Assembly (NCBI GenBank): GCA_025765595.1
Contig: JAIVFH010000027.1
Location: 1 to 64,000 of the forward strand
Reading direction: 5' to 3'
Source: Obelidium mucronatum
Taxonomy: Eukaryota; Chytridiomycota; Chytridiomycetes; Chytridiales; Chytriomycetaceae
Length of the DNA stretch: 64,000 nt
Positions 1 to 64,000 of this stretch are shown piece by piece (position 1 is the first letter of the stretch; every line of letters begins with the position of its first letter). The position numbers were made by a program, and so were the translations under genes. A model generated the notes under the pieces. The model was given only the letters and a program-made list of their open reading frames with translations. It was not told where the DNA came from and did no database searches.

Positions 1-163
1 CGCGTATGGTGCATATGGACGGAGTGTGTTGAGCGACAGCTTGACATACTTTTGGACATGTTTTTAATGATCTTAATATTATAAATACAACAGAAGTAAA
101 ATGAATAAAGCAATCAAGAAGAACTTTAATAATACACTTTAAATTTAATAAATAGTAGAAATT

Positions 164-2064
164 TTAAGAAGACATTATCTGTGTAAATAGAATCAATTTT
201 AGTTTAAGAACCAAACCCATTGTTTGAATGTTTCTAGTTTTCGTTACCTTTGCGAGTTCGGCGCAATACAACTCGCCTCGAGTCTTGAGCTTTGTATAAC
301 ATTCTTGGAATGAGTTGGCTTCCACTTCAATCTTCTTCTTGATGGCAGCAATCTTGGGGAAGAATAATCATCAATCATAAGAATTTCCATAAATATATCA
401 GTGGAATACCTTTTCATCCAGCTCAGATACTCGGTTTTGGTTCACTTCGATTTTCGCTTGATTCAAGTCTCGCTCCTTGACACTGGTTTCATACTCAGCA
501 CTCAATTCGCGCATTTTTGCATCTGTTGATTGTTTCCTAGATTCTTGCTGCTTGGCATGACGATTTAGCTTTTCCGAAATGTTTGCCAGTTGGCGTTTCA
601 TTTGCTGTGTGTTTTTTTGTGGTTTTGTTTTAGTTTAGTGCTGCTTTTTTCCGAGTTTGTTATTTTTCTTGATGTTAACCTGCTCTTTGACGTTGACCTC
701 ATGCAGCTCTTGCTTTTTTCTTTCCCGGTTTTCTTGTTCCAAACCGAGTTTGTTGGCGGCAGTGCTTGCTTTTTTCATTTCAAATTCACACTCTTCCATT
801 AATTTCGTGCACATTGCCAAATCCTTAAAAAGAATAGATGTAGGAAGTCATTTTAAGTGCAATCGAGTTTCGCGGAATTAACCCCCCAGTCTATTTCTTA
901 CCTGTTGAACAGTTCCCATTGCTTCCATTTTCCCCAAAAGCTCTCGATATTGCTTTTCTCGAGCCGATAGGCTTTGTTTTTCACCCGCGATTGAATTGTT
1001 CATGTCTACAAGTGCTTGTTGGAGTTTCTCGGGGTTCGGAACAATGCGGCTGCGGAGACGGACACAGTCTTGTTTACAGTTGGCCAGCAAGAACTGAGTA
1101 TTATTCTTTTTTTGTGTGCGAAAGTGACGGCCAATCGAGGTTAGCCAGGTCTCTTCAAACACTGTGAAAAAAAGTAAACCTACTAACCATTTTCTCAATA
1201 GAGTCATTCTTGTGTTTCTTGAGGTTTTCAATATCACTCGTCATTGCAGTTTGAATTCTCTTTAATTCACGGAGCTCGGCTGTGAGCGCCAAGTTTTTCT
1301 CTCGCATGCGTTGGTAGGATGGTTCTTCTTCGGCTCGTTGCAGACTGGAACCAAATGTCAATCACGATTTCTGAAGGCATTACATTACAAAATAATTTTT
1401 AGCTCCTAACCGCATTGTGTTGACGCGTTCTGCAATTTCCTGGTTCTTTTCTTGTAAGAGAGCCTTCTGTCTCACAATCTCCTCCTAAAGGAGGAAAAAA
1501 CGTAAAGGAAGAGTTGTAAATACACGGCGATAAAACAACGGCATAAAATAAAATCAAAAAAAAGAAGGATACCGATTGCTGCGTGCAGTTTTCAAAAACA
1601 GCCAGTCGCTCCTCCCTGAATTTAGCAAAGTTGATGATTCCAGAAAGAATTTTCCGCATATGCCCTGGCTCCGGCTTAATGAGGTCCCGAATACTAAAGT
1701 CTGAAATCCCCACTTCCGAGACGAGCTTGAATCTGTAAAAAATGTGTGTTTTTAGTTGGGTGCCCAAGTGTACACCCCAAAATAACAGGAAAGCACTCAA
1801 CAGTTGGCGATAGAATCCCATCAGCGTAACGTCTTCCTGATGCAGCTCTGGGTGTTCGAGAATTTCGAGGACGCGAAAGTCAGGCTGTGCAAACTGGTCT
1901 CTTGACACGCCCATCAGCACGTCGGTAAAAGCTTCAAACACTGCAATCATGCGTTGAGGCGACGGTTTCTCGAGGTCTTCAAGCGATAGCGGAATTTGTA
2001 GGTCGGCCATACATGCGACTATTTCGCTTGGCTTGAGGATGGGGAAGGAGTAGCCCGCATTCAT
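164..2064 (-). CDS. NUF2: Kinetochore protein Nuf2 (Ndc80 complex)
   Basis: Subunit of the Ndc80 complex that binds spindle microtubules at the outer kinetochore. The N-terminal calponin-homology-like head starts MNAGYSFPILKPSEIV, close to the usual Nuf2 opening (SFP..xxxEIV). A long coiled coil follows, with the family hallmark SRIVPNPEKLQ near 1020-1052 and a C-terminal end with KTRGELYCAELAK near 245-285. I read about eight exons on the minus strand; the last clear intron is 353-409 (57 nt). The start at 2064 was chosen because family similarity begins there; the open frame continues upstream but that part is not Nuf2-like. The stop is the TAA at 164-166; an intron near 245 could move it slightly. 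It is divergent from BBS2. The family call is firm and the exon borders approximate. Confidence 0.88.
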
Positions 2065-2113
2065 TGTTGTTTTGTTGTTGTTGCTGTTTTGGACAAGATT
2101 CAAATTAGAAAGA
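2065..2113. promoter_or_regulatory. Short divergent intergenic region NUF2/BBS2
   Basis: Only 49 bp separate the start codons of NUF2 (minus) and BBS2 (plus). The stretch is rich in TTG/GTT repeats. Both promoters must sit here or overlap the 5' exons, so the two genes probably share control elements. No specific factor site was recognised. Confidence 0.5.
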
Positions 2114-2793
2114 ATGCAGACAACAAACACGACAATCACGCTGAACCAGCGGCCGAGCAACGTCCTTGCAGTTGGGCTATTTGACGGCGTGAATGCGACG
2201 CTTGCGTTTATTGCCTCTTCTTGTTCTTCAACAAACAGCACAAGCAACAACGCCATCACTTTCGCGCCCCTGTCACACTCTCCCAACTTCCATCAGAGCA
2301 ACCAACCCCGCATTCACTTTCCACCGCTGACAACACGCGTCAGAACTGTCCGCTTTCTAGCCGCCGCACGCGTTTTACCATCAACAGCCGAGAATTCCAA
2401 CTGCGACTTTCTGATCATTGCCACTGATTCTGCCCTATGGTTGTACGTATATATATTCGTGTTCGCGAGAACGTCTGAATAATTGAAATCAAAAATCAAG
2501 GTTCAACGTGTTTGACAACTGCGACGCGTTCTACATTGATATCCCGAACGGCGGCGTACAATGTGTCTGTGTATCGCCTCAAAAGAATGATTCGACTATT
2601 CCGGTCATTTATGCCGCGTTGGATGATTTTCTGATTCAAGGATATAATTACAAGGGCGAGGAAGTATTCTGGACAATGACGGGAGATATCCCCATCTCAT
2701 TGGCGATAATGGATATGAATCGCGACGACGGCGGCGATGGGGAATACTATTTGATAGTAGCTTCTGAGGTTGCTTTTTTTTTTTTTTTTTGCG

Positions 2794-2830
<37 letters not shown>

Positions 2831-4951
2831 AATCTCGTCCTGTTTCAACAACTCAAACTGGGGTTTCCCAATCTCTTTTTTTTTTTTTGGTTTCAAGGAT
2901 AGCTGTGTTCGTCTTTTCTCAGCGGATGAATGCATTCAAGAACTAGATGTCAAGAGGAATGCTGTAGCACTCTGTCCACTCTCGATTGGGAAGATTGGGT
3001 GAGTGCTTGCTGAAAAAAAAAACAAAGCCCACGTACTGAACTGTATTTTTTTTTTTTTGAAGATTCATGCTTGACGATGGAACGATAGGAATCATGACTT
3101 CCCTTTCAGACACCTCCTCCCCTGTCTGGAAGTATAAACCAACCGTGCAAGTAACAAACATACACGGTTTCAGTTTCACTTCCGACAACCATACCAGCGG
3201 TATTGATGAAAAGGAAACTAAAAACTTGGTTGTTGGGTACACGGACGGTACTTTGGAAGTCCGTTGTGGGAATACAGGGGAGATATTATGGGCAGATGGG
3301 TTGGATGGATCTAAGGTTGTTAATGTTTCTAGCTTTGATGGTCCTGCTGGTGCTTGTCTTTGTGTCACTTTGGAGAGCGGTGTTGGTGAGTTTGTATGCC
3401 TAAACATATATATTGGATTTGGTATTAACATAACGAGTTTTTAGTACATGTATTCAACTCTTTGGATTTGAGTGGTGATAGTGCAGTCGATATATGCCAG
3501 CTGTTGGAAGCTGAGATTGAGGAGCTTGCCGAAAAAAAGAATGTAATAAGAAACAACTGTATTGCGCAAACTATACATTCTAACTTGGGCATATTTTCTT
3601 TTAGCAACTCTTGGTGGCTGCATCAAAGAAAAGTCAAACTCTTAGTGTCCCACTGGTCAAGAATGAACCAAAGTTTTCCTGCAAACTGGAACTTTTTTAT
3701 GATCAAGCCGGTATCCAAGACTCGGGATGCTACTTGATTGTTGACAGCTTTGGAGATTGTGTTATTACTGGCGTTGCCGTTGAGTTTCTGGATGAAGACC
3801 ACACTTCCGAGTTTTTGTATGTTTGTGTTGTGTTGACTGGCCAAACTTACATTACTGATAACCCTGTAAGGACGTTCGACCAACACAACACGGCCGTCAG
3901 ACACAAATTAAAACTGCCAAGAGTTTATACCAAAACGGTTGACGTAAATCTTCGGGTTCTGTACACTTCAAAAACTGCAAACACGACGCCGAATTTTTCT
4001 TCAGATAACCAGACCAGGTCTTCAGTTTGGAAGCAAGTTCTCTCGATACCTCAGTTCGCAGTCTTCAAATCCGTCTCATTAGCACACGTTCGAAGTAGCG
4101 GTAGGCCATTGGAGCTTGCAGTTTGGTTTCATAGCACTGTTGGACTTTCCGAGGTATTCCCCCCTTAAATCAAACCCTTATTGAGAATAATGTTTTCACA
4201 CATGCTTGTTTTTTTTTGTTAGGTTATCAAGTGGATCACCAGCTCCTTTCTCGATACAACTCATGTTCAAGAGTCCTCCAACACAAAAGACATGGAAGCA
4301 GCATTCATCCACACTACAACAGACACACCCATCATTCTGAAAAAATCAGAAACGAAATTCACTATCGAATCACAACCTTCTCAATCAAGTATCATCAATG
4401 TGATATCAGAAATCATTCAATCCTACTCGAAATACTTGAACATATCATCCGTCAAAGTTGTGACGAATAAGAGATTCGGATCGCTTCAGAAGGAGATGGA
4501 GAGGCTGTTTGACAAGGTTCATGACTTGCGTGCGGCGCAAGAGTCTGGATTGGTGAATGCATTGGATTCGATTCCAGCCATGAAAGCATTGATGCAAAGA
4601 GTGAATAGTTGTTGTGAGATTGAAGACATGTAAGTCCACTGAACTGTGTCTACTCTATAAAATTAATAAGTTTTTAATGGAATGATTACCGTTTTATGAA
4701 GAAAAGGCGCCCAACGTGATGCCGCGACTTTATTTGAGAGACACCGAGCAGTTTGTTTTGAGTACACAAAGTCTCTTCACCATAGTGCAGAGCTTGATGG
4801 ATCGTTGGATAAGCTGAAGGAGCATGTGGGATGTTTGGCTGGACTTCAAGTTGCGCCATCAGAAAAAAGTGCTATTCTTGGAACGTATAGAGACGCGATT
4901 TTAAATGGCGGGAGCGGGTCCTTTGAATCGCTGATGACAGCGTTTCCATAG
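2114..4951 (+). CDS. BBS2: Bardet-Biedl syndrome 2 protein (BBSome subunit)
   Basis: Core BBSome subunit, which moves membrane cargo into and out of cilia. Exon 1 (from ATG 2114) gives NVLAVGLFDG, matching the start of the BBS2 beta-propeller; later exons give the blocks EEVFWTMTGDIPISLA, GFMLDDGTIGI and NLVVGYTDGTLEVR, then the coiled-coil and GAE-like region. The C-terminal exon ends YRDAILNGG..., like the family's CRDAIRSNNI block, with TAG at 4949-4951. About eight exons. The exon 1/2 junction fits best with donor GTTGTA near 2436 and acceptor before 2501, giving LWFNVFDN against human LAYDVYNN. The intron at 2769-2897 holds long T and C runs. The presence of BBS2 supports a flagellated organism. 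Confidence 0.88.
2769..2897 (+). repeat. Poly-T / poly-C tract inside a BBS2 intron
   Basis: This intron of BBS2 starts GTTGC and ends TTTCAAG. It holds a run of about 16 T, then an almost pure run of more than 30 C (about 2797-2828), then another T run before the acceptor. Read through, it would encode polyproline, but splicing joins ASE to DSCVRLF, which keeps the propeller intact. The C run is a likely site of length error or polymorphism. Confidence 0.75.
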
Positions 4952-4995
4952 TCGAATAACGTGGCATCATTGCAATAAATAATAAAATAAATCAA

Positions 4996-7418
4996 ATGAA
5001 CCGACCAACATCGCGATCCGACTCTGTGTCGTCCAGCACGGGCACCAGCGAGCCGATACCGTTTGCGCAGCACCAGGCGCCGTCGTCGCACGCGCAGAAT
5101 GCAGCGTTTGCAGAGAAGCGCGGCCGCATGCTCTCGCTCGTTGGATCGACCGGTACTTGTAAGAAGAACGAAGAACGACACAGTACTAAAAACAAAACAC
5201 CGAAACACAGAGGAGCTGCTCGCGGACCTTGCGGCCGGACCCGTGCGGTTCCCGCCCGGAGACGGCGCCGACGCGCAGCAGCTCGCGGTGCTCGGGCTGC
5301 AGACGCTGCGGGTTGCGGCGTCGGCCAGCGGCGACATCGAGACGCATCTGCTCGGCGCGCGGCTCGCGGACGCGGCGCAGCACCTGGCGCGGCTGCGCGC
5401 GCGCATCGCCGACACGCGCAGCCGCGTGCTGGTCACCGGCGACCTGAACGGCGGCAAGAGCACCTTCGTCAACGCCCTGCTGCGGCGCCACGTCGTGCCC
5501 GCCGACCAGCAGCCGTGCACTGCGCTGTTCTGCGAGGTCGTCGACGCCGTGCAGAACAACAACATCGAAGAAGTCCACGGCATCGTCGACGCCGCGCGCT
5601 ACAGTCTGAGCGATCCGGACTCCTTCACCGCCTTCAACATCGACATCCTGCGCGACGTCGTCGAGGACAACGAGCCCGGCTACGAACTGCTCAAAGTTTA
5701 CTGCCACGACGCCAGAAACGGCAAGGAAGACTCGGTGCTCCACAACGGGATCGTCGACATTTCCCTGATTGATTCTCCTGGTCTCAACATTGACTCCATG
5801 AAAACAACAAACCTCATGGCTCAGCAAGAAGAAATCGACGTGATTGTATTTGTTGTGAATGCAGAGAACCACTTTACTCTTTCTGTAAGCCCTTACTTAA
5901 CTTTATGAGCTGTCCAACATGCATCTCACTTTACTTCAAACAAAAAATAATAGGGCCGTGAATTTCTTCAAAATGCTGGAAAAGAAAAAGCATACGTCTT
6001 TGTAGTCGTCAATCGGTTCGACCAAATCCGCCGCGTCGACCGCTGCAAACGCGACATTCTCAAACAAATCGCTGAAATCTCGCCAGGCACATACCAACAC
6101 GCCGACCAACTCGTCCATTTCGTTGCCGCCAAAAAAATCCTAGAAGGCACTGCCGACGCAGCCACCCGTGCCGACTTTACTTGTCTCGAAGACAACCTCC
6201 GAAGCTTCATTCTTGAAAAACGGGCTCGCAGTAAACTGAACCCAGCCAAACTGTTTCTTGGAAACTTGTTGAACGACATGGCGATTCTTTGCAGCTACAA
6301 CCACACCTTGAGTGCCGTCAAGAGTTTAGAAATTAGCAACCAATTATCTGAAAGCGCACCTGCATATGACCGGATGTTGAGAATCAAGGAGCAGTTCTTG
6401 GACGATTTGGACCGCACGATCGATGAAACTGCAACGAGAGCACACGCATTCGCAAGGGACCAATTGAGCACCTTTCTGGAAGGAGTTGAAACCTATGTCG
6501 AAGATATCGAATGGGGCGGGGTTCTCGGAATGTGGCAATATGCAAGAGATTTGAGAAATGCCGTCTACAGAATGGCAGCGATTCGACTCAGACGGTGTGA
6601 AGATTTTGCTGTTAAAAGCAGTGTTGGGTGTGTCAAGAATATCGAAGCAATGGCCGAAAGTTGTATGGAGAAACCACCGACTGTGAATATGGATGTGGTG
6701 ACTACGGCTTTTGAAGATGGTAGTGCCGAAGCGGGTCGTGCCGCTGCCATGTCCATGTTTGTTCCAATGGAGCTTGGTGACTTTTTCGATGTCATGGTAT
6801 GTTCAAGTTTTGTTTCTCTATTACCGATCTCATGAGTTTTTACAATTTTTCTTATTTTTAATAGGACAAAATTGAAGTTCTCAAGGAATATATCCCTTCA
6901 TTGGGTCTGCTGATGGGCGGTCTCTTTGGTTATCACAGCGTTACCATGGGAATTTGGAAGAACGATCCAATGATGGTTCGCGGAAAGACAGCCTTTTTGG
7001 GTGTCTCTATGGCCGGTAACGTTTAAACTCTTTTTTTTAAAAAAAAAAACCCAAATAACATCTAGTTCTAACCCAATTATAAATGTAAAAAGGTGTCGGT
7101 CTCTTCTTATACTCCCTATCCGACATGAAGAACGTTGTCGACAGGAAAGTGCTCGGCAAAATCAAGTCTCATTTAGTCAATGTGGGCCTAGTCGATGGCA
7201 ACAGCGAGCGAATCGCAAAGGGAACTCGCCGCGTTCTTCGATTGGCGATTTGGGAGTTTCAAAACCAATTCCAACGCATCTTGATTGATAACCAAGGAAA
7301 ACGTCAGGATTTGGTGGAAATGAGGACAAAGGCTGAGTTGAGCAAAGACGAATTTAGAGCGTTGGAGGTTCGCGTAAAGACTCTGCAACGGATAGTGAAT
7401 GACGTGGACTTGGATTAG
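4996..7418 (+). CDS. FZO1: Mitofusin, Fzo1-type outer-membrane GTPase
   Basis: Dynamin-family GTPase that fuses mitochondrial outer membranes. The GTPase motifs are visible: G1 TGDLNGGKSTF (about 5440-5470), G2 threonine in PCTALF, G3 DSPGLN near 5773 and G4 VVNRFDQ (N-R-F-D rather than NKxD) near 6005. The membrane anchor is PSLGLLMGGLFGYHSV plus GVGLFLYSLSDM (about 6895-7125). The C-terminal heptad region ends at TAG 7416-7418. Four or five introns. To stay in frame, exon 1 needs a donor near 5153 (GTACTT) and an acceptor just before GAGCTGCTC. Bases 5220-5720 are strongly GC-rich while the rest of the gene is AT-rich. It follows BBS2 by 44 bp on the same strand. The length of about 750-800 aa fits Fzo1. 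Confidence 0.88.
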
Positions 7419-7545
7419 CCTCCCCCCCTCCACCACACACCTCTCAGAGAAATTGAATACTCGCCTCTTATCTTAATGAAGGGTTAAAAGTCAAAAGTAA
7501 AATCATTTTGTTTTTATATAAATACAAAGTAGCTTCCCAAAACAA

Positions 7546-10487
7546 TCATATGCCTTCCATCTCAACCTTTTCTTCCCAAAATTCTCTATAAATGCTATAA
7601 TACCTTGCAGTACTCCAAGCCACACCATCATCCCCTCCCTCATTTCCTTCAGCTTCTTCAACCAACGGATCTTCTCCTCCCTCATCAACAACCATCCCAT
7701 ACTCCTCCAACAACTTGAACACATTCAAAAACAGCGTCTTATTGACCTTTCCACTACCCCCACCTCCTCGACTACCCCCACCTCCGCCACTGGCACCGCC
7801 TTCCCCCCCTCGACTTGCCTGACTCGTCCGCAACACCGGCTCCAAAAACCTTGACGCAGGAAACCGCCGCAGAATCCCCTTTTCAAGTGCATACTCTACA
7901 CCTTCAAGAACCCTCCCGGAATCCACTAAACACAACACCACTTTCCCATATTGGTGCAGCTGTTCCAGAACCCATAGTCCCATTTGGAAATCCCTGCTGT
8001 TGCTGCTGCTGTGGTTGCTGTTGTTGTTCTTATGTTTTTTACTGCTGCCCCCTTCTCCTCCTTGGTCTTGAATAGCTTCTATCGACGGCGGCGCCAGTAG
8101 GATGTTTGCAATGTGCAAGGTTGCGGGTATGGTCTTGGTCGTGAGGAGCACGTGCAAATGCGGCCTTTGTGAGAGTGATACCAGAATGGATGCCAAAAGG
8201 TTGACAATGGGAGTAATATCTTTTGTCGGATTTGGGTCCTGTGTCAGGAATGAGAAGGCGTTGCCGGCGCCGGTAGCGCCGGTTGGTGATAGTGCTGATC
8301 CGGGTATAGTGGAAGTTGTGGTGGGTGGTGCTGCTGGTGCAGTGTTTGATCGCGGTTTGGTGGTTTGTGATTGGAGGCGAGATGCCAGATATACTTCAAT
8401 GCATGTTGCCAGCAAGAACTTGTCGCATGACTAATTTACAGACACAAAATTATCAGTGTCAACAAAAACAAAAAATCAAACAAAATGTAAACAAAAAAAA
8501 ACCTCAGATTGGGACAACGGTTCAAATACATGAGCATATACATCTGTTGAACTGAAATATCGAATTAGTTCGCGTTGCACGAAATCCTCCTCTTGATGAG
8601 GTGCTGCTGTTTCCGCGGAATCTCGCAAAGACAATGATGTGTTTGTATCAGAATCTTCCAGTGTAAAGGAGGGAGAAGACCTAATGAAAGAAAACAAGTT
8701 TTTAGATGCGAGACTCTTGGGTGTTTTCTTTGTGTGTGGTTTTGCAACCCTTAACTGTTCTTCATGAGTCTTGGGAGATGCTCGAATCTTCAAGAAACGG
8801 GTCTTGTGAATCAAATCAAATACACGACGGACCCCGTCCAATCCATATTCATGCGATTTTTCCTTCATGCAATACAGCTCCACCACCTCTCTCAGAACCT
8901 GCATTGTCAGTTCAAACACGTCTGAACTCGTTCTTCGCATCAAGAATTGAAGCATCATGAAACCTGTTTGACTGCCTAAAGCTTGGTGCTGCTGCTTCCG
9001 GATCTTGTCGAGACATCCACTCAAACATTGTTGGATTTCAAAAACACCACCAAAATTTGTCAAGTTGGATATGGAGGACGCAGGTGCAGTCACGTAGTTG
9101 GGAAACGTGAGTTGGGTATCTGCTTCAGAATCTTATACCAAAAAAAAAAACGCGATAATTAAAAGATGCGAAACGGTCCAACAGAAGAGCGCTCTTACAT
9201 AAATCAATCATGTCCCCTTCAGCCACATTGAAAATAGGATCCACTCTTCGAGCAACTTTTCGGTTTATCCGTGCTTCTACAGAAGAATCGCGAACATCAA
9301 ATACTAAATATTGTTTTCGACTTGGATTGTGGACAAGGATCAGATTATCAACAACGGATACGGCGTTCGATCCAGGCTCTTGCAGATTCAGCTCAAACTC
9401 CAACGCTACACTCATTTTTGTGATGCGATACAGCTGCATAATACATGACATGGAATCTTGCATCGCTGGGACAACCGTTGCGGTTGTGTAAATGTAAGCA
9501 CAATACAGCTTATCGTACCTTATTTTTTTTGTGGTATGACTCGGGAATTAGATGGCTGAAAAAAAACATGAAAGACTAACTTACACTTGCAACAGACACA
9601 CATCCTTCTTTGATATCCGCGTCGATCCGTTGCTGGCACCACCAGAAGCGCCACTCCAAATCCGAGAAATAGAGCTGCCTATACCCGAAATAGCTGATCC
9701 CAAACTCCCAATCGTAGCGGGTTCGACAATATCCAACATGACGCTTTGCAACTCGGAAACGGCACCTCTCCTGCCAGAAACGTGAATCAAGGACACTTTA
9801 CTTGGGCTTGTACTGTTTCCATAAATCGCCAACAACGAATGTCGTGCTGAATACAGGTACCACGTCACATTCATTGATATGGTTTTTCGTTGGGTGAAGA
9901 GTTTTTTGGATTTGGACATCTGGCGATGAGATTGATGAGAGATCTGGAAAGCAAAAGTTTTTCATCTAGTAAGTAGCAATACCGAGTAAAAGTCGATTCC
10001 ATCGTTTGAAACAACAAAGAATTCGTCGTCGTCTTCGAACGCGGTCCATTCAAGCCCGAGAATCGCGTGGGACGCCTTCTTGAGCTGTTTCGCTTCGTGC
10101 GAGATTTCAAACACAAGCGTGCTCGTTCTTGTCGTGGTTGCGGCGTCTGCGATCAGCTTGTGTATTTGCTGTGCTGCAACAGTTCAGTTTTCCGTGTTGT
10201 TCAAAACGCTAACGTTTTCTTACCGCCACGCCGGCGCTCAGCAGCAGCGCCAGCCACACGGAGCGGCGACTCGCGCGCGCCGCTCTGAGCGCGTGGCCGG
10301 CGACGTGCGCCGGCAGCAGCGCCGAGCGCGCCGCTGTTGTCCGAACAGCGGCGACGCCGACGCCGAGGCCGCCGGCGCGCGCGCTGACGCAGACCACGGC
10401 GCCGGCGTCGACAAACACAGCCAGCGGCGCGTGCGACGCCGGCGACGCGCTTGGTGCGCCGCACGGCGCAAGCACAAAGGGATGCAT
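7546..10487 (-). CDS. RMC1: Regulator of MON1-CCZ1 complex (Mic1 domain)
   Basis: Relative of RMC1 (C18orf8/Mic1), which works with the Mon1-Ccz1 guanine-exchange factor for Rab7 in late endosome, lysosome and autophagy traffic. The N-terminal half is a WD-like propeller: LGLEWTAFEDDDEFFVVS.., DGIDFYS, MNVTWYLYSARHSLLAI and VVDNLILVHNPSRKQ, matching human VVDNLVVVHHQDTET. The C-terminal half has the Mic1 helical domain (STDVYAHVFEPL, GLWVLEQLHQYGKV, FLNVFKLLEEYG). Gly- and Ser-rich inserts lie near 7740-7800 and 8015-8040. The start is the ATG at 10485-10487. The first exon (10218-10480) is very GC-rich. Convergent with FZO1. Identity is good; the exon borders were not all fixed. Confidence 0.78.
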
Positions 10488-10653
10488 TTCAGCAAACAAA
10501 TAATATTTAATAATAAAGTGTAAAAACTGCGGCTTGTATTACTTTGCAAACACAGACAACAGCGTGAATAAGGAAACAACTCGTATTTGAACAATATCTT
10601 TGGGTCCAATAATAAAACAGAAGACATTCTCGCTTAACAATCAGTTTCCCTAT

Positions 10654-11807
10654 TTAGGCTCTGGCAGCCCGGATAGCCTTGCGGAGGGAAGCAACACGGG
10701 TCAAACGTGGAGCAACAGCCTCGCCCTTTGGAACTTCCTTCTCAGCCTCAACCAAGGTCAACTCCAAGTGACATGGGTGGGACATGTATGGGTTAATTCT
10801 ACCGTGGGCACGGTAGGTTCTGCGGCGCTGTGGTGGGGCCTGGTTGACTTGGATGTGACGAACAAACAAGTTGTCAATGTCGAGTCCCTTCACTTCAGCG
10901 TTGGATTCAGCGTTCTTCAAGAGGCCAAGGACAAACTCGGCAGACTTGATTGGCCATCTTCCTTGAGTGGCACCAAATTCCTTGGCCTGAGCGGTACGGC
11001 CGACACCTCCACTGAATCTTCTGAATGGAATGGCACGCTTGTGGTCCTTCACGGCCTCAAGGTAGGCAACAGCCTTCTTGAGGGACAAACCCTTGATGGC
11101 CTGGGCAGTCTCACGAGTGTTCTTGAAGTGAACACGGAGGTAGGATCCACGGGACTTGACAGCTAAAATATACCGATATTTTTGTTTAGCGACGGTGTGT
11201 ACGAATGACAGCGAGTTATGCACGACCCCGAACAGCTCGTTCGATTAATCCATCCCGTTCGCATCACAACCCTTTTGCTTCCCTTCCATTCCTGAATCAA
11301 CTCTGTCTTCATCCAGTGAAATCGTTCTGTGTGGGGAGTTCAATCGACTACTCACACTTGGCAGAGGTTTCAGTAGCAGCGTAACGGGCCCTATAGACGC
11401 AAAAATAAGGAGTCTGTTTAATACATTGAGCTCGCCAGAGTAGAAGTGAGGCGGACAGAGAGATCCCGGTTGTCCAGTCGCGGCAAGATGCCTCCACTGC
11501 CACCATCCAACTCTCCATCCCCATCGCAACCATCCATCCCAACCAAATTAGAGTCGGATGTCTCTCTTCTTCGACTCGATTGCAGAAGACGGAAGAGGGC
11601 GGTCGCGATCGCAGCTGGTATACGGGAGTTGAGTTTGGCTTCGTTGCATGGCGTTCACCGCAGATGCACCCCAGTAACAACCAGCCAACTCTGTGCGAGA
11701 AGCGTCTATGTAATCCAGCGTTCGATCCAAACTACAGGCAGACAACCGCTAAGATCCCTCGCTGTCGGTGTTGAAGTGTTGTGTTGTGAAGGGACGAGAC
11801 GTTACAT
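10654..11807 (-). CDS. RPL17: 60S ribosomal protein L17 (uL22)
   Basis: Large-subunit protein lining the peptide exit tunnel. The main exon (11162-10654) encodes [19 protein letters not shown], then [46 protein letters not shown] and [16 protein letters not shown], all near-invariant uL22 blocks. A 35-nt exon (11390-11356) gives [11 protein letters not shown], the usual second segment. No ATG precedes it in frame. The best fit is a start codon split by a 415-nt intron: AT at 11807-11806, donor GTAACG, acceptor before 11390. The two introns and the leader show no other gene. The stretch 11808-12084 holds nothing recognisable. Confidence 0.9.
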
Positions 11808-12084
11808 TTTTGGTGAAATCTGAAAATCAAAATGGGCAAACCATCACCCAACCAACATAATAATTCTGATTAAAGCATCTTATTGCATGGGTATGCTCTC
11901 GAATTCATCTCCTTCTTAATTCCTTCTCAATGAGTCGTACGATCAGACCTTGCCACAGGATTCCTTTCAAGGTCTCATGCTATCGCAGAAGTCTGTCGTT
12001 TGAGTTCCAACTTACTGATTGTACTAATTACAGCTTCGCGGGTCTGTTGTAAATCTATTTAAGTTATAAAAGAATTCAACCATC

Positions 12085-13969
12085 ATGGACGATGATCTGA
12101 AGGTAACAACAATCAGCTTTTGTCAAAACAGATCCGACTTCATGGATTAAAAAAAAAACCTTGTTACTACTCTTTATTAGCGCTGGAGAAAGTTGGGCAA
12201 CGATCCCTTCCACAATGAACCCCTCTCCAACGGTGCAGTATTCCATACAAAGAAGAAACACAACAACCACGTTCCACAACATATTCCTCACAAACACCCT
12301 TCAAAGCTCAGTTTGATTGGTTTCGAACACGGCCGTCGCGTGAAGCAAGAAAAAGTATTTGTTCACGACGTGTTGGAACGAATCTCAGTAAACCAAAAGA
12401 AGGTACGCGAACGCTACATAAAAAAAAACAGTCTTCTTGACTCTCTTCCACTTGTTATATATGGTTTACAAAAGTTTGTTCTGCTTGCAGGATATTGACG
12501 TGCTTTGGGGCGGCCACTTGAACCACAACAACGTCAACAAGATCCTACAAGTCTCCCCATTCCAACAACGGAAATTCAGTCCCCCGAAAAAGCCCCCACA
12601 ACCGTCTCCAATCCCCGGAGAATACATCCCCAAAACCCCTGAACGCGCTCTTTCCGCCAGCATCACGGATCATCCCGCGCCTACGGCTCTGGGACATGTG
12701 GATGTCCCTGAAAACATGCATGATATGTTGAGAGAATTTGATTCTGTAAGGCTTCAAGACCATGACCACGAGGCAGAGGAGCAATGCGACGACCTTGACC
12801 CGGATCACAATGCGGCAGATGGGAGGAAACCTCCTGTAAACACTGTTCACGAGCAAAAAAAGGCCGCAACTGCATCAATGCTAGATAAAGACGATCCAGC
12901 AAGAAGAAGAAAATACCTTCCAGCTTACCAATTGAATTTGACGAAGCACGGCCAATACAAGGCAATGAAGACGACTGACCATGAATTGGTTCAATCCGAG
13001 TGGACAAGGAAGCAAGAAACTACTAAAATGGATAACTTGAAGGAATTGACAAAGTTTTTGGAAACGGTTTGTGTGCCTGAGATAAAAATTTTTTTTTATC
13101 TTCAATTTTGAACTCAGGAACTTGCCGCTCTCGGATGCTCTGATCCCGGACCAGACATGAAACGCCTTCAAGTATACCGCTACGTATTCGACCGCATCAT
13201 TGAGGATTTCCGCCACTACGGCCCAATACTTGCAGAAATCAAGAACGAGTACGACACATTCATCAGCAGCTACAGCCTAGACCAAAACGAGCTCGTGTTT
13301 CTCAGAAACAAAGTCCGCAAACTGCTCGCCCAGAATGAAAACCGGCTCCTCCTCAAATTCGAGCGAAAGAAGAGTATACAGATGGAATCCCTTATTGCGC
13401 ACCTCAAAGACGAAAACGAGTTCCTTAATTCAGAATTACGCCGGAAACTTACATTGTATGCAAGTTACTTGCCACCTGCTATTCTGAGTGAACGGAAACG
13501 AGAAGACGTCATGTTGACGGAAGTCGAACCGAATATCAAAAAGTTTCAGCCTGGAGAAGATCCAATCACATTGTACGAGAAGCAAATCAAAAACTTGACC
13601 GATGAAGTAAATACACCTTATTTTTTTTAAAGAAAGCAAAAAGAAGCATGGGTAAAAGGGTCACTAAAACTGAAAACAATCCAGGGAAACGCGAAATCCA
13701 CAGAAATAGCACACCTCAAAAAAGCTCAAAACGAAGACTTTGTCGCCAAACAGATCCACACCATTTTGGAATCCGAACATGACCAAGTAACAGAGAAATA
13801 CTCTCAACTCAAGGAAACTCATGCCCATCTGGAAGAAGAGTTGAAAACAAAAGTGAGCACTGTTGCGAAGCTGGAGGCGGCGCTGAGAGAAAAGGAAGAA
13901 CAGTATCACTTCCTGATTGCAGAGTACACAGGCCTTACAGAATCTATGGCTAAGAAGGGCGGATCGTAA
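12085..13969 (+). CDS. TSNAXIP1-like coiled-coil protein
   Basis: Resembles translin-associated factor X-interacting protein 1, whose N-terminal domain occurs in animals and flagellated protists. Exon 1 is MDDDLK, spliced to RWRKLGNDPFHNEPL. After a Pro-rich, disordered segment (about 12540-12900) comes the conserved part: FLETELAALGCSDPGPDM, then RLQVYRYVFDRIIEDF and YGPILAEIKNEYD (13110-13260). A coiled coil runs to the stop at 13967-13969. About five exons. The role is not known for certain; a link to the flagellum or basal body is an inference from the phyletic pattern and from the BBS2, UNC119 and IFT172 genes nearby. Convergent with UNC119 (105 bp between stops). Confidence 0.68.
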
Positions 13970-14074
13970 AAAAAGATGGTCTAGAATTGAAGGAAAGAAA
14001 AAGGAAGGGAGACCAAAAAACAAAAAGTTAACAAGACAAGAGGCCATTTATTACAAATTTTTTAACTCCTTGTT

Positions 14075-14955
14075 TTAGTAGTACGAATAATAAGCCTTAT
14101 TGTGCATAACCAATTTATCGTCCACAAAATAATAACTATCAGAAACAGTCTTGTATGGCGATGCCACCATGTCCTTAACTAAATAGAAAAGCAACAAAAC
14201 AAAAGATCATGAGCCTCTATAATCAAGCGAATACAAATAGAAAAAAAAAAACTCAACTTGTCTTCTCATCCAGCTTCGGAACCTTGTAAACATTTTCCCA
14301 CGTATTCACGCTATTTGGAATACAGAAACCAAAGCTAAAATCAAACGATTTGATCATTTTGTCTTTAAAGTAATGGATTTCAATCATGCGAAATGATCCC
14401 AATGGTTTGGGTCCAACAGCGAAAACTAGGTTGGTCCCAATGGAATCGTAGGTTAAAATTTCTTTGGGAAACTCGTATTGGATGGAACGTGAGGAATCAT
14501 CCGCGCTTGCCAATAAAAAAAAAAAAAAAAAAAAACAAGAATGTCAGATGGTTTGGATCCAAAACAAAGAAAAACAGAAAACTCACTCGATTTCTGCGGT
14601 TTCGGTCCAATCAAGACTCTCCACTGGTCTCCCAATGTCAAAGAAAATCTGTTTTTACGTTTTAAATATTTTTTTTACAGCGTTCAACTACAAAGCTCAA
14701 ATCAAAAAAACTCAACCTTGTTTGACTTCATATCTTTGATCTGGAATTCAATAAACTGCACAGGATTCGAAACATAGTTGGGACATAGGAAGCCTTTGGC
14801 TGGTCTCTTCATTCTGCATGATATAAAATGATCAATCGAACGCGTTTTTTTTTTAATAAACGAGAAACCGTGTACTTGATAATATCAGCTGCTGATAGAT
14901 CATCGGGACGCGGCTTGCTGGATGTAAGGCCAAATCGGGACACTGCGGTTGCCAT
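14075..14955 (-). CDS. UNC119: UNC119 lipid-binding cargo chaperone
   Basis: Beta-sandwich protein that binds N-myristoylated cargo and delivers it to the cilium, with release by Arl3. Signature blocks are [16 protein letters not shown] and [19 protein letters not shown] (14270-14420) and the C-terminal [20 protein letters not shown] type end (14080-14165), all matching UNC119 rather than PDE6D. The start at 14955 gives [13 protein letters not shown]. About five exons; one intron holds an A run of about 19 (14516-14534). The start codon is 85 bp from the divergent prenyltransferase alpha gene; a functional tie through lipid-modified proteins is an inference only. Confidence 0.88.
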
Positions 14956-15040
14956 CGCTTATTGGATTGTCTCAAAAATAAAAAGCACAATAAAAAATAA
15001 AAGTAAAAATAAAAATAAATAAAAAACTTAAAACCTTATA

Positions 15041-16251
15041 ATGGACTTTGAGACCATTTTTGCCGACATTCTCCCGATTCCGGCAGACGAAGGGCCGAAC
15101 CCAATGTCGCCAATCGCATATCCAGCAGAATGTGAGCAAGTAGAGTGGCGTATCAAGAGTGTGTTGTTGGTTGACATTTAGTTTTGTGGCTAGATACACA
15201 AGCGATGGACTACTTCCGAGCATGCGCAAGAGCAGGCGAAACGTCACAAAGAGTTCTTGGTTTGTTTTTTCTGCTCCGCTGCTGTGAAAAATGGACCTAG
15301 CTTGCTGACTTGTGTCATTTCAAGACCTCACCGCCGCCATCATTGAACTGAACCCCGCCCATTACACTGTCTGGAAAGTTCGCCAAGAGTGCCTCGTCGC
15401 ACTCTCTTCGGATCTGCGTATTGAGTTGGAGTATGCGACAGCAGTTGGGATGGAACACCACAAAAACTATCAAGTGTGGCATCATCGCGAAATTGTTGTC
15501 ACGCTGATTGGTCTGGATACCCAAGTTATTGCAAACGAAAAGAAATACATCAACAATCAGTTTGAGATTGATTGCAAAAACTATCATGCTTGGTCGTACA
15601 GGTAAAAAAAAAAATAAACAAGTGGCTGGATTCAAGGACTCACACCTAATTCAGACAATGGCTCGTTCGGAAATTCAATGCATGGGATCAAGAATTGGAT
15701 GATATAAATAAGTTGCTTGTTCAGGATTGCAGAAACAATTCAGCATGGAATCACCGCTATTTTTACTTTACAAACCGGCCGGAAGGGTTTTCCAAAGAGG
15801 ATTTGGAGGAAGAAATTCAGTTTTGCCTACAGCATGTTCGCAAAACTCCAAATAATGAATCTCCATGGAATTACTTGAAGGGGTAACTGTCCATACCTTT
15901 ATCCACAAATTAATGGCTGACAAGAATACCCCAGAATTGTTAAGAAACCAGAAGTTACTCCAGAATTACTGGACTCTCTTGTTCAGGATGTGAAGAACCT
16001 TATCAAGGAAAACGAATTTGTTGTACATGGAGCAGCGTTTCTCTTGGACATTTTGGAGTCCAATATTGCCAAGGAAGTAGACGATACAAAGAAAGAGGAA
16101 GTTTCTATGGAAGCCAAAAAGGTGGGTGTGTACGTGTGCTTGCTTTTTTTTTTTGTAACTAACTAACCATCAACAGTTGTGCAACGAATTGATCAAATTC
16201 GACATTATTCGAATCAAATTCTGGAATTACAGACTATCGCTTCTCAAATAA
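15041..16251 (+). CDS. RAM2: Protein farnesyl/geranylgeranyltransferase alpha subunit
   Basis: Alpha subunit shared by farnesyltransferase and geranylgeranyltransferase I, which prenylate CaaX proteins. The N-terminal ILPIPADEGPNPMSPIAYP is the family opening. PPTA repeats follow: NPAHYTVWKVR, HHKNYQVWHHRE, DCKNYHAWSYRQW, CRNNSAWNHRYF and NNESPWNYLKG. The C-terminal exon ends FDIIRIKFWNYRLSLLK with TAA at 16249-16251. About six exons, phases checked at 15130/15194 and 15256/15325. The length of roughly 320-330 aa is usual for the family. Convergent with the CDK gene (42 bp between stops). Confidence 0.9.
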
Positions 16252-16293
16252 AAACAAAATTTATTGCTGATTCGCTATTCCGATCTGAAACCC

Positions 16294-17787
<1,494 letters not shown>

Positions 17788-20710
17788 ATGCACCAACACC
17801 AGCGCCGCGTCAGCTGGAGCACCGCGTCGGCCAGCGAGTACGTGTTTACGGGACACAGCGCGTCGCCGCAGCCGCTGCCGCCGATCGCGCCGCTGTCGAT
17901 CGGCGCGCTGACGGCCGGCGCGCACGTCGGGGAAGCCGAAGCCGGCGCCGAAGGAGACACGCACTCGGGCACCGACACGCTGCGCGTGTGCCGCTGCTGC
18001 CAGGGCCAGCTGCTCGCGGTCTTCGAGCACTGCCTCGCGCGCCGCGACGCCGCCGCCGCCGCCCTCGCGTCGTTCCACGAGATCGACGAGGCCAAAGACG
18101 CCGCCCTGACGCGCAACGCACCCGCCTTCGACGTCATCAGAGACCCGACGCGCAAGGCGAACGCCGTCTTCGACGACATCCAGACGCGTCTCGAACGCGA
18201 CCGCGCCGTGTTCTGCGAGGCTCAGATCCTCAAGACTTTCCGCCACGGCAAGGGCCCGACCTTCGGCTCCTCGCGCTTCTTTTCCGGCGCAATCTACAAG
18301 GTGCGTTGTGTGTTTTGGTTTTTTAAGTGCGCTGCAATCTCAACCACACCAGAGGACAATCGAAGAAAAGGACCGCGAAATAAAACAACTGCGGGAAAAG
18401 CTGTACGATAAAACACTGTCGGAAAAACTGGAGCAATCAAACGTCAAGCACTTGAAAGTGGCTCTCACAAAATCCATGAAATACTATTGCTATGCCGAAG
18501 AGTGGCAGAGCCAAGAGAGCTCTCGACTACAGCAAGACGTGCGCTATTTGAAGGCCGAAATGTCCTCACTGATGGCTTTCCTTATAAACTCGGAAGAAGA
18601 AAAGAGGATGGTGAGCAGTTGTTATTCGTTGCATTGCACAAATTTATCCCTTCTTCCAACCATTTCATTCGCACACAGATGCTTTTAGAAATAGAAGGAA
18701 TTAGAAACGTATCCCAAGCAAAAGACGATGAACGTCTGCAAATAGAACACCAACGCGACGACTACAAGCAGAAACTCCAAGCTGCCTACAATGAATACCT
18801 AGCAACTAGTGAAGTAATTGCGAAACTCAAAAAAGAAGCAGAACACGGAAGCGATTCCATAATTTCCCAAAACGAAGTTCTTCAGCGAAACATTGATAAA
18901 ATATCTCGCGATTTTGAAGCAGCCGCAAAGGAGCTGGCTGCGGCAAACCTTCGAGTAAAAGATCTTCAATTCGAACTCGATGAAATGGTGCAGCAATTCA
19001 ACATCACGGGTCAGGGTCAAAGAACTGCAGAAGAGTTGAATGTTCGCTTGACGGCCGAGTTGTCAAACTTGAACAAGACTTATGAAGACTTGAAGCATTT
19101 ACAAACTGAAACTGCCTTACGCGTCGTGAATCTGGAATCTGACTTGAAAAAGCTACAACAGCTGTTGGAGCTAACGACGGCCGAACTGGAAAACCAAGCT
19201 GCCGATTTACAAAAGGAGCTTGATTCCATCACAGAATTAAAAAGAGAACTGGAAGGGCACCTCAAGAATTCACGTGGCGAAGTAGAAAAGCTTTCAATGG
19301 TACGCTAACTGTTGACTGTGATTCTTCCAACATCATTAACCAACAAACCACTTTTTTTTTCATATAAAGGCACTCAAATCCCTCACACGATCGAAAGATC
19401 AAATCGAAACCGCTTTTCGAATCGCCGTTCAGAAACACGAAAAGGAAGTCCTCAATCGCGACAATGAAATCAAAGAACTCCAACGCCTCCGAGTAGAAGA
19501 CGCCTTGGCCATCAAAAAAGTCCAAGAGGTCAAGGAACAGTTGATGTTCCAAGTCACAGACCTCCAAAACAACTTGGACAGAGAGCTGTCAAACGTAAAT
19601 GTACTCTCGTTTGAGTTGTCTCAGTTGAAGCGAACCAGCGAAGAGAAAATATTCAATTTGGAAGAAAGTGTCGATAAACTAACAAGCTCGAAAGTTAACT
19701 TGGCGAATGACAAGAGGCTGTTGACTGAGAAGCTGAGGGTCATTCGCGCGGATTTGGCCGCAAAAGAAGAGCAGCTGGAAAAACTAACTGTGGAATTTGC
19801 GGAATACAAAGCTGTGACGACAGAAACCGAAGCCGGACTTCGACAAGACCTAAAAGTACTTCATGGCAAACATGATACACTCACAAGCGAGCACAAAACG
19901 CTCAACCAAAAGCAAGACATTTTAACAGAAGCCAATTTAGATTTAATTGTCGAACGAGAAGGACTCAAAAAACAAGTAGCCAACCTAGAACAGCAAAACG
20001 AAACCTGCCGCACAGAAATCGGAATGCTCACATACAAGAACGCAGACTTGGCCAAAGAACTTGAAGGCAGCATCGCAGATCGCAACGAAATGAAGATCCA
20101 CTTGGACTCCGTGCTCGGAAAGCTATCAGAAACCACATCTATTCTCAACCAAGAACGATTCGAATCTTCAAACACTATCCGAGAAAAGTCGGAAGAAATC
20201 ATTAAAATGTCGGCCGATTTGTATAAAGTCAAGGAAGATCGAGAACGGCTGGATAGCCTCTGTTTACTTTTGCAAACTCAAGTCGCACGTTTGGAATCCG
20301 AACTTTCCGACACGAAGGCAGCATTGGCTGCGGAAACCCTCAACAAGGAGCAATTTGAGGTGCATCTCTATGAGCTCAGAAGGAACCTCATGTCAGAACG
20401 GTCACTCCGGTTGGACTTTGAACGTATGCATACGCGAATCGATAGAAAGATTGTTGCAAAAGAGCTGGAAAAGCTTGGTGCAATGAGAGCCCGGGACCGT
20501 AAATTGATGGAAGTTTCAAAACAACTGCAGTCAGAGTTGGGAAGGTTGCAAACGATTGAAGGAATGCTGCCAGACAGCAGTGACTTGCAAACGGTCGAAT
20601 CGCCAGATATTCCAGATTTCCATCCAGACGGGAAACCTGCGAAACCAAAACATAAAAGGGAAGCAAAATCACCGGATATGCGAGTAACAGTAACAAAAAG
20701 AGATGTTTAA
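17788..20710 (+). CDS. Large coiled-coil protein, function unknown
   Basis: About 900 aa in four exons, not recognised as a named family. The N-terminal 150 residues are Ala- and Gly-rich, from a GC-rich exon (17800-18250), and include CRCCQGQL. The rest is almost continuous heptad-type coiled coil (18370-20560), for example QTRLERDRAVF, EEKDREIKQLREKL and LRRNLMSERSLRLDFERMH. The tail is basic and disordered (PKHKREAKSPD) with TAA at 20708-20710. Its build suggests a scaffold of centrosome, basal body, Golgi or axoneme; this cannot be decided from sequence. Its stop is 23 bp from the stop of the convergent GPCR gene, and its start is paired with the CDK gene. Confidence 0.75.
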
Positions 20711-20733
20711 AATAAAGTACTAACAGTAAATAC

Positions 20734-23700
20734 TCATTTATTCTGATTTTCTTTGGATCTTTGCTCAAATGCCGCCACAAACCCATTCTTGAACTTAACG
20801 CCATCTCCAGGAACTAAAAAGTCAAGAATAACTGTCTTGTTGTTATAGCCTGGAAACACTAGACGCTCAAACTTTTGGTTTTGATAACTGATCTCCATTA
20901 GCTGCACGCTCTTTTCACTAAAACCAGCTTGAAAGTTTAACGAAATAACCACCGGGTTGGTATCTGTGTTCTTCAAACCCGGATGAAACGTCAAGAACGC
21001 AGTGTCCCGCACAATCCCATACGAAACGCCACCTCTTATCCAAGCCGAGCACGTCAAGAACTCCTTCACATTATATACAACATGATAAATCAACGAATAC
21101 TTTACAAAAGAGTTTTTGTTTCTTGGAAGAGTCGCCTTAATGACTGTAGTCTGGTGAACAGACAACCCACTTCCCGACTTGAAGGATCTTTCCGAATCTT
21201 TCAATTCACTCTCGATTTGACTCATTAGACTATTCCATTTTAGCTTGTTCAAGTGAATCACGCCGTTATCAAAGAATTCGGCGCGGATTAGGTTGGTCAC
21301 GCGGGGGATCCCTTGAAGAAGTAATGGCAGCGTTGTGTTCATGAAAATCAGCCCTGCAACTTTGAATTGGTATTTAATCACGTCGTCGAGATCAATGGTT
21401 TGCACGATAATCGCAGACAAGACAAGACTCGCACAGAGGACCAGCAGTAACGTGAATTCTGAGTGGATTGAAGCGACATTGTGGGATTTAATGGTGATTG
21501 CACCAAGGCATAGAAGAACGAGGGTATTGTAGATCCATAATGCAGCTACAAACTTGAAGCTCAGTGAAGATTCGTCAATGCAAGTGAACTCAATAACGTA
21601 TCCTGGAAGCTCTCGTTTGACAATAGACATTCGAGAATAAAAAGACCATAATCCTAACAAGATCTGAAAAATAACAATAATTTAGGACATTTTTCCATGA
21701 ATATTTGGTAGGAGGCGTTTTCCAACCACTTCCAAAAAGACAAAGACTCCAAGAAAACGCAACCAGAACCAATCCTTGACCGCGTATTTCGGCAGTATAG
21801 CTTTTGAACCATAAATGAGAACAATTCTCAGGTTTTTGCAAATCAAGGATCCCAGCATAACCACAAAAGTGATCAATTGCAGCCACGTAGCAGCATAGCA
21901 CTTGAATACACTCGGCATCCCAATATACAACATATTGGAAATATATGCTGGAGCAGATCCCGCAACAAATGTCGAAAGGAAGAGAACGGAGCCTGATCGA
22001 ACTGCAGACTTTGTGCGGAAGCACCAAATGAACACCAAAAAGGAACCCGTGAGAATCAGTCCAAACTCTGTCCAAAACTTTAAAATGGCAGCCTCTGAGG
22101 AATCAGCTGTAATACTGCGAGTAGTGTACAAAGGGCCGTCTGGAGGTGGAATTGAAGTGCCATCGAAAAATATTGGAACAGCTCCTTCCAAATAGTCGAT
22201 GCGAGTAACATTCACATCTGTGATGGCAAATACTTTGGGGGTGGTGGTTTGTTTTCTGTGAGCTCTTTACTGGGGGTTTGATGCTTCATATGTTAAGATA
22301 CCAGTTGCCGATGTCTCTTCGTTCTCGCCATTGTAATACAAAAGGTAATAAGACCTTTACGTTTTAAGTATGCCTCAAATTAATTTTTTAAAATTTAATA
22401 AATAAAGCAACTCACGTCGCCAAGTCGCCATTTTGTGTCAGTTGAACAGGATCCCCCAACGATCCTCTGAATCCAGTATTCCTAAATAAAGTAGAATTCA
22501 TTAAGCCTTGTAATCCTCTTGATGCAGCCATTGCGGGAGTCAGGCTTGTATCTTTCAGCAGCTTTTGTTTTATCTGAGAGTTAACATAATTATCGTTTGA
22601 GTTTTTTTTCAGAACCAACATTATGCAGCCCATGCGCAAAAATCATGGGACAAGAAAACAGTTGAACAATGTTGAAGTATCCGAGCATTGATTCCAGAGT
22701 AAACTTGGTTCTGTTTTTTTGATTTTGTCCGATTTCAATTAAAAAAGTTTGTCCATGTTTGACAAGTTACCCCCACGGCGCCTGAAACTCGTTGACGGCA
22801 TTCAAAATAGTCTCTTGGTACTTTATCATGTGCGTAGTTTCCAAATTTGCTCCGAATGTAGTCATGATTCCCCTTGCTTTCTTGAAATAGTCGGGTCCCC
22901 ATTTTTCGACGCCGTTGACGTTACCAATGGGCATATTATCCATGAACCAAACATATTCCTTCCCAACAAATCGGTTTCGACTTTTTTTTTTTTTTTTTTT
23001 TTTTGGACGGCAAGTTATGAAGATGTTAATCACTGCTATTTATACTCACTGGGCCAACCCAAAGTAAATTTCGGAGGCAATGTCAGGTGTTGCACTCATA
23101 ATTATATATCTAAAATCATAATTGGAGTTGGAAAGCGCGCATGTTATAAATTGTAAACTCTTGTACCTCGCGTCCACGTGACTCAGTGTTTGAATCAAGT
23201 AATCAAAGTCAATGGCGGTAGCCGTCACAACAATCTTGGCAAGCACGTTGAAATCGAGACTTTCTAGGACACGAGCAAAATATCCACCGACTTCAAAAAA
23301 AAAAAAAAAAAAAAACAAATGAGCTTGTTGGGCTGAAAACAAATAGGCCCCCCTTCTTTAACTTAACTTGAGCTGGGATCCGTGAAAGGTACAAGTTCAA
23401 TCAATGCAATGCGTTTGACATTCCATTTTTGCAATAGGAGTCCAATCGATTCAGCGTACCCAGTTATGGCATACGTTTGAAAATAATAGCCGTATTTGTT
23501 TCGACTCCACATGCTTGTTTCCTTGGTTGAACCAGTGCATTGCGGGATTTGATAGTAGCTATATACTTGCCCATCTGCAAGCATGTCTGATGGATAAAAG
23601 TCTCCAAAGACTGCAATCACATCTAAGTTTATGTTCTCATGCTTTTAAAAAAGGAAACCGCAAGATATTCCACTCCGCAAAAAAAAAAAAAAAACAAAAA

Positions 23701-24417
23701 AAAAGAAAGCAAACCTTGATGATGCTCAACAATCTCTTGCGCAACCATCATTGCTCTTCCAGGATTTGCTGCTTGCGTTCGATTATTGGGTCTATTGTTA
23801 CTAAATCTTTTGATGTGGATCGTTGTGTTTGGAAGAATCGTTGGGTCATTGTTGATCATATTGACAGCCAACTCCATCGACTGCTGGTTCCAATACCACC
23901 AGGATGTGTAGCCCCATTGGTTCATATCACTCAAGCTTGACACGTTTAGTTTTTCATATCCGCCAATAACCAAGGACCCGTTGAACTCTAGTTCAGGAAA
24001 CCTTTGACCACAGGATGGTGAGGACTAGAAAGGCATATGGCAATACGAAACCTACCACTCATATGGACCTATAAACGCGACAGTAATTGATGATTGTGCC
24101 TTTGACAGTACCTGGGTTATGGGTTGGAGGTCGTGGCTCGTCATTCACGTAAATCTCGCAAGAATCAAAAAACACTGATAAACATTGAATTGATTGCCAC
24201 AAAAAGTCCAATTGAAGTATGAACTTAAAATTCGAAGAATAAGATCCTTAGATCCATTAATCTCCCAAGAGCCTTTCGGCGCAAGTCGGCTACTTATCGA
24301 TAGCACCGGAGAAACTGAATCCTTAAAACTTGTGTTTTTTCGCATCACAACAACCATCAAAACGCAAATCAAAAAGCAAAAATGTTTACGTAGGTTGAGA
24401 GCTAAATTCTGAGCCAA
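20734..24417 (-). CDS. Class C (GABA-B-like) G-protein-coupled receptor
   Basis: The N-terminal extracellular part resembles the periplasmic-binding-type ligand domain of class C receptors: SWWYWNQQSMELAVNMIN, YYFQTYAITGYAESIGLLLQ, VKRIALIE and FITCALSNSNYDFRYIIMSAT (about 22780-23970). Seven hydrophobic segments follow in 20960-22080, including ILTGSFLVFIWCF, TWLQLITFVVMLGSLICKNL and NTLVLLCLGAITIKSH, which fit 7tm_3. The C-terminal tail ends FEQRSKENQNK at 20734. Many introns, several with A or T runs of 14-22. The 5' end is unsure: the upstream frame opens with TTG, and the nearest ATG gives MVVVMRKN near 24357. Such receptors occur in amoebae and some early-diverging fungi. Confidence 0.75.
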
Positions 24418-24556
24418 TGGAACTCCGTAACCATCTGATTTTGTGACAATGTGATTTCGTCATGTTGATTACGAACAAGCCACATCCATGATTCTACGCG
24501 TATATCATTTTATTTTATAATACCGTTTATTTTAATTTAGGATGTGTAGGTTTAAG

Positions 24557-25540
24557 TCAGTAGTAGGAGTTGCAAATCCACTGGTTGTTTGAGACTTTCC
24601 TTTTTAATTGTTGGGGGTAGCCAGGGCTAGCGCTGCGCTTGACTTCACAGCAAACACATTGCAGGGCAGATGCATCATTTGTAACCATGCAAGACTCGCA
24701 TGTACATCCAGCTGAGGATATGGCGACATCAGAATGTCCAGGTTTCTTTGCCGTAACTGGAATAGTATTTACTGATGGGGCGGTGATTGATGTTGCTCGA
24801 GATCTACCATGTTTTGTTGCCTGAGCGTGCTGGGCGGGCTGATGAGGAGTACCATCAAACCATGTTGTTTCGCAGCAACAATGTGCCACCGAGGCACATT
24901 CGGAAACCAAGCAAAGATCACCAGTCCAGCCTACTGTAGAAGCTACTGTGGTATCGCGTTTTGATTCGCAGCTAACGCATTGCGCGGCAGATGCAACGTT
25001 TCGGACCAGGCAAATCTCACAGAGCCATCCTGTTGAAGAAGCAGTACTATTGGGGCGCGCCACTTCCGGTTTTTTATCTTCAACTGGAATAGTTTGTACT
25101 GATGGTGTAGCAATAGATTTTGCAGGATAGTTGCTGGGAGAGTTGCTGCGTTTCGAATTCATGCTTGTGATAGGCTGGGACTCTATTCAAACAAGATTGT
25201 CGGTCGGCCGAATAAACCAATAGAGAGATCGGCCTACCTTTAAACTAGAGGTTGCTAGCGTTTGTGCCCACTGCCAACGCGTGTAAGCCACTCTCAAGGA
25301 GATCAACAAGAGCAGTTTGATAAGCCAATCTAAGAGTAACAAGAGGAACTCTAGAGCAGCATGACTCGCGTCTGTGGCGACATGCTTTGGCTCTGCTCTG
25401 ATGATGTCAAGTTGGTTTTGGATTGTCGCAATGCGATATATGAGGGAAATCTGGCCTTGTTTACGCCTGCGAACTTTGCAAAGAAGCGGTGAGGACAACC
25501 GGTTCCGACGCAGACGCGTGCGTTGCTGGTAGTTCAATGG
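24557..25540 (-). pseudogene. Decayed nucleoporin-like copy with three RanBP2-type zinc fingers
   Basis: The first part copies the N-terminus of the neighbouring gene at 27593: the ATG frame at 25540 runs only 29 codons. QNQLDIIRAEPKHVATD then appears in a second frame, and LRLAYQTALVDLLE in a third, followed by TAG near 25245. That is at least two frameshifts and a stop relative to the intact copy. After a short gap a frame of 201 codons (25162-24557) has zinc fingers GWLCEICLVRNVASAAQCVSC, GWTGDLCLVSECASVAHC (first Cys lost) and GCTCESCMVTNDASALQCVC. The propeller is missing. It may be a relic of tandem duplication, or the finger part may still be expressed alone. Confidence 0.6.
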
Positions 25541-25611
25541 ACTTGTTCATCCGAAAATGTAACTTTTAATTGGACAGTAATTTTACTTCGTGGATTGGAA
25601 CAAGAAACTGC

Positions 25612-27593
25612 CTATCGTTCCGAAGAGCCCGATTCTCGATAACTTGAGAATGGCGCTCCCTTGAAGCAGAGTTGCTGGGTACTTCCTCCAAACACGCTGA
25701 TGCCTTCAGTTCCATTGCTGAGGTTGTCAAGCCGTGAGTTTGAACTTTAAAAAAAAAGCGTCTTCTCTTACTTTGAAGCTGTAAAGAATCCAAGCTTATT
25801 AATATACGCTTGTTCAAACGCCGAGTTGCTTGTGACCGAAGGGAATCCGCGCTTGGGACTCATTACTGTTCCAAAGCCAGATGTTTGCCCAAATATGACA
25901 GTGGGAGTAGAGACAACAGGAGCGCTCCTGCTTTCGTTTCTAGCTAGGCTCGGATCAGCATAAGTGCATTCGGTCGCTTTATAGCTCGATTCTGTCCCTT
26001 TTTGATCTGCTGGGTTGGCTGCATTGACTTCAACGGTGAATGGAACCTGACGACAGACAATATCGCGCAAGGAGAAATAAAACATAGAGCACGATTTGCT
26101 CAGAATGAAAATACGCGGTGACTGATGATTTGAATTGGGTTGCTCCTCAGAGAAGTCCAGGGCAAGGCTGGCGACTGAATCGCTTTGATCCAACGGCAAA
26201 TTGGTCCCACAACATGCGTTAAACACACACCATTCGCCATTTACTTCACAGAAAAATTCTATTCCAGTCCCGGCAAAATTGGCAGCGGCCCAAACGCGAG
26301 GACACTGTCTGCCATCCCGCTGATCGGAGGTATTTTTCCACAGACTGATCGAGCAAGGAGGAAGAGCTTTGTAGTTGGTAGATCTCCCCGATTTTAGAGT
26401 GCCGCTTTGGGTGACAAGAAACGTTTGAAACGATTTGTTGTCCTCAAGTGAATAACGTAAAATGAACTTCATATCTTCCAACCACAAGATGTGCTGGACT
26501 AAAAATAGTCATTTTGAATTAGAGGCATCAATTTGGTTGATCAATAAGTTTACCCATTAGGTTTTTGCTTGTAAGTTCTGACGGCATTGGAATGATATTT
26601 TTCACGTTTCCTTCCAAATCAATTTGACGGAGAGAGCCAGTGCTGTCTCCAACCGCAAGCTGCTTCCCTTTACGACTCCAACACATTGATGTTACACCCA
26701 TTAAAGCCTGAATGTGAGTAAATTCACCAGATGAGATATTCAAGAGATACAAAAGGCCAGAGCTCGTTCTGATTGCGCAAATGTCTGGATATGTTTCTGG
26801 GTTGGGCAGAATCGCAAAATCTCCTTTGAACGGGCATTGCCACTCGATGTACTTATTCCTCCCCTAGTACATTGATATAAATACAAACAAGTGATATAAT
26901 ACAGGTAACACACCGCAGAGAGACTTGAAGATTTGTACAGCAAGATCTTTCCGGAATCAATTCCAATGATTATGGTGTCGTGATCCGCCGATAATCGAAT
27001 CTGTTTGACGACTCCATCGACATCATAAAGTCGCTTGCATGAAACCTTGCCGCGCTGGTTCTAGTTAAACGCAAATTATGCAAGTAAGTACCATTAAAAT
27101 GTAAGGAAGCGCGACGAACTTTGGATAAAGCATCTCGGAGATCGGCAGTTTCGATGTAACCAAACCCTGACTTCGTTCCAAAGACGGTATATCCAAATGT
27201 GTTTGAAATCTCAAGTAAATTGGATTCAATTGCTTTCCCTTGTGTTTCTTCAATTCCTGGTAATGTCACGATTGGTGGAGGTTCAACCGAGTTTGATGTG
27301 ACAATATCAGGATGTCGCAAGCCTGCCGGCAACGGCAGGCTTGCTGGAACTGGAACCAATGCATGCAGATCATTCTCGAGATGCTCAACAAGAGCATTTT
27401 GATAAGCCAATCTAACCGCGACGAGACGTGATTCGAGAGCAGTATGGCCTGTGTCTGTGGCAACTTGCTTTGGCTCAGCCCTGATGAGATCAAGCTGCTT
27501 TTGGATTTTCGAGATGCCGCAAATAAGCTGGTCGCTTCTGGTTTGTGTGTTAGTGCGGACAGCGGCCGGTTGGTTCTCGGAATCAATCGACAT
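25612..27593 (-). CDS. Short nucleoporin-like protein with one Nup214-type propeller
   Basis: Fourth copy of the propeller seen in the large upstream nucleoporin. The start at 27593 lies 38 bp after that gene's stop. It has its own N-terminus (SKIQKQLDLIRAEPKQVATD, then Pro-rich). Then come SNTFGYTVFGTKSGFGYIE, KQIRLSADHDTIIIGIDSG, LPNPETYPDICAIRTSSG and CWSRKGKQLAVGDSTGSLRQ, parallel to the other copies. From about 26300 on it diverges and lacks the YPVG block. After an intron (donor near 25767) the last exon reads SVFGGSTQQ with one FG motif and ends GSSER at 25612. The zinc fingers and the long FG domain are absent. It could compete with or replace the large protein at the pore; this is inferred. 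Confidence 0.65.
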
Positions 27594-27631
27594 ATTGTAT
27601 ATTCAAAAAAACTTATTTTCATTGCAAAACA

Positions 27632-30100
27632 TCAGCGGTACCCCGAGAATGAAGCCTTTTTATCAGTACCCGTAGATCCAAAAGCCGATGTTTGCGAAGT
27701 TTGTGCGCCACCAAATACTGAACCACCGGAACCTCCAAACACTTGAGGTTGATTGTTGCCACCAAAAACACTTTGGTTGGAGCTCCTACGTTTGTTGGCG
27801 TTAAAAAATAGTAAAAACAAAGTGAAAAGAAACTTACGACGCAAACGCGCTGAATCCTCCAGCAGAGGGAGCTCCCGAAGACTGGCCAAACACAGATTTG
27901 GTTGAAACAGAAGGGAAACCCACTGCCGCCGGAGTCGTAGCTGCAGGCGTGCCAAATGCAGATTGACCAAAACCTGATTGTCCGAAGGCGGATTGTCCAA
28001 AGGCAGGGGCGGAGGACGAAGAATTAACGGCTCCAAACACAGAACTTTGTCCAAACGCGCTGGTACTCGGAGCATTCGACGCTTCTTGACCAAATACAGA
28101 CTGATTATTGGGCGGTTGTTGTTGTTGCTGTCCGAATGTGCCGAAACTTGGCTGCCCAAATGCCGAACTGGCGCCAATCACCGAACCGACTGCAGCAGGA
28201 GTTTTACCAAATACCGAAACTTGTGGGCTAGATCCAGAAACCTGTCCGAACCCACTTGTGGAGGCTGTGGCTGAGGACTTTCCAAATACGGACCCCTGAG
28301 TGCCCACTCCAGAGGCTTGCCCGAACCCAGCTGATGGAGTAGCTGACGATGATTGTCCAAAGGAAGAGGCTCCAAAAGCTGAAACCGGCGCAGCCTGACC
28401 AAACACCGAAGCACTTGTGCTATTGCCGAAAGCACTTCCCGTTGTGGTCGATTTGGCAGTCTGTTGCCCAAAGGATGGCGTGGTCGAGGCCGAAGATGGC
28501 TGGCCAAATACTGACTGGGTTGATGGGGTCGTTGATGTTGCTGTTGGCTGCCCAAACACTGGCGTTTTAACGGTTCCTGAAAAGCCTTGACTAAATGCAC
28601 TGGTAGCGGATGGAGCTGGGGATGCATTATTCGAGTTTCCCAAGAAAGAGAACCCAGTTGTTCCTGCTCCACTAGGTTGCATGGGCGCACCAAAAGTGGT
28701 CTTTTCGGACCCGAACGTAGGTGCAGTTACAGCTGGTGGAACGGTTCCAAACATAGGGTTAACTTTGTTCTGAGGGGCGGTTGGGCCCCCAAAGCTTAAG
28801 GCTTCCCCGAATCCTTTTGTGATCGAAGGACCCTCAGGGGTCTTTGCCGTACTGAAAGCACCTCCACCAAAGGAAATTCCAAAAGGCGCGGGTTTTTCTG
28901 CTGCAATTGGCGTAGAAGTGATTATGGGACCAGTAACTGCACTTGCACCAGACTCAGGCTTACTGGTGACCAAAGAATCAGACGAGTCATGCAAACACAT
29001 ACACACTTACGAAGAATTAGAAGGCGTTATTGCGCTGCCAAATATAGAAGTATTAGCTGCGGTTGAAACTGGGGTTTTGCGGTCACTATCGGCAGAAGCG
29101 GCTGTAGTTGTAAAGCTAAGTCCTGTTCCTGCAAGGGCCCCTGTGCCGGTAAAGCTATCTTTTGGTTTAAGCCCATCAGTTGCTTTTGAGCTGGAAAAAG
29201 ACAGAGTTGCAACTGGTGCGCTAACTCCAAAAGCAAGGGTGGACTGGGAAGAGGGAACGTCGGGTTTCGGTTTGTCACTTATTTTGGAGGGCAACATTTC
29301 TTTGGGTTCAGTGCTTGTAATCTTGGGCTCACTTAAGTCCGTGTTCTTGCCAACTGAACCAAACCCTCCATTGTTTCCTGTATTCTCTGTAGGTTTTAAA
29401 TTGAAACCTCCTGAAAAAACCGGTTTCGTAGATTCAGATACAAAACTGGCCGAGAAACCGAAACCCCCAACTGGTGCAATTGTTTTCGCGGGCTCAGCGG
29501 TTGTGGCGGACTCCGTAGATTTTTGGTCAGTGGGGGCAGTGGATTTGAAACCGAAACCTCCAATTGCAGAAGCAGAAGGGTTTGTAGGCAAAGCGACAGC
29601 CGGTGAGGGAATGCTGGGCTCTGTAGATCCGAATGTCGCCGAATTTTTAATCGTTGCGTTGGCGATCGGTTGGGCGGAAGACGCGAATGCAGTCTTCGAC
29701 AAGGGCTGTTTGGTTTCAACCACAACCGAAGAAGACACAGCAGATGATTTTGCTATAGCAGTCGGATTTGGAGGATTGCTGAAAATTCCTTTGGTTGCAC
29801 TTTGCATCGGAGGTTTCATTGCAGGTGTTGGATGTGGTTGCTTCTCAGAGGATCGGGCTTCTGCAGCGAGCTGGTCGGATTTGAGCTTTGCATTGGCAAC
29901 AGCTGAAAGAGCTGCAGATTTAATTGAAGCAAAAAACTCTTGTTGGACTTTGATTGCGTTTGGCAAAATAGTTTGTGCCTTCGGTTCGACATTTTCGTCA
30001 TCAGAGTCATCAACAAAGTTGGCACCGTATGCATTTTTCGAGTTGGAGGCCTTTGACTGCTTCGACTTAGGTGACAGAGTTGGATTGCGCTGTGTTACTT
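27632..30100 (-). repeat. FG-repeat domain of the nucleoporin
   Basis: Ser/Thr/Ala/Pro/Gln-rich, unfolded type sequence with GFGFKS, GGFGFS and GGFNLK units in the first half and dense SVFGQ, AFGQ and SFGQ units in 28900-27840, ending VFGGAQTSQTSAFGSTGTDK. FG domains form the permeability barrier and bind transport receptors. The end of the gene is the TGA at 27632-27634. The DNA repeats are protein-coding, not satellite. Confidence 0.85.
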
Positions 30101-33100
30101 CTGCAAGCAACACATCCAAGTTTTTGGAAATGGTCACTGTATGGGATGTAATTCGCCGGATGTTGCGACAAAGGGTATCCCAATCTGGTAATCTAATATA
30201 ATGGTTCGGTTTTAGTTTCAATATTCCAATGGATGTCAAAAATTGTCTTACCTTTTCGGTTGTTTTACCCCAGACCGAATCTCCAAATCGTCTTTCATTT
30301 CCACTAAAGAATCTTTTACAATGGAAAGCTCCGCCTCCAACATCTGACGGAAATGGCAATCAGTAAATGACAGTTGAAATTGCTTCATACCTTGATCTTC
30401 TTCTGCAAAGTGTTTTGAAGATGAGCAAACTCCGGTCCCAAATCCCTTTCTCTGTCGGAGATGTCTCTTGATTCACTGTTCAAGAAAGTGAATAATTTTC
30501 TGGAATGAGCTTGCTTCCCTCTGACTGTTGCATCACAATGTTATGAGAAATATTGGGATTGTACCACGAAAGACTAACTCAATTGAACCGCATTTTTCAG
30601 CTCCTCTTTCACCGAAGCAAATCTGCTTGCTTCTGTCTCGGCAGACAGAAGAGTCCTCTTCATCTCAGAAATCTTAATGTGAGAATCATCAATAATCGAC
30701 TGCGAATTATTTCCAGCCTTTGTCACGTAGCCAGATGTGTCATCAACAAATCTGCGTAGCTATAAAAAGGGTTTTATTAAAAATAGTGAATCAAAATAAT
30801 GGATGCCTACCTCGCGTAAATCATCCTCGACTTTCAGAGCATAACCGATCAAAAACGCCTGACAAATCAGAAGGATCCGCATACGACTTTGGCTTGGTTT
30901 CTCGCTTTGTCGGTGTGGGAATAACGACATGATTGATTGCTTCTTTTGGCATCAGCACAGCCACTGGCTTTACTGCTTCATCAGGGAAGCCCGAATCAGA
31001 AGTGTTTGGTAGGACGCCGGACTTTAGGTGAATTACCAAAAGTGGCAGATGGGACAGATGCAGATACCCCAGCCTTTTGGAGAGAGAATGGTATGGGTGC
31101 AGCAGGTGTGGCATCTTTGGCGACGCCAACAACTTCTGAGGCGGTACTACTGACAGGGCCCTTGAAGCCAAATCCATGTGCCACTATCGGTGAAGAATTT
31201 GCTGACGGACCTGCTCCAAAAGTCAACGAAGTATTTGCCGGTTTCGCGTTTCCGGGATAAGGGACTTTAGCGACAATATCAGCAGGACCTTTGAATCCAA
31301 ATCCAAGTGCAGGAGTAGGCGAGGATGGTTTTATCGGGCCAGTACCAAAAGTGAGCGAAGTCTTCGCTAGATTCGGATCACTCTTGACTGCCTCAAATCC
31401 AAGTGAAGGAGCACTACCAACAAGATTTCCAAACAAGCCTGAAGGAGCTGCAGGAACCGTGGTGACTGCCGGAGGTTTAAACCCATCTCCCAATGCAACC
31501 GCAGGTGTGGCTACTTTTGGAGAAATCTGAACTTGTGATGGTAGTGGCGCAGCAGAAAGCTACGAAACGTCAGTCGTCACCACGATATTTGCATCCTCAA
31601 TAAATTTACCTCCTTATGCTTACGAACACCCTCAAGAGCTTCTGCTTTTGACATATTTGAACACGAAGTTTCACGCCCACCACTTATTAAATCCACAATG
31701 TTGTACGCCAAAAGATGACCTGCAGTTGTCAAAACAAACAATACAGGCATAGGACAAAAGTCTGGAGAGTCCAGAGAAGGCCCTTTAACTTTGACGTCAC
31801 TTGTGAAGTCAATATCCAATCCGACAGGGTATGACTCATCGTCATTGGAATTAAGTGGCAGGGTGATTCCATCTCCAATTCTCCAGCAGTTCCATTCACT
31901 TTCTTTACATCCATACAAACCAATTTCACTTGATGAATAGTTTCCGAAAGACATCAAGTAATTTATATCGCCCCTTTTGAAAAAAGTGTCAGAACTACAT
32001 TGACAAGCAATACCACACTAACATTCCCCGAATTAATCCAGTATAAAAGTTGTGAGCTCTTTCGCCGTTAGAGAACGGACAAGGATCCTCCAATTTTAAA
32101 TATTCTGTGCTGATTCCTGACTTTGGCGTTCCAGTTTGGGTTATCACATATCCGTGAAGACCTTCAAAAACCGAATACATAACAACGAAAACTTTGTCTT
32201 CAAGCCAATAGATGCTCTGTACTGTAGCAAGAATATTACGAAAAAAACGAAAAAACCAACCCCCCCCCCCCCCAAAAAAAAACCCCCAAAAAAAGCACAA
32301 TTGAACGAACCAGAAGGTTCTTGGTCTTCCAGACTTGGAGGAATAGGAATCGTGTTTTTGATGGTTCCATCCAAAGTTATTTGCCTGACCACACCGCTAG
32401 AGTCTCCGATGGCTAGCTGTTTGCCCTTGCGACTCCAGCAGAGTGCAGAAACATCTACATCGCTTATTTCCACTGGAGTGAACTCGTTCGTTTGAGTACT
32501 GAACATTGATAAACATCCATTTGCATGATGAACAGCACAAACATCCGGAAAGGCTTCTGGATTCGGCAATAACACAAAGTCTTCCTCACTGGGACATTTG
32601 ATGGACTTCAAAGCATGTGTTTCTCCCTACAAATAAATGTTACAACTATTATTCCAAACGTTACTCGAAATACCAACCGAAGCCAAGTCCGATGCTTTGT
32701 ACAGCATCAAGGTGCCTGAGGTCAACCCAATAAAAACTATTTTTTGATCTGCAGAAAGTCTAACTTGGTTCACAACATCGTCCACAATCTCGACTTCGTG
32801 TGCAGATTGAACATGTATCAATTGTCTCGCTGAGGCCTAAATACACAATCAAAACAAGCCGAGAAGTGATTAAACCTGGCATACCTTGGAAATTACGTTT
32901 CTAATATCCTTTGTAAACGCAAACCCAAATCCGGTAAATCGTCCATACACAACAAATCCATACTTGTTTGAAACAGCCAGAAGGTTAAAATACACGCTTC
33001 CTTCCGCAGGATGATCGAACGCTTCAGACAGTTGTACTTTGGAATCCACTGGGTTTTGGCTGATTTCAAGGAACTGGCGGAAAATGTAAGAAACTGAAAT

Positions 33101-36100
33101 ATACCAAATGTAGGGACTAACTTCGATTTCAACAACATCACCCTCCTTCTCCTTAACGAGCTGTGACAAAGACTTTGGGACCTTTGGCTTGACAACTGAC
33201 ACCAAGTCACCTTGAATACCTGGCGGAACCGACACTTTCTCTGGCGACTTCTCTGTTGTGGTTGGAGTGGTTGTGGGAGTACTGCTGAAGGTAACAGCGG
33301 CACTTGCAAAACTGAATCCTTTTGCAGAATTACTGAGAGATTCGGTTTGTGGAGCGGATGGTCCTGGAATCGACAAAACGCTCCTCGACGAGTTGAATGA
33401 TGGCGATTTTGGTGGGTTGACACCAAATCCTCCAGAACTTGCGGGAAGTTTCGGCTTTTCAGGAGGGTTGAAGCTGAATCCTCCAGGTGACGGCTTTGAA
33501 TCTGAGGAGAGAATGGCAGATGGTGATTTTGGTGAGCTGAAACTAAATCCTAAGGCGGGGCTTCCGACGGCTTTTGTCTGTTCTCCTGAAGGGTTGAAGC
33601 TGAATCCCTTCGCTGAGGTCTTCGAATCAGAAGCAGGTACGAAAGAAAATCCACCCGATACAGGAGGCTTCGTTCCGATACTTGCGTTGAAACCGGAGTT
33701 AACAGGTTCAACTTTTGAATCAGCTGTCGGGGTGAAAGAAAATCCACCAGTCGTTTGAGGGCTTCCCTTGTCATTGACAGTGACGGGATTGAGGCGGAAT
33801 CCAGATCCTGTACCTGTGGATGCGAAAGTGCCTGTAAGTGAGGTAGTAAGTCCGAATCCAGTTGCTGCACTGCTACTGAACGAGCTTGCCCCAAAAACAC
33901 TGGCACTGGATGCACCGGCTGGCAACGGAAAACTAAATCCACCACCGGAGCTGGTTGGTGGGGCTGTAGCCGACTGACTAAACAAAGATGGTTTAGGAGG
34001 GGCTGTTCCACAGTCCCGTTTTGTTTCGCAGCAAACGCATTGTGTCGCAGATGCGGTGTTGGACACCATACATGAATCGCAAGTCCAACCTGTTGCAGAA
34101 GTGGTTTTGGCGGCTTCACTTTTGAACAGCGATGGCTTAGCGGACTTGTCGCCAGCATCGCGCTTCACTTCACAGCAAACGCATTGCACAGCGGATGCAT
34201 CATTCGGAACCATGCAAGACTCACAGGTCCATCCAGATAAGGACACAGCGACATCAGAGCGCACTTGAACGGATTTCTTTACTTCAACCGGGATGGTTTG
34301 CACTGATGGATCAGCGATCGATTTTGCTGGAGATTCATCATGTTTTACAGCGGTTGACTGAGCGGAAATTTTTGATGGACTAGGACTCTAATCAAACATC
34401 ATAACATTGTCCGGTGAGTGAATTTAGCGACCGATAGGACTTACTCTTGAACCAGTCAAAGCAGCTGCTACGGTCATTGCAGGGCAAGCTTTGGCTCTTG
34501 CGCTAGACTTGGTATCCACGACATTGTATACCACGAGACACCCAGCCGTGTTCAAAACGTATAATAGAGGAGAAGGGCAGAGAGTTGGTTCATCAGGAGA
34601 CGATCCTTTGATTTTTTCTTGACTTGTGAAGTCAACGTCCAATCCAACGGGATAAGTCTCATCGTCTTTTGAGTCAAGTGGCAGAAAAGGTGCCATCTCC
34701 GATTCTCCAAATACTCCATTGTCCTTTGTGACATCCATAATATCCAATTTCGTTCGACGCAAAGTTGCCGAACTGGTATCAAAAAGTTGGTTTCACCCCT
34801 TCAATTGCGTACAATTTAAAACAGACACCCACACAAGAAAATGATCAAACTCACATGGAAGCGATTATGCTTGGGTAGAAGTTGAAGTCTCTTTCCGTCC
34901 TTTCAGTTGGACAGGGATCTTCCAACTGGAGGTATTCAGTCTTGATTCCGCTTTTTGCTGTTCCAGTTTGTGTAATCACAAATCCCATACAAGGCTCGTC
35001 TATAATCGTGTAGATTATAGCAAAAGTCTTATCTTCAAGCCACAAGATACTTTGCACTGATAATCCAGTCAGTAATCTTTGGAAAATCAATGCGGACAGC
35101 GATCTCTACCTTCAACTTCACTGTCAACAAGTCTTGGAGGCGCTGAAATGGTGTTTTTGACAACACCGTCAACAGAAATTTGTCGAATAATCCCCTTTTC
35201 ATCCCCAACAGCCAATTGTTTCCCTTTACGACTCCAGCAAATTGAAGTGATAAATACTCCTTCCAACTCCACAGATGTGAACTCCTCTGATTCGATGTTT
35301 AAAAGAAACAAACTGCCATCTGCGTGTCGCAAAGCACATATTAATGGATATGCCTCCGGGTTGGGCAGCATGATAAAATCTTCATCATTAGGACTCTTGA
35401 TTATCTTAAACGCTTTTCGGCTTCCCTGTATCATCCCATTATTTCAAATCTCGTTCTCCTAAGGCAACTTACGGATGACAGCTGGCTGGCTTTGTACAAC
35501 ATAATATTTCCTGATGTCAAGCCAACAAAAACAATATTCTGATCGGCAGATAATCGTATTTGGTTCACAATATCGTCTGAAATCTCGACATTTACTTTTC
35601 CGTCGACTTTGACAGTGGCTCTAGGGCGGGACTGGGAGCAAACGGTTAATGCCGTCCTCAAAAAACGGTAAAATCGCAAATACATTTGAAATCTTGTCCT
35701 GAATGTCCTTTGTAAGTTCAAATCCAAACCCAGACTTTGTTCCAAACACAACGTAGCCAAACTTGTTTGAAATAGCGAGTAAATTGTAGGAAATGGCCTC
35801 CTCGCTTGGGAATTCTAATTCATCCGATACTCGCAGTTGAACACCAATAGGAACTTGCTTAATTTCAATAAACTAATTCTTTGGGTTAACTTTACAGAAG
35901 TATTATCACAACCAATGACACCCACATCAATATCAGTTTCAGTGCCAACTGTTTCTTCACTGGATTGCACAGTCTTCAAGGGTTTGATTTTTTTATCAGC
36001 TGTGTCAGCCTTAATCGATTCGGACTCAGATGGTACGCAAAGTTTGGAGGGAGCACTATCTGAGGAAGGTTTAATGATGTTAGACGGCTCCTGTGCTGAG

Positions 36101-38780
36101 TCACTTTGAGCAGACGCAATAGAGTTAAATGCAGATCCGGATAGCGACTTCTCATCGAAGGGTTTAGCCGGTACATTTGCTGGATTGGTTGAAGGGGGTT
36201 TAAAGCTAAATCCCCCTGGTGGAGGCTTTGAATCAGGTTGAGGAGCGAAATTAAATCCACCGCTTGTGGGGGGCTTCTTGTCGAAAGGTGCGGAAGATAT
36301 GACACCGAAGGCTCCCGGTGTGGGCTTTGCACTGGAGGCAGGAGTGAAAGCAAATCCACCAGTCATAGTACCATCTGAATTTCCATCAAGAAGTGCTGGC
36401 TTAAAGCTGAAGCCAGTCGAACCTGAGTTCGCTGTGAACCTGAATCCGCCGGTTGAAACGCCAGTAGGTGGAGCAGCTGCGGCTGCAGTTCCAAATCCCT
36501 TTGTAGGAGCGGCACTAAAAACACTTGAAATGGAGCCTCCGACACCAAAAACATTAGCCCCTCCACCGGTCGATTCAACGGTTGGTGCATCGAACAAAGA
36601 CTTCTTTGCAGGAGCAGCTTCAGCATCACGTTTTCCTTCGCAGCAAACACACTGTAGCGCAGATGCGTGATTCGGGACCATACAAGACTCACAGGTCCAT
36701 CCAGCCAATGATTCGGACGGAGCAAGGGCGGATGACTTGTCAGCAATAGGCTTCTTAACGGCAATTGGAATCCCAGAAATTGCTGATGCTTTAGTAAAAG
36801 ATGCTGCTGAGCTGGGACTTTTGCTTCGCGCTGGAGTTGGGACTGGCGACGTAGTTTCTGGCGTCTTCGCTCTAGCTTCCAAAGTTTTGATCATGTCCGA
36901 AACTCGAGATCTTCGTTCAGGTGACTTCTCCCGCGATTCTGAAGAGTGAGCGTCAGAAGAAGTCTTTTCTGAGGTGGCGGTTGTCACTGTAGTTGACGAG
37001 ACTGAAGAAGCAACCACACTGGCAAATGATCTATCAGGGGATACTTCGCGTTTCGGGGTAGAGCGGCCCTGTTTTGGGGTTGTCGTTCCGGAATTCGGCA
37101 CAGTTGATTTGTCTTCCTGAGATGAAGAAGGCACTCGCTCGACGGATTTGCCATTTCTGGTCTTTGATTGAGATGGAGATTTATTCCGATTTGGACTGGA
37201 ACCCTATAGTAGGTGTTAAAAAAGCAAAGAAATACTAAGAAGAACCCTTACACGAGAAGTTCCAGTCAAAGAAGTGGCTGTGGTCATTCCTGCACAAGAT
37301 TTCTCCTTTCCAGCAGAACCAATATCCAGAATATTGTAAAGTAGCAAGCATCCAGCATTGTTCAACACATAAAGCAAAGGACAGGGCGGCAAATCAGGAA
37401 GGTCTGCATTTTCTGACTTCACTCGATCGGGACTCGTGAAGTCAATGTCAAAACCAACAGGATATGTGTCATTATCAAAATCATCAAATGGCAACATAAT
37501 TCCATTCTCCCAACTTCCAGGAATTCCAGGATCCCTTGTGTTTGCCGAGAAAACCAAGACTCGTGCTGGCGAAGTTCGCAAAAGGAACAATGCATGGAAT
37601 GTCACCCCTGCGGAAGAAAAAACATTAAAACCGCGATCAAGTCATGAGGGCATACTCACATTTCTGTGATTAGTGTATTGTAGTAATTTCCTCGATGGCG
37701 GTCGGCATCAGGGTAAGGACATGGATCTGTGAGCCTGATGTGCTCTGTCGTGAGACCTTTCTTCACCGTTCCAGTTTGTGTGACGATAAACGCGTCGGAT
37801 TCGTCGCCATGATGGTATACTATAGTAAATACTTTGTCTTCCAACCAGAAAATGTGGCTGACTGCGACTAGGAAATAGCAGTTCATGATGAATACAAGCG
37901 TTCTTCCTGTCAAAATGATTCAATCACCTGAAGTTGTAGTGTTATCAAGAACTGGGGGGAGGGAAATTGTGTTCTTGACCAGTCCCTCCACTGACACCTG
38001 ACGGACCACTCCATAATTATCACCGACTGCGAGTTGTTTTCCTTTTCGACTCCAGCAAATTGATGTAATTTCGCTTTCGAATGCATCAATATGTTTAAAT
38101 TCTCCGGTGGAGAGCGACAACAGGTACAAGGCGCCATCTGCGCTATTGATCGCGCAAATGTCTGGGAATGCTTCCGGATTGGGCAAAACGACAATATCTT
38201 CTTCATCTGGAAATTGAAGTGTTTTATGCGGTTTTTTGTTTCCCTAGACAAGGTGTAAGTGAGAAGCCAATTGGATGACAAGAACAAACCGAAGCAAGTC
38301 CTGCGGCTTTATACAACAATATCTTTCCCGAAATCAGTCCAATAATAACAGTTTCATTGTTCGCACTGAGTCGGATCTGGTTAACCACATCATCCAAGAC
38401 AGGATAATCGCGCTTTGAAGACAGTTCTATGCACTGCCTCGCAGAAGCCTGTTTATTTTGTTTTTAGCACAGGAAGCAGGCATAGCTGGATTCTTTACTT
38501 GTGAAAGAGCAGCCCGCACATCCTTCGTATAAGCAAAGGCAAAGCCTTGGCTTGTACCAAACACAACAAAACCAAATTTGTTGGAAACAGCCAGAAGATT
38601 GTAATAGATTGGATCCTCGTTGGGCAGCTGGAGTGGTTCGGACACTCGTAGTTTTGCGTCAATAGGGGTTTGCTTCACACGAACAAACTAGTCTCGGAGT
38701 TAACTCAACACGTTGATTCAAAGATAGAAGAAAGCATTAAATGGACTTACATCCACATCCAGATCTGGTTCTGGCTCCAT
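27632..38780 (-). CDS. Giant nucleoporin, Nup214/Nup159-like, with three tandem propellers
   Basis: FG nucleoporin of the cytoplasmic side of the pore, where Nup214/Nup159 docks the mRNA-export helicase Dbp5. Order from the N-terminus: propeller 1 (38780-37245), linker with one RanBP2-type finger, propeller 2 (about 35930-34440), linker with two fingers, propeller 3 (about 33130-31600), short linker, coiled coil (about 30780-30250) and an FG domain (about 30100-27632) with many SVFGQ and AFGQ units. The linkers are open in one frame and run into each next propeller through an intron at the same place, with no stop or new start, so this reads as one gene of about 3,000 or more aa. Nup214 normally has one propeller. 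Frame use between 31060 and 30790 was not resolved (short intron or single-base indel). Confidence 0.72.
31600..33130 (-). repeat. Propeller module 3 of the nucleoporin gene
   Basis: Opens with EGDVVEIE, an intron, then FLEISQNPVDSKVQLSEAF. Blocks: LLAVSNKYGFVVYGRFTG, NQVRLSADQKIVFIGLTSG, LPNPEAFPDVCAVHHANG, CWSRKGKQLAIGDSSG, YPVGLDIDFTSDVKVK and LFVLTTAGHLLAYN. About 2,800 bp from module 2. One of its introns (near 32220-32300) holds runs of C and A. The linker after it has no zinc finger. Confidence 0.8.
34011..34235 (-). other. Two RanBP2-type zinc fingers in linker 2
   Basis: GWTCESCMVPNDASAVQCVC (about 34156-34235) and GWTCDSCMVSNTASATQCVC (about 34011-34093), each with W, N and four Cys in place. 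They are closer to each other and to the linker 1 finger than to a generic finger, so they arose by local duplication. Both are followed by CCxxKRD and then PSLF. Confidence 0.8.
34440..35930 (-). repeat. Propeller module 2 of the nucleoporin gene
   Basis: Opens with ETDIDV at the end of linker 1, an intron, then FIEIKQVPIGVQLRVSDELE. Blocks: LLAISNKFGYVVFGTKSG, NQIRLSADQNIVFVGLTSG, LPNPEAYPLICALRHADG, CWSRKGKQLAVGDEKG, YPVGLDVDFTSQEKIK and LLYVLNTAGCLVVYN. Its CWSRKG block lies about 2,820 bp from that of module 1. ETDIDV corresponds to exon 1 of the gene (EPDLDV) but has no ATG. Confidence 0.8.
36628..36708 (-). other. RanBP2-type zinc finger in linker 1
   Basis: GWTCESCMVPNHASALQCVC followed by CEGKRD: W-x-C-x2-C-x3-N-x6-C-x2-C, all four Cys present. 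In other proteins such fingers bind Ran-GDP, ubiquitin or RNA. The surrounding linker is Ser/Thr/Pro-rich upstream and rich in GGFxF units downstream. Confidence 0.8.
37245..38780 (-). repeat. Propeller module 1 of the nucleoporin gene
   Basis: The 10-codon first exon MEPEPDLDVD (38780-38751) is spliced to FVRVKQTPIDAKLRVSE (from 38687). Diagnostic blocks: LLAVSNKFGFVVFGTSQG, NQIRLSANNETVIIGLISG, LPNPEAFPDICAINSADG, CWSRKGKQLAVGDNYG, YPVGFDIDFTSPDRVK and LLYVLNNAGCLLLYN. The exons match modules 2 and 3 one by one. Confidence 0.8.
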
Positions 38781-38824
38781 CTGTAACTTGAGGTTGTTTT
38801 GTTTCTTTTTGCTTTGATTTTTAA

Positions 38825-39687
38825 ATGAAGAAAGGACGGAAGGTCCAAACAGAAACGCGAATGCCGCCCGTCGTCGTTCAAGAAGTATTTGCTTGGATTC
38901 ATCCTCGATCTGTGCTTAAATACCAGCGACTGGCCACTGACTTCTGCCTTTGCTTGAGAGACCCCATATTTGCCCTCCTCAACCTGCAGCACTTCATTGA
39001 TCCTAGAGCAGAGCAAACCGCGGCAAACATGAGAAAATTGGATGAATTTGATTCCTTGTGGTTCAGGTGGCCGCGCTTCTACCAGAGAGTATACGCCATC
39101 TTTCGATTGCAACACTTGGTCAAGTTAGATTGGCGAGGGATCAACGCAGTTCAATCACGCATCCCCAAAGCAATTGGATTTCTTGAAAACATCACCCATC
39201 TTAAATCTGGCCTCGGCACGCTTGACGGGACCTATTCCCCGTGAAATAGGACGGCTTGTGACACTTGAACACTTAGCTCTTCACTGGAACCAGCTAGACG
39301 GATCTATACCCACCGATATTGGCAATCTAATAAACTTGAAACATTTAAGTCTGGCGGACAATAATCTGGATGGCCCGATTCCGGCATCGATCGGTCATCT
39401 TCGGGCAACTTGAAACCCTCGACTTAAGCAATAACAGGCTGGAGGGAACGATTCCCAGTGAAATCGGCAAACTGAAAAGAATCACGAGATTATATCTGCA
39501 GAATAACAAGCTTCGTGGGCTTCTTCCGGATGAGATTTCACATCTATCCCATTTAAGAGAACTCAACGTTTACGAGAATTTATTTGAGCGATGGATCATT
39601 CCATCAAGTGTTACGGCTGATTTGCCGCTGTATAGTGTGTTGCGTGGTATAGGGTTTTATAATGATGGGGAGAACCGATGGCGATAA
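38825..39687 (+). pseudogene. F-box/LRR protein gene with two frameshifts
   Basis: The N-terminus MPPVVVQEVFAWIHPRSVLK looks like a divergent F-box helix region. Then at least four plant-type LRRs follow: LTGPIPREIGRLVTLEHLAL, LDGSIPTDIGNLINLKHLSL, LDGPIPASIGHL and LEGTIPSEIGKLKRITRLYL. The frame changes twice by one base: near 39203 (AAA run, after ENITHL) and near 39400 (GGG run, after IGHLR). With those two bases set aside the LRR spacing is perfect, so either the gene is recently broken or the assembly has two homopolymer errors. No signal peptide, membrane segment or kinase is seen. The start is 44 bp from the divergent nucleoporin start. Confidence 0.65.
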
Positions 39688-39705
39688 AACTTCAACCAAT
39701 AAATA

Positions 39706-42700
39706 ATGGCGATCGATGCCATTCTTGTGTCTCTGCGGAGCAACCCGGCACCACAAGTCCGACTAGCAGCTATGAACAATCTCTTGCGAGAGCTGCGAGC
39801 AGCTGTGCCCTCCGCTGCCGCCCCGGCATCTCTTGAAGTCATAAGGAGGTACAAACACCCAAAGCACTAGCAGCGTTTCCGCGATCAAAATTGATCAATC
39901 TTTGCTACTTGCTGTGCTTAGTCTTCGGTGCTGTCTTACAGATTCGGGCAAAGAGATTCGAGCAAATGCCTTTAGGATATTACGGCATATTGTAACCAGC
40001 GATGGTCTGTCCCCCGTTCGCGATTGCATGGAAGTTGGAATCGATTTGTTTATTGTTCGTGCCTTGACCAGAGATCAGAGGTGATACTGATTGTGGACGC
40101 AATTTGAAGGATCATTGAACCAACCACTCGCCACTGCTTTACAGATTCGACCTTGAACGAGAACAGGCCATTAAACTTGTCCGCGCGTTTCTCGATGTTG
40201 ACAACGCACTATCTTTTATTGACCCCTCCATTGTTCGAATGCTCGTATCGCTCGCTGAAAATCCAGAAGACAAATTGCGTGTTGTATCATTGGAAAGCAT
40301 CTGCGAGGTTGCTATTTTAAATACAGAGCTTCTGGCGAAATGCGGCGGTATTCGGGTGATATTTGGGGCATTGGGGGAGGTTTTCCCGAGGCCAGGCATC
40401 AATAACATGATTGTTTCCACTGTGGTATTTTTGCTGGATTCAGAAGCCACGAGGCAGTTTTTGCGGCCAGAAGTTGAATTGGAGGTGACATATCATTGAA
40501 GTGCGACGATGGCATTAAACCAGGAACCATAGGCAATTATCTCTTGTTTGACCGATCCCCTTGCCGCGCCAGATCGAATTAAAGCTTGCACGCAAATATT
40601 GTCTTTGTTTTTGAAGTCTTGGACGGGAATTATCTATCTGAGTATGAATGGTAAAAGAAGTGTAAGAGCAATGGTGGATTGCTTGCGACTTCCAAATGAT
40701 GTATGCAGAAGCTCCATTCTTGAAATGATTTTTGGCGTTCTGGGCGTCAAAATTGGTGGCGGTATGAATTCAGTCAGAAATGGAAGGGGTAAGAAATGTT
40801 GGTTTCTTCAACAAATCCCTAATCCTTCCTTCAAATAGACCAATATGTCTACAATAACGTCACAGTAGAGCATGAACTCCCCATAGACAGTGATGGAAAC
40901 AGCCTCTACCACTTCCAATGTGTTCTCCTGATTGTTTTTATGGATGTCGGACTTCTCGAAACGCTGTCCCACATTGTTCAAACTGAAAACAAGGAAATAG
41001 CAACACTTGCCACGATTCTAGCAAGCGAGATCCAGAAATTGTCCTTGAACCTCCCTCCAGCCTATGCCACCCATATCCAGTCCATGTCTTCGCTTTTTGA
41101 GATGGCGTCCGACTTTTCAAATGAATTCGACAGACATTGTGCGACCGCATGCCTTTTCCCATATTGACTCCTTTTATGAGAAAGTCAATACAATTCGCTT
41201 TGCAGATGTCAAGGAAGTGGTCGGAGGTCAGATTGACGATTTGCAGTTCAAAAACATTGTCAGCGATGCCGAGAAAATGTTTATTCGGGACTCTTCCAAG
41301 TGGTCTTGGGATTTTATTCTTGAGTTTTTGCTTGTATTGTTGAACAACTCGAGAAGAGCTGATGAGGTTTTGAAGAGCACCAAAGTTTTGAGGCGATTGT
41401 TGAGCTTTTTCAAGCCGGTGGGAAGCGGATTCCGTTTCGATATGAACGAGAAGGATATAGAGATTGTTAAGTCTGTGGGTTGCAATTTGATGCGCGTTCT
41501 GTTGTCATGCAGCGAAGGAGTCAATTTGCTGACTGAAAGTCGGTTTATGATTGAAATCTCGGAAGAATTCAACAAGCTTGATCCGGTAAACATTAAACCT
41601 TGATTCCTTTCTGTGTTTGACTAAACCGTTTCCAACGTCAGGTCAGCGGCCCACTTCCTGCAAATGCCCTTTTTGGAAGACAGAGAATGGAAAGAAATGC
41701 AAGTGGGATCTATTTCAATTTTCTCAGCGAACTTGCAAATACGCCCAGTGGTCAAAGTACAATCAACCGATTCAAAATCTACAATATGTACTTCCTCATC
41801 ACTGAACTCCCCGCTCGAGATGATTTGATCAAAGCTCTGGTACATAGCTTCGATTTCTCAAAGGATGGCCACGAGCGCGTTATTTTAGCAAAATTGATGA
41901 CGAGTTCAGAAAAGGACGCCCGGTTATTTGCAACCGAGTTTGCTGGAAAACTTCTGTCCACGAATCGCGACGAAGATACAAGAGTGTGGTGTGTCCAAAT
42001 TCTTGTGACACAGGTAGTTACTGCTTTTGCTCAGTTTGGAAAAAGAAAAAACTTGACACCCTTTGATTCAGATGTATGATCAAGTCAAAGAAATTCGAGA
42101 TAAAGCCAAGAACAGTTTGGAAGGTGCTGCTGAACTACCTGGAGTGATTGAAGCGATTCTTGGAGAGAACCCTGCATATTACCGAGACGTTCTTACCAAC
42201 GCTCTGTATATGCGTTTTCTGCGACTTCCCGAAGGATTTGAGTATCTGCGAGGATACGACTATATTTCTGGAGAAATGGCATTTTGGATCCAGGTGAAAA
42301 CCCCACTTTCAATTGAAACATGGTTCTTAACTGTCGTTTCATACCACTGTAAACAGTTTGGCATCTTCAATTACGTGACCCGCGCAGAACTTCTTCTAGA
42401 AGAAACATACGGCAAGCCTAAAGGAATTGGAACACCGTAAGTATTACACACTATTCCAACAATGTTAATTCATTATCTTTGCTACTGATTACTAGTATGA
42501 ATTTCCCCATCCACTTCTACGGCGAGCTTGCAAAAACCGCTCAAAGTTGAATTGCTAGAAGAGTCTGGCCACTTCAACTTATTCTTGAGAATCATTCGAG
42601 AAAACAAGCAAGACGATGCCAAGAATGTTGCCTGCTTAAAAGCCTGTTTATGGTCCGTTGGGCATATTGGATCTTCCATGACTGGCATGCAGTTTTTACT

Positions 42701-43469
42701 CGATTCAAAAGTGTTGGCGGATATAACTCATTTAGCAGCGAATTCAAAAGTCCTTTGTCTCCGCGGGTACGTGACGTTGTCCCCTATTTTGCTCAGTGAT
42801 GTATCTCGTCTCGCTGTTGAAATGGTGGATTACTCATTTGAATTTCGGGAATTTTTTTTTTCCACTCACAGAACTTGCGTGTATGTTTTGAGTTTACTCG
42901 GTCGATCTACGGCTGGTATCGAAGCCCTTCAAGAATATGGATGGAAGCTGCTGCCTGGACACAAAAATTGCCCCATTGCGCTTCCAATTGACTTGAATAA
43001 GCTGATACACGTGAGTTCAAAAAAACGAGCGCAACTAGGGCCTGCCCGGAAAACTTAACGAAAAATTTATAGCTGGATTCTTGGGAATATAAGGGGGCAT
43101 TCCAAAGCGACAAAGTTTCGCCCTTCCGCCTGAGCGGCATGGATGTGATAGAGCAAGATATTTTGAAAAATATCGGAACTCTATCAAATCACATATTGGC
43201 TAAGGGTGCTTCGAGAAATCTTGCAAGGTATTTCTCTTTTAATTTGACGGTGAACCATCAAAACCCAATCTAAAAAAACAACTGGGTATAGAACACGTAT
43301 GGAATATCCTGCCTATTTCAGCAAAGTGTCCCTCTACGTTCCCGTGATGGCCATGGTGTCAAGAATGCATTATCGGTTAACCGCTCGTCGGTTTATCCAA
43401 GATCTATTCGACAAGGTTTCTTTTGATGAAGAAGCTCTCGAAGCCGCGTTGGATGATATTTCCAGTTGA
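39706..43469 (+). CDS. TORC2 subunit RICTOR/AVO3-like
   Basis: Scaffold of TOR complex 2 (RICTOR, AVO3/TSC11, Ste16). Helical-repeat protein of about 1,050-1,100 aa. Typical parts: N-terminal DSGKEIRANAFRILRHI; a mid-domain with GVNLLTESRFMIEISEEF and FLSELANTPSGQSTI; the RICTOR blocks LKACLWSVGHIGSSMTGMQF and RTCVYVLSLLGRSTAGIEAL; C-terminal SKVSLYVPVMAMVSRMHYRL. About ten introns. At 41149 a one-base change breaks the frame within the conserved RHCATA/AFSHIDSF block, with no room for an intron; it is either an assembly error or a true lesion. It starts 18 bp after the LRR gene. TGA at 43467-43469. Shorter than animal RICTOR, as fungal forms often are. Confidence 0.8.
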
Positions 43470-43685
43470 AGGATTTTTTTTTACATTCTTTTTTTTGGCT
43501 ATCGCGTAGAATAGAGGGGTCTATGTTTCTTTGACTATTTATGTATACAAATACACGCATACACGCGATCTCCATGAAAAAAAGGGGGGGACGTGCATGC
43601 CTAGATCCAGGTTTTGGGGGGGAGGGACATGGTTTGTGTTATTAAATTATCAAACCCAAAAAAAAAAAAAAAAAACATAATCATA

Positions 43686-46537
43686 ATGAACACGTCAGGC
43701 GACAAAATCCAGTTACATGTAACTATAGAATGCACCGCTCTACCTCTTCTTGGATTTCAAGAAGCTCTCGGATTCAGCTTCTCATGGCTTTCGAAAACTG
43801 AATGTTTGACATTTTTGAAAAACAGAACCTGCGAGTAGACTGTCTCGTCGGAGTTGATGCCTGGGAAAGACCAAAACACCAACCTCTAGTTATTTCAGTT
43901 GCTGTAGCCTGTGATATTGCAGGTCAGTGTTTTTGCTTCACAACAAAAGTGTCATGCCGCCCAACCGACGAACAAACTTGCCCCCTCCCTTCCCCAGGAT
44001 CCGTCAAAGCAGTTGGAGATAATCTGTCTTCCAAACACACTGTTTCGTACTCTGAGGTTTTACACACTGTTCGCAACTTTGTCGCCAAGAATTCGTATCG
44101 AACACTTGAAGCTTTGGCTATAGCTATTGCACATGAAATATTTGTTAAATGCGGAGTTAGGCAGATCAAGGTATGTTGCTGTTGTTGCTGCTCATTTGTC
44201 TTTGAAGCTTCGTTGTTTATGTTTTTTTTCCGCTCCTGACACGTGCAGCAACAAGCAGGCCTTACCGTCAAGATTGAGAAACCAAAAGCTCTTTTATTTG
44301 CTGACTTTGTTGGAATTGAGATAACTCGAACCAGACAAGAACTAGAAGAACTGGATCAGCTGTTGGAATCAAAGAAACAGGTGCCAGATACTCGCGTCGT
44401 ACGCCCATCATTGCTGGAGCCTTATGACCACACTGTCGGGAACGACTCGATATTCATTCGACAGCTGGCTTTAAGGTTTTTTTTGCTTTCAAACATCCTG
44501 TCGCGTTCTTTTTTTTTTTTTTTATCGATTTAATCCGTTTCATCTTTGCAGTGCCATTATCGGCATCAATCCATGGGAACGACTACACAAACAACGCCTC
44601 TTTTTCGACATTACAATCCACCTACACTTGATATCCTCCTTCATTATTGTCGATCGCATCCCCGACGTTTTCAATTTCCGAACAATGGTGAAAAAAGTGT
44701 CCGACTATGTCGATGCAACGACCTTCAAGACGTTGGAAGCACTCGTGGAATCAGTGGCGAGTATTCTGTTGAATGATTGCGCGGCACCGAAAGTTTGGAT
44801 CCGCATTTCAAAACCGAGTGCAGTTGCGTTTGCGGATACAGCGAGTGTGGAGATTACGAGGGAGCGCGATGGAGGGGATGAATCGGCGCGAAAGAGAGTT
44901 AAGACTGGCGGTGGTGGTGGGGAAGAGGATGTTGTTGAGCATATTGCGTATTTAGGGCTTGGGTCTAATCTAGGCAATCGGTAACCACAAAAAAAAGCAA
45001 CACTAACTTTGTGATCGCTTCGTGAATAACACAGCCCTTTCATTAGAGCAAAGAACATTGCATTCGGACTGGACTCTCTATGCAAAAACAACACCACCAC
45101 TAAACTCTTGGACACATCCTTCCTATACGAAACAAAACCCATGTACGTTACGGAGCAGCCCAACTTTCTCAATGCCGCTTGCAAGATATCTACAACCCTC
45201 TCTCCGCGGGATTTGTTGAAAAGGCTCAAGGAGATTGAAGCTGAAGCTGGTCGAGATTTCACTGTAATCCGAAATGGGCCACGGCCATTGGACATGGATA
45301 TTCTGTTTTACGATACACTTGAACTCAAATCGGACATTCTTGAAATCCCGCATAAATTGATGCATGAGCGTGAATTTGTGTTGCGTCCGTTATGCGAGTT
45401 GAGTACCCGATATTTTTATACACATTGCACAAATAATTGAAGTCGCCGTTTTTTTTTTTTTTTTTTTTTTTTGTTTTCATAGTATCGCACCAACACTTCC
45501 TCACCCAACGAGATTCCACACATGCGCAAAACTCTTGTCGTTATTGATCCACACAGAAGGATACGATCCAGAAGCGCATAAAATGCATCAAATCACTCCG
45601 TTCCCGACGCGCGCGGATACAGCCATTTGGACATGGTCCACACACACGCGGATCATGGGGATTTTAACCGTCACACCAGATTCTTTCAGCGATGGCGGGT
45701 TATTCACTGGCGTTGACGCTGCTGTAACTCAAGCGCGTCTCATGATTCAAAACGGGGCGGATGTTATTGATGTCGGGGGTCAGAGTACAAGACCTGGCGC
45801 TGATATTGTGAGTCAGGAGGTGGAGATTGGGAGGGTTGTTCCAGTGATTAAAGCGTTGCGGGAGAATTGTGCGGAGGAGGTGTTGATTTCTGTGGATACT
45901 TTCCGTGCTGAGGTTGCGCGATTGGCTGTTTTGGCTGGCGCTGACTTTATTAATGATGTGAGTGGGGGTGAGTACGACGAGAATATGGTTGCGGTGATGG
46001 CAGACTTGAAAGTTCCGGGTATGCATGTGGTTTTTTTTTGGTCATTGTACTCATGCTCTTGACGTAATTTTATTGCTTTAATCAGTTTGCATTATGCACA
46101 TGCGAGGAAACCCGAAAACAATGCAGTCACTTACAAAATATGACAACAACGATGTCGTAACGGAAGTTCGGAATGTTCTCACGAAGCATGTTGACAGATT
46201 GATTGCGAACGGCGTCTACCGCTGGAATATCATTATCGATCCTGGGATTGGCTTTGCGAAAACTGGCGAGCAGAATTTCACGCTTTTGAGAAAGTTGGAT
46301 CAAATGACGGCAGCGGGAACTGCATTGGAACGTTTCCCAGTCTTGGTTGGTCCGTCAAGAAAGGGATTTTTGAAGGCGGGTGCTGCAAATAAGGAGGATC
46401 CAAAGGAGAGGGTATGGGCGACTGCAGCTGCTTGTTCGGCGTCAGTAATGGGAGGGGCTGCAATCATTAGAGTGCATGACGTCAAGGAAATGAAAGATGT
46501 TATTGCCACATCTGACGTTTTGTATCGCCCAAAATAA
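43686..46537 (+). CDS. FOL1: Trifunctional folate synthesis protein (FolB-FolB-HPPK-DHPS)
   Basis: Makes dihydropteroate from dihydroneopterin. Domain order: two dihydroneopterin aldolase domains (VDCLVGVDAWERPKHQPL about 43830; AIIGINPWERLHKQRLFFD about 44550), HPPK (AYLGLGSNLGNR, then FTVIRNGPRPLDMDILFY at 45260-45306) and DHPS (MGILTVTPDSFSDGG at 45655; GGQSTRPG at 45776; MHMRGNPKTMQ at 46093; DPGIGFAKT; GPSRKGFL). Exon 1 is MNTSGDKIQLH, spliced from 43718 to NLRVDC. About seven introns, one with 22 T (45449-45470). The Thr and Pro of STRPG, linked to sulfonamide response in fungal pathogens, are the common residues. Convergent with the golgin gene (65 bp). Confidence 0.92.
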
Positions 46538-46602
46538 ACCTTGCCACAGAATTCCTGATATGACTGGTTGTGAAGTTTGAGTTTGCTGTTACTTTATTTC
46601 AT

Positions 46603-47817
46603 TTATAGAACAAATACACGGCTAGAACAATCCGCACAGGGCCCACATGCAACATTCCGATCAATGCCCAGAACATTCTTGACCGCTCTCGGTAGTTTGG
46701 GTGCAGGGATGTGCGAAAGATCCGTCAATTTAATTGGATTTCCCGAAGAATTGGCCGCAGGAGTGGCTGCATCGGCGGTAACCTTGTTGATCAACAATTT
46801 CCTTTCATTGTGATAGAGCTGAATATAGTCGGGTATGCACTCCAGCTCCATTGCGAGTAGTTCTGTCCGGTGTCGTTCTTCCGAGAGTGCTTGTCGAGTA
46901 AGTTGGATTTCCCGTTTGAGCGCTTCTACTTCATCAGCGAGTGGATTGGGGATGGGCAGTGAATTGATCTCATTTGAGGTATTATTATTGAATACTTCCG
47001 GCTCTGTACTTGAAGCGACATGAGAAACTGTTTCTGATGCTTGAATAGTAGCATCTTTCACAGATATTGGAGGTGAGGGGGGTTGTGGAGGTAATGATAC
47101 TGGTGTTGTAGTTGTTGGGGCAATGGTGGTAGCACTGGCAGCAACCGAATTTCCGGTCCGAATCACCTCCTTCAACATTTCCGTCTCTTCCCTTAATGCT
47201 TCCAGGCTTTGAACTTCGGTTGTCAGTTTTGCTACAGCCCGAGTAGCGGTGTCCAGCTCGACATACAAGGCAATCTTTTCGTTCTGCAGCGCCACTTGGG
47301 CCTGCCGCAGTTCCCCCAGCTGATCAATCAGCGCCTTGTTGTCGGCAAGCAGGTCTGCCGCCCGCTTGTCCGCCGCCGCCAGCTTCTCAGCGCACGCGCC
47401 GAGATCAAACTTGGCCATCTCCATCGCGCGCGCCTTGGCGTCGCCGGAGGCCGCCGCCGCCGCCAGCGCCGCTTCTTTTTCCGCCAGCGCGGCGGCGAGG
47501 CCCAGCGCGCGCTGCTCGGCCTGCGCGCGCGCCTGCGCCTCGCTTGCGGCCGCCGCCGCCGCCGCCTCCGCCCGGCGCTCGTTCTCGGTGCGCTGTGCGG
47601 CGGCGGCGGCGTCGGCGGCGTCAAGCCGTGCGCGCAGCCCGGCGGCGTCGGCCTTGGCGTCTTCGAGGCTGGCAAGCAGCGCCTCGACGGCGTCGCTCTT
47701 GGCTGCGAGCTGGCCAATCAGATCGCCCGCGTCGCCCGCGTCGTCGTCTAGCTCCTTCTTCTTCTGGAACTTGGCCAGCCGCTTCCGTCCGAGTGCCGCG
47801 AGCTCTTTGGCGTCCAT
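46603..47817 (-). CDS. GM130-like golgin
   Basis: Single-exon coiled-coil protein of 404 aa. The N-terminus MDAKELAALGRKRLAKFQKK resembles the golgin start that binds p115 in GM130. The middle is an Ala-rich coiled coil (GC-rich DNA 47280-47760), then a Thr/Ser/Pro linker. The C-terminus has CIPDYIQLYHNERKLLINKV, close to the GM130 family block IxxYIxLYxxQRxLL. It ends ADCSSRVFVL. The likely place is the cis-Golgi as a tether; the end lacks a clear GRASP-binding hydrophobic tail of the animal type, although it finishes in hydrophobic residues. BICD-type or other golgin families are less likely alternatives. Confidence 0.7.
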   Translation of the reverse strand: MDAKELAALGRKRLAKFQKKKELDDDAGDAGDLIGQLAAKSDAVEALLASLEDAKADAAGLRARLDAADAAAAAQRTENERRAEAAAAAAASEAQARAQAEQRALGLAAALAEKEAALAAAAASGDAKARAMEMAKFDLGACAEKLAAADKRAADLLADNKALIDQLGELRQAQVALQNEKIALYVELDTATRAVAKLTTEVQSLEALREETEMLKEVIRTGNSVAASATTIAPTTTTPVSLPPQPPSPPISVKDATIQASETVSHVASSTEPEVFNNNTSNEINSLPIPNPLADEVEALKREIQLTRQALSEERHRTELLAMELECIPDYIQLYHNERKLLINKVTADAATPAANSSGNPIKLTDLSHIPAPKLPRAVKNVLGIDRNVACGPCADCSSRVFVL

Positions 47818-48085
47818 GTGCTTTATTATTAAATTAAAATAAAAAATAAAGTAAATGAAAATAAAAATTAAAAAATACCCAAGACCAATACAGTACTATA
47901 GGTATAGAGGGGGGGGACCATGAAAATTTTCAAAGTCCAAAAAAAGAACAAAGGGGGAAAGAGTCGGAAGGGCGGCACCGCACCGCCAACACCAATAAAG
48001 ACCCCATTTTTTGTACAGACCTTCTCCTTGATTGAAAGAACCGATTGGCAAGCGAAAACTTGGTACTTTGGCCCTTTATACGGGG

Positions 48086-48192
48086 AGTACTGGACTCAAT
48101 ACATTCGGACCCCCCTTTATACCGCAGGAAATACCTCATAATTTTTTAAAAGTACTGGACTCCAATACTTTTGGTATGAAATCCAGTACTCT
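48086..48192 (+). repeat. Left boundary repeats of the element
   Basis: AGTACTGGACTCAATAC (48086-48102) is repeated as AGTACTGGACTCCAATAC (48151-48168). The stretch 48162-48192 (CCAATACTTTTGGTATGAAA, then TCCAGTACT) pairs in inverted orientation with 54869-54902. The bases before it, 47818-48085, are AT-rich with a G8 run and hold no gene I can see. Confidence 0.5.
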
Positions 48193-48351
48193 ACAAAGTC
48201 AAAATAAAAGCCAGCGTTCAAATCAACTGTTCTGTACGCTCTTTGAGTCTTACGAATACTAACGCACACCTGCGACATTTTGTTTCAGCCCCCAATCCGC
48301 AAATACCATGACGTACGTCTTATATATTTTATTATGTGAAGAAACATTATC

Positions 48352-48424
48352 CGTAATGTAGCTTAGTTGGTTTAGGCGCTCCTTTTTTATGATGAGAGTC
48401 GTCAGTTCGATCCCCGCCATTTAT
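48352..48424 (+). other. tRNA-like sequence (degenerate, pol III boxes kept)
   Basis: An A box (TAGCTTAGTTGG, 48359-48370) and a near-perfect B box (AGTTCGATCCC, 48404-48414) are spaced as in a 72-nt tRNA. The D stem GCTT/AGGC pairs with wobbles and the inner acceptor AATG/CATT pairs. The T stem and anticodon stem have mismatches and the anticodon loop is T-rich. It is probably a pseudo-tRNA or the head of a tRNA-derived element. The rest of 48193-48695 shows nothing else clear. Confidence 0.4.
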
Positions 48425-48695
48425 TTTACATCAAAGCTCAAGCAATCTACAAAACAAACTTAAAACAATGCCGACGCGCGGTTACTGAAGGAGAAACCAG
48501 ATTGGTATATGCTATTTATAGTTGAGTTAACTTTTAGACCGCGCTCTAGAGTTTTTGCTCATCTCCCTCGCCTCGTATTCTGTCTCATCACGCTGTGTCT
48601 CGGAATTAATAGTGCGTTTCTTTCTGTGATGGTTCCTGTCCCATCGGATGTTGTGATTCTTTTCGCATTGTATCGAAACAATTGCTGTAAAAATT

Positions 48696-51441
48696 ATGAC
48701 CACACTTCGCAACCGGCTGTTCAGCTACATTTCTGAGAGTGCTTCCGAGGTTGTTTAGCGAAGAAACTTCGGCGTTATTTAAACTGTATTGCAGGGCAGA
48801 AGCCTGGAAGAAATCGTACGTCATAGCGAGTTTCGAGGTCAAACAACTGCTATAAAAAACCATTTGAAGCATCTGGTCACTGCGAAGGTGATTTGTTTAT
48901 TGACTTATCCTATTTTATCTGATGTATTTATTTGACAGGGAACGGTCAGCGTTGTTTCTGTCTCCGGCGTCGATAAATACGCCGCATGTGCTATTCAACT
49001 GAACCAACGAGCAAAGCAGATGATGGATGTAAGATCCTCATCGCAGTCACGCGCGCCTGCGATCGGTCATAAAGGCTGGGCCAGCGAGCACTTGCTTTCG
49101 GATACTTCAGAAAACGACTTTGAGCAAAGTGAGCGTCAAGCTGCAACACGACAAGAAATCAGAAAAGTGTGTATAACCATTTATTAAGCATTCATGGGTT
49201 TATAACTTAATCGCCATTTTCATTCAGAGAATGCAAAGTCTAAAGCGGCCGTCACTTCCACAAACCAACAACCCAAACAAAAGATGCCGCCAACAGCATT
49301 TAAACGAAAGCTGTGATGAGGAAGAAGAATCCAGCACAGAATCCACTGATGATTCAAGTACTGACGAGCGGTTGGGTGAAGCTGGTTGTGACGGTGTTCC
49401 TGACCTGCCAGAAGGGAACGACGCTAGTGAAGGAGCTCTGGACGATGTTGAAAATAATGAAGAACTGTTGAAGCAATTCCCAAGACAAAAGCTTGATCCA
49501 AACCGCATCACTCTTTTCGTGAAAAAGTCGCAGAAGAATCTTGAAATTGTGGCAGTTCCTCTCAGTAAATGCACTGGTGTTCAATTGGGTTATTGGATGG
49601 GTCTCAGCTGCAAGTCGAAGCAGCGGATTAGAGTGAGTAAATTATTTCAAAAATCATCACTCGAAGGTATGCCCAGTCTGAATGGCTTATATTTCGTTAC
49701 TGACGTGCGCAACTTCGACATTAGAAAAGCGTATTTATCTGCGGCTGTTTTTTGAAATGTCTGCGAGTGCTCTTGAGGCTGGTGATGATGGGGCGGTCCT
49801 GACACCAAGTTCAGTACTCACGGCACCTGCCAATCCAACCGAAGAAGACTTCCAAGTGGCCGAAGCAAAAAATAATGCATTGGAGATTTGGTTTCGGCAA
49901 GAGACAAACAAACCACCAGTCAGCCAGGTGGTCAAAACTCCAAAGCGGCAAGGAGCTTCAAAAATTACCGATATAGCAACGCTGGATAGTTTTCAGAAAC
50001 GTCGAATGGCTTCCATGGCCCAAAGACAAGGTCTTGGTGACACGTCTTTATTTTCTGTTGACGAAAGAACGCGTGAGGAAGTCGAAGCCCTCACTGGAAT
50101 GGTTGGTATTTTTTCGGCATTTCCTTTTTTATTGATTTCTCACCAATATTAGGTTACTGCTTTTCGCCAAAATGGATTCCGATTTTCGGCAGCACCTGTT
50201 CAAGAACCGAATACTGCGACACCCTCCAATGGTCACAACATTGGAAACAATCAACCCATCTATAATACTACAGTTTTTAATATCACAACGGCAGTGGCCC
50301 ATCGACAATCTGCCATTCGGCCTGTATTTCAACAAAGTCGACCACTAAATGAAAACGCTGTTCACAGTACCGCTTTGGAAGCAGATGACGACAATCCTAT
50401 TGAGCTGCAAATTAGCGGTGTCACTTACGCTGTGGAGTGGAAACACTTGAGACCCCCAACGTTTCATTTGGAGCTGACTGGAAAATCAAAACCGTCCCTG
50501 CAGGAGTTGTTTCAAAATTGGGATTCAGTAACCCCTGAATATAAACAAAGAAAAGTCAATTGGTCTTTTAAGAGTGGCGTGGATCGCAATTCAACGGAAT
50601 GGGACTTATCAGATGGTTGGATTTCACACTTGTATTCAGTTCTTGGTATTAATTCATCCAACGCAAGATCTAGTTTTCGTGCCCCTTTGTTTGGAGAAAA
50701 AGCTTATGAGTTCTTGCACTGATAAGCGCTTGCATTGGTCCATCAATAAGGAGCGCAATTTGACGATCTGGGAGGTATTCTTTTGAGTAATTCAAGTAAA
50801 TACTAATTTATGCATAGGACGCAATCCAATTCATTAAACATGAATATTCTGACTGGGCATCTTTTGCGGCAAGCCATCCTCTAAAAACCCCAACTATTGC
50901 CTCCGTTCGATCGAAAGTTACCGAGACCCGAAAATCAACATTACCTATTGCTGCCGACCATGCAGTTGAAAAAAGATTGAGACAATTGACATACAAGGAG
51001 AATTCAAGAAGGCAAGAAAAGGCAATTGCAAACGATTCACTAGACTCATACTCGGCAATCACGTGGAAAGACTATTGCTTGGAAAGAAAGCCAAAGCTCT
51101 CAAGTAGCAATAAGCCCGGCAAAGGAGGACATAAACCAAAATCGTTTCCTACTATTAGTCAAGTGTGGCGAACAGAATTTAACTGGCCTTCGAACGGTGA
51201 TTTGAACAGTCGACAAGCTTACCTGAAAAAGAGACTCGACGCATTGGATTCAAGGGACCGAAATCATAGTTCAAAAGGTGGGACTGGAGAATTCGAAACC
51301 AAAGATGGGCTAATACAATACACGGATGGTTCTGTCTTTTGGGTTAACTCTGAGGGGAGTGAAAATGAACAAATCATGATTGTTCCTAGCTATGAAGCAC
51401 ACAACTTAACTTTGGCCGATGCAGCAAACTTAAGTGATTAA
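48696..51441 (+). CDS. Element-borne protein of unknown function, possible DNA-binding
   Basis: Not recognised as a named family. I join about seven exons. Exon 1 is MTTLRNRLFSYISESASE; a 45-nt intron leads to GRSLEEIVRHSEFRGQTTAI, and the first about 70 residues look like a small winged helix. An acidic segment follows (49315-49380). Then comes a conserved-looking part, YWMGLSCKSKQRIR. The C-terminal region is basic: SFPTISQVWRTEFNW then SRQAYLKKRLDALDSR, which recalls the GCR1_C-type DNA-binding domain of Cryptons, but only weakly. It ends at 51439-51441. The place directly upstream of the recombinase, on the same strand, suggests a partner protein of the element. The junction near 50722-50820 is unsure. 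Confidence 0.55.
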
Positions 51442-51519
51442 ATAATAAATTGCTCTTGATTTGAAACTTATTCAACAGCCATTTGTTCACATACTTGCTT
51501 TCAACCACATCTGTCCGGA

Positions 51520-51644
51520 CATAGGTGGGCTCAAATAATACAGCCCCCTTTCCTTGCAGAGGACAGAAAGAATGACAAGCACTGCAAACGGAATCTGCTT
51601 GAGCATAGGTGGGTTCGAAAATTACAACCCCCTTCTCTTGCAGA
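51520..51644. repeat. Two 41-bp direct repeats between the element genes
   Basis: 51520-51560 and 51604-51644 both run from CATAGGTGGG to CTTGCAGA with 34 of 41 bases equal, 84 bp apart. They sit in the 472-bp gap between the unknown gene and the recombinase. On the minus strand they encode KGVVIFEPTYAQAD and KGAVLFEPTYVRTD in one open frame (51685-51386). They could be recombinase or regulator sites, or part of a small gene. Confidence 0.55.
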
Positions 51645-51913
51645 TGCGTGTGGTGGTCGCGTCTTGGTGGCCGCGTTGTGGTCAAACTATGGGAAACTTA
51701 TTTATAGTGGCCTACATTGTCCTACAGTAAGTACATTGAGTAATATACAGTGGCAAAAGGGTGCTTACAAATGTATCAACTGCAGCTGGTGTATTTAGTT
51801 GAATTATTAAAAAAAAAGAGTGCCACGTCAAACACACAGATTCTGAAACCCAATGAAACCACCTACAAATACAACGCCTCCAGTTTCAAAAGATATCAGA
51901 AAATTGAATCAAA

Positions 51914-53682
51914 ATGGAAGCAAGTGAAGATGCACAGGAAAGAGCAGAAGAAACCTTGCTTGCCCGTGCCGATCAGCAGCCCTTTCTTGAAGAAATCAAA
52001 TCATTCCTCATGTCTGACGTTCCTGTCTTAAATCATGATATCGAGCAGATATTACCTCCATTGAGACTTCGTGGTGGCGGAAGTGGTGATTCGCCCACTG
52101 ATGAGGTTGACATGGTTATGGCCGCACTTGATGCAGCTGTCGATACCACATCCAGCAACTCCAGGAAAAAAAAAACAAACAAAATGTATGACACAGTGTT
52201 CAAGCGCTTTGCAGATTGGGTCACAAACTGTGATCCAAATCACGTTCTAGAACGACCAACCAAAGAAACAACCAAACATATCAAGAAATATATTGCTATT
52301 CAATGCGAAGACAAGGATACAAGTCACAATGGAATTTTCCTCAACTGCCAGGGAAAAAGCGTAGGGATTCCTCATTTCTTTTGTCATCTAACAGTGCTCA
52401 GTATTCCTTTGCAAATAGTATTCGTTCCGCTATCAGTTTCTATTATAGACAGCTACAATATGGGCCGTGGGAAATTGATCCGGAAACAGGTCGTGCAAAG
52501 GGAAACCCTGCTCTATCTTCAGAAGTGAAAGATTATATGGCTGGGTTGCGACGACACAAGGTTTGACACACAGCATCTGTAAAACTTACAACATGTTCAA
52601 ATTAGGTTCAAGTGGGTGACATCTCTGCTTCAGTGAGATCTATATCAGCAGCAGATATGAAGAAGATTCATACATATTTGACAACTGACAATAGCACTCG
52701 CCTTCAACCAACAGAAACAAGACATCCACTTGGAGACGCAATTAGTGCCGAGCTCTATGTGAGAAATGAAAAAATAATGCATTTATTAAGATTTCCATTC
52801 ATAGTTGGCGTTTCTAGTGGCGTTTCTGTGCTTGCTGCGTTCAGAAGAGGTGTTAGCAATTCAATCGTCCAACATACGGGTACAAGTATGCAGAAAGGGC
52901 GAGCGTGAATTCCGCTACATTGGAGACGCTGTTCGAGAAGCTACATCTGAAGGTCAAACTCTGACTTTTTCTGAGGACGAGTTTCGATTGGAGATTATGT
53001 TGGTCACAAGAAAAACACACCAAGAAGGAGGTTTGTTTTTCTGACCACACCTATCAATAATTAAATTCAAACCTAGGAATAAAGCCATACTATTTGTGGA
53101 TGGACAGGTCCGATCCACATCTGTGTGCTGTAACTGCTTATTTTCGCTGGCTCTCATTCCTTGGGCCTGAACATAATGGCCATTTGTTTGTTGGAATCAA
53201 AGAAAACAGCCAGCAACTTAAATCCTCCCAAATGGTAGTTTCTTAAAGTCTGATAGTATCCCTAACGTAGTATCTGTTTAGACGCGAGGAATGTTTATAG
53301 CCATGTTCAAAAACGTTCTCAAGGATATTGGATTAGAGTGGAGTTTTTATGGAACACATAGCTTCAGGCGTGGTGGAACACAGTATTTGCTCAACGAGCG
53401 ACGATGGAGTCTTCAGTTGATTTGTGAATGGGGTAATCTTGGCTGTTTTTGTTTTTGACAAGACGTAACCATTTTTATTCAGGAGGATGGTCACTAGATT
53501 ACGATAATATGACAATTGTCAGATATTTGCATGGACTCTACGACATAACACCGGTTCCCCGCGACCAAATGATGAACAAGTCATTCCGATATAGCCACAA
53601 ATGCCATGCATGTGGTCGTGACTGTCCTTGCGGTCCACAATATTCCTTGAGGGGATCAACACCTTACTCAAAATATCGATAG
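51914..53682 (+). CDS. Tyrosine recombinase (Crypton-like transposase)
   Basis: DNA strand-exchange enzyme of a mobile element. The N-terminal segment holds PPLRLRGGGSGDSP (about residues 48-61). The core-binding SAM-like domain includes VFKRFADWV and RSAISFYY. The catalytic domain has box I arginine in LCLLRSEEVLAI (52823-52858), HSFRRGG (H-x-x-R, about 53359-53379), a Trp in CEWGGWSLD and the tyrosine in IVRYLHGLYD (about 53516-53545). The C-terminus has a Cys cluster HKCHACGRDCPCG. Introns at 52562-52606, 52756-52800, about 53028-53076, about 53235-53280 and about 53432-53482. The frame changes by one base in an A run near 52363, the only obvious damage. All core catalytic residues I can identify are present. 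Confidence 0.8.
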
Positions 53683-53752
53683 CTATGATATAATATTTCT
53701 TTTGTTGTGACTTTATTTACTTAAATAAACAAAACTCGTAAATAAACATAAC

Positions 53753-54808
53753 TCAGTCATAAAATTCCATAAAGAGTTCTTTTTCATATCTCATAATTGC
53801 TTGAGTCCATGTGAACCATGACATTCCAATGATAATGGAATCGCAGATGTCATGGCTTTCCAGAATTGTTTGGTCGTGTACAAGAAGACGGCCCCGTTGA
53901 ACAAAATCTGCCACTTTTTCCTTACAGATTTTCTTCTTTAATCGTCTCATTTTATCAGCTCGAGCATTTTTCTGAGCTTGTGTTGCCCGTTTCTAAAAAG
54001 TGGATTGTAAGAGACAAGAGCAGTAAAATTAGAATAAACTTACAGGAAGACTCGAAACTGTCCCAGAGAGACCCCAGAGTAATGAAACTTTCTTTGGGTC
54101 AACTGTATTGGCCTTGAAGCTTGCGACAATCATACAGCCAATTGCGTAATTGGCCACAAGGGCCTTGGAATGTCGTTTAAAGGACCAGAACTGCTCTTCT
54201 ACAATGCAATTCAAGTGCATGCCTCGTAGAGTGGGCGGGATAAGATCCAGAATCTGACGAATCGCAGCATGGACAGCTTCGGCACGTACTCCCATCGAAT
54301 CGTCCATCTGTCCAACCGAAAGTGAGCCACTGGAAACCACTCGAAATACCGGCTCGTTGCATAGCGTTCTCAGGGATGGCACGAGAAGAATGGTAAATCC
54401 AAGATTTACCACTCCAGGATCGATAACAACAACAAGGCGCTTGTGCTCCTCGCGCGACGGAGCTTCCCAGTGATGGCAACGCTCAACCCAATATTCCAAG
54501 GAGTTGGCCAATCGGCGCTGTAGGCCATCGCGGGTGCCAGTTACATTGAGGCCACTTGCTCGACACGCTTTCTTCAGCTGGGCCAGTGACATCCCAGTAA
54601 AGGGAAAGACGTACGGAAATCTTACTGGCGCAGAGTGCTTGGAACTGTCAGATGACGTGCTCATTTCGTCGTCGTCGCTGTCAATAACAATAGGGATTTG
54701 ATCAACCATATGTTTGTGATTCAAGTTTGGAATAAGGGGTAAGAAACCTTCTCCTTTATACTTTTTGGCTGTTCCAAATATAGCCCTCCGGATAGAGATA
54801 CGTTTCAT
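53753..54808 (-). CDS. Cce1/Ydc2-type Holliday junction resolvase with SAP domain
   Basis: RuvC-fold endonuclease that cuts four-way junctions; the family acts on fungal mitochondrial DNA. The N-terminus is basic (MKRISIRRAIFGTAKKY), fitting a mitochondrial leader. The SAP helix pair TGMSLAQLKKACRASGLNV follows (about 54530-54590). The four catalytic acids are visible: VVVIDPGVVNLGF, CIVEEQFW and HDICDSIIIG (D..D). One intron near 53998-54045. The start at 54808 was chosen over a longer open frame because the upstream part is unlike the family. It lies inside the inverted boundary motifs of the element, so it is either a host gene trapped by chance or cargo/partner of the recombinase. Divergent from IFT172. 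Confidence 0.8.
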
Positions 54809-54868
54809 GGTGCTTTGCGTGAGTGGTGGGTTGGTGGTCGTAGGTTGGAGTACATTTTTTTGGGACGA

Positions 54869-54902
54869 AAAAGTACTCGCATTTATACCAAAAAGTACTG
54901 CA
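54869..54902 (-). repeat. Right boundary repeat of the element / TATA-like region
   Basis: Read on the minus strand it is GCAGTACTTTTTGGTATAAA then TGCGAGTACTTT, matching 48162-48192 at about 24 of 31 aligned bases by eye. It also holds TATAAA about 75 bp before the resolvase start, so it could equally be a promoter. It ends 25 bp before the IFT172 start codon. Confidence 0.5.
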
Positions 54903-54926
54903 CTGACGGAAAGAATTAAAAATAAA

Positions 54927-57900
54927 TGCAGATCAGACATCTCAAGTCCATCGTGCCCGCCGCAGAGGCGCCCGGTCGCATCTCCGCCATCGCATGGTCG
55001 CTCAGCGGCCAGAAGCTGGCCGTCGCTGGTGCTGATCGCGTCATTACGCTGTTTGACGAGACCGGTGAGCCGCCAAAGTCAAACAACCAGAATACAAAAA
55101 CAAATACTGATCTCGCTCGCTCCGCTCCCCGACAGGCGAACGGAAAGACAGATTCTCTACAAAACCTGCTGATCCAAAATCTGCTAAATCCTACTACATT
55201 TGCGCCCTCGCGTTTTCTCCGGATTCCACAAAACTCGCTGTTGCGCAAAGCGACTGCGTGGTTTTTGTTTACAAACTAGGACTTGATTGGGGAGAGAAAA
55301 AAAGTATATGCAACAAGTTGATCCAAACAGCAGATATCACATGCCTCTCATGGCCGAAAGAGCAGCCGAATGCTGTCGTGTTTGGCATGACGGATGGAAA
55401 AGTACGCGTCGGAAATTTAAAAACAAACAAGGCTGCCACATTATACCAAACAGAGAGCTGTGTGGTTTCTGTAAGCAGCAGTTTGGATGGGAATGCCATT
55501 ATCACTGGTGAATTTTGGGTTTTCCTTGGTCTCGCTGAAAACAACATTCGTTAAAATTGTCGTTTCTTGATTCATCCAGGGCACTTGGATGGGTCCATCA
55601 ACAGATTCTTTTTTGACGATGGTATTTCTGGGGTAAGTAAAACACTTGATTCAACCTTATTTCACCGTCAACGCTTACACCAAATTCAACCCATTCATTC
55701 AGGCATCTCAAGGAAAGTTTACGACACACACTTGTGTACCAAATGCAATCGCTTGGGGTGAACATATTGCTGCAGCTGGGAATGACAAATGCGTTGTTTT
55801 CTATGATAATGATGGCCGTGTTTTGCAAGACTTTGACTACTCACGTGACGAAGAAGAGCAAGAGTTTACAGTAATTGAATTTTCTCCAAGCGGCCAAAGC
55901 GTGGTTGTCGGCAGTTTCAACAGGTATGTTTGAAGTTCATTTCTCTCTGTTTCTCATTCCCATCAACCACTCAAAATTGTAGATTTCACATTTACAACTT
56001 TTCCATTTCCAAACGCACTTGGGAAGAAGCGCCATTGAAAATGATTGAAAACTTTTACACCGTAACGAGTTTATCGTGGAAACCAGATGGCTCTCGCCTT
56101 ATTGCTGGAAACATGTGTGGTGCCGTTGAAATGTTTGACTGCTGTCTGCGTCGCTCTAGATACAAGGGAAAGTTCGAATTCACCTATGTATCGCCATCGC
56201 AAGTCATTGTCAAGAGATTGTCCACAGGTAAACACGGATCCTTTTATTACACATATAAGCCCACCTTACTCAACAATTTTCAAACTCCTTGAAAAAAAAA
56301 AAAACTCACAGGCTCCCGAATTGTTCTCAAATCACACTACGGCTACGAAATCCAGAAAGTAAACATCTTCCAAGACCAATTCCTAATCGCAAACACACCC
56401 GACACTCTTCTCATGGGCGACTTGGCATCCTGCAAACTCTCTGAAATCCCGTGGACGGGCGTTGGAAACGAAAAATTCACATTTGAAAACGCCAATGTGT
56501 GTATGGTGTTTAACGCTGGAGAACTCTCGTTGATTGAGTATGGAGTCAATGAGATTCTTGGGTCTTGTCGAACAGAGCATATGAATCCGCATTTGATCAG
56601 TGTTCGGTTGAATGAGAGAAAGAGTGATAAGGATGTGAAGAGGATCGCCTATTTGATTGACTTGCAAACAATCCATATCATGGATTTAGTAAGTGGATTG
56701 AATTTGGCGTCCATTAGTCATGATTCCAAGATTGATTGGTTGGAGGTAAATTGAGTTTATGTTCCCTCCTATTGGCTTCAAAATCTGAAGTCACAACAAC
56801 AACAACAACAAAAAAACATAGCTCTCAGGAAAGGCAAACAAACTACTCTTCCGAGACCGAAGACAACAACTCCATCTTTACGATCTCGCCACCCAAAACC
56901 GTACCACGCTTCTTCATTATTGCACCTATGTCCAATGGGTTCCCAACTCGGACGTAGTTGTGGCGCAAAGTCGAAATAATTTGTGCATCTGGTACGCGAT
57001 CGATAGTCCGGAGCGAGTCACAATGTTTCCAATTAAAGGAGATGTTGAAGATATCGAACGAGAGGGCGGTAAAACGGAAGTTATTGTCGATGAAGGGGTG
57101 AATACCGTTTCATACACGCTCGATGAGAGTTTGATTGAGTTTGGAACTGCATTGGATGACAAGGATTATGAAAGGTCCATTTTTTTTCTTTGGTGTGCAT
57201 TCGCCTTACTGAATTCATCTTCTCCATTTTAGAGCTATCGTTCTCTTGGAAACGTTGGAAACAACACCAGAGAGCCAAGCCATGTGGAAATCCCTCTCTG
57301 CCGTTGCTCTGCAAGACGAACGTATTACAATTGCACAGCGGTGCTTTGCCGCTTTGGGAGACGTGGCTATGGCAAAATACCTCTCGAATTTGAATAATAA
57401 GGTTGAAAGTACGGAGGGAGACGTGAGTACATTTCTGCTTTTTTTTCTCTTTTTTTTTTCGAAGTCTAAAAAGAAGAGAGATAAATCAGACGTCCTACCT
57501 TATCCGCGCGCGTTTGGCTGTCCTAGATAAGCAATTCAATTTGGCTGAGAGCATACTGTTAGAACACGTACGTTTGAGAAAAAGAGTGAAAAAAAGTTTG
57601 GTAAACAAAACCACGAAAAATAGGGAAAAGTGGATGAATGCATGGCAATGTACCAAGAAATGCATAAATGGGATAAATCAATCAAAGTAGCAGAATTCAA
57701 AAACCATGTTGACTTAGATCATATGAAGAAGAACTACTTCCAATGGTTGATTGATTCGGGGCAAGAGGATAAAGCGGGTGAACTCAAAGAAGAAGAAGGA
57801 GAGATTATTTCGGCGATTAATTTATACTTGAAAGGAGGTACTTTGATTTTTTTATTCGTATTCAATTTCTGTTTCGTTAATTGCATGGGTTCTAATTCTA

Positions 57901-60900
57901 TTTTTGGTAGGAATGCCGGCAAGAGCTGCATTTTTATTGAATAAGAGTGGGTTGAATCAAGTGGATATCATGGAACGTGTTGCTTCGGCATTGTTCAAGT
58001 CAGGGCTCTTTGAGAAGGTTTTCCTTACCTACTTTTTATTCCCATTCTTTCTCCTTTTTCAGCCATAACTCTTTTTTTTTTTTGATCATTAAAAAAAAGG
58101 CTGGTGAACTCTTTGAAAAACTGGATAGCTGCGACCGGGCATTAGATGCATACAAGCGAGGGAAAGCATTCCGAGCTGCAGTGGAATTATCCAGAGTCAT
58201 GTATCCGCAACAAGTTGTTGTTCTTGAAGAACAATGGGGAGACCATTTGGTTTCTCAAAAGCAAATGGATGCTGCTATTAACCACTATATTGAAGCTGGA
58301 AAATCGTTCAAGGTGGGGGCGCCAATCATCATTTTTATTTTTTTTCCACTTTCTCCTAACAAAAATACACAACCGCTCCCAGGCTATCGAAGCTGCTATT
58401 GCCGCCAAACAATGGAAAAAAGCCGTTGGTATTGTAGACTGTCTTGATCCCCCGGAAAGCGGGAAACCTTACTTTTTGGAACTTGCAAAACACTTTGCAT
58501 CTGTTTCAGATTATCCGCTGGCTGAAAAATACTACGTGGCGGCTCGCAAACCTCAAGAGGCGGTCGACATGTACACGCGAGCTAATAAATGGGAAAAGGC
58601 GCATTCTTTGGCGACAACCTACATGAATCCTGACGAAGTAGCGTATTTGTATATCAGCCAAGCAAAGGATATGGAAGCAGCAGGTTCGTGACAGACAAAA
58701 GATGCTTGGATGGCCTTGCAAACTAATCATTACTGTTTTTTTTGGCACTTGACAAAAAAAAAAAAAGGTAAATTGAAGGAAGCCGAAAAGCTCTACTTGA
58801 CTGTCCGTGAGCCCGATTTGGCCATCAATATGTACAAAAATCACAAGCATTACGATCAAATGATTCGTTTGGTGACGAGTTATCATAAGGATTTGTTGAC
58901 GGAGACGCATTTGTATCTTGGGAAAACTCTTGAAACAGAAGGAAACTTTAAACAGGCAGAGCAGCATTATGTCGAAGGAAAGGATTGGAAATCAGCAATT
59001 AATATGTATTGTGCGAATAATTTGTATGAAGATGCGTACAGAGTAAGTTTTCGGTTTCTTTTTTGTAACTTTTTTATCATATGCTGACCAAGTGATCCAT
59101 CAGGTTGCAAAAAGTCACGGGGGAAGTAGTTCAACCAAACAAGTTGCCTACTTATGGGCCAGATCTCTTGGCGGAGAGTCTGCTGTTAAATTGCTCACCA
59201 AATTCGGGCTTCTTGAAGCCGCTATTGACTTTGCCACTGAAAATGGAGCATTCGAGTTTGCATTTGAGCTATCTCGGTTTGCCGATAAATTTAAATTATC
59301 CGATATTCACTACAAGCATGGTTTGTTTGGAATACTCGCTCTTCAAATATGACTAACTACTTGTAATTCCATTCAGCAATGTTCTTGGAAGATGAAGGCA
59401 AATTCAAGGAAGCAGAGAGCGCATTTATTCTAGCAGGAAAGCCAAAAGAAGCCATCTTGATGTACATTCACACCGAAAACTGGGCGGAAGCACTCCATGT
59501 GGCTGAAACATACGAGCCCAACAGTGCACCAGAAGTCCTAATTAGTCAAGCCAAAGTCTCATTTGATAGAAAAGATTACAATGCAACAGAAACGCTGATG
59601 CTCCGCGCCCAAAGACCAGACTTGGTTGTGAAGCTCTACAAGGACAACGACATGTGGAAAGAGTGCCTCCAATTTGCAAAACAATACCTTCCAAACAGAG
59701 TATCTGATCTACACGAAGAATACAACAGAGTGCTGACGAGTCGGGCAAACTCGACAGGTGGAAAAGAGGAAATCCTCCAATCCATTCGAGTCCTTGAACA
59801 GCAAAAAGACTTTACGAGAGCCATTGATTTGTACCTCAAATTCAACGTCCCGCAAGTCACAGATGTCGACTTTTTGGAGCAAGTATGGGAAAAGGCAGCT
59901 GAACTTGCCATGAAATTTGTTCCTGACCGCGGTCATGAAGTGGTGACTACAGTCTGTTCGCGACTTATTGGAATCAAAAAGTTTGAGCAAGCCGCAGAGT
60001 TTTACATGTCTGTTGAAATGTATAGAGATGCAATTGATTGTTATGCCCGAGTTGGACTTTGGGATAAGGCAAAAGAAGTTGTGAATGTTGCTCCACGGTT
60101 TGGAGACTATCTAGAAACCACATACATTTCACATTTGAAGAATCAGCAAAACGCTGATGCGTTGGTTAATGTCGATGCGACAGCTGGTTTGGATTTGTTT
60201 GCTCAAAGAGGGGATTGGGAGAAATGCATGGAGAAGGCCTCTAGTCTAGGTCAAGAAGTCTTGCACAAGTATTTGACTATATATGCCGTAAATTTAATTA
60301 AGGAAGAGAAGTATGAGGTGGCTGCTCAGCAGATTGTCAGATATGGCGTTCAACATAGCACCACGAATCTTGACATTTACTTGCGCTTAACGCGAGAAAT
60401 ATTGCACAGTGGATCTCCAGCAGGATTATCTGCCGTGAGAGAGATGTTGTTTAAACTGGTTGGTACAAGTATGGGTTTTTTCTTCTTCAAGCACGACTGA
60501 CCAAACCAATTGTAGATCACAGCATCTCCTAATGTGAACGCCATGTTCCACAAATATTTATTCATTTCGCATCTGTTAACTCTAAGAAACTATTGTACGA
60601 AGAAAAGAGAACTCTATTACCTTGCCGCAAGGCAGAGTATATCCCTGTTACGATACATTGGAGAAATCCCTCCTGATAGAGCATTTTACGAAGCGGGACA
60701 GTATTCTAAGGTGAATCCCGAGTTTGCCGGATCCATCAGATTAAAAAGATCACTAACTTCTTTGAACCCCCCAGCTGGCTGGCGTGAACAACATGGCCTT
60801 TGTTTGTTGGAATAGATATTTAGACATTAGCGATGCAATTGAAGAAGGAGATGCCTCTTTGCTGGAAAATTCAGACTTCGCAAACACGGATGTTCCATTT

Positions 60901-61370
60901 GACGTTGATCTTCCATCCGAGAACTCTAATGTAAACAAGTTTTCCTGTTCTTTTCGTCTTTCTTTATCGATCAGCGAAAATCTAAAAGTTGCAAAATGTG
61001 AACACAATAGGAAAAACAGCGAGACAGTGTGCGGGACTGGGTACTTCAAGTGTCGTTGGACCAGAAAATCAAACAAGAAGTTGACCGGAGAAACTGCGAC
61101 GACTGTGGAACGAGAATTTATGATGCTTCTTTGTCATGCTATAACTGCAAACACGTGTCAGAACCCTGTATAATTACAGGTGAGGACCCTGCCCTTAAAT
61201 AAGCAACATTGACTTACAATAATACCAAAGGTTACCCCATCCTCAGGAACAAGGTGAAATGCACTTCATGCAATAAATGCGCCAACAAGGATGACTGGAA
61301 TAAGTTCACCATGATTGAGAGAGTCTGTCCGTGGTGTGGAACAGCCCAGCAACCAGTATTCCTCGGATGA
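54927..61370 (+). CDS. IFT172: Intraflagellar transport protein 172
   Basis: Largest IFT-B subunit, which links to the turnaround of IFT trains at the flagellar tip. The N-terminus [20 protein letters not shown] and [20 protein letters not shown] open the first of two WD40 propellers (to about 57170). A long row of TPR-like helices follows, for example [39 protein letters not shown] and [20 protein letters not shown]. The C-terminal zinc part has [20 protein letters not shown], then [13 protein letters not shown] and CPWCG, ending PVFLG with TGA at 61368-61370. About 20 introns, many with T or A runs. A full-length gene implies a cell with a working flagellum. Exon 1 is moderately GC-rich. 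Confidence 0.93.
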
Positions 61371-61484
61371 TCCCTGAAACTCTTTTTAAATTTTTAAATA
61401 CGATAGAATATATAAGAATAAATAAACTCCTTATAAATAAAAAGCAAATAAATTGTCATCAGAAACATCTAACCTGTAGTTCAA

Positions 61485-61985
61485 ATGGAACAACGCAAAT
61501 CCGTTAGAGATGCCTTAACCGACATGGTCGGATTCTGTCCAAAAGGTATTGATAATTATGTCGGCGCGTCGATGCTGTAGCACGTAGCTCCACTCGCATA
61601 AAGCATAAAGAGGCTTAACACTAGACGTTCAACTCACATTAATTTAATTTAGACGCAATTGGATGGCTTTATGCAGCCAGGTATTCTTTGTTGACTAACT
61701 GGGAATCTGATCTGTCACTGATGTGTACAAACAATCTATTCGCAAAACAGAGGATTCTATAAACTAAAGGATTACCACTCTGTTATCGAATGCGTCACGC
61801 CTGCACTACGAAATGAACGAACAAAACGCGAAGGACAGCATTTACTAGCTTTCAGTTTTTTGCAGACTGGGCAAACCGAGGCAGCAGCGGGAGCTTTCTT
61901 TAAAAGTATCAGCTATGGAAACGACACGGATTGGCAACCTTTAGTTGAATTATTCTTGGACCAGCCGAAATTAACATTGAAATAA
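61485..61985 (+). CDS. Small TPR-like protein, function unknown
   Basis: Three exons: MEQRKSVRDALTDMVGFCPK, then DAIGWLYAAR (from about 61655), then RGFYKLKDYHSVIECVTPAL.. to KLTLK with TAA at 61983-61985. The helix pairs AIGWLYAARGFYKLKDYHSV and GQHLLAFSFFQTGQTEAAAG fit TPR spacing. About 110 aa, so it would be a two- or three-repeat fragment or an adaptor. I cannot name the family. It is on the same strand as IFT172, 114 bp after it. The large share of introns in a short gene and the open last exon argue that it is real. Confidence 0.55.
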
Positions 61986-62018
61986 AAGAGTAGTTCGTCG
62001 TTGAGCTTTTTATTTCGC

Positions 62019-63042
62019 TCAACGAAGAAGCTGCTCACCAACCCACTTTTCACCAGGCTTCAGAACAACAGGGGTACCAATTTGGCCAACCTCCACGCAA
62101 ACCATAACCTTGTATCCAGCTTCCTGGAAGTCGTTCATACCCTGAGACTTTTCAATCCATGGGTTCCAAACAACAACGTCATCAAACCCATTGGTGGTAA
62201 TTGAGGTAACAGTAGCGCCGTTTTCAACAATAGAAACGCCAGCCTTTCCAACGTTGTAATAAACACGATCGACTTCTGCGCTGAACCCAACAAGGTCGGA
62301 TTCTTCAGTAACCTTGACTTTGTTGTGGATTTTTTCATCATAAAGTTTTCCTTGGAGGCCTCTGATCTTTGCGTTGTCAATGTCCTGAATGCACACAATA
62401 CACATTGGTCAATAATAATGAATCAATCTGTTTGTTTCAGAATCAAAACTCACATTGATTGCAAAGTAAGAGTGCAACAAACTGGTGAACTCAAACTCGG
62501 AATCTCCAGTGTTTTCAGCAGAGAGCGAGGTCTTGAGTGTGTTGGCTGTCAGAACCACAGTGAACACAAGTTTGAATTGGTGTGGCCATTTTCCAGCAAG
62601 GGCTGGAGCAACTCCAGAGGGATCCAAAGAGAATGCAACGGATGTCTCATTTTCATTGACTGTTTGTGTTCCGACCCAGGACCATCTGGTTGATGATTTG
62701 GTATTTGTTACTGCAAATGATAAGGAGTTGATCTGGCGTTTTGAGCTTACTTTGACAGTCTGGCAAAGCCGTGCTGTGGCAAACCGTACTTTGGATTCGG
62801 TCCAAAGTGAGGGAAGACAAGTGGGCTGATGTATAGAGTGAGATCGTACAGGCAGTAAGCTGCATAACTTACATTCCACCACGAACAGCCTTGCTTCCAT
62901 CAAGCACGGCCTTGTTCGAAAGGAAAAGCTTTTCATGACCAGCAACTTTCCAGCTTGTAACAGTTGCTCCGAAGAGGTAGATCTCAGCAGAGCTTGCTCC
63001 GTTAGTGATGACAACTTTCTGGTCAGATACAGACACGCTCAT
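62019..63042 (-). CDS. Glucose-6-phosphate 1-epimerase
   Basis: Aldose-1-epimerase-like enzyme (yeast Ymr099c type) that interconverts the alpha and beta forms of glucose 6-phosphate. The N-terminus MSVSVSDQKVVITNGASSAE and EIYLFGATVTSWKVAG are typical. Next come KAVRGGIPLVFPHFG and QHGFAR (the catalytic His region), the block ENTGDSEFEFTSLLHSYFAI, the family motif DRVYYNV, VVVWNPWIEKSQGM, and the C-terminus VCVEVGQIGTPVVLKPGEKW with its acidic residue. Four exons; the junction GGA-AT/C-CCA near 62870 is in frame. About 295 aa, normal length. Convergent with the TPR-like gene (33 bp). Confidence 0.9.
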
Positions 63043-63220
63043 TTTTTGGTTTTAATTCTATTGATAACAGTAAATAAAATAATAAGAAGAGAAATGAAAT
63101 TATAATTAATAGTTCTAAATTGAAGAATACATTCTATTTTATAATATTCAATAATGCTTGACAAGGTGTGGTGGTTACTGAAGCAAGCCGGCACCGTTTT
63201 CATCATTACAACCCTCTTGA

Positions 63221-63797
63221 ATGTCGTCCTTCCAAGGGTTAGTTATCTTGCTCTTACCGTTGTACAAATTGATTGCTAAAACCATGTTGAAGATCATAAA
63301 GTTCTTCTTCCCGCCAAAGATTGGCACGGTTGTGGAACAAATCGCGGGGCTTAAATTCATCAAAGGAGAGGAATTCGAAGTTCCTAATGTGAAGGAAAAG
63401 AAGGTGACTGTTCTGGAGCATTGGTTGGTGTAGTGTCATTCATCATAGTGTTCTAACTTTTCGAACAATCAGGGCTACATGGTGCGGGCCATGTGTCAAA
63501 GGAATTCCTCATATTACCGAAGTCGCAAAGAAGTTTCCAAACGTTAGCTTTGTTGGAGTGACCCAGGAAACCGATGAAGGGCTCGTGCAAGAGTTCGTTA
63601 ACAACATGGGAACTCAAATGGACTATAACGTGGCAATTGATTCAAACGGGGCCATTAAAAAAGTAGTTAAAGACAGCGGTGGAATGGGCATTCCCCATGC
63701 AATTGTCATTAACGCTGCGGGGAAGATGGTGTGGGCAGGTCATCCAATGTCTTCAGACTTCGAAACTGCCATCGCCAATGCACTTAAAGACGAATAA
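63221..63797 (+). CDS. Thioredoxin-like (TlpA/ResA-type) protein
   Basis: Redox-fold protein with active site TWCGPC. Exon 1 opens MSSFQGLVILLLPLYKLIAK, a possible membrane or signal segment, then FFFPPKIGTVVEQIAG and KVTVLEHW. An intron of about 50 nt (donor GTTGGT near 63424) restores HWATWCGPCVKGIP. Then FPNVSFVGVTQETDEG, the cis-Pro block GMGIPHAIVIN, and KMVWAGHPMSSDFE follow. The in-frame ATG at 63284 is an equally good start and would remove the hydrophobic segment. A third ATG at 63154 is in another frame. The substrate is unknown; AhpC/TSA-like relatives act as thiol oxidoreductases. Confidence 0.75.
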
Positions 63798-63827
63798 ATC
63801 ATCAACTCTTCTCTATTCAACGTCATT

Positions 63828-64000
63828 TCAGTATCTCTCTTCGTCCTTGTAGTACTCATTAAAACCCACAACGTCTTTGATCTGTAAAAATCCAAATACA
63901 GGTCAACTCACACCAACTGACAATAGGACAAACTCACCTGTTCAAAGTTTGGCATAAAAGCTTCGGTTGGTTCTTCCTTTTCAATAGCCTGCAAAACGTC
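63828..64000 (-). CDS. 3' end of an unidentified gene
   Basis: Cut by the window edge. The two exons read DVLQAIEKEEPTEAFMPNFE then Q, an intron (about 63939-63882, donor GTGAGT) and IKDVVGFNEYYKDEERY with TGA at 63828-63830. The splice is clean and in frame. Too little is present to name it. It is convergent with the thioredoxin-like gene (30 bp between stops). Confidence 0.5.

Follow-up and report, generated by a model that had tools for sequence, protein, structure and literature searches.

Three Nup214-type propellers in one predicted chytrid nucleoporin: a candidate multiple dock for Dbp5 in Obelidium mucronatum

The window analyzed here, a 64-kb stretch of the genome of the chytrid Obelidium mucronatum, contains a Nup214-type gene on its minus strand (38780-27632), to which all coordinates of the gene refer. 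It reads as 25 exons and would encode a protein of 3284 amino acids once five extra bases present in the assembly are skipped. All 24 introns are of the GT...AG type, with a median length of 52 bp. Along the protein, exon 1 is followed by propeller 1, an FG linker, propeller 2, a second FG linker, propeller 3, a third FG linker, a coiled coil and an FG domain. Exon 1 (38751..38780) carries the start codon and encodes MEPEPDLDVD; the public Obelidium model P0034 begins at the same methionine. The start codon lies 44 bases from the first ATG of a leucine-rich-repeat gene on the plus strand (38780-38825), leaving a very short divergent promoter region. Rfam and tRNA searches of the 64-kb window returned no matches.

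A reading made earlier from the sequence only had described three full-length propellers on the minus strand at regular spacing, and this was borne out, since the modules lie 2815 and 2799 bp apart and each contains the CWSRKGKQL block. In each module the propeller is encoded by exons 2-6, at 37252..38687 in module 1 (38687-38499, 38448-38290, 38243-37928, 37861-37660 and 37607-37252), at 34445..35872 in module 2 (35872-35684, 35631-35473, 35425-35110, 35056-34855 and 34798-34445) and at 31610..33073 in module 3 (33073-32885, 32836-32678, 32626-32311, 32221-32023 and 31973-31610), the last with its frame intact. Exons 2, 3 and 4 have identical lengths in the three modules (189, 159 and 316 bp), exon 5 measures 202, 202 and 199 bp and exon 6 measures 356, 354 and 364 bp in modules 1, 2 and 3, respectively, and the phases of exons 2-5 are the same throughout. 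The 89-bp intron of module 3 contains a run of 14 G on the minus strand, placed after a run of T (32260-32273), which may favor sequencing errors.

After splicing, each module matches nearly the whole profile of the NUP159/214 propeller (PF16755; E = 3.8e-39, 6.6e-36 and 1e-38 for modules 1 to 3), and the best PDB sequence matches of each are the human and Xenopus Nup214 N-terminal domain structures. The modules are 49-55% identical to one another. In Nei-Gojobori counts, 24-29% of second codon positions differ between module pairs, against 59-62% of third positions, and this excess shows that purifying selection has kept the protein sequence of all three propellers. We also defined 117 columns in which the residue class is conserved in at least six of seven single-propeller Nup214s; module 1 keeps 88% of them, module 2 keeps 90% and module 3 keeps 86%. 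Duplication of the modules by chance or by the assembly is very unlikely, because they are only 49-55% identical and the same layout is found in independent genomes.

Each propeller is followed by a linker encoded by exon 7 of its module. Exon 7 of module 1 (35926..37203) is rich in Ser, Lys and Pro and is spliced in frame to module 2; exon 7 of module 2 (33122..34387) belongs to an open reading frame (34387-32870) that continues through the intron into module 3; and exon 7 of module 3 (30811..31559) leads into the coiled coil. The linkers after propellers 1, 2 and 3 contain 3, 3 and 6 FG dipeptides and 5, 7 and 2 GFxF motifs, respectively. The whole model, propellers included, has 59 FG dipeptides, 39 of which lie in the C-terminal 764 residues (2521-3284), in the FG domain that ends with the stop codon at 27632 (27632..30090). 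The earlier claim of one coiled coil and one FG domain after the propellers stood for the coiled coil, whose sequence was found once in the genome, and needed correction for the FG region, as linkers 1-3 hold FG repeats too.

The linkers also carry zinc fingers of the RanBP2 type that had been missed in the sequence-only reading: one in linker 1 (36640..36699, with its motif at residue 586), two in linker 2 (34172..34231 and 34028..34087) and none in linker 3. Those of linker 2 fit WxCxxCx3Nx6CxxC, a RanBP2/Nup153-like pattern, and the pair matches RanBP2/Nup358 best (E = 1.7e-17), followed by Nup153 (5.3e-7, 3gj7); the finger of linker 1 is of the RanBP2/Nup153 type as well. The Pfam profile PF00641 scores below its cut-off of 27 bits in the window (16.2 bits for the linker 1 finger alone, and 23.5) and above it in the public proteins P0001, P0003 and P0007. 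The last of these is the single-propeller Nup214 of the chytrid Blyttiomyces helicus, and the presence of zinc fingers in this protein suggests that the fingers are probably older than the propeller expansion. The zinc fingers of RanBP2 and Nup153 bind Ran-GDP, and by analogy with these two proteins those of the window could bind Ran.

The coiled-coil region (30090..30811, approximate bounds) has its only occurrence in the searched genome within the main gene. In the corresponding part of a relative, P0024, a helix of 95 residues is predicted; a PDB sequence search with the coiled coil gave no Nup214 coiled coil among its matches. The coiled coil of Nup214/Nup159 joins Nup88/Nup82 and Nup62/Nsp1. 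NUP214 is anchored by coiled coils via NUP88 (PMC6356203). Having the only copy found of the window's coiled-coil sequence, the main gene is the genome's sole candidate for a Nup214 that would be anchored at the pore.

Further propeller sequences lie near the main gene and elsewhere in the genome. Only 38 bases past the main gene's stop codon, and outside the interval first described, begins the ATG of a stand-alone gene with a fourth propeller (25768..27593, minus strand), which has four exons and an intact frame and encodes 551 amino acids. This copy 4 is more divergent (PF16755, 1.7e-20), keeping 75% of the 105 conserved columns that it covers, and lacks a coiled coil like that of the main gene; the public model P0038 covers its 3' part. 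Beyond it, decayed remnants of a further unit were recognized by eye (24600..25470, minus strand), with degenerate zinc-finger pieces and a stretch resembling the 5' part of the copy-4 gene. A paralogue with a Nup214 propeller and one zinc finger is present on two contigs that are 97.8% alike, C169 (L008; C169:1-9900, minus strand, about 3960-430) and C26 (L009); no Pfam family was found for its C-terminal part. Weak PF16755 matches of 19.6-25 bits occur at C24:115868, C41:196724 and C199:20551.

With a stand-alone propeller gene immediately downstream, and with public Obelidium models P0034 and P0038 that split the locus, it might be argued that the three modules are also separate tandem-duplicate genes, fused in appearance only. 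We consider this highly improbable. Linkers 1 and 2 each form one uninterrupted frame, of 426 and 422 codons respectively, for which the chance of remaining open is about 2e-11 each (1.6e-11 for linker 1); the last methionines in them lie 146 and 315 residues ahead of the next propeller, not near it, the splice junctions are in frame and the reading frame from module 2 to module 3 is open even if unspliced. P0034, moreover, ends inside a propeller just past a frame change and not at the end of a gene. Fused layouts are also present in the models of Podochytrium, Chytriomyces, Siphonaria and Physocladia and in a partial model of Rhizoclosmatium. An acidic stretch such as TETDID/FIE, resembling the end of exon 1, closes the junction, which is alike in Podochytrium, Siphonaria, Physocladia and Rhizoclosmatium; the junctions ahead of propellers 3 and 4 of C. 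confervae are unlike the rest. We read these shared exon 1-like junctions as a sign that the modules are old tandem copies that were fused in frame. The earlier proposal of one Nup214-like molecule with three propellers is therefore well supported by the continuity of the exons, the likeness of the junctions and the recurrence of this architecture in relatives, and a single transcript would be expected to cross the three modules.

In the assembly, the frame of the main gene is broken by five single extra bases. One is in exon 6 of module 1 (37504, its place uncertain by a few bases), two are in exon 6 of module 2 (34773 and 34685) and two are in exon 7 of module 3 (31022 and 30838). All other exons are in frame; left unmended, the frame reaches its first stop at residue 340. 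Only two Obelidium models were among the protein matches, both of them short: P0038, and P0034 (BDR26DRAFT_290659), which matches module 1 at 99% identity over 335 residues, goes out of frame at the first extra base and ends just after. The near-identity of P0034 identifies the genome as that of O. mucronatum and bears out the earlier guess of a chytrid. Short and split, the two models conceal the three-propeller gene, at least in the portion of the annotation that was found.

Similar +1 changes were seen in other genes. By eye, four were noticed in a Dbp5 candidate (L017, on contig C19) and two in the adjoining leucine-rich-repeat gene (about 39200 and 39400, plus strand), and match coordinates indicated two in an Hsp70-like gene (C38:158344 and 157533) and one in a kinesin gene (C9:413951). 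The survey was made by eye on HSP70, chaperonin, kinesin and myosin searches and is not a systematic count. Because of these similar cases in the Dbp5 candidate and other genes, the extra bases are likely base-level errors of the assembly. Between contigs C169 and C26, 4497 columns contain 83 substitutions and 16 gaps, each gap being a single base long. In three other compared contig pairs longer gaps are also present; one of these, C96/C408, is near-identical, with no more than 4 substitutions and 5 gaps over 7510 columns, which means that not every contig is error-prone and that errors would be unevenly spread between contigs. Near-identical gene matches occur in the contig pairs C96/C408, C55/C406, C11/C512, C239/C142 and C480/C49, like haplotypes kept apart.

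The same changes could be true mutations in a decaying pseudogene that makes no full protein. The five apparent changes, of which exon 6 of modules 1 and 2 holds three, and the few differences between C96 and C408 speak for decay. It is nevertheless very unlikely, given the uniqueness of the coiled-coil sequence, the remaining exons in frame, the purifying selection on the modules, the extra single bases in the Dbp5 candidate and other genes and the one-base gaps between C169 and C26. Another way to preserve the protein would be +1 ribosomal frameshifting over genuine extra bases. All 14 frame changes noticed are +1 by frame, a bias that such decoding would produce. However, no motif common to the sites was seen by eye, one frame is kept throughout the four longest HSP70 matches (two of which contain one TGA) and the propellers of relatives align unbroken across the region of the exon 6 sites, so that we give frameshifting the least credit of all the readings considered. 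Errors of the assembly remain our probable explanation for the extra bases.

Other chytrid Nup214 genes, whose search had been proposed as a check, confirmed that the multi-propeller layout recurs in independent genomes of the Chytriomycetaceae. A profile made from all three modules of the window served to count propellers in 31 of 40 proteins from protein searches; P0032-P0040 fall outside this count, with P0032-P0035 and P0038 judged by eye, and all public proteins of relatives are gene predictions. We found three propellers in Podochytrium, four in Chytriomyces confervae and two each in Siphonaria and Physocladia. In the case of C. hyalinus, two partial models together fit four propellers, and a short partial model (P0025) has one; C. 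cf. hyalinus JEL632 has two, the first partial. Siphonaria propeller 1 appears, by eye, to be P0032, on another contig, beside the two in P0003. A partial Rhizoclosmatium hyalinum model of 513 amino acids, also judged by eye, runs from the last part of one propeller to roughly the middle of the following one, hence at least two. A single propeller, in some cases in partial or split models, was found in Blyttiomyces, Quaeritorhiza, Synchytrium, Batrachochytrium, Syncephalis, the butterfly Leptosia, vertebrates and two further entries. By Pfam, P0001 has three propeller stretches, P0003 two and P0007 one. All multi-propeller genera are listed under Chytriomycetaceae, and the counted proteins from outside the family have one.

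A first tree was built with the propellers of 11 proteins and the window, and a second added P0032, P0033 and copy 4. Both leave out P0024, P0025 and others, as well as matches of fewer than 180 model positions (ChyalB_1), and the second is without Ursus; the split Siphonaria matches in P0003 were joined in both and renumbered in the second after P0032. The Chytriomycetaceae copies cluster together, separate from the single-propeller chytrids, with 100/100 support. Within this cluster, each of the Chytriomyces copies 1-4 pairs with its counterpart in the other of the two species, and Podochytrium 2 and 3 result from a recent duplication. Among the Siphonaria propellers, window modules 1, 2 and 3 are closest to 1, 2 and 3 (58, 57 and 57% identity), module 1 grouping with Siphonaria 1 (92/84); for module 3 the Rhizoclosmatium fragment is a marginally better match (59%). 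Support is weak for the deep splits of the module tree and for the branching among modules 2 and 3. Our reading is that tandem, in-frame duplication of the propeller-plus-linker unit preceded the divergence of Obelidium and Siphonaria and probably took place on the stem lineage of the family.

Dbp5 at the pore strips export receptors from mRNA. In yeast and human, one Nup159/Nup214 propeller recruits Dbp5/DDX19 to the cytoplasmic face (PMC7553267 and PMC5998080). The latter source describes the human Nup214 N-terminal domain as inhibiting the RNA stimulation of DDX19 and as adding activity when RNA and Gle1-Nup42 are both present. One clear Dbp5 candidate was found in the Obelidium genome (C19:302483-303797), and it keeps R259 and a basic residue at position 262. 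In Nup214-Ddx19 structures from 2009, D359 reportedly touches R259/R262, and modules 1, 2 and 3 all have an acidic residue at the position of human D359. A single clear helicase candidate together with a conserved core in all modules leans to several docks for one Dbp5, and with an acid at D359 and basic residues in the helicase candidate this is the simplest mechanism, in which each module would bind the helicase. Each propeller could then engage Dbp5 through the helicase's RecA1 domain, giving up to three docks per Nup214. The three would sit on flexible FG linkers, two of them with Nup358/Nup153-like zinc fingers that could bind Ran, and the docks would adjoin FG sites receiving Mex67-type and Crm1-type receptors.

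The main rival, different partners for the copies having been raised in the sequence-only reading beside the docking of several helicases, is a division of labor within one protein, with one propeller docking Dbp5 and the others binding other helicases, Nxf1/Mex67 or scaffold nucleoporins. The divergence between modules and their match by position with those of Siphonaria, including the grouping of the first modules, would fit such specialization. So would the position of D359 in relatives, where Q, V or N is found in three modules of C. confervae and Physocladia; the loss of the acid suggests that some of these modules may not bind Dbp5. All modules of the window, however, keep 86-90% of the 117 columns and the acid at D359, and module 1 is intermediate in conservation between modules 2 and 3. 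We therefore regard specialization as unlikely, if less so than any of the alternatives above. Our preferred reading, to which we give a probability of about 0.6, is that the only pore-anchored Nup214 gene of this genome had its propeller-linker unit duplicated in frame and provides up to three Dbp5 docks per molecule. More tentatively, and with the odds somewhat against it, the pore-anchored chain may hold two to four Dbp5 at once, flanked by FG sites and zinc fingers that would bind Ran, making disassembly of export complexes an array process in the Chytriomycetaceae. If so, the number of docks would have changed between genera, in a natural series from one to four.

The statement in the sequence-only reading that no such architecture had been described still stands: in the open-licence literature, including PMC8421043, PMC6371224 and PMC11825100, we found no description of more than one propeller in Nup214/Nup159, nor of chytrid nucleoporins. 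Chytriomycetaceae with two, three and four propellers, beside chytrids with one, offer a natural series in which to ask if mRNA export is limited by how many Dbp5 docks there are. The series also bears on the propeller's role, which may lie in concentrating the helicase or in regulating its cycle. The zinc fingers, in turn, suggest that one fungal protein may unite functions that animals divide between Nup358 and Nup214.

Human NUP214 and yeast Nup159 (2oit, 3fmo/3fmp, 3fhc, 1xip and 3rrm) belong to the same propeller family over its full length, and Nup214/Nup159 is the best fold match of the relatives that were folded. Like them, the Obelidium protein has an N-terminal propeller, FG repeats and, between propeller and C-terminal FG domain, a predicted coiled coil. 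It differs from single-propeller Nup214/Nup159 in having three propellers (two to four in relatives) with FG linkers between them, and in bearing RanBP2/Nup153-type zinc fingers within the chain; similar fingers are those of RanBP2/Nup358 and Nup153, whereas here they are carried by a Nup214. More than one propeller per chain is otherwise a feature of tandem-propeller WD proteins such as Utp21, Elp2 and Gemin5. These and others represent different families, with low TM-scores (TMq at most 0.21, ranks 7-50 of the Foldseek list), and, unlike them, the Obelidium protein carries copies of one docking domain set on long linkers.
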